Source: an uncultured Methylococcaceae bacterium
GTDB taxonomy: Bacteria > Pseudomonadota > Gammaproteobacteria > Methylococcales > Methylomonadaceae
Assembly: GCA_903917345.1 (NCBI GenBank)
Contig: CAIXAE010000006.1
Coordinates: 1 to 64,000 of the forward strand
DNA length: 64,000 nt
Direction: 5' to 3'
The notes under the pieces are model-generated. The model was not told the origin of the DNA. It did not search any database and saw only the letters and a list, made by a program, of their open reading frames with translations. Position numbers and translations under genes: made by a program. Of the stretch, positions 1 to 64,000 are shown piece by piece (positions within the stretch are counted from its first letter, which is position 1; every line of letters starts with the position of its first letter).

Positions 1-1
1 A

Positions 2-787
2 GGGGGTATCTCTACGCTATTTGTTTGGCAAAAAAATATCCTGCACTTCTCTGAATTTTTCTCATTGACTATTCCTTGTCTGATTAACTTTTTGGTGCCT
101 GCGTGCATTATGCATTTTTCTGTACCGCAACAAACTCCCGCCGTTTCTCAAAGTGTTATTGCTTTAAAACGTGGCAGTAAGCGGATATTATTCTTATTTG
201 CTTTAACCCTCGTTATCACAGTTTCATCAAACATTTTATTAGAGCTTCCCCCTGCGGCCGGCATGATGGCTGGGTTAGCGCTGTTGCAGATGTTTAATTT
301 CTATTTAACGTACACAGAGAAACCAGGCTGTAAAGACACGGAAAAAAGCTTTGATATTTATAGAAGTGTTGCTGATGTCGATTGGGATACTTTGTTATTC
401 TTTTATGGCGCGATGATGATTATTGGTGCTGTAGGTTTCGTCGGGTATTTGGATGCCGTTGCCATTTATTTATTCGGTGAGACGAATGTGACTATAGCCA
501 ATATCATGATTGGTTTATCATCGGCATTTGTTGATAATGGCACCTTAATGTTCGCGGTATTAAGCATGCACCCTGCTATTGCTAAAGTGCAATGGCTGTT
601 ATTAACATTAACCTTAGGCGTGGGTGGTAGTTTATTAGCTATCGGTTCTGCACCGGGTGTGGGTTTGTTAGGCTTGGTAAAAGAAGGCTATAGTTTTGGT
701 TACCATTTAAAGTATATGCCCGCTATATTATTGGGTTTCTTTTTAAGTATTGGGGCATTGGTTTTATTAAATCCAGGCAGCTTTTAA
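2..787 (+). CDS. nhaD: Na+/H+ antiporter NhaD, C-terminal part (5' end outside window)
   Basis: Integral inner-membrane Na+(Li+)/H+ antiporter of the ArsB/NhaD permease superfamily, which expels sodium in exchange for protons. The reading frame is open from base 2, so the gene starts left of the window; a TTG at 65 lies inside the protein and is not its start. What is visible is a series of hydrophobic helices with family landmarks: the VDWDTLLFFYGAMM segment, the helix-breaking SAFVDNGTLMFAVLSM stretch (usually SAxVDNxPVMFA in relatives) and the glycine-rich GVGGSLLAIGSAPGVG segment near the C terminus. These match NhaD better than arsenite permeases. The two changed residues in the VDN segment are slightly unusual. 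No neighbour is functionally tied to it, apart from the cation pump 1 kb downstream. Confidence 0.85.
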   Translation, partial: GGISTLFVWQKNILHFSEFFSLTIPCLINFLVPACIMHFSVPQQTPAVSQSVIALKRGSKRILFLFALTLVITVSSNILLELPPAAGMMAGLALLQMFNFYLTYTEKPGCKDTEKSFDIYRSVADVDWDTLLFFYGAMMIIGAVGFVGYLDAVAIYLFGETNVTIANIMIGLSSAFVDNGTLMFAVLSMHPAIAKVQWLLLTLTLGVGGSLLAIGSAPGVGLLGLVKEGYSFGYHLKYMPAILLGFFLSIGALVLLNPGSF

Positions 788-844
788 GTTAAAATACACA
801 CTCAAATTACAAAATTAAAATAATTATAATAATGAGGAGTGTGT

Positions 845-1690
845 ATGTCAGGTCATAAATTAACGCTTGCTTCGGTATGGCGATACCCCGTTAAATCAAT
901 GATGGGTGAAGAGTTAAATGCAGCAGAGGTCTCTGATAAAGGGATCGTAGGTGATAGAGCTTATGCTTTAGTAGATATTGAAAGCAATAAAGTAGTCAGT
1001 GCTAAAAATCCTAAAAAATGGCCAGAAATGTTTTATTTCTACGCCCGATATAATCAAACGCCTGCCGCTCATAAAGCATTACCGAGCGTCGCTATTACTT
1101 TACCTAACGGTGATACGTTAAACAGTGACCAAGCGGATGCTGATCAATTATTATCAACGGCCTTTACAAGACCTGTTAAATTAACGACTCAAGCGCCTGC
1201 AAAAGCCACGCTAGAACAATATTGGCCTGAGTATGAAGGTGAAAATACTGAAATCAGTGAAGAGGCGATCTCGGGTGATGCACATGAAGGCAGCTTTTTT
1301 GACTACGCCACTTTACACATCTTAACGACGGCGACTGTTTTAGAGTTACAAAAATTGTATCCCGAGGGCAGAATTGAACCACGTCGTTTCCGTCCTAATT
1401 TAATTATTGCAACACCCCCAGAGCAAACTGGTTTTGTGGAAAATGATTGGGTGGGTAAAACCTTAACGATAGGTACTGTTAAATTATTAGTCACCGATCC
1501 TTGCCCGCGTTGTGTGATGCCTTCTTTGGCGCAAGGTGATTTAGCAAAAGACGCTAAAATCTTAAAAACGATTGCTCAAAATACGGTACATGTGCCATTT
1601 GCGGATAAAGCATTACCCTCAGCCGGTATTTACGCGAAGGTGATTCAACCCGGTGTTATTAAGCGCAATGATGTTGTGATAGTCGAATAA
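845..1690 (+). CDS. MOSC domain-containing protein (YcbX/mARC-like)
   Basis: A 281-residue protein with an N-terminal MOSC beta-barrel (WRYPVKSMMGEEL, then GIVGDRAYALVD) followed by the MOSC domain proper, ending in the cysteine motif DPCPRC (C220, C223). MOSC proteins bind sulfurated molybdenum cofactor; YcbX/mARC relatives reduce N-hydroxylated bases with an electron partner. Here no ferredoxin or flavodoxin domain is fused, so a separate electron donor would be needed. The start at ATG 845 is preferred over GTG 839 because GAGGAG (834-839) lies 5 bases upstream of it. The substrate cannot be told. The gene stands alone between nhaD and the P-type ATPase. Confidence 0.8.
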   Translation: MSGHKLTLASVWRYPVKSMMGEELNAAEVSDKGIVGDRAYALVDIESNKVVSAKNPKKWPEMFYFYARYNQTPAAHKALPSVAITLPNGDTLNSDQADADQLLSTAFTRPVKLTTQAPAKATLEQYWPEYEGENTEISEEAISGDAHEGSFFDYATLHILTTATVLELQKLYPEGRIEPRRFRPNLIIATPPEQTGFVENDWVGKTLTIGTVKLLVTDPCPRCVMPSLAQGDLAKDAKILKTIAQNTVHVPFADKALPSAGIYAKVIQPGVIKRNDVVIVE

Positions 1691-1741
1691 CTTTATTATT
1701 CGTTAGTCTGTTTTACGTTTTACGGTAGTTCCCTCTTTATA

Positions 1742-1779
1742 AATCTCCAAGCTTATTGATATTGATAGGCTTGGGGATT
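1742..1779. terminator. Hairpin between MOSC gene and P-type ATPase
   Basis: CCAAGCTTAT (1747-1756) pairs with ATAGGCTTGG (1765-1774) around an 8-base loop, and the stem can extend outward by several weaker pairs. No long T run follows, so it is a terminator candidate or an RNA stability hairpin, not a textbook intrinsic terminator. Confidence 0.4.
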
Positions 1780-1835
1780 ATCCTCTCAGAAGTCATGCTA
1801 GCCTTTTAATTAATACAACCTCCATAGGTGTAACA

Positions 1836-4520
1836 ATGAGTGATGAACACCGTATATCGCTAGCAGAATTAGAACAACGTTTAAGCTGTTCTAGCTTAGG
1901 ATTAACCAAAGCTGAAGCCGGCGCTAGACAAGCTCAATACGGCCGTAATAGCTTACAAGTTCGTAAAGATACCCCCGAAATAATCAAATTTCTCCGCCAA
2001 TTTACTAATCTATTCGCTGTGTTATTAATGGCAGGTTCTGGATTAGCCTTTCTTGCAGACCATTTACAACCCGGACAAGGCAATGAGTACATTGCTATCG
2101 CATTATTAGGGGTCGTGTTTTTAAATGCGGTGTTTACCTATACCCAAGAATATGAAAGCGAACGCATCATGGAAAGCTTTCGGAATATGCTGCCCACTAA
2201 AATTACGGTCTTAAGATCAGGGGCCATTAGTCAAATAGAAGCTAAATATTTAGTGCCCGGCGATATCATGTTGCTTGAAGAAGGTGATCGCATTCCTGCA
2301 GATGGGCGCTTGATAGAAGTGAATCAGTTAAAAGTTGATCATTCACCCTTAACCGGAGAAAGTGAACCTCAGTTGCGCTTATTGGAATGTACTCATAGCG
2401 CTTTACTTGAGAGTCGCAATATGGTGTTTTCCGGTACGTTAGTACAGAGCGGTAATGGCAAAGCCTTAGTTTATGCGACAGGTATGCACACTCAAATCGG
2501 TCGTATTGTGCAACTGACCAAAGAAATTGATCATGCTGAAACCGCTATTCGTAAAGAGCTAAAGCATTTTACTCAGATCATTTCAATTATTGCAATGAGT
2601 CTAGGCGTGTTGTTTTTTGTGGTGAGTATGCTGCTGGGTAAGCCTTTAATCTCCAGTTTGATATTTGCGATTGGTATTATTGTCGCTAATGTCCCAGAGG
2701 GATTATTACCAACGGTGACGCTCGCTTTATCAATGGCATCGCAGCGTATGGCAAAAAATAAAGCGCTGATTCGTAATTTAGAAGCTGTAGAAACCTTAGG
2801 GTCTACTACCGTTATCTGTACTGATAAAACAGGTACCATCACCCAAAACAGCATGAAGGTGACTAGCCTAGTGTTGGCGTATAAGGAGTGGTCCGCATAT
2901 CAAAAAGGTTTGAGTGAGGCACCGGGTATAGAACAAGCGTTAGCCTGTATGGTGCTTTGTAATAATGCCCGTTTAACGGACAAGCATTATTTGGGCGATC
3001 CGACTGAGGGGGCTTTATTACTATTTGCAAAACAACATCAATCGATCCCTGATTTGTTAATGCACTGGCCTCGCTATCACGAAAGTCCCTTTGACTCAGC
3101 CAGTAAACGGATGATTACCTGCCATACGGATACAGCGGGCCAATCACTGCAGTATATGAAGGGTGCACCTGAGGTCGTGTTTACTAAGTGCAGTCATTAT
3201 CTCCAGCAAGGACAGTGTGTCCCGGTTGATGAGGCTTTTAAAGGGCATATCACTGAGATTTATGAACGCTTAGCCGCCCGGGGTGAGCGTGTCTTAGCCT
3301 TGGCCTATAAAACTGAAAGTGGTAGTTCTTTAATTGAAGAAAACTTTGTTTATATTGGCTTAGTAGGGATGCTGGATCCACCGCGTCCTGAGATATCTGC
3401 AGCGATTGATAAATGTCGTTCTGCAGGTATTCGAATATTTATGATTACCGGCGATTATCATGTCACCGCAGAGTCTATTGCTCGACAAGTCGGCTTGTAT
3501 ACCGGTAAAGGCCAAGTCATATTAGGTTCTGAGTTAGCGCAAATGACAGAGGCGGAGTTTTCGATAGTATTAGATCAACATGAATTGGTGTTTGCCAGAA
3601 CCTCTGCTTTACAAAAGCTTCAGATTGTTAAAGCCCTGCAAAAGAAAGGTGAGGTGGTGACGGTCACGGGTGACGGTGTTAACGATGCACCTGCCTTAAA
3701 AAATGCCGATATGGGGGTGGCAATGGGTTTATCAGGCACCGAGGTTGCAAAAGAGGCGGCTAATATTGTGTTAATGGATGATAACTTTGCCACCATTGTT
3801 AAAGCCATTGAAGAGGGCCGGACGATATACGCCAATATTAAGAAGTTTATAGCCTATATTTTGAGTCATACCGTACCTGAGATGTTACCGTTCATTGCTT
3901 TTATAGCCTTAGGCGCACCTTTAGCTTTAACTGTTTTATTAATCTTAAGCATTGATTTAGGCACTGATATGTTGCCCGCTTTAGGCTTAGGAAAAGAACC
4001 ACCCGATTCAGATGTAATGAGTTTACCGCCTCGTAAACGCTCAGAAAGATTGCTGACTAAAAGTGTTTTAATCAGAAGCTACGGCGTCGTCGGTTTATTA
4101 GAAGCGGCCGCCGGCTTTTTCGCTTTCTTTGTAGTCTTGTATCAAGGCGGATGGCATTGGGGAGTTGTATTGCCAGAATCTACAATTCTTTATAAAACAG
4201 CCGTCACCGCCTTTTTTGCCGCAGTCATCCTATGCCAAGTGGTTAATGTCTTAATTTGCAGTGTGCATACCCGCAGCGTATTTACGAAGCGATTATTTGC
4301 CAATCCGTTAATCTGGTTGGGTATTGCGCTTGAGTTAAGTTTGGTGGCAGCCCTTTCTTATGTGCCGGCTTTACAACTGATCTTTGGCACAGCCCCTTTA
4401 AGTGGGGTAGAGAGTTTATTAGGTTTACCCTTTGCTTTATTACTGCTCATTGCAGATGAAATAAGACGCGCGTTATTGCGACGAGAAATGCGATTGGCAG
4501 TGCACGAAAAACGCATATAA
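1836..4520 (+). CDS. P2-type cation-transporting ATPase, Na,K-ATPase-like (P2C) ion site
   Basis: An 894-residue inner-membrane ion pump. The phosphorylation site is D330 in CTDKTGTITQN, the actuator motif is TGES (173-176), the nucleotide-domain KGAPE is at 442-446 and the hinge TGDGVNDAP at 611-619. Membrane-site residues match the Na,K/H,K-ATPase group: E288 in M4 (NVPEGLLPT), E682 in M5 (VPEMLPF) and D707/D711 in M6 (IDLGTDMLPA), followed by a C-terminal segment that resembles the animal alpha subunit. The M5 asparagine of Na,K-ATPase is threonine here (T679), and the M8 aspartate region reads VVNVLIC. No beta-subunit gene is adjacent. A cation-export role (Na+, perhaps Na+/K+) is inferred; Ca2+ transport cannot be excluded. 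Only a weak AGG (1826-1828) precedes the ATG. Confidence 0.85.
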   Translation: MSDEHRISLAELEQRLSCSSLGLTKAEAGARQAQYGRNSLQVRKDTPEIIKFLRQFTNLFAVLLMAGSGLAFLADHLQPGQGNEYIAIALLGVVFLNAVFTYTQEYESERIMESFRNMLPTKITVLRSGAISQIEAKYLVPGDIMLLEEGDRIPADGRLIEVNQLKVDHSPLTGESEPQLRLLECTHSALLESRNMVFSGTLVQSGNGKALVYATGMHTQIGRIVQLTKEIDHAETAIRKELKHFTQIISIIAMSLGVLFFVVSMLLGKPLISSLIFAIGIIVANVPEGLLPTVTLALSMASQRMAKNKALIRNLEAVETLGSTTVICTDKTGTITQNSMKVTSLVLAYKEWSAYQKGLSEAPGIEQALACMVLCNNARLTDKHYLGDPTEGALLLFAKQHQSIPDLLMHWPRYHESPFDSASKRMITCHTDTAGQSLQYMKGAPEVVFTKCSHYLQQGQCVPVDEAFKGHITEIYERLAARGERVLALAYKTESGSSLIEENFVYIGLVGMLDPPRPEISAAIDKCRSAGIRIFMITGDYHVTAESIARQVGLYTGKGQVILGSELAQMTEAEFSIVLDQHELVFARTSALQKLQIVKALQKKGEVVTVTGDGVNDAPALKNADMGVAMGLSGTEVAKEAANIVLMDDNFATIVKAIEEGRTIYANIKKFIAYILSHTVPEMLPFIAFIALGAPLALTVLLILSIDLGTDMLPALGLGKEPPDSDVMSLPPRKRSERLLTKSVLIRSYGVVGLLEAAAGFFAFFVVLYQGGWHWGVVLPESTILYKTAVTAFFAAVILCQVVNVLICSVHTRSVFTKRLFANPLIWLGIALELSLVAALSYVPALQLIFGTAPLSGVESLLGLPFALLLLIADEIRRALLRREMRLAVHEKRI

Positions 4521-4560
4521 AATGCTTTAAAATTACGCTTAACATCAGAGGAGAGTGCAG

Positions 4561-4947
4561 ATGAGCTGGAGAGAAATTAAGCATGATGACGTTTATACAG
4601 ATGACGAAGTTAATGCGCGTTTAGTCGATGAATTGGCGCATTGGTATTTAGAAAACGGTTGGATTCGCCGTAAATATAAAACAGCCGGCTGGAAAGGGAC
4701 TTTAATGGTGGTTAATACGGTGGGGCATTTAGCCGAGGCGGCCTTTCATCATCCTGATTTGACGGTTTCGTATGCCTTTGTGATTGTTAAATTAAAGAAT
4801 CATGCGGCGAAAGGTATTACTAATAAAGATTTTGAGTTGGCTAAAAAGATAGAAGAAGTTGTGATGTGGCAGCCGGGTGTACAAGCCGGAAGTGCCTTAG
4901 AAGGTACCCCCGATGATGCACGCTTTAAATACCTTAAATATGACTGA
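4561..4947 (+). CDS. Pterin-4a-carbinolamine dehydratase
   Basis: A 128-residue protein of the PCD/DCoH family, which dehydrates 4a-hydroxytetrahydropterin so that the cofactor can be recycled. The whole family signature is present: E-A-A-F-H-H-P-D, a tyrosine five residues further on, a histidine nine residues after that (KNHAAKG) and a later aspartate in TNKD. ATG 4561 is chosen over GTG 4555 because GAGGAG at 4548-4553 sits 7 bases upstream. The family usually accompanies phenylalanine hydroxylase or molybdopterin enzymes; neither hydroxylase nor pterin genes occur in this window, although a MOSC protein is 3 kb upstream. The gene is 40 bases behind the ATPase and may share its transcript. 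Confidence 0.9.
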   Translation: MSWREIKHDDVYTDDEVNARLVDELAHWYLENGWIRRKYKTAGWKGTLMVVNTVGHLAEAAFHHPDLTVSYAFVIVKLKNHAAKGITNKDFELAKKIEEVVMWQPGVQAGSALEGTPDDARFKYLKYD

Positions 4948-5038
4948 AGATGAGTTTTATTATTTAATCAAATAGTCATAATGATGCTGTATGGTTTCCT
5001 TAATTTTTGTAATGTATTAATCAAGCCTGCTTATCAAA

Positions 5039-6919
5039 ATGACAATGACTACAAACGCTAATAATGATCCGTACATTGATATCTTAAAAGAGATATTGGT
5101 TGATGTAACAGAGTTACGTCAGCAGATAGACGCCAATGCCTTACAGCGTTTACAAATATATCATGATAATTTTCCTGATGGGCTCTATACGGAAAGCGCC
5201 TTAAATCTATGTCATTATCTAGCCATGCGTCAGTATGATCTTCGTCATTTGCAAGATCGTTTAGCGCAATCCGCTTTAACCTCCTTAGGTCGGGCTGAGG
5301 CCTCGGTGCTATCGACTTTCGATATTCTGATTGATATTCTTCAACGGTCGACTGATGATGCCTATTTACCTAGTCAGAAAAACAGTGATGCTCACAGTTT
5401 TAATCGGGGTCAATTATTACTAAAGCAACATACGAAAGATTTGTTTGGGTCTAGTCAGGGTCAAGGTAAAGCTCATGTAATGGTAACTTTGTCTACTGAA
5501 GCCGCTTGGGATTATGAATTAATAAAAGCTTTATTTGAAAAAGGTATGACGTGTGCACGCATAAACTGTGCACATGACAATATTGAAGTCTGGGCAAGTA
5601 TGATTAATAACATACGACTTGCTGAACAAGAGATTGGACAAGCGTGCCGTGTATTGATGGATTTGGCCGGTCATAAAATTCGTACGGGTGACATTATGCC
5701 TGGGCCTGCCGTTCATCATATCCGTGTAAAAAAAGATAGCACTGGCAAAGTAATATCACCCGCCTATTTAATTTTAACGACTGATAGCCAAAGTGCCCCT
5801 GCCGATAATGCTTTATTTAGAGTGAGTGTTCCAAAAGAAGTGACTCAGTATTTTATGCCAGGTCAATTATTGGGTTTTGTTGATAATCAAAAAAAATCGC
5901 GAGCATTAAAAGTTGAAAAGAGATTGTCTGACCATGATTGGTTAGTCAGCTCAGATAAGAGTGCTTATTTAGTCTCAAGCTCTAATTTAAGCATTATAAA
6001 AAAACATAAAAACAAGAAACACTCTGTAGAAGCCAATTTTCAGTTGGGTGAATTTATAGGCGAACCCCTAGAGATTAGGCTCTTTAAAGACCAATTATTA
6101 CTGCTTACAACAGAAGACGTATTAGGTAAGCCGGCTATTTATAAGGGTGAAGCCTTGATAAGTCCCGCTCAAATAGGCTGTACATTATCATCCGCTATTG
6201 GGCAGTTAAAAGTGGGGCAACTAGTTTGGATTGATGATGGAAAGTTAGGTGCGATAGTTCAACAAATATCAGAGCAAGGTGCGTTATTGCAAGTGACTGT
6301 GGCAAAGCCCAGTGGGGTTAGAATACAAAGTGATAAAGGTATAAATTTTCCAGAAGCTACCTTGGAGCTGTCGCCGCTAACAGATAAAGATTTATCTGAT
6401 TTAGATTTTGTGTGTGCCCATGCTGATCTTGTGGGATTTTCTTTTGTTGAAAACTTAGCGGGTATGGATTATCTGATGAAAGAGTTGGCAAAACGTAATT
6501 CATCTAGGTTGCCTATTATCGCTAAAATTGAGACAAACCTAGCGGTTAAGAATTTACCCGAAATTATTTTAGGCACAATAGGGCGACACCATCTAGGTAT
6601 TATGATCGCGCGGGGTGATTTAGCTGTAGAGTTGGGTAGTGCACGGTTGGCAGAAATCCAAGAGGAGTTGCTCTGGTTATGTGAAGCAGCGCATGTCCCT
6701 GTCATTTGGGCGACGCAGGTGCTCGAATCAATCGCTAAGAAAGGGACGCGTTCAAGACCTGAATTTACGGATGCGGCGATGGCAGTTAGAGCCGAATGTG
6801 TAATGCTTAATAAAGGTCCCTATATTGTTGACGCAATCGATGCGCTAGTGAATGTGATGTTACGGATGCATGAGCATCAAAGGAAGAAGTTCTCTCGTTT
6901 ACGTGCTTTGCATTGGTAA
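5039..6919 (+). CDS. Atypical pyruvate kinase-family protein with N-terminal extension
   Basis: A 626-residue protein. The first ~130 residues form a helical extension without a recognised domain. From about residue 145 a pyruvate-kinase barrel begins: MTCARINCAHDN (substrate arginine), MDLAGHKIRTGD, a long B-domain-like insertion (about 220-450), then AKIETN (catalytic Lys and metal-ligand Glu), MIARGDLAVELG (metal-ligand Asp), WATQVLES and TDAAMAVRAECVML. The chain ends shortly after the barrel, so the C-terminal allosteric domain of normal pyruvate kinases is absent, and the usual N-terminal TKIVCTIGP strand is replaced by VMVTLSTEAA. Conserved catalytic residues suggest a phosphoenolpyruvate/pyruvate enzyme, but activity is inferred. 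No good ribosome site precedes ATG 5039. It is not a truncated normal gene: both ends are well defined. Confidence 0.75.
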   Translation: MTMTTNANNDPYIDILKEILVDVTELRQQIDANALQRLQIYHDNFPDGLYTESALNLCHYLAMRQYDLRHLQDRLAQSALTSLGRAEASVLSTFDILIDILQRSTDDAYLPSQKNSDAHSFNRGQLLLKQHTKDLFGSSQGQGKAHVMVTLSTEAAWDYELIKALFEKGMTCARINCAHDNIEVWASMINNIRLAEQEIGQACRVLMDLAGHKIRTGDIMPGPAVHHIRVKKDSTGKVISPAYLILTTDSQSAPADNALFRVSVPKEVTQYFMPGQLLGFVDNQKKSRALKVEKRLSDHDWLVSSDKSAYLVSSSNLSIIKKHKNKKHSVEANFQLGEFIGEPLEIRLFKDQLLLLTTEDVLGKPAIYKGEALISPAQIGCTLSSAIGQLKVGQLVWIDDGKLGAIVQQISEQGALLQVTVAKPSGVRIQSDKGINFPEATLELSPLTDKDLSDLDFVCAHADLVGFSFVENLAGMDYLMKELAKRNSSRLPIIAKIETNLAVKNLPEIILGTIGRHHLGIMIARGDLAVELGSARLAEIQEELLWLCEAAHVPVIWATQVLESIAKKGTRSRPEFTDAAMAVRAECVMLNKGPYIVDAIDALVNVMLRMHEHQRKKFSRLRALHW

Positions 6920-6982
6920 GGTCTTTTTCTCCCTCATTGGACTTAGGCTTGTCGTATAATTCGGTCTTTTATTATAAAAGAC

Positions 6983-7984
6983 TTGGCTGTGTTAATTTCC
7001 GAAAAACAAAAACAAATACTAGCGTTACTGTCTGATGGGGAGTTTCATTCGGGAACGGAATTAGCTGAACTGTTGGGCGTAAGTCGTTCGGCTATTTGTA
7101 AGCAATTAAATGGCTTGTCTGTGTTAGGTCTTCATCATTCGGCTGTGAGTGGTAAAGGCTATCGTTTAGAAAGAGCTCTGGAGCTACTAGAGCTGTCCAA
7201 AATATTAGCGTCAGTATCTGAAGTTAATCAGTCTATTCTTTCTACATTAGAAGTACATGATACGTTACCTTCAACGAATAGTTATTTAGCCGAACTTGCC
7301 CAAAATAATGCAACTTCAGGTTTTGCGTGTTTTGCAGAACATCAAACAGCGGGTAAGGGCAGACGAGGCAGGCAATGGATTTCGCCTTATGGCTGCAATT
7401 TATATTTGTCAGTGTTATGGCGATTTCAACAAGGTGGTATTGCCAGTACTTCTGGTTTAAGTTTAGCAATCGGTGTCGCCGTTATTCGAGTCTTAAAGTC
7501 ACATGGTTTTACTGATGTTGGCTTAAAGTGGCCCAATGATATTTATTGTCAGGGAAAGAAATTAGGCGGTATTTTAATTGAGGTGTCAGGTGAGTCAGAT
7601 GGTCCGTGTTCGGTCGTGATTGGTTTGGGATTAAATTTGTTTTTAAGTGAGTCACAAGGCCAAGAGATTACCCAAGATTGGACAGATTTAACGAAGTTAA
7701 CGAGTAAACCCATTTCCAGAAATAAGTTGGCTGCTGCTGTTTTAAATGAATTATTAACGATCCTTAAGTGTTATGAGCAAGTGGGTATTGCACCGTATGT
7801 AGCAGAGTGGCGCAGTTATGATTGCTTAAAAGGGTTGTCGGCTGTTCTATATGTGGGGCAACAAACTATCGAAGGCGTGGTGGAAGGCATTAATGATCAA
7901 GGCTTATTACTGCTAAAAAAACAGGATGGGAGTGTGCAAGCCTATGCTTCAGGTGAAGTGAGTTTTAGTGCGTCAGGCTTATGA
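6983..7984 (+). CDS. birA: Bifunctional biotin protein ligase / biotin operon repressor
   Basis: Activates biotin to biotinyl-5'-AMP and attaches it to the carboxyl carrier protein of acetyl-CoA carboxylase. An N-terminal winged helix-turn-helix (residues ~1-65, with TELAELLGVSRSAICKQL) implies it also acts as a biotin-dependent repressor. The ligase core shows GKGRRGRQW (about 123-131), KWPNDIY and KLGGILIE, and the small C-terminal SH3-like domain ends the protein. Start is TTG 6983 or GTG 6989; neither has a strong ribosome site. A TATAAT at 6955-6960 would place the transcript start only about 15 bases upstream, so a short leader is likely. It overlaps coaX by four bases (ATGA), an arrangement common in gammaproteobacteria. 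Confidence 0.93.
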   Translation: MAVLISEKQKQILALLSDGEFHSGTELAELLGVSRSAICKQLNGLSVLGLHHSAVSGKGYRLERALELLELSKILASVSEVNQSILSTLEVHDTLPSTNSYLAELAQNNATSGFACFAEHQTAGKGRRGRQWISPYGCNLYLSVLWRFQQGGIASTSGLSLAIGVAVIRVLKSHGFTDVGLKWPNDIYCQGKKLGGILIEVSGESDGPCSVVIGLGLNLFLSESQGQEITQDWTDLTKLTSKPISRNKLAAAVLNELLTILKCYEQVGIAPYVAEWRSYDCLKGLSAVLYVGQQTIEGVVEGINDQGLLLLKKQDGSVQAYASGEVSFSASGL

Positions 7985-8706
7985 AATTACTCATCGATAG
8001 CGGGAATAGTCGTCTTAAATGGGCGCTATTAGATAAACAAAATACGTTAAATACAGCCTCCATAGCTAATAGAGATGTTACCCATGCACAATTATCAGAG
8101 GCATGGTCAATGCTCAACCCGCCTGAACAGGTATTTATAGCCAGTGTGTCAACACATGCCTCAGAGGTTTTAGTAACCGAGGTTATCAATGAACTCTGGC
8201 CTAATGTGCAGATGGCCGTGGTTAAATCACAAGTACAGGCTTATGGGGTCACTAACGCGTACGAACAGGCCGATAAGTTAGGTGTGGATCGTTGGTTGGC
8301 ATTAATAGCAGCACATCATTATTACCCAGGTGCAAGTTGTATTGTCGATTGTGGAACAGCGATTACGGTGGATGTACTTGCTGCAGATGGCACACATCAA
8401 GGTGGCTTAATTACCCCGGGTTTGGCAATGATGAAAAAATCTTTGGCGAGGGAAACGGCTAATTTATCGTATGAGCAATCCGCTTACCCAGAAGGTTTGG
8501 CCAATGCGACAGAGGCTGGTATTTATAATGGTACTTTGTATGCGGCTGTTGGTTTAATTGAACGAGTGATTAAACAACAAGTAATCGGCACACAGCTTAT
8601 TCTGACGGGAGGGGATGCAGAGACTATTGTCGTGTATTTAAAGTCCCCCGCCATTATTGATCCTGATTTAGTATTTAAAGGTTTAGTCATCATGGCAGAG
8701 CGCTAA
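7981..8706 (+). CDS. coaX: Type III pantothenate kinase
   Basis: Cytosolic kinase that phosphorylates pantothenate in the first step of coenzyme A synthesis. The 241-residue chain has the ASKHA-fold phosphate loop at the N terminus (DSGNSRLKWAL), GVDRWLAL in the middle and DCGTAITVDVL, with GGLITPGLAMM following; this is the CoaX form, which is not feedback-inhibited by CoA, unlike CoaA. The ATG overlaps the birA stop by four bases, so translation is probably coupled. No CoaA gene is in the window. Confidence 0.93.
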   Translation: MKLLIDSGNSRLKWALLDKQNTLNTASIANRDVTHAQLSEAWSMLNPPEQVFIASVSTHASEVLVTEVINELWPNVQMAVVKSQVQAYGVTNAYEQADKLGVDRWLALIAAHHYYPGASCIVDCGTAITVDVLAADGTHQGGLITPGLAMMKKSLARETANLSYEQSAYPEGLANATEAGIYNGTLYAAVGLIERVIKQQVIGTQLILTGGDAETIVVYLKSPAIIDPDLVFKGLVIMAER

Positions 8707-8811
8707 TACCGCTTTTGTCTTAAAGAATAATCTATGCTTAATGGGTATAATGTCTTTCTTTTTAGACAGTTAGCACGCACAATTATTGTCATTTATTGAA
8801 GGAGAATCAAT

Positions 8812-9825
8812 TTGTATTTTAAAGGGTTGTTGAAGCCACTGCTTTGGATAGGGCTAGTGATTTTGGGTGTGTTAGCGTTATTGGCTTTATTTATTCGTTA
8901 TGAGGGTTTTCAGTATTGGGCGGCCTATACGGATAAAGGTTTCGCTCATCCATTACCTTTAGAAACAGCGTATCCCATTACTGAGGCAAATCGTCAAACT
9001 ACATGTAGCAGTGGAGATTTTAAAGTACTGACCTTTAATGTTGAATACGGTTCTGATCTGATTGAGGCTTCGGCCGCTCGATTTAATAAAGGGAGTACAG
9101 GTGGTGCGTTACCGTGGTCAGTGCGAGCGCCAGAAATACGTGAGCGTATTAATGGCTACGCGCCGGATTTAATTGGTTTTCAGGAAACGCATACCGATAA
9201 AGATATTGCGACTATTTTGTCAGTGGTCGACTATAGCGTGCTCAGTTATCACATGGGTGGTTTTGAGTACGGTGATGCGGCTCTGGCTTATAAAGCGGCA
9301 CGATTTGAAGTATTAGATAAAGGTCAGTTATGGTTAGGCCCTAACCCCGATTTACCGATGAGTTACGGATTTAAACCTTTAGCAATGATTCGTTATGTTA
9401 ATTGGGCCGTCTTAAAAGAAAAATCGTCAGGCTTTACGTTTATGTTTATTAATACGCATTTTGATAATGCGAGTGGTAATAAAGACCCCAGTGCCATTTT
9501 GTTTTATGAACGTATTACCCAATTAGCTAAAGGTTTGCCGATGATAGTTACGGGGGATTTTAATACGACGGGTGATAGCGAGCGGTATCGACGCATTATT
9601 GGAGCAGATAAGCCTGTGCAATTATTGCAAAATACGTATGTATTGGCCGGCCAACCTAAAGTCGCCCCAGCGTTAAATCCTGATAAACGTATTGATCATA
9701 TTTTTGCCGGTGGTCCTTGTCACGCTAAAGCAGATCATTGGATTATTGATCCTCAGCCGCTTAAGAAGGGTGAACGTATGTCAGATCATTTACCTATTTT
9801 AGCGGATGTTCAATTTACACCTTAA
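8812..9825 (+). CDS. Endonuclease/exonuclease/phosphatase family protein, membrane-anchored
   Basis: A 337-residue protein with one N-terminal transmembrane helix (about residues 7-28) and a periplasm-facing EEP (DNase I-like) domain. Catalytic motifs are all present: FNVEYG, FQETH, NTHFDN, VTGDFNT, RIDHIF and the terminal SDHLPI. EEP enzymes hydrolyse phosphodiester or phosphomonoester bonds in DNA, sphingolipids or inositol phosphates; the substrate here is unknown, and a phospholipid or extracellular nucleic-acid role fits the anchor. The start is a TTG at 8812, supported by AAGGAG (8799-8804) seven bases upstream and the lack of a better ATG. The 3' end overlaps the convergent ybiB-like gene by four bases. 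Confidence 0.8.
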   Translation: MYFKGLLKPLLWIGLVILGVLALLALFIRYEGFQYWAAYTDKGFAHPLPLETAYPITEANRQTTCSSGDFKVLTFNVEYGSDLIEASAARFNKGSTGGALPWSVRAPEIRERINGYAPDLIGFQETHTDKDIATILSVVDYSVLSYHMGGFEYGDAALAYKAARFEVLDKGQLWLGPNPDLPMSYGFKPLAMIRYVNWAVLKEKSSGFTFMFINTHFDNASGNKDPSAILFYERITQLAKGLPMIVTGDFNTTGDSERYRRIIGADKPVQLLQNTYVLAGQPKVAPALNPDKRIDHIFAGGPCHAKADHWIIDPQPLKKGERMSDHLPILADVQFTP

Positions 9826-10841
9826 GCGAACTTTTGTTTATCTCGGCTTAACCAATAGGTTGTAGCCAGTTGATAGGCTTCTTCTTGGGTATGGGCTTTG
9901 CCTAGTAATTTAAGGGCAATAGCGGCCGTACCCAAGATAGATTGTTCAGCATATTCATCCTGATGCTGGCCTTGCCAAATTAAGCCCAATTGTTTTGGAT
10001 CCATTTCTTCATCTTTAACATGGCGGCGTTTAAAAATGGCTGGCCAGTTTTCATCGGATAATTCACCGTTATGGACACTTTGTACTAAGCAATCAATGTC
10101 TGGGTTGCGTTCAGTTTCGCCACCTTCACCTTTTAAAACAGCCGCGTGAGGTTGCTGTAATAGAGCAGCCGCTTCTTGGTGTACAGGTCGATAGCCCGGG
10201 TGAAAAATGCCTTGTATACTGTGTGCTGCATTAAAAGGATTTATTAAGCGGACGAGTGTGTGCACGGGTGAACGTAAACCTAATAAGGGTCTAAGTTCGA
10301 TAATCTCGTGTAATTTGGGACAAAAGTGTTCCAATGATAAATAACTAAAATGATGGTCTTTAAGTTGTTGTTTGGCTTCTGTGACAGAATGAGCCGCGCT
10401 AATGCTCAGATATTTAAGCATATCTTGCGTGTAAAGTCGGCCGGCTGTATGGCCACCCGCACCGTGCATAAAAACATTAATGCCTTTATCGGCTAATAAT
10501 AAAGCCGACAATAAAAACCACGGTAAATGTCGACGTTTACCCGCATAAGACGACCAATCTAAATCAACTAAGGTATGATCTGCACTCAGCTTGGCTGATT
10601 CTCTTGCCGCTAAGACAAAGCCGGCTAATTCTTCCGGGGATTCTTCTTTAACACGCATTAACATCAAAAATGCGCCTAACTGTACAGGTTGAACTTCATC
10701 GGCTAATATCAAGCGCATGGCTTCATAGGCTTCTGCTTGCGTCAGTGGGCGCGAGCCTTTTTTTCCTTTACCAATAATACGAATGTATTGCGCAAACACA
10801 TGTTCAGGGATTGGCGTTTGCTCGTGATGGGTTAATTTCAT
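9822..10841 (-). CDS. ybiB: YbiB/TrpD2-type glycosyltransferase-fold protein
   Basis: A 339-residue member of the anthranilate phosphoribosyltransferase fold, TrpD2 (YbiB) branch. The N-terminal helical bundle (RPLTQAEAYEAMRLILADEVQPVQLGAFLMLMRVKEES) is followed by an alpha/beta domain with HGAGGHTAG, which replaces the catalytic phosphoribosyl-pyrophosphate loop of TrpD. Work on E. coli YbiB showed a homodimer that binds nucleic acids and lacks TrpD activity; the same is expected here by family. It overlaps cyoE by four bases (ATGA on the minus strand), so it is in the same transcript, but no functional link to heme O synthesis is known. Confidence 0.8.
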   Translation of the reverse strand: MKLTHHEQTPIPEHVFAQYIRIIGKGKKGSRPLTQAEAYEAMRLILADEVQPVQLGAFLMLMRVKEESPEELAGFVLAARESAKLSADHTLVDLDWSSYAGKRRHLPWFLLSALLLADKGINVFMHGAGGHTAGRLYTQDMLKYLSISAAHSVTEAKQQLKDHHFSYLSLEHFCPKLHEIIELRPLLGLRSPVHTLVRLINPFNAAHSIQGIFHPGYRPVHQEAAALLQQPHAAVLKGEGGETERNPDIDCLVQSVHNGELSDENWPAIFKRRHVKDEEMDPKQLGLIWQGQHQDEYAEQSILGTAAIALKLLGKAHTQEEAYQLATTYWLSRDKQKFA

Positions 10842-11722
10842 GCCGAATATCGCAAATAGTGATCAATCAAGAGTGCTGCAAAGAGGAGAGTGATATACAC
10901 AATGGAATAGACGAAGGTCTTCATCGCTGTTTTATTATCTTTTTTACGCATCATTTGCACGGCGTAATAGATAAAAATCGTATCTAATATCACGGCTGAA
11001 CCTAAATACAATAGGCCACTCATTTGAGTTAAATAGGGCAGTAAAGTAACGATCAATAATAAAATCGTATACAACAATATTTGTAGGCGGGTAAAAGCGG
11101 GGCCATGTGTTACAGGCAACATTGGGATGTTGACCTTAGCGTACTCCTCACGTCTTGCAATGGCTAAGGCCCAAAAATGGGGGGGCGTCCACACATAAAT
11201 AATTAAGGCTAACAGTAAAGCATGGGGATGAACTTCCCCGGTCATTGCGCACCAACCGAGTAGAGGGGGGGTGGCGCCAAATAGTCCACCGATCACAATA
11301 TTTTGCGGAGTGGCTCTTTTCAGATATAACGTATAGATGACCGCATAACCGAATAAGGATAAAAACGTTAATATCGCCGTTAAACTGTTAACTAATAATA
11401 CTAGTATGAGCATAGCGCTAATGCCTAATACTGCTGCAAAGCTTAATACATTAACAGTGCTTAGGTTACCCGTGGGTAAAGGGCGGTTTTCGGTGCGGGA
11501 CATAAGTGCATCGGCTTTGCGATCAATAAAGTGATTGATGGCTGCAGCCGATGAAGCGGCTAAAGCGATGCCGATAGAGCCATAGATAAAAGGTTCTAAG
11601 GGGGGCATTCCGGGAACTGCTAAGAGCATACCTACCACGGCAGTAAACATCATTTCGGCAACTACGTTGGGTTTGCAGAGAGTGAGGTAGTTTTTCCAAG
11701 AAGTGGCGGATGGGCTAGGCAT
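10838..11722 (-). CDS. cyoE: Protoheme IX farnesyltransferase (heme O synthase)
   Basis: Polytopic UbiA-family prenyltransferase that farnesylates heme b to heme O for terminal oxidases. The 294-residue protein contains the first aspartate-rich motif INHFIDRKADALMSRT with the typical following RPLPTG, and the second conserved region WTPPHFWALAI, both diagnostic of CyoE/CtaB. About eight to nine membrane helices can be traced. No oxidase subunit genes are nearby; the only partner in the transcript is the YbiB-like gene downstream. It diverges from the M16 peptidase pair over a 101-base gap that must hold both promoters. Confidence 0.93.
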   Translation of the reverse strand: MPSPSATSWKNYLTLCKPNVVAEMMFTAVVGMLLAVPGMPPLEPFIYGSIGIALAASSAAAINHFIDRKADALMSRTENRPLPTGNLSTVNVLSFAAVLGISAMLILVLLVNSLTAILTFLSLFGYAVIYTLYLKRATPQNIVIGGLFGATPPLLGWCAMTGEVHPHALLLALIIYVWTPPHFWALAIARREEYAKVNIPMLPVTHGPAFTRLQILLYTILLLIVTLLPYLTQMSGLLYLGSAVILDTIFIYYAVQMMRKKDNKTAMKTFVYSIVYITLLFAALLIDHYLRYSA

Positions 11723-11823
11723 TTTTTAATTAGATTCCAACTTTTACAATATTGTATAGAATACCGTGAACTTTTGATTAATGAAATAGTCAGACGCGCT
11801 TACCAGCATTTAAAGAGGGAGTT

Positions 11824-13176
11824 ATGAATAACCGTTTACTGTGCACAGTCTTACTGTGTTTGCCTGCATTTAATTTACAGGCAGAAACTAAAGTATTTGA
11901 GAAAACGTTAAAGAATGGTTTAAAAGTGCTAGTTAAAGAAGATCACCGCTCACCGATTGCGGTATCTCAAGTCTGGTATAAAGTCGGTTCTAGCTATGAG
12001 CCAGGTGGTATTACAGGTGTGTCTCATATGTTGGAACACATGATGTTTAAAGGGACTGATAAACATGCCGCGGGTGAATTCTCTCGTATTATTGCTGAGA
12101 ATGGCGGAGAAGAGAATGCCTTTACGGGGCAAGATTACACGGCTTATTTTCAAACGATGGAAGCCTCCCGTTTACCGGTAAGTTTTGAGTTAGAAGCCGA
12201 TAGAATGCGGGGTTTGCATTTGTTACCCGAAGAGCTAACCAAAGAGCTACAAGTGGTTACAGAAGAACGGCGCATGCGGACAGATGATAATCCGCAAGCC
12301 AAGATGAATGAACATTTTATGGCTATGGTGTATTCCAATAGTCCTTATAAGCATCCTGTGATTGGCTGGCCATCGGATATTGCCAATTACACGGTAGAAG
12401 ATTTACAAGCCTGGTATCAGCGCTGGTATGCCCCCAATAACGCTACTTTAGTCGTGGTGGGTGATGTGCAGCCGACTGCGGTTTTTGACTTAGCAGAGAA
12501 GTATTTTGGTGAGTTAAAAACCAGTGAGATTAAACCGTTAAAACCCCAAACTGAAATTGAGCAATTAGGTGTTCGTAAATTAACCGTAAAGGTGCCTGCT
12601 AAATTACCTTCTGTGGTGTTGGGATATAAAGTACCGTCACTTAAGAGCGCAACTGATGAAACTGAAGCCTATGCTCTAGAAGTGTTAGCAGGGGTTTTAG
12701 ACGGTGGTAATAGTGCACGTTTATCGTCTACTTTAATTCGAGGTAAACAAATAGCGGTATCCACCAGCGCAGGCTATAACCTAAACGCCAGATTGTCTGC
12801 ATTATTTGAATTAGAAGCGACACCCGCAGAACATAAATCAGTCAATGATTTAGAGCTTGCCTTAAAAGCAGAAGTCCATAATTTGCAAAAAGAGTTAATT
12901 ACGGCGGATGAGTTGCAACGCATTAAAGCTCAAGTACTAGCGACGGATATTTATCAAAAAGACTCTGCTTTTTATCAAGCGATGGAATTAGGTACCTTTG
13001 AAACAGCAGGCTTAGGCTGGCAGAAAGCCGGAGAGTATGTTTCTAAAATCAATCATGTGACACCAGAGCAAGTGCGAGCTGTAGCGCAAAAGTATTTAGT
13101 GGAAGATCATTTAAATATTGCTTATTTGGAGCCACAAGCGATTAAGTCTAGCACACAAAAAAAGGGAGCTCACTAA
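11824..13176 (+). CDS. M16-family zinc metallopeptidase, active subunit
   Basis: A 450-residue periplasmic peptidase of the pitrilysin/insulinase family. A signal peptide runs to about A20 (FNLQA/ETKVF). The inverted zinc motif HxxEH is H68-M-L-E71-H72, with the third ligand glutamate near 147 in VVTEERR. Two ~220-residue homologous halves follow the usual M16B plan. It cleaves short or unfolded peptides; the substrate is unknown. It is directly followed, with a one-base overlap (TAATG), by an inactive partner gene, the typical heterodimer arrangement of bacterial M16B peptidases. RBS: AGAGGGAG just before ATG 11824. Confidence 0.9.
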   Translation: MNNRLLCTVLLCLPAFNLQAETKVFEKTLKNGLKVLVKEDHRSPIAVSQVWYKVGSSYEPGGITGVSHMLEHMMFKGTDKHAAGEFSRIIAENGGEENAFTGQDYTAYFQTMEASRLPVSFELEADRMRGLHLLPEELTKELQVVTEERRMRTDDNPQAKMNEHFMAMVYSNSPYKHPVIGWPSDIANYTVEDLQAWYQRWYAPNNATLVVVGDVQPTAVFDLAEKYFGELKTSEIKPLKPQTEIEQLGVRKLTVKVPAKLPSVVLGYKVPSLKSATDETEAYALEVLAGVLDGGNSARLSSTLIRGKQIAVSTSAGYNLNARLSALFELEATPAEHKSVNDLELALKAEVHNLQKELITADELQRIKAQVLATDIYQKDSAFYQAMELGTFETAGLGWQKAGEYVSKINHVTPEQVRAVAQKYLVEDHLNIAYLEPQAIKSSTQKKGAH

Positions 13177-14600
13177 TGCGTATCAGACTGTTAAATAATG
13201 GAAAAACTATCGCGACCAGTTGTTTATTAGCTAGCAGTGTTTTACTCACTGCGTGTAATACCGCTCAAGAAATAAAGTCAGAGACCGCATCAACGTCATC
13301 AGTTGCTGTAGCGCCAGAGGTTAAGTCTAATGCAGTGCATGTGACAAGTAAAATTGAGCACTGGCAAACATCACAAGGGTCTCGTGTGTATTTTGTGCGC
13401 ACGGAGGGCTTGCCTATGGCGGATATACAAGTGGTTTTAAATGCCGGTAGTGCAAATGATGGTCATCAATTTGGCATCGCTGAGTTAACAGCGGGTATGT
13501 TAGATACGGGCGCAGGAAAATGGAATGCTGATGAGATTGCTCAACGATTTGAAAGTGTAGGTGCTCAATTTGGGGTGTCTAGTTCAATGGATATGGCGAC
13601 GTTATCGTTAAGGACATTAACAGAGCCTGCTTTATTTGCTAAAGCATTAGAAACCGTCCAAGTTATTTTAACCAACCCCTTGTTTAAAGAGACTGATTTT
13701 AAGAGAGAAAAAAGTCGTACTTTGGCTGGTTTAAAGCAACAAGAAGAATCACCGGGTGCTCAGGCGAGTATCGCTTTTTATAAAGCGTTGTATGGTGACC
13801 ATCCTTATGGTCATCCGGGTTCGGGAGATCTTAAAACCGTGTCTGGTTTTAAAGTATCGGATGTACGAGATTTCTATAAAAAATATTATGTTGCCGCTAA
13901 TGCGATAGTAGTCATCGTGGGTGATTTAACTAAAGCGCAAGCGGAACAAACTACTGAACAAGTGTTAACAGGTTTGCCTATAGGTAGAAAGCCAGAGCCG
14001 TTAGCTGATGTATCGATGCCAACACAATTAACAAAACAACAAATAGATTTCCCTTCCACTCAAACTCATGTCTTAGTCGGTTTGCCTGGTAGTTATCGTA
14101 AAGACCCTGATTATTTTAGTCTTTATGTGGGTAACCACATTTTGGGTGGCAGTGGCTTAGTGTCTAAGTTGTTTGATGAAGTACGTGAAAAACGTGGGCT
14201 TGCTTACAGTGCATCCAGTAACTTTATACCGTTAGCGAAACCTGGTCCTTTCTTGATCAGTTTGCAAACGCGTAATGATCAAACTGAAAAAGCTTTAGAC
14301 GTCGTTAATCAAACCTTGGCCGACTATATTTTAAAAGGCCCTACTGAAGCCGAATTGATTGCTGCTAAGAAGAACATCACCGGTGGTTTTGCTTTACGCT
14401 CTGATACTAATAAAAAGTTGGCTAATTACGTGGGCATGATTGGGTTTTATGATATGCCCTTAGATTATTTGGATACTTTTCAGCAACAGGTTGAAAATGT
14501 GACGGTGGCTTCAATTAAGGATGCTTTTAAACGTCGTGTTAATTTACAATTACTGCAAACGATTACAGTAGGAAAGGTTACAGACAAAAGTGTCAAATAA
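13176..14600 (+). CDS. M16-family peptidase-like lipoprotein, inactive partner subunit
   Basis: A 474-residue partner of the preceding peptidase. The N terminus is a lipoprotein signal with lipobox LTAC (Cys27), so the protein should be anchored to a membrane on the periplasmic side. The place where HxxEH should be reads FGIAELTAGMLDTGAG, so the zinc site is lost. The C-terminal half keeps the R/Y substrate-clamp region (REKRGLAYSASS). In M16B heterodimers the non-catalytic chain supplies these residues to close the chamber; that role is inferred here. The stop lies within the start of rsmD (11-base overlap). Confidence 0.88.
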   Translation: MRIRLLNNGKTIATSCLLASSVLLTACNTAQEIKSETASTSSVAVAPEVKSNAVHVTSKIEHWQTSQGSRVYFVRTEGLPMADIQVVLNAGSANDGHQFGIAELTAGMLDTGAGKWNADEIAQRFESVGAQFGVSSSMDMATLSLRTLTEPALFAKALETVQVILTNPLFKETDFKREKSRTLAGLKQQEESPGAQASIAFYKALYGDHPYGHPGSGDLKTVSGFKVSDVRDFYKKYYVAANAIVVIVGDLTKAQAEQTTEQVLTGLPIGRKPEPLADVSMPTQLTKQQIDFPSTQTHVLVGLPGSYRKDPDYFSLYVGNHILGGSGLVSKLFDEVREKRGLAYSASSNFIPLAKPGPFLISLQTRNDQTEKALDVVNQTLADYILKGPTEAELIAAKKNITGGFALRSDTNKKLANYVGMIGFYDMPLDYLDTFQQQVENVTVASIKDAFKRRVNLQLLQTITVGKVTDKSVK

Positions 14601-15144
14601 ACTGAAGATTATCGGAGGAGACTGGCGCAGTCGATCGATACATTTTGATGATGCGCCGGGTTTAAGACCGACTCCGGCCCGTGTAAGAGAAACGCTTTTT
14701 AACTGGTTACGTAATGACATTTTAAGTAGTCGCTGTTTGGATTTATATGCGGGTAGCGGCGCTTTAAGTTTTGAAGCGGCCTCCAGAGGTGCTATGAATG
14801 TCGTGCAAGTTGAGAACAATCCATTAGCGTGCAGGGTATTAAAAGAAAATGCCGTGTCGTTGAATGCGAAGCAGATAAAAATTGTGCAGTCAGAGGTTTT
14901 TCGTTATCTAGCCGGTGATGCAGAGTTGTTTGATGTCGTGTTTATTGATCCGCCTTTTCAACAAAGCTTGGCTGTACAAACCTGCCAGTGGTTAGAGGAT
15001 AAAGGCTGGCTCAGTCCGCACGCAAAAATTTATGTCGAAGTTGAAAGCACATTAAAACTAGAAGGAATGCCCGAAAATTGGTCGCAACTTAAAAGTAAAG
15101 TGGCGGGTGAGGTTGGATATCATTTATTTGAACGACAAGGGTAG
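14590..15144 (+). CDS. rsmD: 16S rRNA (guanine966-N2)-methyltransferase
   Basis: SAM-dependent enzyme that methylates G966 of 16S rRNA in the assembled 30S particle. The 184-residue chain has the N-terminal rRNA-binding strand IIGGDWRSRSI, the family-specific LRPTPARVRETLFNWL, the SAM-binding loop DLYAGSGALSFEAASRGA and the catalytic FIDPPF motif. The start is GTG 14590, inside the 3' end of the M16 gene; a GTG giving MSNKLKIIGGDW matches the family N terminus. The gene is probably translated from the M16 transcript. A short hairpin (CTGTTT/AAACAG, 15150-15170) follows without a clear T run. Confidence 0.92.
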   Translation: MSNKLKIIGGDWRSRSIHFDDAPGLRPTPARVRETLFNWLRNDILSSRCLDLYAGSGALSFEAASRGAMNVVQVENNPLACRVLKENAVSLNAKQIKIVQSEVFRYLAGDAELFDVVFIDPPFQQSLAVQTCQWLEDKGWLSPHAKIYVEVESTLKLEGMPENWSQLKSKVAGEVGYHLFERQG

Positions 15145-15306
15145 TCTGGCTGTTTGAACAATTGAAACAGTCAGTTTCTTAAAAAAACTATAGAATTTTT
15201 TTAAAAAAATGCTATAACGATAACAGGCAACAAATGTGCTTAATAGCATAAGCGCACTATAATAAAAATAAACTAATAATAATCATAATAATAGGTAATT
15301 AAGCTA

Positions 15307-15780
15307 ATGCGTAACAAATTTTTAAGTCTAGGTTTGATGGTTTTATCAATGTCTTCCGCAGCGGTTTTTGCTGAAGAGATATCAAAAAGCGCAATCCCAG
15401 CGCCTGTTTTGGATACGTTTTATAAAAAACACCCAAATGCGTTAGACATGATGGCAGAAAAAAAGACGCATTTTAAACAAGGCCTCATTCAGATTTCTTA
15501 CAAAGAAGAAAAAGATAAAGAAGTTTTTATCGAGTTATATAGAACTAACGGCAAGATATTTGTGAGTGCAGATGATGTAACCGCTTCGAACGTAATGCCT
15601 GCGGTTGCTCTTGATAATTTAAAAGCAGTTTTTAATACCTACTCAATTAAAAAAACAATATTAGTTTCTAACCCAAATGGTGTGGGTGAAGACTATGATT
15701 TGATTGTTAACGCGGCTGGCGTTGATTGGAGTGTGGTTATTGACTACAAAGGCAATATCATTCAAAAAGTACACAATTAA
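15307..15780 (+). CDS. Small secreted protein, PepSY-like
   Basis: A 157-residue exported protein with signal peptide (SSAAVFA/EEISKS). The mature part is lysine-rich and shows two similar stretches ending in a beta-hairpin-like VIDYKGNIIQKV, the style of the PepSY/BLIP-like periplasmic folds, but no signature is strong enough to fix the family. A GGTAATTAAGCTA leader precedes ATG 15307. The gene has its own terminator and a 160-base AT-rich upstream region, so it is monocistronic. Function unknown. Confidence 0.65.
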   Translation: MRNKFLSLGLMVLSMSSAAVFAEEISKSAIPAPVLDTFYKKHPNALDMMAEKKTHFKQGLIQISYKEEKDKEVFIELYRTNGKIFVSADDVTASNVMPAVALDNLKAVFNTYSIKKTILVSNPNGVGEDYDLIVNAAGVDWSVVIDYKGNIIQKVHN

Positions 15781-15794
15781 AAATAGGGTGTATC

Positions 15795-15826
15795 AAGGTA
15801 TAAAGATAATTCTTTATACCTTTTTT
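15795..15826 (+). terminator. Intrinsic terminator of the PepSY-like gene
   Basis: A perfect 12-bp stem AAGGTATAAAGA (15795-15806) / TCTTTATACCTT (15811-15822) with a four-base loop, running into TTTTTT. It separates the small secreted gene from the sdh operon. Confidence 0.85.
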
Positions 15827-15891
15827 GTTGTTGTTTGATTTGCGTGCGTAATAAATATAAGTTTTTTACATAACAACAACTGGACACTAAG

Positions 15892-16269
15892 ATGTTAAAA
15901 CAAAACAGTAGGCCTGTTTCTCCGCACCTACAAGTCTATCGATTGCCATTAACTGGCATCATTTCAATCACCCATCGTATTACGGGTGTCATGTTATCCG
16001 CAGGACTCGTCTTTATTGTAGTTTTGTTATATACAATTATTTCTGGGTCAGAATCCCTTATTACTTTGCAAAGCTTAATGCAGCATTGGCTGTTAAAACT
16101 TATCTATTGGGGTTTTATATACGCGCTGTTTTTCCATTGTTGTCATGGGGTTCGTCATTTGATATGGGATGCCGGTAAAACGTTTGATCGTGAGACGCTT
16201 AATCGTTATGCCTTAATAGAATTGGCCGTTTCCACGTTACTGACCTTATCAGTTTTTCTTTTTGTTTAA
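15892..16269 (+). CDS. sdhC: Succinate dehydrogenase cytochrome b556 subunit
   Basis: Membrane anchor of respiratory complex II. The 125-residue, three-helix protein has the family start RPVSPHLQVYRLPLTGIISITHRITG, where the serine and arginine line the quinone pocket, and the heme b ligand histidine in HCCHGVRHLIWD. It is the first gene of sdhCDAB-sdhE, with short spacings throughout. No strong ribosome site is visible before ATG 15892. Confidence 0.95.
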   Translation: MLKQNSRPVSPHLQVYRLPLTGIISITHRITGVMLSAGLVFIVVLLYTIISGSESLITLQSLMQHWLLKLIYWGFIYALFFHCCHGVRHLIWDAGKTFDRETLNRYALIELAVSTLLTLSVFLFV

Positions 16270-16284
16270 TTAAACGGATACCCT

Positions 16285-16665
16285 ATGCACTATAGATCAC
16301 CCTTGGCAAATGTGCGAGGCTTAGGTTCTGCTAAAACAGGCACCTCGCATTGGTGGATGCAACGCGTCACTGCTGTTGTATTAATTCCACTCTCATTTTG
16401 GTTAATTATCTTCCTCGATTTAAGTTTAAAAGCGCCAATTCAAGAGATTGTCGCGTGGTTAGCAATGCCTTTAAATACGATAGCGATAGTGGCTTGGGTG
16501 GTTGCTGTTTTCTACCATTCAGCTTTGGGATTGCAAGTCGTTATTGAAGATTATGTTGCAGCAGAAGGCATAAAAATCATTGCAGTCTGGACAGTCAATT
16601 TAGTTTTTATATTTTTAGCACTGGCTGCATTAATTGCCGTGTTTCGTATTATATCAATAGGATAA
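16285..16665 (+). CDS. sdhD: Succinate dehydrogenase hydrophobic anchor subunit
   Basis: Second membrane anchor of complex II, 126 residues with three helices. HWWMQRVTAVVLIPLSFW is the conserved first-helix region and FYHSALGLQVVIEDYV carries the heme-ligand histidine and the quinone-site aspartate/tyrosine. It lies 15 bases after sdhC and 3 bases before sdhA, so the four subunits are cotranscribed. Confidence 0.95.
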   Translation: MHYRSPLANVRGLGSAKTGTSHWWMQRVTAVVLIPLSFWLIIFLDLSLKAPIQEIVAWLAMPLNTIAIVAWVVAVFYHSALGLQVVIEDYVAAEGIKIIAVWTVNLVFIFLALAALIAVFRIISIG

Positions 16666-16668
16666 TTC

Positions 16669-18453
16669 ATGCCGGCAGACTATAAAATTATTGAGCATTC
16701 TTACGATGTCGTCGTTGTAGGGGCGGGTGGTGCCGGTCTCCGTGCAACATTTGGAATGGCAGAGAAAGGTTTAAAAACGGCTTGTTTAACTAAAGTATTT
16801 CCGACCCGTAGTCATACCGTAGCGGCACAAGGGGGTATTAGTGCCGCCTTAGGTAATATGGGTGAAGATGACTGGCGTTTTCATATGTACGACACCATCA
16901 AAGGCTCTGACTGGTTAGGCGATCAAGATGCTATTGAATATATGTGTCGTGAAGCTATTCCCGCGGTTATTGAGCTTGAACATTACGGCGTGCCATTCTC
17001 TAGAACAGAAGACGGAAAAATTTATCAAAGAGCCTTTGGTGGCATGACTACCCATTATGGTAAAGGCCAAGCTCAAAGAACCTGTGCTGCAGCGGATAAA
17101 ACCGGGCATGCCATATTACATACTTTGTATCAGCAAGCCTTAAAACATAATGCTGAGTTTTTTGTTGAATATATCGTACTCGATTTAATCATGGAAAATG
17201 GCGAATGCCGTGGGGTCTTAGCATGGTGTTTAGACGATGGTTCTCTGCATTTATTTAAAGCCCATGTGACTGTGTTGGCAACAGGCGGTTATGGTCGAAG
17301 CTATTTTTCTTGTACCTCTGCACATACGGTTACCGGTGATGGGAACGCAATGGTTTTACGTGCAGGTCTACCTTTACAAGATATGGAATTTATCCAATTT
17401 CACCCCACCGGTATATATGGGTCAGGTTGTTTAATTACCGAAGGCGTTAGAGGTGAAGGTGGTTATTTAACCAACTCAGAAGGAGAGCGATTTATGGAAA
17501 GATACGCCCCGCATGCAAAAGACTTAGCTTCACGCGATGTGGTGAGTCGTGCGATGACCATTGAAATACAGGAAGGGCGTGGCGTCGGTAAGGATAAAGA
17601 TCATATTTATTTACATATCGAACATTTAGACCCAGCCTTAATCAACGAACGTTTACCCGGCATTGCAGAAACCTCTAAAATATTTGCGGGTGTAGATGTT
17701 ACTAAAGAACCTATCCCCGTTTTACCGACTGTGCATTACAACATGGGAGGTATTCCCACTAACTATAAAGCCGAAGTAGTGACCTTAGAAGAGGGTAATC
17801 CCGATAAAGTCGTACCCGGTTTAATGGCGATTGGGGAAGCGGCGTGTGTATCTGTACATGGGGCTAATCGTTTAGGTTCAAACTCGTTATTAGATTTAGT
17901 TGTATTTGGTCGATCAGCGGCGATTCGATGTGCTGAATTGATTAAACCGGGTACAGCTCAAAAACCTTTGGCGAAAGATGCGTGTGATAAAGCCTTAGCG
18001 CGTTTTGATAAGATTCGAAATGCTAATGGCCCTAGAAGCACCTCTGATATTCGATTGAGTATGCAAAAAACCATGCAGACTAAAGCGGCTGTCTTTAGAA
18101 CTAAAGCTACCTTGGATGAAGGTATTGCCGCCATGGCCGATATTAAAAGATCATTTTCTGAAGTGGGCATAAAAGATAAATCACTTATTTGGAATACAGA
18201 TTTAGTCGAAACATTAGAGTTAGATAATCTGTTATGCCAAGCCAATGTCACCATTAATGCGGCCGGTAATCGACATGAAAGTCGGGGTGGTCATGCCAGA
18301 GAAGATTATCCCTTGCGTGATGATGATCAGTGGTTAAAGCACACTTTAACGTGGATGGACGGGGATGGGGTTAAAATTGATTATCGACCGGTGCATTTAT
18401 ACACCTTAACAGACGAAGTAGCGGCTATCCCACCTAAAGAGAGGGTTTACTAA
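16669..18453 (+). CDS. sdhA: Succinate dehydrogenase flavoprotein subunit
   Basis: Catalytic subunit that oxidises succinate to fumarate with covalent FAD. The 594-residue protein has the dinucleotide fold GAGGAG (18-23), the FAD-linked histidine H49 in [11 protein letters not shown], the substrate-loop [15 protein letters not shown], and the catalytic arginine region SRDVVSRAM. The C-terminal domain ends normally (PPKERVY). It overlaps sdhB by one base (TAATG). Its flavin is inserted with help from SdhE, encoded at the end of the operon. Confidence 0.97.
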
Positions 18454-19238
18454 TGGCAGAGTTCACCTTACCTAAAAATTCAACCTTAATTAAGGGTAAT
18501 ACCTACAAGGCTTCAGAAGCGGCTACGAATGTACGTCGATTTGAAGTGTATCGCTGGGACCCAGAGACACAAGAAAATCCTCGTATTGATATCTATGAGT
18601 TAGATATGGATGACTGCGGTCCTATGGTGTTGGATGCCATTCTTAAAATCAAAAATGATATTGATACCAGCTTAACGTTTAGACGTTCATGCAGAGAAGG
18701 CGTATGTGGTTCTTGTGCGATGAATGTTAATGGTAAAAATACTCTGGTGTGTACAAAAGCGATTGATGCTTATCCAGACACTATAAAAATATTCCCTTTA
18801 CCTCATATGGCCGTTGTAAAAGACTTAGTGCCGGATATGACACATTTTTATGCGCAATATGCCTCTATCAAACCGTGGATAGAAACACAAACGCCAGCGC
18901 CGTCAGATACTGAACGCTTACAAAGTAAAGAAGATCGAGAAGTATTAGATGGTTTATATGAATGTGTTTTATGTGCGTGTTGTTCTACCAGTTGCCCAAG
19001 TTATTGGTGGAATGGTGAACGTTATTTAGGGCCTGCCGTTTTGTTACAGGCTTATCGTTGGTTGGTGGATAGTCGTGATGAGAACACGGGTGAGCGACTT
19101 GATGAATTAGAAGATCCTTTTAAGTTATATCGTTGTCATACGATTATGAATTGTACGGATACGTGTCCCAAAGGTTTGAATCCAGCCAAAGCCATTGCAG
19201 AAACCAAAAAGCTCTTAGTACAAAGAAAATTGGGTTAA
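18453..19238 (+). CDS. sdhB: Succinate dehydrogenase iron-sulfur subunit
   Basis: Electron-transfer subunit of complex II, 261 residues. The N-terminal ferredoxin domain holds the [2Fe-2S] cysteines in [16 protein letters not shown] plus LVC; the C-terminal domain holds the [4Fe-4S] and [3Fe-4S] ligands in [16 protein letters not shown] and [17 protein letters not shown]. Length is slightly above the usual ~235 because of a longer N terminus. The stop overlaps the sdhE start by one base. Confidence 0.97.
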
Positions 19239-19429
19239 TGCAAGAACTTGCTAAACTTAAATGGCAGTGCAGGAGAGGCACTAAAGAGTTAGATTTACTT
19301 TTAATGGATTATTTGGAAAACCGTTACCCATCATCCTCTCCACAAAAGAAATCCCAATTTATTCAGCTATTAGCATTAGAAGATGATGAGCTAATGGCTG
19401 TTTTAATGGATTTTATCAATACGGTTTAA
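19238..19429 (+). CDS. sdhE: FAD assembly factor SdhE, short form
   Basis: A 63-residue protein of the SdhE/YgfY family, which promotes covalent flavinylation of SdhA. The diagnostic RGxxE motif is CRRGTKELDLLLMDYLE, followed by the helical QFIQLLALEDDELMAVLMDF. It is shorter than E. coli SdhE (88 residues), lacking the C-terminal tail. The ATG at 19238 overlaps the sdhB stop (TAATG); an upstream in-frame ATG at 19133 would read through sdhB and is rejected. Position at the end of sdhCDAB supports the call. Confidence 0.9.
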   Translation: MQELAKLKWQCRRGTKELDLLLMDYLENRYPSSSPQKKSQFIQLLALEDDELMAVLMDFINTV

Positions 19430-19540
19430 ATTCTTATTCATAAATGGCTATGCTAATATAGCGCTCCAAATAAAATGATCGCATGGGTTTAAATATAAGC
19501 CCTTTTGTGTCGCGATTGATCAACAAAAATAAAGGTTACT

Positions 19541-20131
19541 ATGGAAGAGCTATTTTTAGAATTGCTTAAGGAATATGGTTATGTCATTTTGTACCTTTGG
19601 GGCATTCTTGAAGGTGAAATGGGCCTCATTATGGGAGGCATCCTGTCTCATACAGGAGATCTGCAATACTTAATGACCATATTTGTGGCTGGATTAGGTG
19701 GCTTTACCGGCGATCAGATTTATTTTTATGTGGGTCGATTTAATAAAGGCTATATACAGCGCAAACTTCAAAAACAACGTCTTAAATTTGCCATCGCACA
19801 TTTGTTGTTAAAGAAATATGGTTGGCCTATTATTTTTGTTCAGCGTTACATGTATGGGCTACGTACAGTAATTCCTATGTCAATTGGCATCACTAAATAC
19901 TCGGCCAAAAAATTCGCTATCATTAATCTTTTAAGCGCTTGGGTTTGGGCGGCAATTACTGTGACGCCTGCTTACTTTTATGGTGCAGAGATTTTAGAGT
20001 TATTGGGTTACGCAAAAGCCCATTGGTATTTTGCTTTACCCATTGCCGGTGGATTTCTTTACGGCTTGTATTACTACTTCAATAAACTTGAGATGTATTT
20101 CTTAGAGAAGAGAAAAGCACGCTTTCAATAG
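19541..20131 (+). CDS. DedA-family membrane protein
   Basis: A 196-residue polytopic inner-membrane protein of the DedA/SNARE-associated family, members of which act as undecaprenyl-phosphate or phospholipid flippases and support proton-motive-force and envelope homeostasis. Landmarks are the N-terminal reentrant region WGILEGEMGLIMGGILS, GFTGDQIYFYVGR, and the conserved arginine/glycine stretch VQRYMYGLRTVIPMSIG. The exact substrate is not deducible. It follows the sdh operon at 111 bases, far enough for its own promoter, and has its own strong terminator. Confidence 0.85.
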   Translation: MEELFLELLKEYGYVILYLWGILEGEMGLIMGGILSHTGDLQYLMTIFVAGLGGFTGDQIYFYVGRFNKGYIQRKLQKQRLKFAIAHLLLKKYGWPIIFVQRYMYGLRTVIPMSIGITKYSAKKFAIINLLSAWVWAAITVTPAYFYGAEILELLGYAKAHWYFALPIAGGFLYGLYYYFNKLEMYFLEKRKARFQ

Positions 20132-20164
20132 TTGCTTTCAGTCATAAGAAAACATCTCTAAACA

Positions 20165-20198
20165 AAAAAGCCTTACATGAAGTTGTAAGGCTTTTTTT
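20165..20198 (+). terminator. Intrinsic terminator of the DedA gene
   Basis: Stem GCCTTACA (20170-20177) / TGTAAGGC (20184-20191) with a six-base loop, flanked by A5 on the left and T7 on the right. The symmetrical A/T flanks could work in both directions. Confidence 0.88.
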
Positions 20199-20262
20199 AT
20201 GTCTGTTAATAAGGGGAGAGTCTTTTAAATTAACCCTATATGTTATGAAATCAAATATTCAA

Positions 20263-20751
20263 CATATCTTATCAATCACTTATGATGTGAACTTAAACTG
20301 ACAAGGTATAAATATAGTAAGTTGTAGTGTCTGATTGACCTAATGAAATATTAAAAAAATAATTTGAGATATTAAATTAAAGCGATGTGATATATATAAT
20401 AATAGATTAGATATAAAAAGAGGCGTTAACAGTATAAAGAATGTGGCTTTTGATATTAAAATTTGATGATTTCATATCAAAAAGACAGCTTTAGATACTA
20501 CATCTGGTCGAATTGATATCTTAAAGAAAAGTTTAGATATTAAAAGTGCTGTTATTGATTTGAGGTCGGTAAAATCAGATATCAAAAAAGGCAAACTTTA
20601 TTTCAAGAAGTTCAGTTTAGATATCAAATCATGACGAATTCATATCATAAATACAACTTAAGATATTAATCTCCGTTGTATTGATATCATAAGCTGGAGC
20701 TTTAATATCAATACGATGTAAGTTGATTAATAAACTGATGGTTTTGGTATT
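20263..20751. repeat. Array of ~24 degenerate palindromic units with exact 21-bp period
   Basis: The gap between the dedA terminator and the nadB stop (20199-20757) holds no credible gene. Instead, a GATAT(C/T)AAA-like core recurs every 21 bases without a phase slip, for example at 20368, 20389, 20410, 20452, 20473, 20494, 20515, 20536, 20578, 20620, 20641, 20662, 20683, 20704 and 20746; weaker matches fill the other 21-base steps back to 20263. The centre of the consensus, TTTGATATCAAA, is a perfect 12-bp palindrome; the remaining nine bases of each unit vary freely. Counting the 20 units from 20347 by hand, T at unit position 3 is present in all and A at position 2 in 18. Reading the array as heptads (D-I-K-x-x-x-L) gives many stop codons, so it is not an intact gene. 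It looks like spaced protein-binding sites on one face of the helix (two turns per unit); that role is inference. Confidence 0.85.
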
Positions 20752-20757
20752 AAAAGC

Positions 20758-22359
20758 CTAGGGTTTAAGAATGGTATTGGCGGGTGGTTTAGTATTATCG
20801 GTTTCAGGATAATCTAATGTGTAATGTAGACCACGACTTTCTTTGCGTTGTAACGCACAGCGGATGATTAACTCCGCAACAATCACTAAATTACGTAACT
20901 CTAACAAATCGCTGGTCACTCTAAAGTTACCGTAATAGTCATTGATTTCTTTTTTGAGTAATTCCACGCGGTTCAGCGCTCTTGTGAGGCGTTTGTTGGT
21001 TCTAACGATGCCGACGTAGTCCCACATAAAATGTCTTATTTCATTCCAATTATGCGAAACCACAACTTCTTCGTCTGAGTCGATAACTTGCGACTCGTCC
21101 CAATCTGGTATGGTGCAGTTTGTTTGAATGTGGGGTAGTTTCTTTAAAATATCTTCACTGGCGCGTTCAGCAAAAACCAGGCATTCGAGTAAAGAGTTAC
21201 TCGCCATTCGATTGGCGCCGTGTAATCCAGTACAAGCCACTTCCCCAACGGCATAGAGATTCTCGATATCGGTACGCGCGTAATTATTGGTAATAACACC
21301 ACCGCAGGTGTAATGAGCCGCCGGCACCACGGGGATAGGTTGTTTAGTGATATCTATATCAAACTCAAGACACTGTTTATAGATGGTGGGGAAGTGTTCA
21401 ATAATAAATTCGGCCGGTTTGTGGCTGATATCAAGGTAAACACATTCAATACCCCGTTTTTTCATTTCATGATCGATCGCTCTTGCTACGATGTCTCTGG
21501 GGGCTAATTCGCCTCGCGGATCAAATTTGTGCATAAAAGAAGAGCCGTCAGCCAGCACTAATTTACCGCCTTCACCTCTTAATGCTTCGCTGATTAGAAA
21601 GTTTCTGGCTTCTGGATGATATAAGCAAGTCGGATGGAATTGCATAAATTCCATGTTGCTCACTCGACAGCCTGCTCGCCAAGCTAAAGCAATGCCGTCT
21701 CCCGTTGAACTGTGTGGATTGGTGCTATAGATATAAGCCATATTGGCGCCACCGGTTGCTAAGACGACGATCTTAGCTTTAATGGTTTTAACGTGGCTTG
21801 AATTTGCATCGAGCACATAAGCGCCGATGACTTGTTTTTGTGTGGCGTTGTCTTGTGTGTGGGTGATTAATTCAACAACACTGTGGTTTTCTAATAAAGT
21901 AATTTTTTTATGTTCTTTGGCTCTTTCAATTAAAGAAAGAGAGACTGCTTTACCCGTAGCATCTGCCGAATGCACAATTCTGCGATGCGAGTGCCCACCT
22001 TCACGGTTTAAGTGTAACTGGACTTCGCCGGCTTGATTCTGTTCCTCAGTAAACACAACGCCTTGTTGCAATAACCACTCTATGGAACTTTTTCCATGAG
22101 AGACAGTCAATCTGACAATATCGGTATCACATAAGTCCGCACCGGCATCTAGAGTGTCGTCGATATGAGATTCTAATGAATCACCTTCGTCAAATACGGC
22201 AGAGATACCGCCTTGGGCGTAATAGGTACTGCTAGAAGTTAAAGCAAATTTAGATAAGACGGCAATGTTATTGGTTTGTTCAGCCAGTCTAAGAGCAAGA
22301 CTAAGGCCGGCTCCACCGCTACCAATAATTAGGACATCATAATTAATTGAGTTAGGCAT
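20758..22359 (-). CDS. nadB: L-aspartate oxidase
   Basis: FAD enzyme that oxidises L-aspartate to iminoaspartate, the first step of NAD synthesis (with NadA). The 533-residue chain has the dinucleotide motif GSGGAGLSLAL, the TYYAQGGISAVF loop shared with fumarate reductase flavoproteins, the MEFMQFHPTCLYHP active-site segment and HGANRMASNSLLECLVF. The C-terminal helical domain is complete. It is divergent from rpoE, the conserved order nadB/rpoE-rseA of gammaproteobacteria. Its stop codon abuts the last unit of the 21-bp array. nadA and nadC are not in the window. Confidence 0.95.
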   Translation of the reverse strand: MPNSINYDVLIIGSGGAGLSLALRLAEQTNNIAVLSKFALTSSSTYYAQGGISAVFDEGDSLESHIDDTLDAGADLCDTDIVRLTVSHGKSSIEWLLQQGVVFTEEQNQAGEVQLHLNREGGHSHRRIVHSADATGKAVSLSLIERAKEHKKITLLENHSVVELITHTQDNATQKQVIGAYVLDANSSHVKTIKAKIVVLATGGANMAYIYSTNPHSSTGDGIALAWRAGCRVSNMEFMQFHPTCLYHPEARNFLISEALRGEGGKLVLADGSSFMHKFDPRGELAPRDIVARAIDHEMKKRGIECVYLDISHKPAEFIIEHFPTIYKQCLEFDIDITKQPIPVVPAAHYTCGGVITNNYARTDIENLYAVGEVACTGLHGANRMASNSLLECLVFAERASEDILKKLPHIQTNCTIPDWDESQVIDSDEEVVVSHNWNEIRHFMWDYVGIVRTNKRLTRALNRVELLKKEINDYYGNFRVTSDLLELRNLVIVAELIIRCALQRKESRGLHYTLDYPETDNTKPPANTILKP

Positions 22360-22486
22360 ATTTTATAATTTTTATAGACAACCCTAAGTGCTATCAATGG
22401 TTATTCTGTTTAAGGTTGTAGCTTAGTCGAACGTGTTTATGGATAATAACGCTTTTTATAGCGATAACACAATTTTTGTATTGCAT

Positions 22487-22514
22487 AGAACTTTATGAAA
22501 TTGTTTTTGTCCAT
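22487..22514 (+). promoter_or_regulatory. Possible sigma-E-type promoter of rpoE
   Basis: AGAACTT (22487-22493) matches the -35 element of extracytoplasmic sigma-E promoters (GGAACTT), and 16 bases later TCCAT lies where TCTGA would be expected. rpoE is autoregulated in relatives. The -10 match is weak, so this is only a candidate. Confidence 0.4.
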
Positions 22515-22533
22515 GACTGTGTAAAGAGTTCCA

Positions 22534-23121
22534 GTGGCCCACCATAAAAAATACAGTGAACAATCAGATGAAGATTTAGTGTTGCTCGTTCAGCAGGGTG
22601 ATAAATCAGCATTTGATTTTTTAGTTCTTAAATATCAGCACAGAATCATTCAGTTGGTTAATGGCTATATTAAAGATCCTGCTGAGGCACAAGACGTTGC
22701 GCAAGAGTCCTTTATTAAGGCTTATCGTGCGTTGGGTAGCTTTAGAGGGGAGGCTGCTTTTTATACATGGTTGTATAGAATTGCCATTAATACAGCTAAG
22801 AATTATCGCTTAGCGCGAGCCAGAAGAAGCGCATCGCAAGAGGTGGATGTTCAGGATGCTGAGGCGATAGAAAATGCACCTCAGTTGCAGGGCCTCGATA
22901 CACCGGAACGCTTATTATTAACACAAGAAATGTTGGACACTATAAAAGTTGCTTTATCTACTCTGCCCGAAGAGATGCGCATAGCAATTGAGTTACGAGA
23001 GTTTGATGGCATGAGTTATGAGGAAATAGCGGTAGCAATGGATTGCCCCGTAGGTACGGTTCGTTCACGCATTTTTAGGGCGCGTGCAACAATCGATAAT
23101 ATGATAAATCCATTGTTATAA
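22534..23121 (+). CDS. rpoE: RNA polymerase sigma-E factor (RpoE/AlgU)
   Basis: ECF sigma factor for envelope stress, 195 residues. Region 2 contains DKSAFDFLVLKYQHRI, DVAQESFIKAYRAL and the -10-recognising FYTWLYRIAINTAKNY; region 4 has LPEEMRIAIELREFDGMSYEEIAVAMDCPVGTVRSR, both typical of RpoE/AlgU. The start is GTG 22534 with AAAGAG (22523-22528) upstream. It is held at the membrane by the RseA protein encoded immediately downstream; degP, a usual target, comes next. Confidence 0.95.
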   Translation: MAHHKKYSEQSDEDLVLLVQQGDKSAFDFLVLKYQHRIIQLVNGYIKDPAEAQDVAQESFIKAYRALGSFRGEAAFYTWLYRIAINTAKNYRLARARRSASQEVDVQDAEAIENAPQLQGLDTPERLLLTQEMLDTIKVALSTLPEEMRIAIELREFDGMSYEEIAVAMDCPVGTVRSRIFRARATIDNMINPLL

Positions 23122-23134
23122 CAGGGTGATCTTG

Positions 23135-23668
23135 ATGAATGACCTATTAAATCAACAACTATCTCAATTTATCGATAATGAATTAGACGCTAAAGAGAGC
23201 TTAGCATTTAAAAAAGAATTATTGAGAAACCCCGATTTACAAGCGCGTTTGAAGCGCTATCAGTTAATCAGTCAGGCCATTAAATCAACTGCAACCATAG
23301 AGATCAATGCCGGCTTTTCTGATCAAATCAAAGCACAGTTAGCCCAAGACCCCATTCATTTTTTACCGCAGCAAAAAATAGCGACTAAACCTTATAAACA
23401 ATTAGCCATTGCGGCTTCTTTGATGGCTATCGCAATTACATCGGTTTATTCCGTTACATACCTGCAACGTCAATCTCAAGACGTGGCGGCAATACAAGTC
23501 GCACAAAATCCAGTTAATGATAAGAATCATAATGCATCTAGCACTTTTGAGTATCCGTTAAATAAACAAATTAATGATTACTTGCAGGCGCATAACGATG
23601 GTTTAAAAGAGAGTCCGGATGCTATTTACCAACCCTATACAAGACTAAGTTCATATAATCAAAGATAG
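23135..23668 (+). CDS. rseA: Anti-sigma-E factor RseA/MucA
   Basis: A 177-residue single-pass inner-membrane protein that binds and silences RpoE until cut by regulated proteolysis. The cytoplasmic N-terminal domain (LNQQLSQFIDNELDAKES) carries the sigma-binding pattern; a transmembrane helix covers about 91-110 (AIAASLMAIAITSVYSVTYL); the periplasmic part has the LNKQINDYLQAHNDG region resembling the RseA/MucA C-terminal domain. ATG 23135 is preferred over GTG 23126 because ACAGGG lies 8 bases upstream. No rseB (mucB) gene follows, so the periplasmic part has no neighbour-encoded protector. Confidence 0.88.
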   Translation: MNDLLNQQLSQFIDNELDAKESLAFKKELLRNPDLQARLKRYQLISQAIKSTATIEINAGFSDQIKAQLAQDPIHFLPQQKIATKPYKQLAIAASLMAIAITSVYSVTYLQRQSQDVAAIQVAQNPVNDKNHNASSTFEYPLNKQINDYLQAHNDGLKESPDAIYQPYTRLSSYNQR

Positions 23669-23758
23669 TCTATAGTTGTCTTAGTTTGATTTACCGATAC
23701 ATTAAATACAGGCTCAGTGTATTTTTTATTATTTATTACCTTTAAGAATGGAGTTTTT

Positions 23759-25171
23759 ATGCTAAAGAAACTAGGTTGGTGTGTGTTTTTGGTTTTTCTG
23801 TTAAACCCAATTGCTAATGCACAATTACCTGATTTTACCGAGATGGTAAAAACCAACGGTGTTGCCGTTGTTAATATTAGTTCCACTCAAAAAGCAAAAC
23901 CTGAAGCACCCGACGCTCAAAAAATGCCACCTTTACCTGAAGGCATGCCACCTGAAATGGAGGAGTTGTTTAAGCATTTTTATAATAATCCTGATGGTGG
24001 TGGTAATGGCGGAAACGGGGGCGAGGCGCAATCTTTAGGGTCTGGATTCATTATTTCTAAAGACGGTTATATATTAACCAATCATCATGTTGTTAAAGAT
24101 GCAGATGAGATATTCGTTAAATTCTCTGATAGAAGAGAGTTAGTGGCTAAATTAATCGGCTCGGATGAGCGTACGGATGTAGCCGTATTAAAAGTTGAAG
24201 CCAATGATTTACCTGTGGTTGCAATCGGTGACCCAAACAAATTACAAGTGGGTGAGTGGGTATTAGCTATCGGTTCACCTTTTGGCTTTGAACAATCGGT
24301 GACGGCAGGGATTGTCAGTGCCAAAGGTCGTAGTTTGCCCGGTGGTAATTACGTTCCGTTTATTCAAACAGATGTGGCGATCAATCCTGGAAACTCTGGG
24401 GGACCATTATTCAATATGGAAGGCCAAGTGGTCGGTATAAATTCACAAATTTATAGTCGTACCGGTGGCTTTATGGGGCTTTCATTTTCTATCCCTATGG
24501 ATGTGGTGATGAATGTCGTTAACCAAATCAAGTCTAATGGTAAAGCGGCTCATGGTTGGTTAGGTGTTCAAATACAAGATGTGACACGGGAGTTGGCTGA
24601 ATCTTTCGGTATGAAAAAACCGCAAGGTGCTTTGGTTTCTAAAATAATGCCAGGTAGCCCAGCAGAAAAGGCAGATATTCAGATTGGCGATATTATTATT
24701 GATTTTAATGGTCAAACCATCGAAAAATCAGGTGATTTACCTCCTATGGTCGGTATGACTCCGATCAATGATAAAGCGACGCTTAAAATCTTGCGCCAAG
24801 GTGCTGAGAAAACTGTCAATTTTGATATCGGATTATTACCTGATCAAGCGGCTAAAGCAGGGCCCAACAAAACTGAAAAGGCAAAACCAGCTAATCGCTT
24901 AGGACTCATGGTATCTGATTTAACGGCGGAAGAGAAAGAAGCCCTTCAAATCGTTAAAGGTGGCGTGTTAGTTCAAAATGTGGGAAATGGTATTGGTAAG
25001 AATGCTGGCATTTTACAAGGTGATGTTATTTTGCGTATTGCGAATGTAGTGATTAATGATGTCACAAGCTTCGAAAAAGCGATTAAAGAGCTTCCAGTAG
25101 GCAAGTCAGTAGCTGTTTTAATTCAACGTAGGGGCAGTCCTGCTTTTATCGCACTTAAAATAGATAAATAG
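23759..25171 (+). CDS. degP: Periplasmic serine endoprotease DegP/MucD-type
   Basis: HtrA-family protease/chaperone of the periplasm, 470 residues from ATG 23759 (GGAG 23750-23753 upstream; an in-frame GTG at 23717 would spoil the signal peptide). The signal peptide ends at NPIANA/QLPDF. The trypsin-like domain has the catalytic triad H110 (TNHHVV), D140 (RTDVAVLKV) and S213 (NPGNSGGPLF); two PDZ domains follow (about 260-350 and 380-465). A glycine/asparagine-rich loop (79-89) sits in the N-terminal LA-loop position. It forms a unit with rpoE-rseA, like the Pseudomonas algU-mucA-mucD set but without mucB and mucC. Confidence 0.93.
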   Translation: MLKKLGWCVFLVFLLNPIANAQLPDFTEMVKTNGVAVVNISSTQKAKPEAPDAQKMPPLPEGMPPEMEELFKHFYNNPDGGGNGGNGGEAQSLGSGFIISKDGYILTNHHVVKDADEIFVKFSDRRELVAKLIGSDERTDVAVLKVEANDLPVVAIGDPNKLQVGEWVLAIGSPFGFEQSVTAGIVSAKGRSLPGGNYVPFIQTDVAINPGNSGGPLFNMEGQVVGINSQIYSRTGGFMGLSFSIPMDVVMNVVNQIKSNGKAAHGWLGVQIQDVTRELAESFGMKKPQGALVSKIMPGSPAEKADIQIGDIIIDFNGQTIEKSGDLPPMVGMTPINDKATLKILRQGAEKTVNFDIGLLPDQAAKAGPNKTEKAKPANRLGLMVSDLTAEEKEALQIVKGGVLVQNVGNGIGKNAGILQGDVILRIANVVINDVTSFEKAIKELPVGKSVAVLIQRRGSPAFIALKIDK

Positions 25172-25192
25172 CCTTAAAAAGCGATCAAAATT

Positions 25193-25226
25193 AAAAAGCC
25201 CTATACGCGAGTGTAGGGCTTTTTTG
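25193..25226 (+). terminator. Intrinsic terminator after degP
   Basis: AGCCCTATAC (25197-25206) pairs with GTGTAGGGCT (25211-25220), including one G-U pair, around the loop GCGA. A5 precedes it and T6 follows. It ends the rpoE-rseA-degP unit. Confidence 0.88.
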
Positions 25227-25303
25227 CTGTATACATCCCACAGATAGCGTGATTTAGTTTAAAATCTCTGGACTTATTAGGTACGGATTTTAAATAAAAT
25301 AGA

Positions 25304-26236
25304 ATGCAAACGTCTGCAACAGAAATCATATCGACTCTTACTACCCTGCGAGATTATGTTCGCTGGGCATCTAGTGAATTTACACGCGCACAAATAAGCT
25401 TTGGTCAGGGCACTGTCTCCGCTCTAGATGAAGCAGTGGGACTCGTTTTACATACGCTGCATCAGCCGTATAACTTATCTGAAAATTACTTTGATTGCGT
25501 ATTAACTTTAAGTGAACGCCAAGCGGTACTTGATATTGTTAATAGACGTATTAATGAAAGGTTGCCGGCGGCTTATTTAACGAATGAGTCTATCTTTGCT
25601 GGATTGTCTTTCTATGTAGACTCAAGAGTCTTAGTGCCAAGATCGCCTATTGCGGAGCTGATTGAAGAACGCTTTGCACCTTGGGTAGAAGAAGAGGGTG
25701 TGACGCGTATTTTAGATTTATGTACAGGCAGTGGGTGCATTGCTATCGCGTGTGCTTATGCTTTTCAGCATGCTTGGGTTGACGCGGTTGATTTATCGCC
25801 AGATGCTTTAGATGTCGCAAAGATTAATGTAGACAAGCATCAATTAGAGGAATCGGTCACCTTATACCAATCAGATTTATTTAAAGAACTTATTCCTCAC
25901 CCTTATGACATTATTGTCAGCAACCCGCCTTATGTAGCACAAGAAGAATGGGAACACTTACCCAAGGAATATCATGTTGAGCCCGATATGGCCTTTAAGG
26001 GGGGCGTGAGTGGTTTAGATTTGGTGATACGCATTTTGGTTGATGCTAATGAGTATTTAGCAGAGCACGGTATTTTAGTGGTTGAAGTTGGAAGTAGTGC
26101 GCAAACTTTGCAGGATACCTTTCCTGACGTGCCTTTTTATTGGTTGAACTTTGAAAGAGGTGGAGATGGCGTGTTTTTACTTACGGCAGAACAAGTTGAT
26201 CATTATCACGAATTATTTTTAGCGGCTTTAAATTAA
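25304..26236 (+). CDS. prmB: 50S ribosomal protein L3 glutamine methyltransferase
   Basis: SAM-dependent N5-glutamine methyltransferase acting on ribosomal protein L3, 310 residues. The N-terminal helical domain ([25 protein letters not shown]) is the PrmB-specific one; the Rossmann fold has [16 protein letters not shown] and the catalytic [19 protein letters not shown], which separates PrmB from PrmC. It lies one base before aroC, as in E. coli. Confidence 0.93.
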
Positions 26237-26237
26237 T

Positions 26238-27326
26238 ATGTCTGGAAATACAATAGGAAAACTTTTTACGGTCACCTCTTTTGGTGAAAGTCATGGGCCT
26301 GCGATTGGTTGTATCGTGGATGGATGCCCTCCGGGGATGCCATTAACTGAAGCCGATTTACAAGAAGATTTAGATCGTAGAAAACCGGGTACTTCGAGAC
26401 ACACTACGCAACGTCGTGAAGCTGATGAAGTCAAAATATTATCAGGTGTTTTTGAAGGTAAAACGACCGGTACACCGATTAGTTTAATCATTGAGAATAC
26501 GGATCAGCGTTCTAAAGATTACTCTAAGATCTCAGAAACGTTTAGACCCGGCCATGCCGATTATACGTATCAACAAAAATATGGTTTTAGAGATTATCGT
26601 GGGGGTGGTCGTTCGTCCGCACGTGAGACTGCGATGCGCGTAGCGGCGGGTGGTATTGCTAAGAAATATTTAAAAGAACAATGTGGTATTGAAGTACGAG
26701 GATATTTGTCGCAATTGGGCCCCATTAAAATTGAGAAATTAGATTGGTCTATTATTGATAGCAATCCCTTTTTCTGCCCAGATGCCGATAAAGTACCAGA
26801 AATGGAAGCTTATATGGACGCCTTGCGTAAAGAAGGTGAGTCTATAGGGGCAAGAATTGAAGTTGTTGCGACTAATGTGCCGCCTGGATTAGGTGAGCCT
26901 ATTTTTGATCGGTTAGATGCAGACTTAGCACATGCCTTGATGAGTATTAATGCCGTAAAGGGTGTTGAGATTGGTGATGGTTTTGCATGTATTGATACCA
27001 AAGGTACTCAATTTAGAGACGAAATGACACCGGTCGGCTTTTTAAGTAATCATGCGGGCGGTATTTTAGGTGGTATCTCTAGCGGGCAAAATGTGACCGC
27101 TAGTATTGCGCTCAAACCTACTGCGAGCTTAAGGTTGCCAGGTAAAAGCATCAATATTCATGGTGAAGCCATTGATGTCGTTACAGAGGGGCGTCATGAT
27201 CCTTGTGTTGGTATTCGTGCTACGCCTATTGCAGAAGCCATGATGGCTATCGTATTAATGGATCATTTTTTGAGACATCGCGCTCAAAACGCAAATGTAG
27301 ACTCTGGTTTAGCTATTCTACGTTAG
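26238..27326 (+). CDS. aroC: Chorismate synthase
   Basis: Flavin-dependent lyase that converts 5-enolpyruvylshikimate-3-phosphate to chorismate, the last step of the shikimate pathway. The 362-residue chain has all three family signatures: [31 protein letters not shown] and [17 protein letters not shown]. It is complete and translationally close to prmB. Confidence 0.97.
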
Positions 27327-27336
27327 GCCTTCCTAA

Positions 27337-27358
27337 GGGCAACCCATCAGGGTTGCCC
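27337..27358 (+). terminator. Hairpin after aroC
   Basis: A perfect GGGCAACCC (27337-27345) / GGGTTGCCC (27350-27358) stem with an ATCA loop, eleven bases after the aroC stop. The T run is delayed and interrupted, so termination may be partial. Confidence 0.7.
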
Positions 27359-27390
27359 TCCTTATAGGGTTTTTATTCTACCCACACATT

Positions 27391-28554
27391 ATGAACATTC
27401 CTTACTGGCGCTTATCAGGCCTTTATCTATTTTATTTTGCCAGTCTAGGTGCCTTTGTACCTTATTGGAGTTTATATCTAAAATATATAGGCTTTAATCC
27501 TGCTGAAATTGGCCAGCTTTCGGCCTTAATGATAAGTACCAAAATTGTTGCGCCTAATGTATGGGGTTGGATAGCGGATCATACGGGTAAAAGCGTAAGG
27601 ATGATTCGTTTGGCTACAATCCTGACAGCCTTGTTTTTCGCCGGTTTCTTGTGGATTGAGGCGTATGTTTGGTTCGCTGTATTAATTGTAACCTTTAGCT
27701 TTTTTTGGAATGCGGTACTGCCTCAGTTTGAGGCGATTACGCTTTATCATTTAAAAAAACAATCCTATCGATATAGTCAGATTAGACTTTGGGGGTCGAT
27801 CGGTTTCATAGTGGCTGTGTTGGTTTTGGGATGGTTGTTTGAACAGCAATCGATTCAAGGCTTAGTCTACTGTTTATTAGGCTTGTTTATTTTAAGTGCG
27901 GTGACTACATTAACCACGCCTGAAGCAGCGATTGATAAATCAAAAACGACGGGCTTAAAGTTATTGCCGATATTAAAAAAACCAGAAGTGATTGTGTTTT
28001 TTATCGTTAATATGTTGGTGCAAATTTCTCATGCCCCTTATTATGTTTTTTATTCCATTTATCTGAAAAATCTGCACTATAGTTCAACGTTAATTGGGGG
28101 GCTTTGGGCGTTAGGGGTTGTTGCTGAAATTATTTTATTTTTGTTTATTAAGCCACTCTTAATAAGATGCTCATTGAGAGCTATTTTATTAGTCAGTTTA
28201 TGTTTAGCTTCCGTCCGCTGGTTGCTTATCGCATGGTTTCCTGAGCAGTTGCCAGTATTAGTAATAGCCCAAGTATTACATGCCGCTACTTTTGGCGGTA
28301 CTCATGTAGTAGCCATTCATTTTGTACATCAATATTTTGGTGAGCACCATCAGGGTAAAGGACAAGCGTTGTATAACAGTTTAAGTTTTGGTATTGGTGG
28401 TGTTTTAGGTAGTCTTTACAGCGGACAATATTGGGAGTCTTTGGGCGGTAGTATTGTATTTTCTATTGCTTCGGCATGTTGTTTACTGGCGTTTGTCATT
28501 GCTTATTCGGGCATAGGAAGGAAAAATCAGCAGTCTAAGCAGGTCTTAGGATAA
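27391..28554 (+). CDS. MFS transporter, HcaT/PPP-like (MFS_1_like)
   Basis: A 387-residue inner-membrane carrier with 12 predicted helices. The start IPYWRLSGLYLFYFASLGAFVPYWSLYLK and GQLSALMISTKIVAPNVWGWIADHTGKS are typical of the small MFS_1_like group that includes E. coli HcaT (3-phenylpropionate). Substrate specificity in this group is poorly predicted by sequence, and no catabolic genes are nearby, so the substrate is left open. It lies between aroC and the lpxK unit. Confidence 0.8.
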   Translation: MNIPYWRLSGLYLFYFASLGAFVPYWSLYLKYIGFNPAEIGQLSALMISTKIVAPNVWGWIADHTGKSVRMIRLATILTALFFAGFLWIEAYVWFAVLIVTFSFFWNAVLPQFEAITLYHLKKQSYRYSQIRLWGSIGFIVAVLVLGWLFEQQSIQGLVYCLLGLFILSAVTTLTTPEAAIDKSKTTGLKLLPILKKPEVIVFFIVNMLVQISHAPYYVFYSIYLKNLHYSSTLIGGLWALGVVAEIILFLFIKPLLIRCSLRAILLVSLCLASVRWLLIAWFPEQLPVLVIAQVLHAATFGGTHVVAIHFVHQYFGEHHQGKGQALYNSLSFGIGGVLGSLYSGQYWESLGGSIVFSIASACCLLAFVIAYSGIGRKNQQSKQVLG

Positions 28555-28587
28555 AATACCTAGCATTAACGTCATCTAATATACGAC

Positions 28588-29580
28588 ATGAAAAAAACAT
28601 TTACGCGCTGGATAAGTGATATTTGGTATGAAGATCATTTTATCGGTGCAGGGTTAATGCCATTGGGCTTTTTGTTTAGTGATGTTGTTAAGTTTAGAAG
28701 GTTTCTGTATCGAATAGGGGTGCTTAAAAAGCAACAACTGTCCGTCCCTGTTATTGTAGTGGGTAATATTACCGTGGGTGGAACGGGTAAAACCCCACTC
28801 ACTATTTGGTTGGCTGATTTTTTGCAAACAGCGGGTTATAAACCGGGCATTATTAGTCGAGGTTATGGCGGTCAGTCTGACGTTTGGCCACAACGTGTTA
28901 CCGCAGAGAGTAATCCCAGTGAAGTGGGAGATGAAGCATTATTAATGGCTAAGCAAACTGCTTGCCCTGTTGCTGTGGGACCTCTTCGTGTCGAAGCGGC
29001 AAAGTTACTCATTGAACAAGCACAATGCGACATTATTGTGTCAGATGACGGTTTACAGCATTATTCAATGCATAGAGACATCGAAATTGTTGTCATTGAT
29101 GGCGATAGACGCTTTGGGAATGGCTATTGTTTACCCGCGGGCCCTTTAAGAGAGCCAATTGATCGAATAAGAACCGTTGATTTAGTGATTGTTAATGGTG
29201 AGCCGAGAGAAGAAGGCGAGCTTTCCATGCAATTACTGGGTGATGAACTGATTAATTGCCTGACAGGTGAAACAAAGAAATTAATCGAATTTAAAGGCTT
29301 AGCGTGTCATGCTTTCGCGGGTATAGGTAATCCACAACGATTTTTTAATTTGCTGAAGTCAGCAGGATTGTTATGTAAAGGACATGGTTTTCCTGATCAT
29401 CACCAATACACAGCACGTGATATTTTATGGGGAGATGATAAACCCGTTTTAATGACTGAAAAAGATGCCGTAAAATGTACGGGATTCGTAAATCATCAAC
29501 ATTGGTATTTGCCGGTTAAAGCAGCGCCGGAGCCTTTGTTTTCTGAACAACTATTAAATTTACTAAAGAGAAAAGCATGA
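28588..29580 (+). CDS. lpxK: Tetraacyldisaccharide 4'-kinase
   Basis: Membrane-associated kinase that adds the 4'-phosphate to the lipid A precursor disaccharide. The 330-residue protein keeps the Walker A loop [17 protein letters not shown], the metal/catalytic segment [10 protein letters not shown] and [14 protein letters not shown]. The N-terminal segment contains the usual interfacial helix. It is the first gene of lpxK-ycaR-kdsB, each overlapping the next by four bases. msbA, which often precedes lpxK, is absent. Confidence 0.93.
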
Positions 29581-29771
29581 TAGATTCTAAATTACTCGAA
29601 ATTATGGCGTGTCCATTGTGCAAGAGTCCGTTGCATTATGACAAAGCGAAAGAAGAATTGATTTGTCGTGCTGACCGCTTAGCCTTTCCTATTCGTGATG
29701 ATATCCCTGTTATGCTTGAAGATGAAGCACGTACCTTAAGTGCCGAAGAAACAGACGCCTTATATAAATGA
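29577..29771 (+). CDS. ycaR: Trm112/YcaR family protein
   Basis: A 64-residue protein of the Trm112 family with a zinc-ribbon-like [10 protein letters not shown] start and [25 protein letters not shown], the common bacterial consensus. The first CxxC pair is intact, the second is reduced to a single Cys. In eukaryotes Trm112 activates methyltransferases; the bacterial role is unknown, but it is routinely found between lpxK and kdsB, as here. Confidence 0.92.
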
Positions 29772-30535
29772 GTTTGCAGTTTAAAGTTGTTATACCCGCT
29801 CGGTTCGCGTCTACGCGATTACCGGGGAAACCGTTATTAGATATCGCAGGAAAACCTATGATTGCTCACGTGTGTGAACGTGCGCAAGAAGCAGGAGCTG
29901 AAGAAATAGTCGTCGCTACTGATAATGAGCAAATCCAAGCTGCGGTGACTGCTTTAGGCATTCGTGTTGTGATGACAAATCCAAATCACCAAAGTGGTAC
30001 CGAAAGAATAGCTGAAGTGGCTAGACTTTGCGGTTGGGCTAGTGATCAAATCATTGTTAATTTACAAGGTGATGAGCCCTTAATACCGCCTGCTTTGATC
30101 AGTGAAGTTGCTCAGGCTTTAGCGAATCAAAAACTGGCTGGGATTGCTACGTTGGCTGCAAAGATCGAATCTGCAGAGGAGATCTTTAATCCGAATGCCG
30201 TCAAAGTGGTACTTAATAAGCTCGGTTATGCTTTGTATTTTAGTCGTGCCCCCATTCCTTGGGAGCGGGATAGTTTTAAGCATTCGGGTGGAGAGCCGAG
30301 CGGCAAGATAGATTATCTTCGTCATATTGGTATGTATGCGTATACGGTGGGGTTCTTGGAGCGCTATTGTGCCTGGAAGTCCTCAACACTAGAAACCATT
30401 GAAGCGCTAGAGCAATTGAGAATATTGTGGCACGGTGAAGCTGTTGCGGTGAGTGTCGTTGATAAAACACCGCAAGCGGGTGTGGATACGCCAGAAGATT
30501 TGGCCAGAGTTGCGCAAATCTTATCTTTAAATTGA
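29768..30535 (+). CDS. kdsB: 3-deoxy-manno-octulosonate cytidylyltransferase
   Basis: CMP-KDO synthetase, which activates KDO for lipopolysaccharide inner core assembly. The 255-residue nucleotidyltransferase has the CTP-binding [15 protein letters not shown], the [11 protein letters not shown] motif with its metal-ligand aspartate, and [12 protein letters not shown]. It ends the lpxK-ycaR-kdsB unit. After the stop there is an inverted repeat (30542-30551 with 30565-30574) of limited strength. Confidence 0.95.
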
Positions 30536-30617
30536 TAGACTTATTAGCGTTAACTAGCTTAATGAACGCTAATATTTGACATTGATGATTAACATCAGTA
30601 ATTTAAGCTGTTTTTTT

Positions 30618-30659
30618 GTAACTTACTGCTCAGCCGATTGTTGAGAAGTTACTTTTTTT
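30618..30659 (+). terminator. Terminator or attenuator ahead of the aminotransferase-hom-thrC genes
   Basis: GTAACTT (30618-30624) pairs with AAGTTAC (30646-30652), with an inner CTCA/TGAG helix, and is followed by seven T. It lies between kdsB and the next gene and only 37 bases before that gene's ATG, so it could end the kdsB transcript or attenuate the amino-acid operon. Confidence 0.6.
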
Positions 30660-30695
30660 AATTTTACTCAAGCTTGGGTCACTCAAGAACTGCTA

Positions 30696-31880
30696 ATGCA
30701 AGAATTTCATAGAATAAGTCGCTTACCTCCCTACGTTTTTAATATTGTTAATGATTTAAAAGCCAAAGCCCGAGCGGCAGGTGAGGATATTATTGATTTT
30801 GGTATGGGGAACCCTGACCAACCGACACCTCAACACATTGTTGATAAATTAATAGAGGCAGTACAACGCCCTGATACCCATCGTTATTCTGTTTCAAAAG
30901 GTATTCCACGTTTAAGAAAAGCTATTTGTAATTGGTACAAAACCCGCTTTGATGTGGATTTGGATCCAGAAACAGAAGCGATTGTGACAATTGGTTCTAA
31001 AGAAGGTTTGGCGCATTTAGCATTAGCGACCTTAGGCCCTGGCGATGTGGTTTTAGTGCCTAACCCTGCGTATCCTATTCATCCTTATGGCGTAGTTATT
31101 GCGGGTGCAGATTTACGACATGTACCGATGATTCCGGGGGGTGACTTTTTTGAAGAATTACAAAAAGCGATTGTTGATTCTTGGCCGAAACCTAAAATGC
31201 TCATTCTTAATTTTCCGGGTAATCCTACGACACAATGTGTGGAGCTGGATTTCTTTGAGAAAATCGTAGCTGTCGCAAAAGAACATAATATTTGGGTAGT
31301 TCAAGATATCGCTTATGCGGACATCGTGTTTGATGGCTATAAATCACCTTCTATTTTACAAGTTGAAGGCGCTAAGGATATTGCGGTAGAGTTTTTCTCC
31401 ATGTCTAAAAGTTATAACATGCCGGGTTGGCGTGTAGGCTTTATGTGCGGTAATAAAGAATTAGTGTCTGCTTTAGCGCGCATTAAATCGTACTTAGATT
31501 ACGGTACTTTTGCGCCTATTCAAATTGCAGCTATTGCAGCGTTGGAAGGGCCACAAGAATGTGTTGCTGAAATCGCTGAGATGTATAAAAAACGTCGTGA
31601 TGTCTTATGCGAAGGATTAAATGCGGCCGGTTGGCCAGTAGAAAAACCCAAGGCAACAATGTTTGTCTGGGCAAAAATCCCTGATGCATATAAAGAAATG
31701 GGCTCATTAGAGTTCTCTAAGAAATTATTATTGGAAGCAAAAGTAGCAGTAGCACCGGGTGTTGGTTTTGGTAATTACGGTGATGATCATGTGCGCTTTG
31801 GTTTAATTGAAAATGAACATCGTACTCGTCAGGCTGTTAGAGGTATTAGGCTGATGATGAAAAAAGACGGTGTTATTTAG
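30696..31880 (+). CDS. alaC: Class I aminotransferase, glutamate-pyruvate (alanine) transaminase type
   Basis: PLP-dependent fold-type I aminotransferase, 394 residues, closest in pattern to AlaC/YfdZ. Start [24 protein letters not shown] and [12 protein letters not shown] are group markers; [16 protein letters not shown] follows, with PLP lysine in [17 protein letters not shown]. It probably makes alanine from pyruvate with glutamate; a role in another amino-acid pathway is possible because it stands directly before homoserine dehydrogenase and threonine synthase, with 66 bases between. Confidence 0.88.
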
Positions 31881-31946
31881 GACGCATGTATTAGCAACTG
31901 TCTTACTCACTTTGGAACGAGAACGATTTTTTAACTGGAGTTACTA

Positions 31947-33257
31947 TTGAAACCGGTAAAAGTAGGTGTATTAGGACTGGGTACTGTCGGTGGCGGTACT
32001 GTTAATGTCTTAAAGCGAAATGTAGCTGAGATTGCGCGTCGCGCAGGTAGAGAAATCGTTATTACGCGGGCTTCTGCGAAAGATCTAAATAAGGCACGTA
32101 TATGTGATACTCATGGCATAGCGGTAACTAATGATCCTATGGATATCATTAATGATCCCGAGATTGAGATCGTTATCGAATTAATTGGTGGTGCAGGCCC
32201 TGTTAAAGAATGGGTATTGAAAGCGATAGAAAACGGTAAGCATATTGTTACCGCCAATAAATCGTTAATTGCTTTACATGGTAATGAGATATTTGCAAAA
32301 GCTAGTGAAAAAGGCGTTATCGTCGCTTTTGAAGCGGCTGTAGCGGGTGGTATTCCTATCATTAAGGCCATTCGTGAAGGCCTAAGTGGTAATGAGATTG
32401 AATGGTTGGCCGGTATTATTAACGGTACAGGCAATTTTATACTCACTGAAATGCGCGATAAAGGTCGTGACTTTTTAGATGTATTAGCCGAAGCACAGGC
32501 TTTAGGTTATGCAGAAGCCGATCCTACTTTTGATGTTGAAGGTATTGATGCGGGTCATAAATTAACCATTTTGGCTTCAATTGCTTTTGGCATTCCTTTA
32601 CAGTTCGATAAAGTATTTACCGAAGGTATTACCCAAATAACCCGTCTTGATGTGGAATACGCCGAACAATTAGGTTATCGCATTAAGCATTTGGGTATCG
32701 CTAGAAAAACAGCTGAAGGTATTGAGTTGAGAGTTCATCCGACTTTAATTCCAGAAAGACGTTTAATCGCTAATGTTAACGGTGTGATGAATGCTGTGTT
32801 AGTGAAAGGCGATGCCGTGGGTGCAACTCTCTATTACGGCGCTGGCGCGGGTGCAGAACCAACAGCTTCTGCAGTGGTAGCTGATGTAGTTGATGTGGTG
32901 AGAGCGCTCACCAGTGATCCTGAAAATCGGGTGCCGCATTTGGCATTCCAAGCGGATGCCATAGCTGATATACCTGTGTTAAGCGCTGAAAGTTTCAAAA
33001 CTTCATATTATTTACGCTTAAATGCTGAAGACAAGCCGGGTGTTCTAGCTGATGTGACTCGTATTTTGGCGGATCACGATATCAGTATAGAAGCTATCAT
33101 CCAAAAAGAGGCTTTACGAGATGAAACAGCTATTCCCATTATTTTGTTGACACAAATCACGTTAGAAAAAGAAATGAACGCGGCGATTGCAGAAATCGAA
33201 GCCCTAAAAACAGTGACTGGCAAAGTCAATCGCATCCGCCTAGAAACCTTAGGATAA
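31947..33257 (+). CDS. hom: Homoserine dehydrogenase
   Basis: NAD(P)-dependent reduction of aspartate semialdehyde to homoserine in the threonine/methionine branch. The 436-residue monofunctional enzyme has the nucleotide fold GVLGLGTVGGGTVN, the catalytic GIINGTGNFILTEM and YAEADPTFDVEGIDAGHKL, and a C-terminal ACT domain (YYLRLNAEDKPGVLADVTRIL), the usual site of threonine feedback inhibition. Start is TTG 31947 with CTGGAG (31935-31940) six bases upstream. thrC follows after nine bases. Confidence 0.95.
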   Translation: MKPVKVGVLGLGTVGGGTVNVLKRNVAEIARRAGREIVITRASAKDLNKARICDTHGIAVTNDPMDIINDPEIEIVIELIGGAGPVKEWVLKAIENGKHIVTANKSLIALHGNEIFAKASEKGVIVAFEAAVAGGIPIIKAIREGLSGNEIEWLAGIINGTGNFILTEMRDKGRDFLDVLAEAQALGYAEADPTFDVEGIDAGHKLTILASIAFGIPLQFDKVFTEGITQITRLDVEYAEQLGYRIKHLGIARKTAEGIELRVHPTLIPERRLIANVNGVMNAVLVKGDAVGATLYYGAGAGAEPTASAVVADVVDVVRALTSDPENRVPHLAFQADAIADIPVLSAESFKTSYYLRLNAEDKPGVLADVTRILADHDISIEAIIQKEALRDETAIPIILLTQITLEKEMNAAIAEIEALKTVTGKVNRIRLETLG

Positions 33258-33266
33258 TTACATATC

Positions 33267-34340
33267 ATGCATAAACATTACACTGGCTTAATTGAACGTT
33301 ATAGAGATCGTTTACCGGTTAGCGCGAATACTCGCATTATTAGTTTGAACGAAGGCAATACGCCGATGATTCAATTACAGAATATTCCAAAAATGTTAGG
33401 TAAAGATGTTGATATCTATGTGAAATTTGAAGGTTTAAATCCAACCGGTTCATTCAAAGACCGTGGTATGACAATGGCGGTGACCAAAGCAGTAGAAGAG
33501 GGTAGTCAAGCGATTATATGTGCTTCTACGGGTAATACCTCTGCAGCGGCTGCTGCTTACGCTGCGCGTGCGGGTATTAAGGCTTTTGTATTAATTCCTG
33601 ATGGCAAGATTGCTTTAGGTAAATTAGCACAGACACTCATGTACAACGCAACCATTATTCAAATTAATGGTAATTTCGATCAAGGCATGGAGTTGGTCAA
33701 AGAAGTGGCTAATCATGCGCCTGTGACAATTGTTAACTCAATCAATCCTTTTAGATTAGAAGGTCAAAAAACCGCGGCGTTTGAAATTGTTGATGATTTA
33801 GGTTTTGCTCCGGATTATCACTGTCTGCCCGTAGGCAACGCAGGTAATATTTCTGCTTATTGGAAAGGGTATAAAGAATACGCTTTAGATCGCGTCTGTG
33901 GAAATCGTCCCATCATGTGTGGATATCAAGCCGCAGGTGCAGCGCCTTTTCTTGCAGGTCATCCTATCGAAAATCCTGAAACTGTTGCGACAGCGATCCG
34001 TATCGGTAACCCTCAATCTTGGGACTTAGCTTGGGCCGCTCAACAAGAGTCCGGTGGCTGGTTTGATAAATTCTCGGATGCAGACATTTTAGTCGCACAA
34101 AAAATGTTATCTCAGTATGAAGGGGTGTTTTGTGAACCTGCCTCAGCGACTTCATTAGCAGGCGCTATGCAAGACATCAGATCAGGTAAAATTCCTGAAG
34201 GCAGTAAAATCGTGTGTACTTTAACCGGTAACGGTATTAAAGATCCTGAAATTGCGATGCAACAATGTGTAGATTCTAAACCAGTGACCATTGATGCAGA
34301 ATTAGATGCGGTAAAACGCGCCATCTTAGATAATTTATAA
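33267..34340 (+). CDS. thrC: Threonine synthase
   Basis: PLP-dependent lyase that converts O-phosphohomoserine to threonine. The 357-residue protein is the short bacterial type; PLP lysine is in GLNPTGSFKDRGM, followed by CASTGNTSAAAAAYAARAG and the phosphate-binding PVGNAGNISAYWKGY. It is cotranscribed with hom. No thrB (homoserine kinase) is in the window, so the kinase must be encoded elsewhere. Confidence 0.95.
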   Translation: MHKHYTGLIERYRDRLPVSANTRIISLNEGNTPMIQLQNIPKMLGKDVDIYVKFEGLNPTGSFKDRGMTMAVTKAVEEGSQAIICASTGNTSAAAAAYAARAGIKAFVLIPDGKIALGKLAQTLMYNATIIQINGNFDQGMELVKEVANHAPVTIVNSINPFRLEGQKTAAFEIVDDLGFAPDYHCLPVGNAGNISAYWKGYKEYALDRVCGNRPIMCGYQAAGAAPFLAGHPIENPETVATAIRIGNPQSWDLAWAAQQESGGWFDKFSDADILVAQKMLSQYEGVFCEPASATSLAGAMQDIRSGKIPEGSKIVCTLTGNGIKDPEIAMQQCVDSKPVTIDAELDAVKRAILDNL

Positions 34341-34380
34341 ATCGATACCTTATTATTTTAAAATTGAGAAAGCTAAACTA

Positions 34381-35568
34381 ATGAATTTTCGTACTCCCGT
34401 CGTTTTGTGTTTGATATTACTGGCTATCGGTCAGGCTAATGCCACTACCTATACTATGCCAGCCAGAAAAGGTGATACTGTAGTTGCACTTAGTCCTGAG
34501 GAAACGCTCACTATTATTTCTGATCATGATCAAACCTTATTGGACATCGCTAGACGCTTCAATTTGGGACAGACTGAAATTGTTACGATTAACCCTAAAT
34601 TAGATCGATGGTTAATTAAAAAAGGAGATGTGGTTCGATTACCTAATAGACGTATTTTGCCTGATAGTCCACATGATGGTATTACGCTTAATATTGCTGA
34701 ATATAGAATGTATTATTATCCTGCAGGCGCGCTGGGTACTGTTAGATCTTATGCGCATGGTGTGGGTCGTCAAGATTGGCAAACGCCTTTAGGTAGAACC
34801 ACGGTTGCTAAGAAAGTAAAGAATCCTGCTTGGCATCCGCCAGAATCAATTAGACGAGAGCATGCTGCTAATGGGGATTTTTTACCTGAGATTGTGCCGC
34901 CAGGGATACATAATCCGTTAGGTGCCTACGCACTATACTTAAACTTGCCCGGTGATTACCGTATCCATGGCACGGATATTGATAAAATATTTGGTATTGG
35001 TATGCAAATTACGCATGGTTGTGTGCGCACTTATCCAGAAGATATTGAGGCTTTATATAATTCAGTAGAGATTGGTACACCGGTTTATATCGTTAAACAG
35101 CCTATTAAAGTGGGTTGGTTAGATAACACCCTTTATGTAGAAGCACACCCTGATTTAGAGGGTGAGGAAAAAACCCAAGATCAACGTTTTGCAATTGCAC
35201 TCGCTTTAATCAAAAAAGCGAATAAGGGTGAAGAACCTGATTTTGATCAAGTTGCGTTAAATAAAGCCTTAACGGATATCGATGGTGTACCTGTTGCAAT
35301 ATATGAAGGTGTTGCACCAGAGGTAGCAGCTGCCCCCGCAGCGTTACCTGACCTTGTAAAAGGTTCTGTAGCCAGTAAAAAGAAAGGTGCAAATCAAGCT
35401 GAAAATACAAAATCAAAAACTAAAGTAGATAAAGCAACTGCTAAGGCAAAATCGGCTTCAGATAAAAAAGAAGCAGAAAAAACAGCAAAAGAGAATAAAG
35501 CCACTAAAAATAAAGTCGTTACTAAGCCAAAAAGTGGTTCTGCCGGTGGTTATTATCACGGCGGCTAA
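34381..35568 (+). CDS. LysM/YkuD L,D-transpeptidase (ErfK/YbiS-type) with lysine-rich tail
   Basis: Periplasmic enzyme that links peptidoglycan stems or attaches lipoprotein, 395 residues. Order: signal peptide (ending near GQANA), LysM-like domain (about 38-92, TLLDIARRFNLGQTEIVTINP), YkuD domain with the catalytic cysteine in ITHGCVRTYPEDI (about residue 218), then a 70-residue tail of Lys/Ala/Thr-rich repeats and a GGYYHGG end. The ErfK/YcfS/YbiS group matches by domain order. The basic tail is an addition; it may bind anionic polymer or the outer membrane, which is inference. Confidence 0.85.
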   Translation: MNFRTPVVLCLILLAIGQANATTYTMPARKGDTVVALSPEETLTIISDHDQTLLDIARRFNLGQTEIVTINPKLDRWLIKKGDVVRLPNRRILPDSPHDGITLNIAEYRMYYYPAGALGTVRSYAHGVGRQDWQTPLGRTTVAKKVKNPAWHPPESIRREHAANGDFLPEIVPPGIHNPLGAYALYLNLPGDYRIHGTDIDKIFGIGMQITHGCVRTYPEDIEALYNSVEIGTPVYIVKQPIKVGWLDNTLYVEAHPDLEGEEKTQDQRFAIALALIKKANKGEEPDFDQVALNKALTDIDGVPVAIYEGVAPEVAAAPAALPDLVKGSVASKKKGANQAENTKSKTKVDKATAKAKSASDKKEAEKTAKENKATKNKVVTKPKSGSAGGYYHGG

Positions 35569-35619
35569 AGTTAACACTTTAGCGAGTGGTTATGTACCTA
35601 TGATTTTTTATAAAAAATC

Positions 35620-36993
35620 ATGAGCAAAAAAGTAAAAATTGCCTATGTGTGTGACCAATGCGGAGCTGACTATCCGCGATGGGGTGGGCAATGCACTAGT
35701 TGCGGTGAATGGAATACGATTAAAGAAGTCCGTTTAGGTTCTGCTAGTTCAGAACGAAGTAGCCGCAGTGGTTATGCGGGTAGTCGTTCTGAGGTTAAGT
35801 TATTAGCTGACGTTAATCTAACGCAGGCCGAGCGTATTTCCACAGGTATTTCAGAGTTTGACAGGGTTTTAGGCGGTGGTATCGTTTGTGGCAGTGTCGT
35901 CTTAATTGGCGGTGCGCCAGGCGCGGGTAAAAGTACCTTGTTGTTACAAGCCATTGCTAATATAGCTGATAGAGGCGTACAGGTTTTGTATGTCTCGGGT
36001 GAAGAGTCTTTACAACAAATTGCCGAACGCGCTTTACGATTAAAATTACCCGCCGAAAAAATCATGATGCTAATGGAAACATCCGTGCAACGCATTTGTG
36101 ATGTCTTAGATGAGATTAAACCCCAGATATTAATCATCGATTCTATCCAAGTCATGCATACGCAAGAAGCCGAGTCTGCACCAGGATCTGTTTCACAAGT
36201 TCGAGAGTCTGCCAGTTATCTGACTCAATACGCCAAAAAACACCACGTTTCTATTTTTATGGTCGGGCATGTCACTAAAGATCAATCTATAGCAGGGCCT
36301 ATGACGTTGAGTCATATTGTTGATACACAAGTCATGTTAGGGTCTACTGATGATGCTCGATTTAGAGTCTTAAGAGCCGATAAAAATCGTTTTGGTAGTG
36401 TGGGTGAGTTAGGTTTTTTTGCGATGGATAGCACGGGGTTAAAAGAAGTTAAAAATCCTTCAGCGATGTTTTTGAATAGAGCGGAAAAGCCGTCCTCTGG
36501 AAGTGTGGTGACTGTATTATGGGAAGGTACTCGGCCTTTACTGGTAGAGATTCAAGCATTAGTCACAGATTGTCAATATGGAAATCCTAGGCGCCTAGCG
36601 GTAGGTTTTGATCAGAATCGTTTAGCCATGTTGTTGGCTGTTTTGCATCGGCATGGTGGTGTGTTTACGGCGCAAGATGAGATATATGCTAATGTAGTTG
36701 GGGGTATAAAAGTCACCGAAACCAGTTCTGATTTAGCGATTGTAATTGGGGTGGTGTCTAGCTTAAAAGACAGAGTGGTACCGCATGATGCGTTCTTTTT
36801 TGGTGAGATTGGCCTTAGTGGGGAAATTAGACCGGTGGCGAATGGTCATGCGCGCTTAAATGATGCGGCTAAACATGGCTTCAAAAAAGCGATTATCCCT
36901 AAAGCTAATGTACCCAAGACGCCGATTAAAGGCTTACAAATTTACGGTGTATCCACCTTATCAGAAGCCTTAACAGTTGCGTCTGAACTCTAA
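35620..36993 (+). CDS. radA: DNA repair protein RadA
   Basis: RecA-like motor of recombination and branch migration, 457 residues. It has the N-terminal C4 zinc finger (YVCDQCGADYPRWGGQCTSCGEW), Walker A GGAPGAGKSTLL, the RadA-specific KNRFGSVGE motif and the C-terminal Lon-like domain (FFGEIGLSGEIRPV). It starts at ATG 35620 and ends immediately next to the convergent kinase-like gene with no space between the stops, so no terminator lies there. Confidence 0.95.
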   Translation: MSKKVKIAYVCDQCGADYPRWGGQCTSCGEWNTIKEVRLGSASSERSSRSGYAGSRSEVKLLADVNLTQAERISTGISEFDRVLGGGIVCGSVVLIGGAPGAGKSTLLLQAIANIADRGVQVLYVSGEESLQQIAERALRLKLPAEKIMMLMETSVQRICDVLDEIKPQILIIDSIQVMHTQEAESAPGSVSQVRESASYLTQYAKKHHVSIFMVGHVTKDQSIAGPMTLSHIVDTQVMLGSTDDARFRVLRADKNRFGSVGELGFFAMDSTGLKEVKNPSAMFLNRAEKPSSGSVVTVLWEGTRPLLVEIQALVTDCQYGNPRRLAVGFDQNRLAMLLAVLHRHGGVFTAQDEIYANVVGGIKVTETSSDLAIVIGVVSSLKDRVVPHDAFFFGEIGLSGEIRPVANGHARLNDAAKHGFKKAIIPKANVPKTPIKGLQIYGVSTLSEALTVASEL

Positions 36994-37884
36994 TTAGCTC
37001 GCTGTTTTTTCTGGATAAACGCTGTATTCAAATCCCAAGGTTTCTTCCCATTTATACAGGATCGCAATAGTCACATTATTCGCTAATTGCAGTGCCGTAA
37101 GTCCTGGGCTTAATTCTGCTTTAGGATCTTCAGATAAGATATGAGCTGCGATTAACTTAATACCTTGTTTGTGTGCATCAATAGTTTGTTGATGCCCCTT
37201 TTTGAGGTAAATAAAACCGTTACACACAAAAACCTGTACGGCTGCGTTTTCTGCTAAAGCATCCTCTACGGTTAATTCTTTAATGGATTGGGTTGGTAAC
37301 AATTTTTTAGGAGAAACCCATAGTTGCGCAAACAGCTGCTGTTGCAACCATAAATCAAAACAGTCTTTAATTTTTTGAGCGATGACTTCTGGCGTCGTAA
37401 AAGAGGTGTCAATGACTAAATCATAGTTACTGTATTTTCTGAAATTAACATTGTATAGGTGATTGAAACGTTGATCTTCAATGCTTTGACGTTTAAGGTT
37501 ATTTTCTAAAGTGACAGCGAGAGATGGGTTATGTTCATCGCCACGAGCGGCATTAAAGACACGTTCGGCACCTACTACCGTATCAACCGCTAAAAAAACT
37601 TTAAAGGCATCAGGGATAAAATGCCAAGCTAAGCGTGAATCTAAAATTAATTGCTCTTGAGTCTTACCTAATTCAACCACGTATGCATCAATTTCGTCAT
37701 CAATACTGCGATCAGTTTGAGATATTTTATTAAGCTCAAGGGTCGTTACCCCCCTGCGTGTGGCGATTTCTCTTTGGATGGTGCCGGTGCCAATAATATC
37801 GAATTGCGTGAGTTCTTTTAGCGCTTTAGCAACGGAAGATTTGCCACTGCCGATATCGCCAGACATTACAATAATATTCTTCAT
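36994..37884 (-). CDS. NMP-kinase-like P-loop protein fused to a ParB/sulfiredoxin-like domain
   Basis: A 296-residue protein. Residues 1-185 form a cytidylate-kinase-like P-loop domain: Walker A GDIGSGKSSVAKAL, an early GTGTIQREIATRRGV, and an LILDSRLAWHFIPDAFKVFL segment with the LID-like arginine-rich RQSIEDQRF. Residues 200-275 read VFVCNGFIYLKKGHQQTIDAHKQ and PTQSIKELTVEDALAE, a layout like the ParB/sulfiredoxin fold, where a DGHHR-type motif binds nucleotide. The cellular substrate is unknown; phosphorylation of a nucleotide or small molecule is inferred. It is last of a minus-strand run with rlmJ and the RMD1-family gene. Confidence 0.6.
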   Translation of the reverse strand: MKNIIVMSGDIGSGKSSVAKALKELTQFDIIGTGTIQREIATRRGVTTLELNKISQTDRSIDDEIDAYVVELGKTQEQLILDSRLAWHFIPDAFKVFLAVDTVVGAERVFNAARGDEHNPSLAVTLENNLKRQSIEDQRFNHLYNVNFRKYSNYDLVIDTSFTTPEVIAQKIKDCFDLWLQQQLFAQLWVSPKKLLPTQSIKELTVEDALAENAAVQVFVCNGFIYLKKGHQQTIDAHKQGIKLIAAHILSEDPKAELSPGLTALQLANNVTIAILYKWEETLGFEYSVYPEKTAS

Positions 37885-37958
37885 AATCAGTGAGCGTGTT
37901 TATCCAAGTGAATTTGTAGGAATTTTAGCATTATTGTGCGCGTTAGGGCAGTGTGTAT

Positions 37959-38801
37959 CTATTCTGCTACCAAAGTTTCAATACGATAATGGCCCTTACC
38001 ATCTGTACCTAATGTATCAGCGAGATACGGTAATGTATTTCGTAATTGTTCTGTCAGTTTCCAGGGGGGATTAATCACAATCATGCCGCTGGCCGTCATG
38101 CCATGTTCTAAGGTGTCAGGTTTAATACCTAATTCATAAAGCTGTACATTTTTAAGTGAGCTTTCTTTGATAGCTATTTCTAATTGATCATTTCTAGTAC
38201 GGTCTACCACGGGATACCACAGTGCATAAGTGCCATGCGCAAAACGCTTATAAAATTTAAAAAGAGACTCTACTACAGTGTCGTAATCACTTTTAATTTC
38301 ATAAGAAGGGTCGATTAATACTAAACCGCGATTTGCTTTGGGTGGTAAAAGCCCCAGTGTGTTTTTTAAGCCGTCTGTGTGCTGCAAGGTAATGCGTCGA
38401 TCTCTTTTGATCGCAAGTTGTAAAAACTCAATTTCGGTCGGGTGCAACTCATGAGCAAATAAATGATCTTGCTGGCGAAGATAATGCTGAATGATGAGGG
38501 GCGATCCTGGATAAATAGTAAGTTTATCCGTTTGATTGAACGCTTTAATGACCTTAACGTAATCACTAACAGCTTCTGGAAGAGTATCTAGGGACCATAA
38601 CCTACCGATACCATTATCAAACTCTCTGTTTTTCTGAGCATAATCACCGTCTAATGAATAGTCGCCTGCACCCGCGTGGGTGTCAATACAACAAAAGGGT
38701 TTGTCCTTAGTGTTTAAATGCTCAAGAATATTAATTAACACTAAATGTTTTAGAACATCCGCAAAATTACCGGCATGGAAAGAGTGTCTGTAACTGAGCA
38801 T
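37959..38801 (-). CDS. rlmJ: 23S rRNA (adenine2030-N6)-methyltransferase
   Basis: SAM-dependent enzyme that modifies A2030 of 23S rRNA. The 280-residue chain has the family start MLSYRHSFHAGNFADVLKH, CIDTHAGAGDYSL for SAM binding and the catalytic LIDPSYE motif. It overlaps the RMD1-family gene by one base and is transcribed with it. Some relatives are annotated ComJ/YhiR for a DNA-use phenotype, which is a secondary effect. Confidence 0.93.
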   Translation of the reverse strand: MLSYRHSFHAGNFADVLKHLVLINILEHLNTKDKPFCCIDTHAGAGDYSLDGDYAQKNREFDNGIGRLWSLDTLPEAVSDYVKVIKAFNQTDKLTIYPGSPLIIQHYLRQQDHLFAHELHPTEIEFLQLAIKRDRRITLQHTDGLKNTLGLLPPKANRGLVLIDPSYEIKSDYDTVVESLFKFYKRFAHGTYALWYPVVDRTRNDQLEIAIKESSLKNVQLYELGIKPDTLEHGMTASGMIVINPPWKLTEQLRNTLPYLADTLGTDGKGHYRIETLVAE

Positions 38802-39595
38802 TAAAAAATTTTACCAGCGATGGTCATGCCTATTTCAAAAGCAATCAGCCAAATAATGATCCATTCTAAAATCGTAGAGTGCCTATGTTTTTGTTCATCA
38901 GCTAACATTTCAAATAACTCATGGATGGTTTCAAGCTTTTTAGATAAGACTTGTGTGCGTGGAGCAATCTCTAAATATTTAGCAGTAATAGTATAAAACG
39001 ATTCATATTCCGGATATTCCCAAAAGAAATCTGGGGTATCTAATAAATCATAATTCAAAATAATGTCGCTTTTGGTTAAGAATAGTTGCCCGCGTATTTT
39101 GGCAATTTTATAGCGACTGAGTTTGATGCGACCGTTTTCGGCTAACGATTTAGGAATGTAACTGGTGTTATTAATAGTGGTGATAGCATTAGTTTCAAAT
39201 GATGCCAATTTTATGGATTGCGCCATGCCCTGAGAAAGGGCGAAAATCAAAATAGGATCAGACGATTCAATTTCAATATGATCTTCAACAATGCGAGTAT
39301 TTGGGCAGTTAAGAGCAAAAGTAAAAAAATCTTCTTCTACGGTAGCTAAAGGGAATTCAGCATGCGCTAGTAACAGTTGGTGAAGTTTTGTTTGCTCTTC
39401 TGGACTTACATGCCAATGTACAACTGCACCATAAGAAAAAACAACGGACCACGAATTTTCATCTTCAATTAATAGTGCACCTTTAATGATACGAATCAGT
39501 GTTGATTCAGAAAGTAATGCGGCTAATTCATTGATATCAAATCGTAAAGCAAGACAAAACGCCGCGCATTTTTGTGTAGGGTGATTAATTGACAT
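38801..39595 (-). CDS. RMD1/YagE (DUF155) family membrane protein
   Basis: A 264-residue protein of the RMD1 family, known in yeast mitochondria for meiotic division and mitoribosome support. The N-terminal domain begins CAAFCLALRFDINELAALL; the conserved core includes SWSVVFSYGAVVHWHVSPEE, IYILNYDLLDTPDFFWEYPEYESFY-type text and KKLETIHELFEMLADEQKHRHSTILEW, with a C-terminal transmembrane helix (about 243-262). Bacterial function is unknown. It is the first gene of the minus-strand trio. Confidence 0.75.
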   Translation of the reverse strand: MSINHPTQKCAAFCLALRFDINELAALLSESTLIRIIKGALLIEDENSWSVVFSYGAVVHWHVSPEEQTKLHQLLLAHAEFPLATVEEDFFTFALNCPNTRIVEDHIEIESSDPILIFALSQGMAQSIKLASFETNAITTINNTSYIPKSLAENGRIKLSRYKIAKIRGQLFLTKSDIILNYDLLDTPDFFWEYPEYESFYTITAKYLEIAPRTQVLSKKLETIHELFEMLADEQKHRHSTILEWIIIWLIAFEIGMTIAGKIF

Positions 39596-39650
39596 GGTGG
39601 TTATGTTAAATCCATCGTGCTAACGTTTGTCATTGTTTGAAGTTGCATCA

Positions 39651-40070
39651 TTATCTATCAACAATGTTTAAAAGCCAGCCGCTTTCTATTTCACATTCTG
39701 ACGATTTTGCTTTTACTTTAATGTTGATTCGAGCATAGGTGTCATGGAGTGAGCTAGGTAGTTTGCTTTTGATTAAGAAATACGGATCTTTAAATTCGGC
39801 CTCAAACTCGACTGGAATATTTTTAACGGTAATATAAATTTGATCGGCTTTTTGTAGGTTAAAAGCTATAAATGAGAACTCTGCACCTGGAATGACTGTT
39901 GTTAAGTGCGCCGGTAAAAATTTGCTTAATTGAGGTTTACATACCCCTGTGCCACTGCTGCTACCTCTAGGACCGCCGCCATGTCCACTATGGTGCTCTG
40001 ATGCATTAGCAGAGAGAGAAGCTGATAAAGATAAAACGGTTGATAAAGCGAGTAATGTTATTTTTTTCAT
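39651..40070 (-). CDS. Small secreted protein with His/Gly-rich N-terminal stretch
   Basis: A 139-residue protein with a signal peptide (SLSASLSANA/SEHHS). The mature protein begins with a His/Gly/Ser stretch (SEHHSGHGGGPRGSSSG) that could bind metal, then a beta-rich core with two cysteines (GVCKPQ and SSECEIE) that may form a disulfide. No known family is recognised. It is monocistronic, 55 bases from the RMD1-family start on the same strand side. Function unknown; a metal-binding or envelope role is a guess. Confidence 0.5.
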   Translation of the reverse strand: MKKITLLALSTVLSLSASLSANASEHHSGHGGGPRGSSSGTGVCKPQLSKFLPAHLTTVIPGAEFSFIAFNLQKADQIYITVKNIPVEFEAEFKDPYFLIKSKLPSSLHDTYARINIKVKAKSSECEIESGWLLNIVDR

Positions 40071-40366
40071 TGAATGACTCTTTATTATTAATTAACACTG
40101 GGTGCTTTTATAGACTACAGCCTATCTTAACAAAGCCCGTTTAGCTAAGTCGAGTAAAAAGCTTTATATTTAAGGAAATCTTTGGGTTATAGTTTGTACT
40201 CGATGCTTCAGGACTTTATTTACTTTATGAGTTGGTGCTATTGATGAGATATTTAGATCTTGGTAAAGTCTAATGAAACAGGCCTGCATTCAGGCAAGGA
40301 TCGCTGTATTGCTGTAAAATGCGCGACTAAATAGTTAGTCGTTCATTTCCAAATATCTTTATTGTC

Positions 40367-41974
40367 ATGTTAAGAATTACCGAACTTAAACTCCCCTTAG
40401 ACCATACAGAAACGGACCTTAAAAATGCTGTTCTTACCCGTTTAAATATTAAGGCTGAGCAGTTAGTTTCTTATACTGTATTTCGCCAAGGACATGATGC
40501 TAGAAAAAAATCCGAGATTTATCTGGTTTATACCTTAGATATTGAGATTAACAATCAAGAAGCGTATTTGTCCCAGTTAGTCGCTGGATCAGGCATTACG
40601 CTAACGCCAGATACGACATACCAATTTGTTGCGCAGGCACCCAAAAATCTAAAGGATAGACCCATTGTCATTGGCATGGGACCTTGTGGGTTATTTGTGG
40701 GTTTAATTTTGGCGCAAATGGGTTTTAACCCCATTATTTTAGAGCGTGGTAAAGAAGTAAGAGAGCGTACTAAAGATACCTTCGGTTTATGGCGCAAAAG
40801 CATTTTTAATCCTGAGTCTAATGTGCAATTTGGTGAGGGTGGGGCAGGTACTTTTTCTGACGGTAAACTTTATACCCAAATTAAAGACCCTCATCATTAC
40901 GGCAGAAAAGTATTAACTGAGTTTGTTAAAGCCGGGGCTCCTGCTGAGATTCTTCATGTGAGTAAGCCCCATATTGGTACTTTTAAATTAGTGTCTATGG
41001 TTGAGCAGATGCGCGCGACTATTGAATCACTAGGCGGTGAGATACGTTTTCAGAGCCGAGTTGATACACTTAATATTGAACAAGGACAGGTGACAGGTGT
41101 TACGTTAGCTAATGGTGAAACGCTAACAAGTCATCACGTAGTATTAGCGGTAGGGCACAGTGCGCGGGATACCTTTACAATGCTCTATGAGCAAGGCGTT
41201 TACATAGAGGCTAAACCATTTTCTGTGGGGTTTAGAATTGAACATCCTCAATCGTTGATTGATCAATGTCGATTTGGTAAAAATGCGGGACATCCTTTGC
41301 TGGGGGCGGCTGACTATAAATTAGTCCATCATTGTAAAAATGGTCGTGCGGTTTATAGTTTTTGTATGTGTCCTGGAGGTACTGTTGTGGCGGCTACTTC
41401 TGAAGTAGGCCATGTGGTGACTAACGGTATGAGTCAATACTCACGTAATGAGCGTAATGCCAACAGTGGTATTGTGGTGGGCATAACCCCCGATGATTAT
41501 CCTGGAAATCCTTTGGCAGGTATTGATTTTCAACGCGTGTTAGAAGCAAGAGCGTATGTGTTGGGCGGCGAGACTTATCAAGCGCCGGGGCAATTAGTTG
41601 GGGATTTTATAGCTAATAAGCCCTCTGTAGCATTAGGTTCGGTAAAACCTTCTTATACGCCAGGTGTTAAGCTAGGTGATTTAAGCACCGCTTTGCCTGA
41701 TTATGCGATAGAGGCCATTCGTGAAGCGTTACCTGCTTTTGATAAAAAGATTAAAGGTTTTGCGATGGCTGATGCCGTGTTAACAGGGGTGGAGACGCGT
41801 ACCTCATCGCCCATTCGTATCAAACGAAATGCACAGTTCCAAAGTATTAATACGAAGGGGTTGTATCCAGCGGGTGAAGGTGCGGGTTATGCTGGAGGCA
41901 TTCTTTCTGCAGGTGTGGATGGTATTAAAGTGGCCGAGGCTGTTGCGCAGGCCATATTAGCTGAGAATAATTAA
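40367..41974 (+). CDS. COG2509-type FAD-dependent dehydrogenase
   Basis: A 535-residue flavoprotein. The N-terminal ~95 residues form a small alpha/beta domain (LRITELKLPLDHTETDLK) seen in this family, followed by a Rossmann fold with PIVIGMGPCGLFVGLILAQMG and a GG-type second motif near GEGGAGTFSDGKLYTQI. C-terminal LYPAGEGAGYAGGILSAGVDGIKVAEAV is diagnostic. The enzyme reaction is not known. It overlaps the convergent phoR 3' end by four bases, so transcription of the two genes interferes unless regulated. Confidence 0.8.
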   Translation: MLRITELKLPLDHTETDLKNAVLTRLNIKAEQLVSYTVFRQGHDARKKSEIYLVYTLDIEINNQEAYLSQLVAGSGITLTPDTTYQFVAQAPKNLKDRPIVIGMGPCGLFVGLILAQMGFNPIILERGKEVRERTKDTFGLWRKSIFNPESNVQFGEGGAGTFSDGKLYTQIKDPHHYGRKVLTEFVKAGAPAEILHVSKPHIGTFKLVSMVEQMRATIESLGGEIRFQSRVDTLNIEQGQVTGVTLANGETLTSHHVVLAVGHSARDTFTMLYEQGVYIEAKPFSVGFRIEHPQSLIDQCRFGKNAGHPLLGAADYKLVHHCKNGRAVYSFCMCPGGTVVAATSEVGHVVTNGMSQYSRNERNANSGIVVGITPDDYPGNPLAGIDFQRVLEARAYVLGGETYQAPGQLVGDFIANKPSVALGSVKPSYTPGVKLGDLSTALPDYAIEAIREALPAFDKKIKGFAMADAVLTGVETRTSSPIRIKRNAQFQSINTKGLYPAGEGAGYAGGILSAGVDGIKVAEAVAQAILAENN

Positions 41975-43248
41975 TTACAAATTCTTTTAATGGGAAAATG
42001 GCAGCTAAAACAGCTGCCCACTGATAGTTCGCTGTTCACACTGAGGTGTGCGTCATGTCTCATCAATACGTGTTTTACAATAGCCAGTCCTAAACCAGTG
42101 CCGCTGACTTTTTTGGCGCGCTTAGTTTCAACTCTGTAAAAACGTTCTGTGATTCTGGGGATATCATATTTTGCAATACCTTCACCTTTATCTTCAACGG
42201 CGAGGATAACTAACTGACTGTCTTGATACCAACGCACTTTTACGACGGAATCATCACTTGAATACTTCAAGGCATTGCTTACCAAATTAGTAAAAGCGCT
42301 GCGTAATTCTTGTTCTTCACCGACTATGTTTGCGTCAGACTCTAAAGTCAGTTCTATTCGATTACTCGAGTGTCTTAGGGTGTCACCTTCTTTGCATATT
42401 TGCATTAACAGCTCAGGTACATTAACGCAGCTCGTTTTTTTCTGCTGAGTTTCTAAGCGTGCTAATAATAATAAATCATCCACCAAATGTTGCATGCGCT
42501 CAGTTTGGCCTTGCATTTGTATGAATGAGTTGGTCAATAACGGCGAATTCTGATCATCCATGTCTTGTAAAGTTTCAATGTAACCTTTCAGCACTGTCAG
42601 TGGAGTTCTAAGCTCATGAGATACATTGGCTACGAAATCTTTACGCATGCGTTCCATTTGTTTTAGCTGAGTGATGTCTTGGGCTAAAAGCAAACGCAGG
42701 CCCGCTCCATAAGGTATGACTCTGACTTCTAAGGAGACTTTTCTGTCTATTGGAGACGGCAGGATAACGGATTGTTTGTAGTTGCCCGATTTGAGGTAGC
42801 GGATGAATTCAGGATACCGAATAAGGTTTGGAATGCGTTGGCCCTTGTCTGTAATTTTTAAACCAAAGACATGCCTCGCTGCTTTGTTAGACCAATCAAT
42901 TTCATCATGTGAGCCGAGGATTACAACGGCATCAGGTAAAGCTTCTGTTGATTGTCTAAACTGATCAATAATAACGCGGAGTTTTTTCTTGCGACGTTTT
43001 TCACTCTTTTTAAGGCGGTAAACATGGTAGTAAATGTCTTCCCAGACGCCTTTCACTTTGGGTGATTTTGCGCTGCCCCCTTTTCTTATCCATTTTTCGA
43101 AACGATTGATTTGGATAATTTGTTGGACAATAATGCTGAGCATTAGCAAGAATAACAGGATAACGATATGACCTGTTATGCCTCCAATTATTAAAACTAA
43201 TAATAATTGGAGGGTGATATTGGTGATTTCTCTACCCCAAATGTTCAT
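41971..43248 (-). CDS. phoR: Phosphate regulon sensor histidine kinase PhoR
   Basis: Inner-membrane sensor that, with PstSCAB-PhoU, controls PhoB phosphorylation. The 425-residue protein has an N-terminal membrane hairpin (about 9-42), a charged linker, a PAS domain (about 90-190, GSHDEIDWSNKAARHVFG), the DHp helix with phosphoacceptor His in FVANVSHELRTPLTVLK, and a HATPase with NALKYSS and GTGLGLAIVKHVL. It follows phoB after four bases, the normal phoBR operon. Confidence 0.93.
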   Translation of the reverse strand: MNIWGREITNITLQLLLVLIIGGITGHIVILLFLLMLSIIVQQIIQINRFEKWIRKGGSAKSPKVKGVWEDIYYHVYRLKKSEKRRKKKLRVIIDQFRQSTEALPDAVVILGSHDEIDWSNKAARHVFGLKITDKGQRIPNLIRYPEFIRYLKSGNYKQSVILPSPIDRKVSLEVRVIPYGAGLRLLLAQDITQLKQMERMRKDFVANVSHELRTPLTVLKGYIETLQDMDDQNSPLLTNSFIQMQGQTERMQHLVDDLLLLARLETQQKKTSCVNVPELLMQICKEGDTLRHSSNRIELTLESDANIVGEEQELRSAFTNLVSNALKYSSDDSVVKVRWYQDSQLVILAVEDKGEGIAKYDIPRITERFYRVETKRAKKVSGTGLGLAIVKHVLMRHDAHLSVNSELSVGSCFSCHFPIKRICN

Positions 43249-43252
43249 GCTT

Positions 43253-43945
43253 TTAGTCGATTAAAGAGAATCTATATCCAAAGCCACGTACAGTTTGAAC
43301 TAAATCTTCTCTTCCATATTCTTCTAATATTTTTCTTAAGCGGCGAATATGCACGTCAATAGTACGTTCTTCTATATAAACACTTCGGCCCCATACTTGG
43401 TCAAGCAACTGAGTACGTGTGTATACTTTATCGGGATGTGTCATAAAGAAGTGCATCAAGCGAAATTCTGTAGGACTAACATCTAATTGTTTATCGCCAA
43501 TCGTGAGTCTGTGTTGCTCAATGTCCAGCATTAAATCCCCTAAAACAATTTGAACTTGACCCTGTATTTTTCCGCTTCTACGTAATACCGCACGGATACG
43601 TGCAATGAGTTCCTTAGGTGAAAAGGGTTTTGTCATATAGTCATCAGCGCCAATTTCAAGCCCTCTGACTTTGTCTTCTTCTTCACCGCGTGCGGTCAAT
43701 AATATAATGGGGATGTCTTTATAGACAGGTTCTTTTTTTAAACGTCTAGCCCATTCAGCTCCGCTAATGCCAGGTAACATCCAATCTAGTAATATTAGAT
43801 CATGAGAACGTGTGTCCAATTGTTTCTGAGCATCTTCAGCGTCAGCAGCTTCAAAGGGGATAAAACCCGCTTGATCCAATACCATCATGAGCATGCCTCT
43901 GATGGCGTCTTCATCCTCAACAACTAGAATATTAAAGTTTGACAT
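43253..43945 (-). CDS. phoB: Phosphate regulon response regulator PhoB
   Basis: OmpR-family response regulator, 230 residues: receiver (phosphoacceptor Asp in LILLDWMLPG, Lys in MTKPFSPKEL) and winged-helix DNA-binding domain (PTEFRLMHFFMTHPDKVYTRTQLLDQVWG, with RTIDVHIRRLRK). It activates phosphate-scavenging promoters that carry Pho boxes. A Pho-box-like direct repeat lies 50 bases upstream, facing the other gene (see 43995). Confidence 0.95.
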   Translation of the reverse strand: MSNFNILVVEDEDAIRGMLMMVLDQAGFIPFEAADAEDAQKQLDTRSHDLILLDWMLPGISGAEWARRLKKEPVYKDIPIILLTARGEEEDKVRGLEIGADDYMTKPFSPKELIARIRAVLRRSGKIQGQVQIVLGDLMLDIEQHRLTIGDKQLDVSPTEFRLMHFFMTHPDKVYTRTQLLDQVWGRSVYIEERTIDVHIRRLRKILEEYGREDLVQTVRGFGYRFSLID

Positions 43946-43994
43946 TATTAATTAAGAAAATGAAATGTAACCGATCAGCATTATAGCAAACCAC

Positions 43995-44029
43995 TTGTTA
44001 CCGTACTGTTACAAATTGCGTACTATAAG
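43995..44029 (+). promoter_or_regulatory. Pho-box-like direct repeat and -10 box, facing the DUF5710 gene
   Basis: TTGTTAC (43995-44001) and CTGTTAC (44006-44012) are direct repeats separated by four bases, an 11-bp period like the Pho box (CTGTCAT-N4-CTGTCAT). TACTAT (44021-44026) lies 8 bases downstream, close to the spacing of PhoB-activated promoters. The orientation serves the plus-strand operon at 44094, divergent from phoB. Confidence 0.45.
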
Positions 44030-44093
44030 GGCTCTGGATCAATATTTACCCTAGCAAGAGATCTAATGTTTTACAATAAGATCATTATCAATA

Positions 44094-44381
44094 ATGCAAG
44101 ACTCCTTTTTTACGATGCCCCAATCAAAAATTTATCTCAATGTTCCTTATGCGCAAAAAGATGCGGCTAAAGCATTGGGGGCAAGATGGGATCCTACTCA
44201 TAAAAAATGGTACGTGCCCGGTAACATAGATGTTTCTCAATTTGATGCATGGCGATCAGACATTGTAGATCCGGTGGAGAGTATTGTTACACCCTCTAAA
44301 AATACCAGCTCGGGAGTCTTCACCTATCCGACGGATAAGCGTTTCGTAGCTTATGACGGCGATCTACCACCCTGGGATTGA
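44094..44381 (+). CDS. DUF5710 domain-containing protein
   Basis: A 95-residue protein with one DUF5710 domain (YLNVPYAQKDAAKALGARWDPTHKKWYVP, about 13-45), a small beta-hairpin module often attached to nucleic-acid enzymes or found alone. The C-terminal half is low in conserved residues. It overlaps the next gene by four bases (ATGA). No ribosome site is obvious. Function unknown. Confidence 0.75.
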   Translation: MQDSFFTMPQSKIYLNVPYAQKDAAKALGARWDPTHKKWYVPGNIDVSQFDAWRSDIVDPVESIVTPSKNTSSGVFTYPTDKRFVAYDGDLPPWD

Positions 44382-44908
44382 ATGTTGCGATGAGTACTGA
44401 GTCGTCGTACAACTTAAAATATTTAGCGGGATATTCTGCTGATGTAAAAGATCAAGTGAGTCAACTTATCAAGTCGAATAAGTTGCATGCTTACTTACTT
44501 AAAAAATATACGCTGTGCCATGATGTTAAGACAGATAAAGCGTTATATGCCTATGTCATGGACTTAAAGAATAAATATTTACGTCAGTCTAGTCCACTCA
44601 GTAAAATTGTTTATGATGATAAGATTGATGTTGTGCATCAAGCGCTGGGCTTGCATACTTTTGTCTCAAGAGTACAAGGTAATCAATTAAAAGCTAAAAA
44701 CGAAATTCGCATTGGCGGGGTTTTTAAAAGCTTACCTGAAGATTTTCTGAGAATGATAGTGGTACATGAGTTGGCGCATCTAAGAGAAAAGCAGCATAAC
44801 AAGGCGTTTTATAAATTATGCGAGTACATGGAACCCCGTTATCATCAGCTAGAGTTTGATATGAGGCTTTACTTGACTCACTTAGATACCAGCAGCAAAA
44901 CCAAGTGA
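44378..44908 (+). CDS. YgjP-like zinc metallopeptidase
   Basis: A 176-residue protein of the YgjP/WLM metallopeptidase type. The zinc motif is VVHELAHLREKQHNKAFYKLCEYMEP, with HELAH and the third histidine in KQHNKAF. The N-terminal part contains VYDDKIDVVHQALGLHTFVSRVQG. These are cytosolic peptidase-like proteins of unclear substrate; E. coli YgjP relatives have been linked to DNA or nucleotide processing only loosely. The start could be ATG 44378 or the in-frame ATG 44390. It is translationally coupled to the DUF5710 gene. Confidence 0.75.
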   Translation: MNVAMSTESSYNLKYLAGYSADVKDQVSQLIKSNKLHAYLLKKYTLCHDVKTDKALYAYVMDLKNKYLRQSSPLSKIVYDDKIDVVHQALGLHTFVSRVQGNQLKAKNEIRIGGVFKSLPEDFLRMIVVHELAHLREKQHNKAFYKLCEYMEPRYHQLEFDMRLYLTHLDTSSKTK

Positions 44909-44930
44909 ATTTTCTGGGGGTATGAGAACT

Positions 44931-45605
44931 TTAACTTTCAAAACTTAATTGGTCACCAAAGGCTGTTACCCAATCTTTTTCAAATTGATTAACGGCGGGT
45001 TGCACAGCTGGATGAGACATAAGTTGATCGGCAATATCTACGGGAAGCGTAATAGCTTCAATCCCAAGTTTCAGTACATCCATAACTTGTTGGATGTTTT
45101 TAAAACTGGCGGGTAATAATTTAGACGCTAAGCCCTGTTGGTTTAGTAATAGCTGTATATCTGCGACGACATTAATGCCGCTTACACCCATGGCATCAAT
45201 TCGGTTAACATAAGGCGCAAGATAGTCTGCACCGCATAAGGCGGCAAGGAAACCTTGTTGTACAGAATAAATAGCTGTAGCAAGCACGGGGATGTTTTTG
45301 GTTTTAAGCACTTTGATAGCCGCAAGACACATTTCTGTCGCAGGGATTTTGACTACAATGTCATAGGGTAGCGCATTGAGTTGTTCTGCTTCATTGATGA
45401 TTTCTTGCGTTGTATTGCTGACAGTTTGGACATGAAAGCGGGTTTCAGTGCCCAATATTTTTGCGCAATTAGTTAAGGTATCTTTTAGGCCAACACCCGA
45501 CTTAGCTAAGATGCTTGGGTTAGTCGTGATCCCTTTTAACGGGATGCTTTTATTAAATCGGGCCAGTTGTAGAAGGTCGGTCGTATCAAGGTAAAACTCA
45601 AACAT
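44931..45605 (-). CDS. fsa: Fructose-6-phosphate aldolase / transaldolase-like protein
   Basis: A 224-residue class I aldolase of the FSA (TalC/FsaA) group. It begins MFEFYLDTTDLLQLARFNKSIPLKGITTNPSILAKSG, the family signature, with Schiff-base lysine in IVVKIPATEMCLAAIKVL. FSA cleaves fructose 6-phosphate to glyceraldehyde 3-phosphate and dihydroxyacetone; transaldolase activity is an alternative since the groups share the fold. Convergent with the metallopeptidase operon and divergent from hypE. Confidence 0.88.
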   Translation of the reverse strand: MFEFYLDTTDLLQLARFNKSIPLKGITTNPSILAKSGVGLKDTLTNCAKILGTETRFHVQTVSNTTQEIINEAEQLNALPYDIVVKIPATEMCLAAIKVLKTKNIPVLATAIYSVQQGFLAALCGADYLAPYVNRIDAMGVSGINVVADIQLLLNQQGLASKLLPASFKNIQQVMDVLKLGIEAITLPVDIADQLMSHPAVQPAVNQFEKDWVTAFGDQLSFES

Positions 45606-45699
45606 ATTAGTTATCCAAAATCAGTGTATGGCAATTTTAACAATTGCTCGCTTAAACAACTAAACATTATTAACAGCAGCCTGTTAACAAATTCATATA

Positions 45700-46737
45700 A
45701 TGGCGCAGAGACAGTCTAAGAAAACACAATTTAAAGGTCAGCATGTTCTGCTTGCCCATGGTAATGGTGGGCGTTTAATGAAAGAACTGATTGAGCAAAT
45801 ATTCGCTTATCACCTCCATAATGAATTGTTAGATACCCAGTCGGATGCGGCATCTATCCCCTTTAAATCCAATAATTCAGAGCTGGTTGTGAGTACTGAT
45901 GGTTTTACAGTTGAGCCACTAGAGTTTCCGGGAGGAAATATTGGTAGTTTAGCTGTGCATGGTACGGTTAATGATCTAGCTGTTTCGGGTGCTAAGCCAC
46001 TTTATCTGACACTTAATGCTTTTATAGAAGAGGGGTTGGCATTAGCTGTGTTAGATAGGGTTGTACAAAGCATGGCACAGGCCTGTTTGGAATGTGATGT
46101 TAAGATTGTAGCCGGTGATACTAAGGTAGTACGTAGAGGGCAAGGTGGTGGTATTTATTTCGCTACCACAGGTATAGGTCAACGAGACTCTAAGTATCGA
46201 TTGGGATTAAATCAGATTCAATTAGGTGATTTTGTATTATTAAGTGGCACGGCAGGTGATCATGGCGCTGCTGTTATGTTAGCTAGAGAACAGTTTGGGT
46301 TAGCAGGCTCTTTGCAATCTGATGCTGCATCTGTATTGCCGATTACGGAGGCTTTATTAAGTTTCGAGGGCTTGCGTTTTATGAGAGATCCAACGCGGGG
46401 TGGGGTGGCAACGATAGCGCATGAAATATCTCAAGCTATCGATCAGTCAGTTCGCTTGTACGCTGCAAATATCCCCGTTAATGAGCAAGTCAGGGTGGTG
46501 TGTGATTTGTTAGGGTATGATCCTTTATATATGGCATGTGAAGGCCGAGTATTAGCTGTTATCGCGCCTGAATTGGCCGAAGCTGCGGTGACTAAGTTGC
46601 ATGCATTAGGTTATGTTGATGCGGCTATTATTGGTCGGATAGAGCAAGGTCGAGCGCATGCTTTCTTAGAAACAGATTTGGGAGGTGAGCGTATCCTACA
46701 AGAGTTAGAAGAAGATCCGTTACCGAGAATTTGTTAA
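45700..46737 (+). CDS. hypE: Hydrogenase maturation protein HypE
   Basis: Carries and dehydrates the carbamoyl group on its C-terminal cysteine to thiocyanate, the source of the cyanide ligands of [NiFe]-hydrogenase. The 345-residue PurM-fold protein has LAHGNGGRLMKELI, VSTDGFTVEPLEFPGGNIG and ATIAHEIS, and ends with the required PRIC. That end, and the absence of the SelD Cys/Sec motif, exclude selenophosphate synthetase. None of hypA, B, C, D, F or hydrogenase subunits is in the window, so the gene is isolated from its usual cluster. Confidence 0.93.
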   Translation: MAQRQSKKTQFKGQHVLLAHGNGGRLMKELIEQIFAYHLHNELLDTQSDAASIPFKSNNSELVVSTDGFTVEPLEFPGGNIGSLAVHGTVNDLAVSGAKPLYLTLNAFIEEGLALAVLDRVVQSMAQACLECDVKIVAGDTKVVRRGQGGGIYFATTGIGQRDSKYRLGLNQIQLGDFVLLSGTAGDHGAAVMLAREQFGLAGSLQSDAASVLPITEALLSFEGLRFMRDPTRGGVATIAHEISQAIDQSVRLYAANIPVNEQVRVVCDLLGYDPLYMACEGRVLAVIAPELAEAAVTKLHALGYVDAAIIGRIEQGRAHAFLETDLGGERILQELEEDPLPRIC

Positions 46738-46919
46738 TTTATATTTTTATATTTATTTTTTAATGCTATTATTACAATGGTTTGTGTAATTTTTTTATTT
46801 AATAAATTTTATTAATGTTTAATGAGTTTAATAAGATTATTGCTTGTTAAGCCCTTTGTGCACGATATAAAATAAGCTGTTGTGCTCACCCAAGAAATAT
46901 CCAAAATAATAGGTTAAAT

Positions 46920-48779
46920 GTGCAAGATACATTTCTAAAGAAACTAGAGTACTGTTTAAAATTTTCTGTTTTAACAGCCATGTTGGGTTGTGTCATCCAG
47001 CAAGTTTCTTATGCAGATGTGATCGAAGATAAAGACACACATTTTATCGAGAAAATAAAAGACGCTATTATTTCATTAGATAGTAATAAAGTAATAGCTA
47101 GGCAAATCGCTGCGCTTATTGCCTCCAAACAACTTTCGGATTTAAAGCGGTCTAACTTCGAAAATCGTGCTGACGATCTTACTGAGCTTTATAAATTATC
47201 GGGCAATAAATTGTTGTGGTCATCAAGCCCAGAAGCAGAAAAGAATGCGCATGAGTTAATTAGTTTAATTGATAAAGTAGCGGATAACGGACTTAACGCG
47301 GCAGATTATGAGCCTGAAGTTTTAAAGCAGCTGCATGCAAAAGCTGCCATTTTAGCCCCCGATAATTATAAAGAGCGGGTGCAATATGATATGGCATTGA
47401 GTTTGTCGTTAATAAGATATCTACATGACTTGCACTACGGACGCATAAATCCAAAAGATATCAACTTTAATCTCAAGCTAAGAGATAAAAAAATTATTGA
47501 TATACCCCAGCTTATTGTGAAGCAAAATAATGCAAAAACGATTGGTCAATTAGTTGATTTAGTAGAACCTAAGCTTAAGCAATATGAAAAACTTAAGCAC
47601 GAGTTAGCGTATTATAGAAATTTAGCGAAATCTACTATTGATCTGCATTTATCTGTCACAGAAAAGTTAAATCCGGGTGATAGTTTGCCTGCTGCGCCAT
47701 CATTAGCCCAATATTTAGTCGCTATGGGAGACTTGCCTAAGGATGTTGACAGTCAATTTAAAAAATTGGATCGATACAACGATAAGTTGGTTGCAGGTAT
47801 AAAAAAGTTCCAAGCTCGACATGGTATCGATGCGGATGGTGTTTTGGGTCAGCGCACTGTTACGGCGTTAAATAAGCCCATCAGTGAGCGTTTAGACCAG
47901 ATTGAACTCGCCATGGAAAGGTTACGTTGGTTACCTGAGTTAAGTAACGGTGCATCCATTATTGTAAATATTCCTGCTTTTCAGTTATGGGCTTTTGATG
48001 ATGTCAATGAAATCAATTCCGATATAAAAAACATGCGGGTGGTGGTTGGGAAAGCGGCTAAAAATGAAACACCCGTTTTAATGGCTGAAATGCGTTTTAT
48101 CGATTTCATGCCTTATTGGAACGTTCCTTATAATATAGTTAAAAAAGAAATTATCCCTAAATTGCTTACTAATCCTCGTTATCTTGATGGCGAAAACATG
48201 GAGATGGTGGCAACTGAAGGTGGTGAAGCAAAAACGGTCTCATTTTCTTCTGCTACGCTATCAGGTCTCAATCAGGGAAATGTCAGAATTAGGCAAAAGC
48301 CGGGCAATAAAAACGCGTTAGGAAAAGTGAAGTTTATGTTCCCAAACAAAAATGACGTGTACCTGCATGATACGCCTTCACATCATTTATTTAGCCGTTC
48401 GCGTCGGGACTTTAGCCATGGCTGTGTGCGGGTAGAAAATCCGGATCAATTAGCTCAATTTGTTTTAAAAAATCAATTAAGTAAAGAAGAAATCGATGAC
48501 GCTTTTCAAGCGCAAAAGAATCGAAGGGTCACGCTTAAGAAATCTATCCCTGTTATGTTCTTTTATACAACCGCTTTCGTAGATCATAATGAACATTTAT
48601 CTTTTTATGAAGATATCTATGCGTATGATGATGTGCTGAAGGAGAAGCTAAAGAAACTACAGGATGTGTCTGATCTAACACTATATGCACCACCGCCAGA
48701 ATTGTTGCAGGCAGGGCGACCTGTTAGTGAGGAATCAACGGCTGTTTTGAATAATGCCGATGCAGAAAAACAGCCCTAA
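46920..48779 (+). CDS. ldtD: YcbB-type L,D-transpeptidase
   Basis: Periplasmic enzyme forming 3-3 (DAP-DAP) peptidoglycan cross-links, 619 residues. Order: signal region (to about VSYADV), a scaffold domain (40-200), a peptidoglycan-binding domain with KKFQARHGIDADGVLGQRTV, a catalytic YkuD domain with SHGCVRVEN, and a 90-residue tail. The start is GTG 46920, since the ATG one frame over stops after six codons; AGG at 46911-46913 gives the ribosome site. Its neighbour is a YcbK-type peptidase, convergent on the minus strand, the same pair of families that sit together in E. coli. Confidence 0.9.
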   Translation: MQDTFLKKLEYCLKFSVLTAMLGCVIQQVSYADVIEDKDTHFIEKIKDAIISLDSNKVIARQIAALIASKQLSDLKRSNFENRADDLTELYKLSGNKLLWSSSPEAEKNAHELISLIDKVADNGLNAADYEPEVLKQLHAKAAILAPDNYKERVQYDMALSLSLIRYLHDLHYGRINPKDINFNLKLRDKKIIDIPQLIVKQNNAKTIGQLVDLVEPKLKQYEKLKHELAYYRNLAKSTIDLHLSVTEKLNPGDSLPAAPSLAQYLVAMGDLPKDVDSQFKKLDRYNDKLVAGIKKFQARHGIDADGVLGQRTVTALNKPISERLDQIELAMERLRWLPELSNGASIIVNIPAFQLWAFDDVNEINSDIKNMRVVVGKAAKNETPVLMAEMRFIDFMPYWNVPYNIVKKEIIPKLLTNPRYLDGENMEMVATEGGEAKTVSFSSATLSGLNQGNVRIRQKPGNKNALGKVKFMFPNKNDVYLHDTPSHHLFSRSRRDFSHGCVRVENPDQLAQFVLKNQLSKEEIDDAFQAQKNRRVTLKKSIPVMFFYTTAFVDHNEHLSFYEDIYAYDDVLKEKLKKLQDVSDLTLYAPPPELLQAGRPVSEESTAVLNNADAEKQP

Positions 48780-48792
48780 GCATTATCCTTTG

Positions 48793-49494
48793 TTACCAGG
48801 TTCTAATATCACCTGTATCTAAGTGGACAAAATTACTTTCGGGGTAATATCCAACGCCACCTTTTGCCATAGATAGCGCCGCTTTTTTAATCATATGTGT
48901 TTGCATGCCCTCAATTCTGATATCAATAGCTCTGCCTTGAATATGGTAGCTATGTTCTGCTACCCCAGAATTGTTTTTACGTAATGCAGCATTTGTTACG
49001 GGTGCTCTATAAGCAGATACCACTTGTATCGGTTTGTTAATGCCTAAGGTTTGCTTAAGTTCAAATAATTGATCTATTAACGCAGTATCCATCGAGTGAA
49101 TGTCATTCGTATGGTAATCGCGCATGATGTGATTAATTTCATGTAGCGCGTCTTTGACATAGCGCCCATTTTCAAAGTAAGTTAATTTTAGTTTATCCCC
49201 CGTTTCTCTATGGACAAGGTGTATCGATCTAGCGGGCACAATGCGTTTAGATGCGCTTTGTGTTTTTCTATTTAACGTGCTGTGGATTAAGCGTTTGTTA
49301 ACTTCTTTATGAGGAGGGTAGGTGCGACCATGCCCGTATTGATGGGGGTCAATAATGGATCTAACTGTTGCAGACGCTATATCAGTTCCGCCTAAGGCGA
49401 GAACAGAACCATAAGCTAATTTCTTTAAAAAATCGCGTCTTGTTGCTATCTCAATTTCTTCAGTGTTAATAGTCTGTATTATTTTAGTATCCAT
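48793..49494 (-). CDS. Tat-exported YcbK-family (DUF882/M15) peptidase
   Basis: A 233-residue protein exported by the Tat pathway: twin arginines in ATRRDFLKKLAYGSVLALGG. The mature domain is the YcbK/DUF882 type, related to M15 D,D-carboxypeptidases: SAYRAPVTNAALRKNNSGVAEHSYHIQGRAIDIR (zinc His/Asp) and GGVGYYPESNFVHLDTGDIRTW. It should trim or cleave peptidoglycan peptides near the L,D-transpeptidase gene, which it faces with only 13 bases between stops. Confidence 0.88.
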   Translation of the reverse strand: MDTKIIQTINTEEIEIATRRDFLKKLAYGSVLALGGTDIASATVRSIIDPHQYGHGRTYPPHKEVNKRLIHSTLNRKTQSASKRIVPARSIHLVHRETGDKLKLTYFENGRYVKDALHEINHIMRDYHTNDIHSMDTALIDQLFELKQTLGINKPIQVVSAYRAPVTNAALRKNNSGVAEHSYHIQGRAIDIRIEGMQTHMIKKAALSMAKGGVGYYPESNFVHLDTGDIRTW

Positions 49495-49718
49495 AACTAA
49501 TCCTCATGCTGACGCGTTAAGTTGATTATCTAACTTTAGTCTTAAAATAATCTTAAATTATTGTTAAGGAAATGTGACAACTGGCTTAATACAAGGTTTA
49601 GTGAGGTATGGGGTAAATATTTTATGTGTTGATCTATAGGTCAAGATTCTGCTATATATGTAGGGGAAGCATAAATACGACCTCTACTAACGATGCATTA
49701 CTAATGGGTGATCAATAT

Positions 49719-51005
49719 ATGAGTAAAAAAATCGTTAAACCTTCAACTTATCTATTAGAAGTTAAGACGCTGTCTGACCGTATTGTTAAGGCTCAACAAC
49801 CTATACGTATCTTAGATGCCATCAAATGGGATGATGGGATTAAACAGGCGTTTTTTGATGATAAGTGTAAAAATCCTCCCAAAGTAACCACCGATTATTA
49901 TAAAAATAGAGCGCTAGGTTTTGATCCTTCGGATAAGAAGCTAGAGTTTTATCAGATTGAGCGTGACTTAGTGCGTAAGTTGGGTCAACTCAATCCGCTC
50001 AGCGTGATCATGAGGCGTATCTGTCGAGAATATCAAGATGTGATAGGGATGCTTGAAGTGCGCGGCACGCCTTTGTTCTCAAATATCTCTCAAGAATTGT
50101 ATGGATCATCACAGGACGTATTTCATGTCGGAGATCCAACCATTGCAGATTTTGGCACCATGATGGAAGCTACTTTAGATCCTTTGATTAAGTTGGATTG
50201 TGAAGAGCCGAAAACAATTAACGCAAAAGAAGCGGTAGAAATTCTCAATGAAAAAATAGAAAGTGTTTTTCCGGGTGATGGCTTACGTGCCATGTTAAGT
50301 GACGGAATTATGGCTGATGCGGCAGCAGGTACTGACTATATTAAGTTGCGTGCCGATGCCATGTTTAATATGCGAGACCTTCGCGTACTTGAAGTACATG
50401 AGATATGGGTACATTTAGGGACAACACTCAATGGCTTAGCTCAACCGTATTGTACCTTTTTAGGCAAAGGCCCCCCATCAGCGACAGTAACGCAAGAAGG
50501 CTTGGCGGTACTGATGGAAATATTAACGTTCAGTTCAACGCCTCATCGCTTAATGCGTTTAATTAATCGCGTGCGCGCCATTACTTTGATCGAAGAAGGC
50601 GCTGACTTTATGGATATCTTCAAGTTTTTTAAAGAGAAGGGCTTAGACGACGAAGATAGTTATACATTTACGAGTCGAGTTTTTAGGGGAAGTACTTATA
50701 ACGGAATGCCTTTTACTAAAGATTTAACTTACCTGAAAGGCTTTGTTCTCACGTATAATTTTATGCGTTTAGCTGTTATAAAAGGCATGCCAGATCGTAT
50801 TCCCTTATTGTTTTGCGGTAAGACGATGATTGAAGACATGAAGGTATTGGTCGATTTAGTAGAAGAAGGGACTGTGATAGCACCGCAATTTTTACCGCCA
50901 CAGTTCAAAGATTTAATGGGATTGGCTTCCTGGTTAAGTTTTAGTCGATTTATGACGTCATTAAATTTTAGACAGTTAGAACAAGATTATGCCAATATCC
51001 TGTAA
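49719..51005 (+). CDS. QEGLA-motif (DUF1704/MATCAP-like) putative peptidase
   Basis: A 428-residue protein of DUF1704, often labelled flavohemoglobin expression-modulating QEGLA motif protein. The metallopeptidase-like HEIWVH (H227-E228-x3-H232) and the TQEGLAVL motif are present, with FRGSTYNGMPFTKDLTYLKG C-terminal to them. Animal MATCAP of this superfamily removes tyrosine from tubulin, so a bacterial carboxypeptidase-like role is plausible but untested. The start at ATG 49719 is preferred over upstream in-frame ATG 49704 (or ATG-like starts further up) because GGGTGA (49706-49711) lies 7 bases upstream. A strong terminator follows. Confidence 0.75.
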   Translation: MSKKIVKPSTYLLEVKTLSDRIVKAQQPIRILDAIKWDDGIKQAFFDDKCKNPPKVTTDYYKNRALGFDPSDKKLEFYQIERDLVRKLGQLNPLSVIMRRICREYQDVIGMLEVRGTPLFSNISQELYGSSQDVFHVGDPTIADFGTMMEATLDPLIKLDCEEPKTINAKEAVEILNEKIESVFPGDGLRAMLSDGIMADAAAGTDYIKLRADAMFNMRDLRVLEVHEIWVHLGTTLNGLAQPYCTFLGKGPPSATVTQEGLAVLMEILTFSSTPHRLMRLINRVRAITLIEEGADFMDIFKFFKEKGLDDEDSYTFTSRVFRGSTYNGMPFTKDLTYLKGFVLTYNFMRLAVIKGMPDRIPLLFCGKTMIEDMKVLVDLVEEGTVIAPQFLPPQFKDLMGLASWLSFSRFMTSLNFRQLEQDYANIL

Positions 51006-51072
51006 ATGATGTTAAGTTGACATGGATGTTACTACTTTTATATCCATTGCATTTTTCAGATGTAATCTATTG

Positions 51073-51111
51073 AAGTACACCGGTCTTAGTCATAACACCG
51101 GTGTACTTTTT
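51073..51111 (+). terminator. Strong intrinsic terminator after the QEGLA gene
   Basis: A perfect 12-bp stem AAGTACACCGGT (51073-51084) / ACCGGTGTACTT (51097-51108) with a 12-base loop and a short T run. Because the right arm covers GTG 51101, that GTG is not the start of the next gene; ATG 51131 is used instead. Confidence 0.85.
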
Positions 51112-51130
51112 GTCATACAAGCAAGTATCA

Positions 51131-54100
51131 ATGAAAGATAAATTTTTAAATTTCTTTAGTACCCTCAATAAAGATGAACAGCAAATATTACTGGTGTTAT
51201 CAGTTGTTTATGCGCCTATTGTCCAATCGAATTTGCAAATATTATTGCGCTCTCTTGCGTGTATAGAGCCCAAAAAATTAGCGCTGATAGATCTGCATTT
51301 AAGAGAAAAATTGCAGCAATCGGGTATGATTATTGTTACCTCTGATGGATGGCAATGTAATAGAAAGGTAGCTGAGCATATAACACGTGTTGCCGTTAAT
51401 GAGCCCTGGTTTAATAAATTGGCGCAGCATTTAATTGCCCAGCCTAGTTACTATTATCCTACTAGAGTTGATATCTACCATGCTATCAAACAACTCCGTA
51501 TTTTTTTATATCAAGAAAATGTAGTGGCTTTCGCTGCAAATATTGAGCACTTCTATAATTCATATCCTCAGCACTTTACTGAGGTCATGAACGATATCTT
51601 CTTTAATCAATATAATTCAAGTTGGTTTAGTGCGTTACCCGATGCCATCAAGAGTGCCGTTTTAAAATATTACTTAAAAGACAGTTATTTCTATTTAATC
51701 GATGATTCATTTCAGTATAAGTTACTGGAATCCTTCTTTGGAAAGAAAAGGCCCGCGAATCGAGATATCATTCATGCACTACTGTCAGAGCGTTTAGTGC
51801 GTGGTAATTTTAAAGATGCTGAAGCATGGTTGGCTGGGGATTATACGTTTGAGGGTCTAAAGTTATTAGGCACATTAAGATTCCTTGAGAATAAAAATGA
51901 TGAGGCCATTGTTTATTTTCAGACGGCGCTTAAGGTCCTTAAAAAAGAGACGGGCAAGCGAAATATCGTTATTGAAGGTCTGGAGGGTTATTTTTATAAC
52001 CTGGCATTGCTTAAAAGCCGTCAACTGCCCAATCTACAATTGCTAAGGCAACAATTAAAACTAGCCATTAAGCAAGGCGACTTAAATCCTTTTAATGGCT
52101 TAAGTCTTATGTTACTAGAGCTGCTTGATATTTACCAAGGTAAATCCAGTATTGAGCAAAGTGTTTTTTTAATGACGAATAAAACGTCCGCTTACGAGCA
52201 CTTATTCCAAGGGCTTCTTTTATTTTGGCTGAACGAATTAGATGCCATAACGCTGGGCGAATCGAATAACGCTTATGTCATACAATTGGCGGAGTATTGT
52301 CAAAAAGCGAAACAATTAAATTATGGTTGGTATGCCTGCATCAGTGCTGCTTTGTTGGAGCGTTTGGGGCACGTAGATGAAGCCTGTCAATTAATGGCTC
52401 AAAACAGTACTGATTTATCTTTTGCTGAACTCATTAATTTATTGCCCCAAGTCTCTTCTTGGCAAAGGGCTTTAGATGCATTAAATCAGTTGACTACTCA
52501 AGTGGATCCAGATGACGTAAAAGAACTCCGTATTATCTGGTCAATAAGGTTACATAAAGATAACGTCATTTTAGAGCCTAAAGAGCAGCGTCTGGGCATG
52601 GGTGGTAAGTGGACTAAAGGGCGAGTGATACCTTTAAAAAAACTGCTGAACGCTATAGATGAGTTTGATTATTTATCAGAACAAGACAAACGCATTTGTG
52701 CGCATATTCAAATCGTTAAAGAAACGGATTATTATGGATACGCAGCAAGAGAAAAATACGTGTTATCCAGTGTTGCAATTACAGAAGCGGTAGGGCATCC
52801 GGCCATCTTTTGGGCGCATCAAGAACAGTATGATCATCCCGTCGATATTCGTTTATTAGAGCCCCAATTATTAGTTAGAGAGGTAGAGGATAAATTGCAC
52901 ATCTCGTTGTTACCTCCCATTAATCAAGAAAAAATAATTGCTCATAAGACAGCCAATAATGGCCTGCAAATTTATGCAATCAATGATTCTCATCGTCAGG
53001 TAGCAGAAATATTGGGGCAAACCGGTTTAATCGTTCCACAATCAGCACGTCAACAGGTCATCGATTCCATTGCATCAATTTCATCCATGTTAACGGTGCA
53101 ATCTGACATTGGTGGATCTTCTGATTTGGCGACAACAGTAGCGTCCGATAGCCGATTACACATCCATTTGCAGCCGATGGGGCAAGGCATACAAATAGAT
53201 ATTTTTGTACAGCCCTTTGTTGAAGGGGGGCCACTCTACATTCCTTGTACTGGCGGCATGACAGTACTTGCCGAGATAGACAGTAAGCAATACCAAACTA
53301 CGCGTGATTTCGATTTAGAGAACCAATACCTCGTGCAGGTGCTCGATAAGTGTCCCCAGCTCTATGCAGCTAAAGAACCGCGTTGGAAATTGGATGATGC
53401 AGAAACTTCACTGGAAACATTGTTACAACTGCAGGAGTTAGGTGAGTTTGCTATTTTAGAATGGCCTAAAGATAAGAAAATCAAGCTCAGTCGTGAAGTC
53501 GGTTTGTCTTCAGTACAGTTTTCGGTGCGAAAAGAGAAAGATTGGTTTAGTGTCGAAGGTGATATAGAGGTCGATAACGGACAAGTGCTGGATATGCAGC
53601 GCCTTATGAATTTATTAAACGGTTCGACCAGTCGGTTTTTGCAATTAGAAGATGGGCAAATTATTGCGCTAACACGTGAGTTACGCCAGCGTTTAGATGA
53701 CCTTACGGGGATTGGTGAAGTCCATAAAGATAAAGTACGCTTTCATCCTTTAGCGGCTTTAGCATTGGATGAGATTACCTCGGGCATGGCGGTAACAGCT
53801 AGTGTGCCTTGGACAGATCAGCTCAATCGATTGAATGAAATGGGTGATTTAAATCCTAAGCCACCTTCTACATTGCAAGGTGAGTTAAGAGATTATCAAT
53901 ACGAAGGCTACCAATGGATGATGCGTCTAGCCCATTGGGGCGCGGGCGCTTGTTTAGCGGATGATATGGGCTTAGGTAAGACCATACAGGCTATCGCTTT
54001 AATACTAGCAAGAGCGCCTAATGGGCCTACATTAATATTAGCGCCTACCTCAGTGTGTATTAACTGGTTAGAAGAAATACAGCGATTTGCGCCCACACTG

Positions 54101-55258
54101 AATGTGTCTCAGTTTGGCATCGGTGATAGACAAGAGATGCTGGATACTGCCGGCCCGTTCGATTTAATCGTGTGTAGTTATGGTTTATTACAAACTGAAT
54201 CTGAACGATTAGTTGATAAACATTGGCATACCTTAGTGGCTGATGAGGCACATGCTATCAAAAATGCGCTCACTAAGCGCTCTAAGGCGGCGATGGCCTT
54301 GCAAGCAGACTTTAAGTTGATTACGACAGGTACGCCTATAGAAAATCATCTGGGCGAATTGTGGAATTTATTTAATTTCATTAATCCTGGGTTGTTAGGG
54401 ACATTGCAAAAGTTTAATCAACGTTATGCGCAGGCCATCGAGAATAATAAAGATCATGAGCTCCAGCAGCGTTTAAGAAAGTTACTCAGACCCTTTATAT
54501 TGCGACGGTTAAAAAATGATGTATTAACTGAGTTGCCTTCAAGAACAGAAGTGACGTTGCACATTGAGTTAAGTGCAGAGGAAAGGGCTTTTTATGAGGC
54601 TTTACGCAGAAATGCAATGGATGCGCTTTTATCAAGTAATGAAAAAGCAGAGCATAAGCAGCTTAAAATATTAGCTGAGATTATGAAGTTAAGGCGGGCT
54701 TGTTGTCATCCTAGTTTGGTGATGGAAGAAAGTGTCTTGTCTAGCTCAAAGTTACAAGCGTTTGAAGAATTGGTTGATGAGTTAATACCTAATAAACATA
54801 AAGCATTAGTGTTCAGTCAGTTTGTGGGGCATCTGGGTATTATCAGGCGGTTGCTAGATAAAAAAGGCATTTCCTATCATTATCTAGATGGTTCAACCCC
54901 CGTTCCTAAACGCAAAATAGCGGTTAATGCTTTTCAGGCGGGCGATGGAGACTTATTTTTAATTAGTTTAAAAGCCGGAGGCACAGGCTTAAATCTAACC
55001 GCTGCAGATTATGTGATTCATATGGATCCTTGGTGGAATCCGGCTGTTGAGGATCAAGCCTCTGACCGTGCACATCGTATGGGGCAATTGCGCCCTGTAA
55101 CGGTGTATCGGTTAGTTGCGAAAGATACGATAGAAGATAAAATCGTTGAGCTACACAAGCATAAGCGTGATTTGGCGAGTAGTTTGTTGGAAGGTGGGGA
55201 AGTGAGCGGCAAAATGTCAGTAGAACAAATGTTGGAGCTAATTAAAGATATTGTTTAA
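51131..55258 (+). CDS. SNF2-family DEAH helicase, 1375 residues
   Basis: A large cytosolic ATPase of the SNF2 superfamily. Residues 1-500 are helical, with TPR-like text around 240-330 (EAWLAGDYTFEGLKLLGTLRFLENKNDEAIVYFQTALKVL). The helicase core has Walker A DDMGLGKTIQA (about 944-954), DEAH (about 1038-1041), RRLKNDVL, FSQFVGHL and DPWWNPAVEDQASDRAHRMGQ (motif VI). It resembles RapA/SNF2-type remodelers in the core only. The role could be transcription recycling, DNA repair or defence; no nuclease is nearby. The in-frame GTG 51101 lies in the terminator, so ATG 51131 is used. Confidence 0.85.
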   Translation: MKDKFLNFFSTLNKDEQQILLVLSVVYAPIVQSNLQILLRSLACIEPKKLALIDLHLREKLQQSGMIIVTSDGWQCNRKVAEHITRVAVNEPWFNKLAQHLIAQPSYYYPTRVDIYHAIKQLRIFLYQENVVAFAANIEHFYNSYPQHFTEVMNDIFFNQYNSSWFSALPDAIKSAVLKYYLKDSYFYLIDDSFQYKLLESFFGKKRPANRDIIHALLSERLVRGNFKDAEAWLAGDYTFEGLKLLGTLRFLENKNDEAIVYFQTALKVLKKETGKRNIVIEGLEGYFYNLALLKSRQLPNLQLLRQQLKLAIKQGDLNPFNGLSLMLLELLDIYQGKSSIEQSVFLMTNKTSAYEHLFQGLLLFWLNELDAITLGESNNAYVIQLAEYCQKAKQLNYGWYACISAALLERLGHVDEACQLMAQNSTDLSFAELINLLPQVSSWQRALDALNQLTTQVDPDDVKELRIIWSIRLHKDNVILEPKEQRLGMGGKWTKGRVIPLKKLLNAIDEFDYLSEQDKRICAHIQIVKETDYYGYAAREKYVLSSVAITEAVGHPAIFWAHQEQYDHPVDIRLLEPQLLVREVEDKLHISLLPPINQEKIIAHKTANNGLQIYAINDSHRQVAEILGQTGLIVPQSARQQVIDSIASISSMLTVQSDIGGSSDLATTVASDSRLHIHLQPMGQGIQIDIFVQPFVEGGPLYIPCTGGMTVLAEIDSKQYQTTRDFDLENQYLVQVLDKCPQLYAAKEPRWKLDDAETSLETLLQLQELGEFAILEWPKDKKIKLSREVGLSSVQFSVRKEKDWFSVEGDIEVDNGQVLDMQRLMNLLNGSTSRFLQLEDGQIIALTRELRQRLDDLTGIGEVHKDKVRFHPLAALALDEITSGMAVTASVPWTDQLNRLNEMGDLNPKPPSTLQGELRDYQYEGYQWMMRLAHWGAGACLADDMGLGKTIQAIALILARAPNGPTLILAPTSVCINWLEEIQRFAPTLNVSQFGIGDRQEMLDTAGPFDLIVCSYGLLQTESERLVDKHWHTLVADEAHAIKNALTKRSKAAMALQADFKLITTGTPIENHLGELWNLFNFINPGLLGTLQKFNQRYAQAIENNKDHELQQRLRKLLRPFILRRLKNDVLTELPSRTEVTLHIELSAEERAFYEALRRNAMDALLSSNEKAEHKQLKILAEIMKLRRACCHPSLVMEESVLSSSKLQAFEELVDELIPNKHKALVFSQFVGHLGIIRRLLDKKGISYHYLDGSTPVPKRKIAVNAFQAGDGDLFLISLKAGGTGLNLTAADYVIHMDPWWNPAVEDQASDRAHRMGQLRPVTVYRLVAKDTIEDKIVELHKHKRDLASSLLEGGEVSGKMSVEQMLELIKDIV

Positions 55259-55296
55259 TTAATGGCTATTACACTATAACAATAGGAGGCAATAAT

Positions 55297-55689
55297 ATGA
55301 ATAGATTAAAACTAAAGTACATGGGCGCGTTTTTTGGTATTACATTGGCTGCTCTGTTGGCGGCTTACAGTGCTGAATCAATAGCACAAGGTTCTATGGA
55401 CAGAGCAACATTACTTGATAAGACCGTTGAGTTACCCAGCGAGCAAGTCAATACAAAAGTCATGCGGGTTAAGTTTACGCCAGGCTTTAAAACCCCTTGG
55501 CATACTCATGAAGGTCCAGGCCCCCGCTATGTGGTTAAGGGCACATTAACAGTGGTAGAGAATGGTAAGACTAATATATTTAAGGCCGGGGATGTATTTT
55601 GGGAAACAGGCTCTTTAATGTCGGTTGAAAATACCGGATCTGATCCTGCTGAACTCATTATTTTTGAATTAGCGCCTGCAAAAAAATAG
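55297..55689 (+). CDS. Secreted cupin-domain protein
   Basis: A 130-residue exported protein: signal sequence (GITLAALLAAYSAESIAQ) followed by a single cupin_2 domain with the first metal motif TPWHTHEGPGPRYVVKG and FKAGDVFWETGSLM. The histidine/glutamate set suggests a bound metal. Ribosome site AGGAGG at 55286-55291. The upstream gap to the helicase is 38 bases. Enzyme activity cannot be deduced; it may be a dioxygenase-like or sugar-binding cupin. Confidence 0.82.
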   Translation: MNRLKLKYMGAFFGITLAALLAAYSAESIAQGSMDRATLLDKTVELPSEQVNTKVMRVKFTPGFKTPWHTHEGPGPRYVVKGTLTVVENGKTNIFKAGDVFWETGSLMSVENTGSDPAELIIFELAPAKK

Positions 55690-55706
55690 AAACACCCTTT
55701 CAAACT

Positions 55707-55739
55707 GAGCCATCACAACATCACATGTGTGGATGGCTC
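55707..55739 (+). terminator. Possible terminator after the cupin gene
   Basis: GAGCCATC (55707-55714) pairs with GATGGCTC (55732-55739) around a longer loop with an inner ACA/TGT helix. The T run afterwards is poor, so the call is tentative. The rest of 55740-56045 is AT-rich and holds no gene. Confidence 0.45.
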
Positions 55740-56045
55740 ATTCAATCAAGTTCTTGCTCTATTTTTGAGTGATTATTTTCTTCTTTTGATAAAAATCATT
55801 GGGGTTTAATGATTCTTTGTCATGCCTTGCGTCATTTTCAATAAAAAAAATACCTGTACAACAATAGTTGGACAAAAAATTTTCTTGTCCATGTTTTGCG
55901 ATCAAAAGACTGGGCATAAAATAAAAACATACAAATTCAATACTTTAATAAGATTTAATGGTTAATTTTACACAAATAATAGGGTTTTTTGTAGCTATAA
56001 ATCCAATTAAATTAAAAAATTGTTCATGTTTTGTAAAACTATTCT

Positions 56046-56074
56046 TTGACAAGGTGTTTTCTTATTGGTACATT
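56046..56074 (+). promoter_or_regulatory. Strong sigma-70-type promoter of the sigma factor-ftsH unit
   Basis: A perfect -35 TTGACA (56046-56051), a 17-base spacer and a good -10 TACATT (56069-56074). It is the best housekeeping promoter seen in the window and lies about 125 bases before the sigma factor start, in a 509-base gene-free gap (55690-56198). Confidence 0.7.
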
Positions 56075-56082
56075 ATTGTGAA

Positions 56083-56113
56083 ATGATTAGTAAACAAATT
56101 GCGAACTAATCAT
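56083..56113. promoter_or_regulatory. 9-bp inverted repeat at the transcript start of the sigma factor gene
   Basis: ATGATTAGT (56083-56091) and ACTAATCAT (56105-56113) form a perfect inverted repeat, centres 22 bases apart (two helix turns). It begins about 9 bases after the -10 box, so it could be an operator that blocks RNA polymerase or a 5' hairpin in the message. Confidence 0.6.
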
Positions 56114-56198
56114 AAAAAACAAGTAGTCTGCATTCTAGATATTGGGTGATAGCTCCTACTTAATAATAATAAGATTTTGTTTGCGAGGATTTAGTGTT

Positions 56199-57581
56199 AT
56201 GGCTTATTCAAATGCACAATTATCAAAACAAGAGGTTCCTTTTGTTGTCGATACTTTGACAGTATCAATACGTCAAGAAAAGGTGAGGGGATCTGAACCT
56301 GTTGAAATTGCAGAAAACAGTAATTTTTACATTGCCAGTCAGTTAAAAGAAGAGAAGCAAAAATTAATCAGTGCCTTGGCACAATTTCCAGTTACAGCGC
56401 TCTGGTTGTTGCGTCAGTACGAACAGGCGGATGTTAACGGCAATCAAGAGCAAGATTTTGGTGTTGATACCGAGTCTACTACCGATCTCACGGGGATTAA
56501 TCAATGTTTTCAAGTCTTAGTAGAAAAGTACGCAGAAGAAGCAAGTAGCGGTGTACTTAAACAGAATTTGATCAGTGCGATCAATGAGTTTAGCTTCTCA
56601 TTTACCGATCTAACAAAGATTGTAGACGTAATTGTTTACGCTTACAAATATAGAGGACTTTGTTATCAACCCAATGCGCAACATGGGCCTAAGCAATCAG
56701 AGTTAATCCTCAAAAGATTAGAGCGTGTTAATAGAAGATATACCATTAACCATGCAAAATTATCAGAGCTAATGACCCACTACGAAGAACAATTTTTGTT
56801 CTTATCCAGCACTGAGATGCAAAAATATTTTGCGGACGTGGTGTTCGCTGAAAGCCGTTGGTTAGCGTTAAGACAACAAATTGCCACCGCAAATTCTAGA
56901 CTCGTATTATTTATAGCGAATCAATACAAAGGTAATTTTTTGGATTTTGAAGATTTAGTTCAAGAAGGCCAGTCAGGGTTATTAAAAGCGGTTGATAAAT
57001 TTGATTATCGCTTAGGTTTTCAATTCTCGACCTACGCGGGTTATTGGATCAGACAAGCAATATCAAGAGCCTTGTCTCGCAACGAAAGAGTGGTCAGAGT
57101 GCCTTGCGGTCAAGTTGCTAATATCAATAAATTATTCCGTACCAAAGATCAATTCTTAAACAGAGAAGGTAGAGAACCTGATCTTAGAGAGTTAGCCGAT
57201 TTAACTAAGCTTTCAGTTGATGAAGTGAATAACTTATTGTCCATTTCTCAATCGGCTATGGCATTAGAAGGCTATGAAGATGATGGTGAATCAGACTTTG
57301 CACCTATTGACTATGTAGAACAACATAGTTTTACGTCTGCTTTTAATCAAATGACACAAGCCGACTTAGAAAAACTATTAGCAAAATCGATCACCCTGCT
57401 AAATGAGCGAGAAGCGATGGTGATTTGCAGTCATTTTGGAATAGAACAAGACAACTCAATGACCTTACAAGAGATTGGTGTTGTGCTTAATTTAACAAGA
57501 GAAAGAGTTAGACAAATACAAGTGATTGCCTTAGAAAAAATAAAGCGCAATTTGGGAGATGAGTTAGGCGCTTTTTTATAA
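56199..57581 (+). CDS. Alternative sigma-70-family RNA polymerase sigma factor
   Basis: A 460-residue group 2/3 sigma factor. Residues 1-230 are an unusually long N-terminal part with no recognised domain. Core regions follow: FLDFEDLVQEGQSGLLKAVDKFDYRLGFQFSTYAGYWIRQAISRALS (regions 2.1-2.4), REGREPDLRELADLTKLSVDEV (region 3), and LQEIGVVLNLTRERVRQIQVIALEKI (region 4.2). The pattern is RpoD/RpoS-like, not RpoH or FliA. AGGA (56186-56189) precedes ATG 56199. The FtsH gene follows by 117 bases, which suggests a linked stress response, with FtsH possibly degrading this sigma; the latter is inference. Confidence 0.85.
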   Translation: MAYSNAQLSKQEVPFVVDTLTVSIRQEKVRGSEPVEIAENSNFYIASQLKEEKQKLISALAQFPVTALWLLRQYEQADVNGNQEQDFGVDTESTTDLTGINQCFQVLVEKYAEEASSGVLKQNLISAINEFSFSFTDLTKIVDVIVYAYKYRGLCYQPNAQHGPKQSELILKRLERVNRRYTINHAKLSELMTHYEEQFLFLSSTEMQKYFADVVFAESRWLALRQQIATANSRLVLFIANQYKGNFLDFEDLVQEGQSGLLKAVDKFDYRLGFQFSTYAGYWIRQAISRALSRNERVVRVPCGQVANINKLFRTKDQFLNREGREPDLRELADLTKLSVDEVNNLLSISQSAMALEGYEDDGESDFAPIDYVEQHSFTSAFNQMTQADLEKLLAKSITLLNEREAMVICSHFGIEQDNSMTLQEIGVVLNLTRERVRQIQVIALEKIKRNLGDELGAFL

Positions 57582-57698
57582 TGTACAAAGTAGTCAAACA
57601 TAGCTAATATGAAATCCTACTTAATAGGTAGGAAAGAATAATTCAGGTAAACACCTAACGCAATATTTGATCTTTATACGAGATCAGGAGATTAAACC

Positions 57699-59615
57699 AT
57701 GAAAAAACATATACTCAACGCGCTCCTCTGGGGTGTCATTATTTCCGGTGCTTTTTTAATATTCAACCGTGTCAATACGGCGCCGGCTATTGATGACTCA
57801 ATTGCTTATTCGGACTTTATTGTCAAAGTTAAAAATAAATTAGTTGATAGAGTAGAAATTACGGGTGCAACCATTAAGTTGCGTACCAATGATGGTCAAA
57901 ATCTTGAAACGTATAATCCAAATGATCCACATTTGATTGATGATCTATTAGGTGCAGGCGTGCAAGTAAGAACAAAACCGCCTGCACAACAATCATTAAT
58001 GATGCAGATGTTTATCTCATGGTTCCCCATGTTATTACTGATAGTGGTTTGGATTGTCTACATGCGTAGAAGCCAAGGCGGTATGGGCAGCAATGGGTTT
58101 GGGAAAAGCAAAGCTAAATTGTTAGAAGAAGATAAATTAACCGCCACTTTTGCTGATGTAGCAGGCTGTGAAGAAGCCAAAGAAGAAGTGACCGAGTTAG
58201 TGGATTTCTTAGCGGATCCACAAAAATTCCAAAAACTAGGCGGCAAGATCCCTCGCGGTATCTTAATGGTTGGCCCTCCAGGTACCGGTAAAACTTTATT
58301 GGCTAGAGCGATTGCAGGTGAAGCAGGGGTTAAGTTCTTTACAGTATCAGGCTCAGATTTTGTAGAAATGTTCGTAGGTGTCGGCGCATCACGTGTCAGA
58401 GACATGTTTGCTCAAGCTAAAGAACATGCACCATGTATCATCTTTATCGATGAGATTGATGCAGTCGGTCGTCAACGTGGCGGTGCTGGCATGGGTGGCG
58501 GTAATGATGAAAGAGAACAAACGCTCAACCAATTATTAGTCGAAATGGATGGCTTTACGGGCAACGAAGGGGTGATTGTTATTGCCGCTACCAACCGATC
58601 TGATGTATTGGACAAAGCCTTATTAAGACCGGGTCGTTTTGATAGAGAAGTCAACGTAGGCTTACCTGATGTTAAAGGCCGTGAGCAAATTCTTAACGTG
58701 CATATTAAAAAGGTACCTGCGGCCAGCGACGTTAAATTAAAAGATATTGCTAGAGGTACCCCTGGGTTCTCTGGAGCTGAATTAGCCAATGTCATTAACG
58801 AAGCAGCTTTGTTTGCCGCAAGATCAAACAAAACTAAAGTCAACATGAGTGATCTTGAAAAAGCGAAAGACAAAATATTAATGGGTGCAGAAAAACACAC
58901 CATGGTGATGTCAGAAGAAGACAAATTGCTAACCGCTTATCACGAAGCAGGCCATTGTATCGTAGGTGAACTATCACCCGATCATGACCCCGTTTATAAA
59001 GTAAGCATTATGCCTAGAGGCAGAGCCTTAGGTATCACCATGTTCTTACCCGAAAGAGATCAATACAGTGCTAGTAAACGTAAATTAGACAGCCAAATCG
59101 CCAGCTTGTTTGGTGGCAGAATTGCAGAGTTAATGATTTATGGTGGCGATAGAGTCACAACAGGTGCTTCTAACGACATTGAAAGAGCAACAGAATTGGC
59201 TCGTAAAATGGTAACTCGTTGGGGCTTCTCAGATAAGTTAGGTCCTTTGGTATACGGTGAAGAAGGTGGACAACCTTTCATGGGTTACCCCGGTTCACAA
59301 GGTAGCAAAGTATCAGGAGTGGTTGCCGAGCAAATTGATGAAGAAATTCGAGCAGTGATCGATTGTAACTATCAACGTGCCCAAACCATTTTGCAAGATA
59401 ACATTGAAATCCTACACAAAATGGCAGATGCCTTAATGAAGTGGGAAACCATCGATAAAGATCAAATCGATGATTTGATGAGTGGGAATGATGCCCGTCC
59501 TCCTAAAGAAGATGAAGAGCCCACTAAAACCGTTTATACACAGCAGGAAAAAGTTGACGTCGTAAAACCCGTTAATACTCACATCAACAAGAATAAACCT
59601 GCCGGACAAGTTTGA
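57699..59615 (+). CDS. ftsH: ATP-dependent zinc metalloprotease FtsH-type
   Basis: Membrane AAA+ protease, 638 residues. Two N-terminal membrane helices (about 5-24 and 105-125) flank a periplasmic domain; the AAA module has [11 protein letters not shown] (about 192-202), [16 protein letters not shown] and the second region of homology with arginine fingers [21 protein letters not shown]; the protease has HEAGH (H415, E416, H419) with Asp in ASNDIERAT. Near the C terminus is a hydrophilic tail. Normally ftsH follows rlmE; here it follows a sigma factor, so this may be a second, stress-linked FtsH copy. GATCAGGAG gives its ribosome site. Confidence 0.92.
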
Positions 59616-59629
59616 GGTGCGCTCATTCG

Positions 59630-59657
59630 AGGGGAGCTTTTTAGCTCCCCTTTTTTT
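59630..59657 (+). terminator. Intrinsic terminator after ftsH
   Basis: GGGGAGCT (59631-59638) / AGCTCCCC (59643-59650) with a TTTT loop and seven T afterwards. It ends the sigma-ftsH unit cleanly. Confidence 0.9.
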
Positions 59658-59660
59658 GTG

Positions 59661-59676
59661 TCATGCGATCGCATGA
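59661..59676. promoter_or_regulatory. 16-bp perfect palindrome
   Basis: TCATGCGATCGCATGA is its own reverse complement, starting four bases after the ftsH terminator's T run and 69 bases before the response regulator ATG. It could be an operator for the downstream two-component genes. The core GCGATCGC resembles the cyanobacterial HIP1 octamer, but one copy means nothing for that. Confidence 0.5.
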
Positions 59677-59744
59677 TTACTTCCCAACAAGGGATATGAG
59701 AAGATAGAATATGTGATTTTACTGTCTATCCATTGATCCCAATC

Positions 59745-60365
59745 ATGCATGACCTTTCCATCGCTGATGTAGAAAATGCTAAGCATATCTTTATAATAGA
59801 AGATGATGCTGCTTTAGCGAAACTCTTAAAAATTATGTTAGATAAGATGGGTTATTCAACCTATGTTTATAACAATGCAGTTGATTTCTTAAAATGTATC
59901 CCTGATTTAAGACCGTCTGTACTCATCTCTGATGTAAAAATGCCTAAAATGTCAGGTATTGAGCTGCAAACGGAGTTATTAGCATTAGGGCGGTTAATGC
60001 CGATCATCTTTATCAGTGGCGTAGCCACTGTCCCTCAATCAATCACGGCCTTAAAACAAGGAGCGGTGGATTTTTTATTGAAACCGGTCAACAAACAGCA
60101 ATTAAAAACAGCGGTAGAAGCGGCCTTTGAGCTCGAGGCAATAAAATCACAGTCCCTAACTGATAAAGCCACATTAGAAAAGCGTTTGAGTGCTTTAGCG
60201 CCTCGGGAGAGAGAGGTATATGATTTAATGATTAAAGGCTATAAGAATAACGAAATATTAGCGGCATTAGGTATCTCCCTTCCCACGACTAAGCAATATA
60301 AAACGGCCGTGATGCGTAAGTTAAACGTAGGCTCCTTAGCAGAGCTTATTCAAATGAAATCTTAA
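59745..60365 (+). CDS. FixJ/LuxR-family response regulator
   Basis: A 206-residue regulator: receiver domain (phosphoacceptor Asp in LISDVKMPKMSGIEL; KPVNKQQL with the conserved Lys) and a LuxR/FixJ-type helix-turn-helix (LAPREREVYDLMIKGYKNNEILAALGISLPTTKQYKTAVMRKL). Its 3' end is 18 bases before the histidine kinase gene, so the two are cotranscribed and a cognate pair. The target genes are unknown. ATG 59745 is chosen; TTG 59733 is possible. Confidence 0.88.
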   Translation: MHDLSIADVENAKHIFIIEDDAALAKLLKIMLDKMGYSTYVYNNAVDFLKCIPDLRPSVLISDVKMPKMSGIELQTELLALGRLMPIIFISGVATVPQSITALKQGAVDFLLKPVNKQQLKTAVEAAFELEAIKSQSLTDKATLEKRLSALAPREREVYDLMIKGYKNNEILAALGISLPTTKQYKTAVMRKLNVGSLAELIQMKS

Positions 60366-60383
60366 ATAAACATTCACACATAG

Positions 60384-63113
60384 ATGCCAAAAGATTTAAT
60401 CAGAATTCTTATTCTCGCAAGCTTATATGTCATTCTAGGTCATCTCGCTTTTAATGAAGCGGTAGGTAATTCCATTGTAACCCCTGTTTTATTTACTTCA
60501 GAAGGGGTGGCCTTAGCCTTCACTTTAGTTTTTGGTCCCAGAATGGCCGTCGGTGTTTTCTTGGGGCAATTAATACTAGCATTAACATCAGGTTTATCGT
60601 TAGGTACCTCATTGGGTGTCGCTATTGTCAACAGTATTGAAGCCTTAATAGCTTGGCGTATTGCTGGGCTATTACCTATTAATCCGGCCTTAAGGGCCCT
60701 TAAAGATTACGTTTTTTTAGTGATGCTAATCTTATTGGTATTGCAACCCTTTAGTGCGTTATTGGGTAATTTGATTTTATTGATGAGTGATTTAGAAGCA
60801 TACCCGGATTTTTTCTTTTCCTCCATAAAATGGTGGATAGGTAATTCGATGGGGCAGATATTATTTGCCCCCATCATTATGCTTTTTATAACTAAAGCAG
60901 AACCCTTATCACGGTATCGTATCGTTGATTTTATCCCTGTATTGTTGCTGCCGTTATTAGTCTTTTTAGTCTTTGATGATCAATTGCTTTACCTGCCGAT
61001 TGCCATCAGTTGCGTGTTACCTCTGCTCTTATGGTCGGCCTACAACAGAACTTTATTGTTACTCAGTTTAACGTGTTTACTCAGCTCACTCATTTTAATA
61101 CACATTACAGGTAGGGGCTTTGGACCAATTGCTGCATTTGGAGAATGGTCCTTTGCGGCACTCAATATACTTATTGCCGGCTTCACGATAATGGCGCAAT
61201 TTATTTGCGTGCTCTTTATCGAGCTTAAACAGCAAGAAACCGCATTAAAGTCGACGGTAGATTTTGAAAACTTAAATCGTCAATTGCGTTATGCGCTGGA
61301 TGCTACTGGCGATGCGCTTTGGGATTGGGATTTAAGCACTGATATTGTGACTCATAACAGTCAGTGGTGCCGATTAACAGGGCTTGGGGATGACTATTTA
61401 TCTCATCCTGTGGCGGGGTTTACCCAGTTATTACACGAAGAAGATAAAGCACTTGTATGGGAGCGTTTACAGGCTTGCTTAACGGATAATGGGCCTTATC
61501 TAAGTGAGCATCGCTTAAGTTTGCCGAGTGGTCGTATTATTTGGGTGCTTGATAGGGGTAACGTGGTGGAACGTGATCAACACGGCCAACCCTTGCGTAT
61601 GATGGGTACTTTTTTAGACGTGACTTATAGTCATGAAAAAGCGTTGGCTCAACGAGAAGATTCTTTTCAACGCGCCGCAGAACGCTTGCAATTAATTTTA
61701 CGTGGATCTAATGATGCTTGGTGGGATTGGGATCTTGTTACAGGGTTTCTTTTTTTATCCCCGAGTTGGTGGACTATGCTCGGGTATGCCAATAAAGAGT
61801 TATCCGCTGCATGGTCATTATGGCAGCACTTTATGCATCCTGACGATCTAGCAAAAGTAGGTCATATTTTTGGTCATACGCTGGAAGCAGATAGTCTTGA
61901 CGTTGTTGAGCTACCATCGGAAAACTTTACCTTTGAGTTTCGCTTACGTCACAAAGACGGTCATTATGTTACTGTGCTTTCACGGGGTATTATCAGTCGA
62001 AATGACAGTGGGAAGGTTATTCGGCTATCGGGAATAAATACGGATTTAACGGAGCGTAAGTTAGCCGAACAAGCATTGAAAGCTAGTGAGCAAAAATTTA
62101 AAGCGATATTAGAAGCCTCACCCGATAGTATTGGTATTTCTTCACTTGAGGGTATTTGTGTGTGTTCGTCCCCTAAAACTCAAGTTATGTGGGGCTATAC
62201 AGAAGAAGAGTTTAAGGGCATGCCCATCTATCAAGTGATTGCGCCTGGATCTTATGAACTGGCAAATCATGTGATTACAGAGCTTTTAAAAGGTAATTAT
62301 ACGGGCTCTCATATTTATGAGACGATTAGAAAAGACGGCAGTCACTTTTACATGGAAGGCAGTGCTAGTTTGCTATATGACTCCGATAACAATCCCGCTA
62401 ATATTTTATTTTTTCAACGTGATGTGACTCAGCGAATCCTAGCATCTGAAGAGCTCGCGTTAGCCAAAAGAACGGCCGAGCAAGCCAGCCAAGCCAAATC
62501 TCATTTTGTTTCTCATATTAGCCATGAGTTACGTACCCCCTTAAATATAATTCTCGGTTATTCAGAACTGCTGATTGAAGATGATTCAATGGATGCAAAG
62601 CATATGGAGTATCTCTCTGAAATTTCAAAAGGGGGCAAGCATCTCTTAAAGCTTATTAATGAAATGTTAGATATTGCTAAAATTGAAGCAGGGCTTATAA
62701 CGATAAGCATTCGGAATGAAAATATTTCTAAATTGATTGATGAGTGTTTGGTTTCTATAGCGCCAATAGCTAAGAAAAGATGCATTCACCTGAATTATGA
62801 AGCCCAAGATGAAGTGATTACAGGGTGTGATGGCACACGATTGATTCAAGTACTACTCAACCTAATTTCTAACGCTGTAAAATATAATATCGCTGATGGC
62901 TCTGTTGATATAAGTCTCGAAATGGACTCGGCGGACAGTTATACGATTCATGTGATTGATTCGGGCTTAGGCATTGAGCCTGAACAACTAGAACCGATCT
63001 TCGAACCCTATGTGCGATTAAGCTCGAATGAAGGGCAAGAGGGTAGGTTTAGGTCTGAATATAGCCAAAAAATTGGTTACAGCGATGGGTGGCACAATAG
63101 GAGTGTCCAGTGA
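60384..63113 (+). CDS. MASE1-PAS hybrid histidine kinase, N-terminal part (frameshifted)
   Basis: Residues 1-285 are a MASE1-type membrane sensor of about eight helices; three PAS domains follow (about 295-430, 431-560, 565-690), then HisKA with phosphoacceptor H714 in SHISHELRTPLN and a HATPase with NLISNAVKYN and VIDSGLGIEPEQLEPIFEPYVRLSS. The frame then runs off at about 63045, giving an unrelated tail RFRSEYSQKIGYSDGW. The proper continuation (GLGLNIAKKLVTAMGG, then a receiver) is in the +1 phase from 63028. The simplest reading is a 1-base insertion or 2-base loss in the GGGCAAGAGGG tract. It is likely one gene of about 60384-63615. Confidence 0.85.
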   Translation: MPKDLIRILILASLYVILGHLAFNEAVGNSIVTPVLFTSEGVALAFTLVFGPRMAVGVFLGQLILALTSGLSLGTSLGVAIVNSIEALIAWRIAGLLPINPALRALKDYVFLVMLILLVLQPFSALLGNLILLMSDLEAYPDFFFSSIKWWIGNSMGQILFAPIIMLFITKAEPLSRYRIVDFIPVLLLPLLVFLVFDDQLLYLPIAISCVLPLLLWSAYNRTLLLLSLTCLLSSLILIHITGRGFGPIAAFGEWSFAALNILIAGFTIMAQFICVLFIELKQQETALKSTVDFENLNRQLRYALDATGDALWDWDLSTDIVTHNSQWCRLTGLGDDYLSHPVAGFTQLLHEEDKALVWERLQACLTDNGPYLSEHRLSLPSGRIIWVLDRGNVVERDQHGQPLRMMGTFLDVTYSHEKALAQREDSFQRAAERLQLILRGSNDAWWDWDLVTGFLFLSPSWWTMLGYANKELSAAWSLWQHFMHPDDLAKVGHIFGHTLEADSLDVVELPSENFTFEFRLRHKDGHYVTVLSRGIISRNDSGKVIRLSGINTDLTERKLAEQALKASEQKFKAILEASPDSIGISSLEGICVCSSPKTQVMWGYTEEEFKGMPIYQVIAPGSYELANHVITELLKGNYTGSHIYETIRKDGSHFYMEGSASLLYDSDNNPANILFFQRDVTQRILASEELALAKRTAEQASQAKSHFVSHISHELRTPLNIILGYSELLIEDDSMDAKHMEYLSEISKGGKHLLKLINEMLDIAKIEAGLITISIRNENISKLIDECLVSIAPIAKKRCIHLNYEAQDEVITGCDGTRLIQVLLNLISNAVKYNIADGSVDISLEMDSADSYTIHVIDSGLGIEPEQLEPIFEPYVRLSSNEGQEGRFRSEYSQKIGYSDGWHNRSVQ

Positions 63114-63615
63114 ATTGGGTCAGGGCAGTCATTTTTGGATTAACTTGCCCTGCAGAGTCGACACCCATGAAGAGAAATTGCCTGATAGCCCGCCGCTTTT
63201 AAATAATCAATCTGATACAACTCTGTCAGAGCTGACGCGTCAAATTAAGGTGTTATACATTGATGATCATGATTTTAATCTAAAATTGGTTGTCGATATG
63301 CTTGACACGGCACCGCATATTGAAATCAAGACACTACAAGATCCAACGCAAGCCATTACGCAGGCTTCAGTGCTGCAACCCGACATGATTCTATTGGACA
63401 TTAATATGCCCGTTATGAATGGTTATGAGGTGTTGGCTGAACTAAAAGCAAACGACCAACTCAAGACCATCCCCGTTATTGCGTTAACCGCAAATGCGAT
63501 GCTTAATGAAGTAGAGCTCGGCTTAGAAGCGGGTTTTAGTCAGTATCTGGCAAAACCCGTTATCAGGACAGATCTTATTCACACGATTGAGCAAATAATG
63601 AGTCTAAATTTGTAG
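63028..63615 (+). CDS. C-terminal part of the hybrid kinase: HATPase G2 box and receiver domain
   Basis: Continues the preceding kinase in another phase. The chain starts with RVGLGLNIAKKLVTAMGGTIGVSSELGQGSHFWINLP, the end of the HATPase domain, then a receiver (VLYIDDHDFNLKLV, phosphoacceptor Asp in MILLDINMPVMNGYEVL, Lys in YLAKPV). The ATG at 63028 is inside the old gene and not a natural start, so this piece is not expected to be functional alone. If the frameshift is a sequencing error, the full protein is about 1,076 residues. Confidence 0.8.
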   Translation: MKGKRVGLGLNIAKKLVTAMGGTIGVSSELGQGSHFWINLPCRVDTHEEKLPDSPPLLNNQSDTTLSELTRQIKVLYIDDHDFNLKLVVDMLDTAPHIEIKTLQDPTQAITQASVLQPDMILLDINMPVMNGYEVLAELKANDQLKTIPVIALTANAMLNEVELGLEAGFSQYLAKPVIRTDLIHTIEQIMSLNL

Positions 63616-63711
63616 TAATTTTGGGGGGCTTTTGTAAGTAAATTGGTTGGGTAGGTGTATGAGTGAAAGAGTGCTGTATTAAAGTGAATCAATAACTTAT
63701 TGATGTGCCTG

Positions 63712-63957
63712 ATGTTCTATAAAACCCGCCGGATAAATTTTTTTACGGGGGGGGATAGATACATAACCGGGGTGGATTAATTTCTTCACGGGTGGAATGA
63801 TATATAAGTTGGCTGGAATGTTTTCATTACGGGAGGATAGCCACGTAACTGGGGTATATTATTTTCATTACGGTAGGATAGATACGTAACTGAGGGAGAT
63901 TATTTTCATTACGGGAGGATAGGTGCATAACTGGGAGACATTACTCTCTTTATAGGG
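63712..63957. repeat. 41-bp degenerate tandem repeat array
   Basis: From the kinase stop to the window end (63616-64000) no gene is found. A unit starting GGATAG recurs at 63753, 63794 (as GGAATG), 63835, 63876 and 63917, always 41 bases apart; a sixth, poor copy starts near 63712 and decay is seen after 63957. The best-conserved part is TTTTCATTACGGGA at the right end of each unit and a CGTAACTGGGG stretch in the middle. The period is not a multiple of three, so it is not coding. Function unknown. Confidence 0.75.
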
Positions 63958-64000
63958 GAGGTTGTCGCTAAAGTGAAGGTATAAAATATCAAGTTAAGCG

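Follow-up and report, generated by a model that had tools for sequence, protein, structure and literature searches.

A phased palindromic array between dedA and nadB of a Methylococcaceae bacterium, probably the orphan half of a dispersed gene-satellite element

The stretch of 64,000 nucleotides analysed here (hereafter the window; contig CAIXAE010000006.1 of assembly GCA_903917345.1, positions 1 to 64,000) belongs to the genome of an uncultured Methylococcaceae bacterium (G000), which comprises 2.48 Mb in 45 contigs. Searches with its NadB protein assign the genome to the Methylobacter-like Methylococcaceae; of the named relatives, Methylobacter psychrophilus matches best, with 85% NadB identity. 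Between a dedA-like gene and nadB the window harbours a regular row of short palindromes, surrounded as follows:

19541 to 20131, plus strand: dedA-like gene, left flank, outside the element (open reading frame; name from the first reading)
20164 to 20197, plus strand: terminator-like hairpin with a T run, between dedA and the array
20237 to 20756, no strand assigned: array, probably an orphan, of 25 units of 21 bp with core TTTTGATATCAAAA and a short variable spacer
20758 to 22359, minus strand: nadB, right flank (open reading frame and relatives)

The first-pass annotation had described about 24 units in strict 21-bp phase at 20263 to 20751. The array proved slightly longer, with 25 units from 20237 to 20756, and all 24 of its spacings are 21 bp as called by a chain-finding script that penalises other spacings and is thus biased towards 21. 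Hand counts over the 20 units from 20347 could be reproduced exactly (unit position 3 is T in 20, position 2 is A in 18 and position 5 is T in 18). Indeed, in a period scan of the whole window (400-bp pieces, 100-bp step, 11 periods between 17 and 25 bp) the five top values all start between 20100 and 20500 and all have period 21. Tandem Repeats Finder made no call at the array, because its units are too divergent. Terminator-like sites number two between 20000 and 20900, against 0.3 expected.

When the same locus was searched in relatives, the array was recovered at dedA/nadB of a single other genome (G029), the alignment of the two copies showing internal losses of exactly 21 and 126 bp. In G021 the DedA protein is 100% identical, yet the dedA/nadB gap measures 121 bp and holds no array; the gap of G011, likewise devoid of an array, measures 95 bp, and in many other relatives dedA and nadB are non-adjacent within the stretch examined. 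Because only G000 and G029 carry the array and the gaps of G021 and G011 are this short, insertion at the site appears likelier than loss, and the idea that the array is a constant part of this site was rejected.

Other copies of the motif are dispersed over the genus. A four-unit sequence model, built from 46 segments, detects exactly two clear loci in G000, i.e. the window array and a second TTTTGATATCAAAA locus on another contig (C10). At E<=0.01 it matches 15 of the 35 genomes from the genus, twelve with E below 1e-5, which leaves 20 of the 35 with no array of this motif at this threshold. A three-unit pattern allowing up to three mismatches matched 12 of 151 relatives, all from one genus, while the reversed-pattern control gave 0 matches; in a 369-genome sample of the class, under stricter filters, the array model matched the window's genome only. 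Among 32 loci examined, 24 at different positions in 11 genomes carry an array of the TTTTGATATCAAAA motif with a chain score above 100, and the remaining eight have a lower chain score or none. Each of the 11 genomes possesses one to four such long arrays of 11-25 units. The 24 arrays contain 444 units, whose spacings, under a scoring that favours 21, are 21 bp in 410 of 420 cases, 20 or 22 bp in seven and 42 bp in three. The link to convergent gene ends drawn in the first-pass annotation dissolves in this larger set, since sister arrays sit between genes in every orientation and convergent pairs are not the sole context. Two same-motif arrays (L165 on G011:C259 and L171 on G033:C8) have recently been homogenised to near-identical units, which indicates that units spread by duplication.

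Built from 250 unique units of 16 arrays, the unit matrix shows nTTTTGATATCAAAAn flanking a central TA, and it correlates with its own reverse complement at 0.984, which bears out the palindromic core that had been read from the window array. Information is highest in the central RTAY and not in the tracts, and the spacer is G+C-richer than the core. Covariation between half-sites of this motif is positive only at the central TA, with significant anti-correlation in two pairs; among 25 further symmetric arrays, 217 half-site pairs gave a mean z of -0.07, with 17 above 2 and 17 below -2. Symmetry without stem-like covariation fits half-sites in DNA. As in the operators of homodimers, the sites are dyad-symmetric and stand in helical register, which makes them candidate protein sites.

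An intact gene for a protein of 204 amino acids (the partner gene) adjoins seven of the 24 arrays and points into the array, with about 84-168 bp between gene end and array start. Beside one further array (L171) the gene is cut by the contig end, beside another (L213) only a C-terminal remnant is left (HMM positions 168-203 of 204), and in five cases the shortness of one flank precludes a verdict. The other ten, including that of the window, have no partner gene in at least 500 bp readable on both sides. Around the window array no profile match occurs within 1.5 kb, and none of the 17 partner-profile matches of G000 (fragments included) falls inside the 64-kb window. The partner gene is present in 25 of the 35 genus genomes, with no copy at E<=1e-5 in the other ten; its profile matches 14 of 151 genomes and three of 44 genera in a sample of the order, and the window's genome alone in a 398-genome sample of the phylum. 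It evolves under purifying selection (dN/dS 0.07-0.38 in six pairs). In G007, two loci (L172 and L173) are 89% identical copies of one array, with the partner gene beside one of them only.

The C-terminal half of the partner protein is an FN3 domain, as indicated by a profile match to titin FN3 (E 1e-15), by Pfam fn3 in 15 of 40 family members at E<=1 (best 2.7e-6), and by an AF2 model with pLDDT 87.6 and FN3 matches in Foldseek. The FN3 part alone was matched among the structures listed, with no relative of the N-terminal helices. Similar FN3 proteins may also exist in Bacteroidota. At E<=0.001 the linked gene copies scanned have no Pfam match, and four partner copies gave no NCBIfam match and no convincing match in PHROGs. 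With a mean net charge of -1.4 and a mean pI of 6.5, partner proteins range from neutral to slightly acidic; the cognate protein encoded on C10 has charge +4 and pI 9.1. Near-neutral charge is atypical of DNA binders and counts mildly against the partner as binder. Residues 145-156, in an FN3 loop region, are the most variable stretch of the alignment and a candidate for specificity. Relatives of the partner gene were found neither in viral contigs nor in plasmids (one protein query each), nor in phages (one protein query), where another search gave one weak partial match at E 0.5. A phage origin was rejected, as the sole pattern match in viral contigs turned out to be a coding repeat within a phage-like contig, and viral contigs yielded no partner relative.

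The pairing of gene and array recurs across the gene family. In a search by expectation maximisation (EM), an array scoring above 140 flanks 42 of 58 distinct gene copies on one side, compared with scores of 60-107 in 18 control pieces of the window and 65-101 on the opposite flank of 41 of the 42; the control pieces were run with two periods and one region each, the genes with five periods and two flanks. The remaining array (L262) scores high on either side, and its 39-unit chain may represent coding periodicity. Among periods of 19-23 bp, 21 was best in 35 arrays, 20 in five and 22 in two. No array above the EM threshold was found for 16 of the 58 copies, seven of which are without one flank. 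Autocorrelation over periods 13-30, with z-scores from 15 shuffles each, likewise detected a periodic flank in 40 of 58 gene copies, located upstream only in 26, downstream only in 12, downstream with the upstream flank missing in one, and on both sides in one. Of these 41 flanks, 40 are best at 20-22 bp and the last at 13.67, a third of 41. Dyad symmetry is significant at p<=0.01 in 25 and at p<=0.05 in 30 of the 42 arrays. Which side of the gene bears the array, upstream or downstream, is specific to the clade. Genera of a second taxonomic family in the order also show gene-array pairing, with periods of 21 and 22.

The motifs differ among paralogue groups, within one genome too; examples are gTTTTAG...taAAAC, TTctTT..c..gaatgaA and AAG.AATta..aTaATT.CTt. 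Where proteins are more than 80% identical (four pairs), motif similarity is 0.82-0.97. It averages 0.55 at 60-70% protein identity, and 0.30-0.39 below 60%, which was taken as background. Some pairs at 60-75% identity fall to 0.21-0.33, which may reflect a genuine switch of motif or a poor fit of the model to arrays with a 20.67-bp period. By the measure used, the motifs of three paralogues diverge strongly from those of array-sharing relatives to which they are 65-75% identical, in part because that period is poorly captured. Within arrays the core is substituted more slowly than the spacer (258/1525 versus 214/756 in six array pairs, p 6e-10), in a comparison that uses the C10 array (L163) twice and in which distant pairs may have been aligned by the motif itself; the window and G029 alone give p = 0.054. 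Base composition may contribute to this contrast, as AT-rich cores may simply mutate less. On contigs C40, C36 and C24 of G000 (L254, L255 and L256), partner genes are followed downstream by arrays with other motifs, which have a 62-bp unit (three times 20.67) on C40 and a period of 20 on C36 and C24.

Gene and array together behave as an insertion of 1.2-1.3 kb. For example, the second TTTTGATATCAAAA array of G000 lies with a partner gene between ftsK and trxB (G000:C10:21934-22988; about 2931-3989 of L163). The gap between these divergent genes measures 153-174 bp in 23 of 26 readable genomes, 270 and 372 bp in two, and 1415 bp in G000, because gene and array sit there. In G013, both flanks of this site are 97% identical to those of G000, and between them lie an array and a different gene; of the partner gene, just the 5' flank and the first codons are present. 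That the gene was lost while the array stayed is the likeliest reading but not the sole one, since the arrays of G013 and G000 are only about 75% similar, in pieces. Three copies in different surroundings (G016:C303, G032:C118 and G032:C51) have in common about 1.16 kb that begins shortly ahead of the gene and extends to the array end, and differ in their flanks; between G016:C303 and G032:C51 homology is confined to the stretch from the 5' flank of the gene to the end of the array. The cysG and citG sites hold, depending on the species, gene and array or only the array, and the break coincides with the junction of the two; most of the relatives are draft genomes, in which repeats can yield chimeric contigs, and this applies to the cysG and citG breaks as well. 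No clear target-site duplication was seen by eye. The window itself harbours a second periodic intergenic array at about 63690-63975 (Tandem Repeats Finder: 63821-63933, 2.8 copies of a 41-bp unit, 41 being 20 + 21); no partner gene was found around it in 62500-67500, and it looks like another orphan with a different motif.

Several known systems resemble these arrays in part. Partition centromeres (ParB/parS, parC, tubC) share with them the rows of symmetric or phased dimer sites and the diversity of motifs between systems, but the linked protein here is unrelated by profile, and no ParA-like, ParB-type or tubulin-like gene occurs in the flanking ORFs (those nearest) scanned by Pfam. The centromere, nucleoid or roadblock role entertained in the first-pass annotation found no direct backing, as three Pfam scans of flanking ORFs returned no ParA, Rep or other partition gene. 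The iterons of plasmid origins, about 20-22 bp in length, are likewise helically phased repeats beside the gene of the presumed binder; by contrast, the arrays described here are chromosomal, consist of palindromic units and have many paralogues per genome, and neither the linked protein nor the flanking ORFs scanned has a Pfam match to a Rep initiator. In wrapped operators of the Lrp/AsnC type, dimers occupy successive sites about two turns apart, but the present arrays are far longer and the linked protein is not Lrp-like. CRISPR and TIGR arrays are regular arrays next to a protein gene as well, from which those studied here differ in their degenerate palindromic core, short spacers and period of 20-22 bp; no Cas gene is among the flanking ORFs scanned, and Pfam gives no Cas or Nop match for the linked protein. 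Finally, REP/BIME elements with their RAYT genes are dispersed intergenic palindromes with a linked gene in the genome, and with gene-less orphans too. RAYT, however, is a Y1 (HUH) transposase, whereas the partner here combines a helical bundle with FN3, and no Y1 match was obtained with Pfam on the linked genes and 40 family members or with NCBIfam and PHROGs on four. Moreover, REPs are described as reaching more than 100 copies per genome (PMC2817692), as opposed to one to four long arrays per motif and genome, an exact two-turn phase and paralogue-specific motifs here. In searches of the openly accessible journal literature, we found no description of such arrays.

It is the partner gene family and the diversity of its motifs, both invisible to the first reading, that alter the picture of the window array most. 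We consider it probable that this array is an orphan, representing the array half of a small dispersed gene-satellite element in a copy devoid of the gene, because no partner gene lies near it and because the array of G013 appears to outlive its gene. A complete element would consist of a gene of about 204 codons (helical bundle and FN3) and an adjoining satellite of about 12-30 units of 20-22 bp. The observed association of gene and array, two-turn phase, dyad symmetry, divergence of motifs, insertion as a unit, and likely gene loss beside a surviving array carry this reading. Judged from their sequences, the arrays are most likely rows of homodimer-binding sites aligned along a single DNA face: each unit would be the site of one homodimer, and the 25 sites of the window could carry a cooperative protein filament. 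The partner protein is possibly the binder, each paralogue group perhaps reading its own motif. The protein encoded on C10 would then be the candidate trans-acting binder of the window array, or the array may be idle. Autoregulation, insulation or persistence of the element are candidate roles for such a filament. A more far-reaching proposal, which we put forward tentatively and consider somewhat doubtful, is that a genome may hold over a dozen protein-satellite pairs that are orthogonal to one another, in which helical-bundle/FN3 proteins would form a new class of sequence-specific DNA binders, each assembling a filament on its private array of 12-30 two-turn dyad sites, with the pair moving and diversifying as a unit and orphans being read in trans.

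Alternatively, a host factor, e.g. a nucleoid protein or an Lrp-like octamer, might bind the arrays while the 204-amino-acid protein merely travels along with another job. We regard this as unlikely: a near-neutral partner with no recognised DNA-binding fold, together with ten arrays that have readable flanks and no adjoining gene, speaks for it, but a single factor would impose a single motif, whereas motifs differ among paralogue groups within one genome and track the protein at more than 80% identity. Chances are smaller that the array mainly serves as the terminus of a mobile element for a putative recombinase and lies idle between moves. Copies in different contexts do lose their homology at the outer array end, and the element was inserted as a unit. 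The array is nevertheless one-sided in nearly all gene copies, the linked protein has no transposase fold, no clear target-site duplication was apparent by eye, and ordinary element ends need far fewer than 12-30 sites.

An action as RNA, with the array transcribed into tandem hairpins, has a low probability. The array folds better than its shuffled versions (z -2.9, two of 100 shuffles being as good), but self-complementary cores alone would give such a value, the most conserved bases, the central TA, would fall in the loop, and half-sites show no positive covariation except at that TA, with two pairs anti-correlated; a search of Rfam with the array returned 13 weak matches, all below the gathering scores. 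Intrinsically curved DNA is very improbable as an explanation. The unit matrix does alternate T-tracts and A-tracts at 10 and 11 bp, a spacing suited to phased-A-tract curvature, but other gene-linked arrays keep the two-turn period with motifs other than A-tracts (e.g. CTGTGCa.GC..Gca), and the information peak at RTAY lies outside the tracts. Finally, a decayed heptad-coding repeat, which 21 bp (seven codons) and a stop-free stretch of 54 codons in one frame might suggest, is ruled out by the in-frame TAA that many sister arrays hold in the core (GATATCTAA, D-I frame) and by the dyad symmetry of 0.984, quite apart from stops in all six frames of the window array, family arrays with periods of 20 and 22 bp, and longest translated pieces without a Pfam match, so that the first-pass view of a helically phased palindrome array acting at the DNA level, not an old heptad repeat, stands.

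If the reading of the window array as an orphan of a gene-satellite element is right, it reveals a type of bacterial mobile element whose gene and private satellite DNA travel and diverge jointly, and would be a bacterial counterpart of satellite DNA that has a dedicated binding protein. It would provide the first functional handle on a protein family without a name that reaches up to about 18 copies per genome, and a ready set of protein-motif pairs for studying the evolution of DNA-binding specificity. Even if the partner protein does not bind, the occurrence of so many chromosomal arrays in strict two-turn register next to a single gene family demands an explanation.
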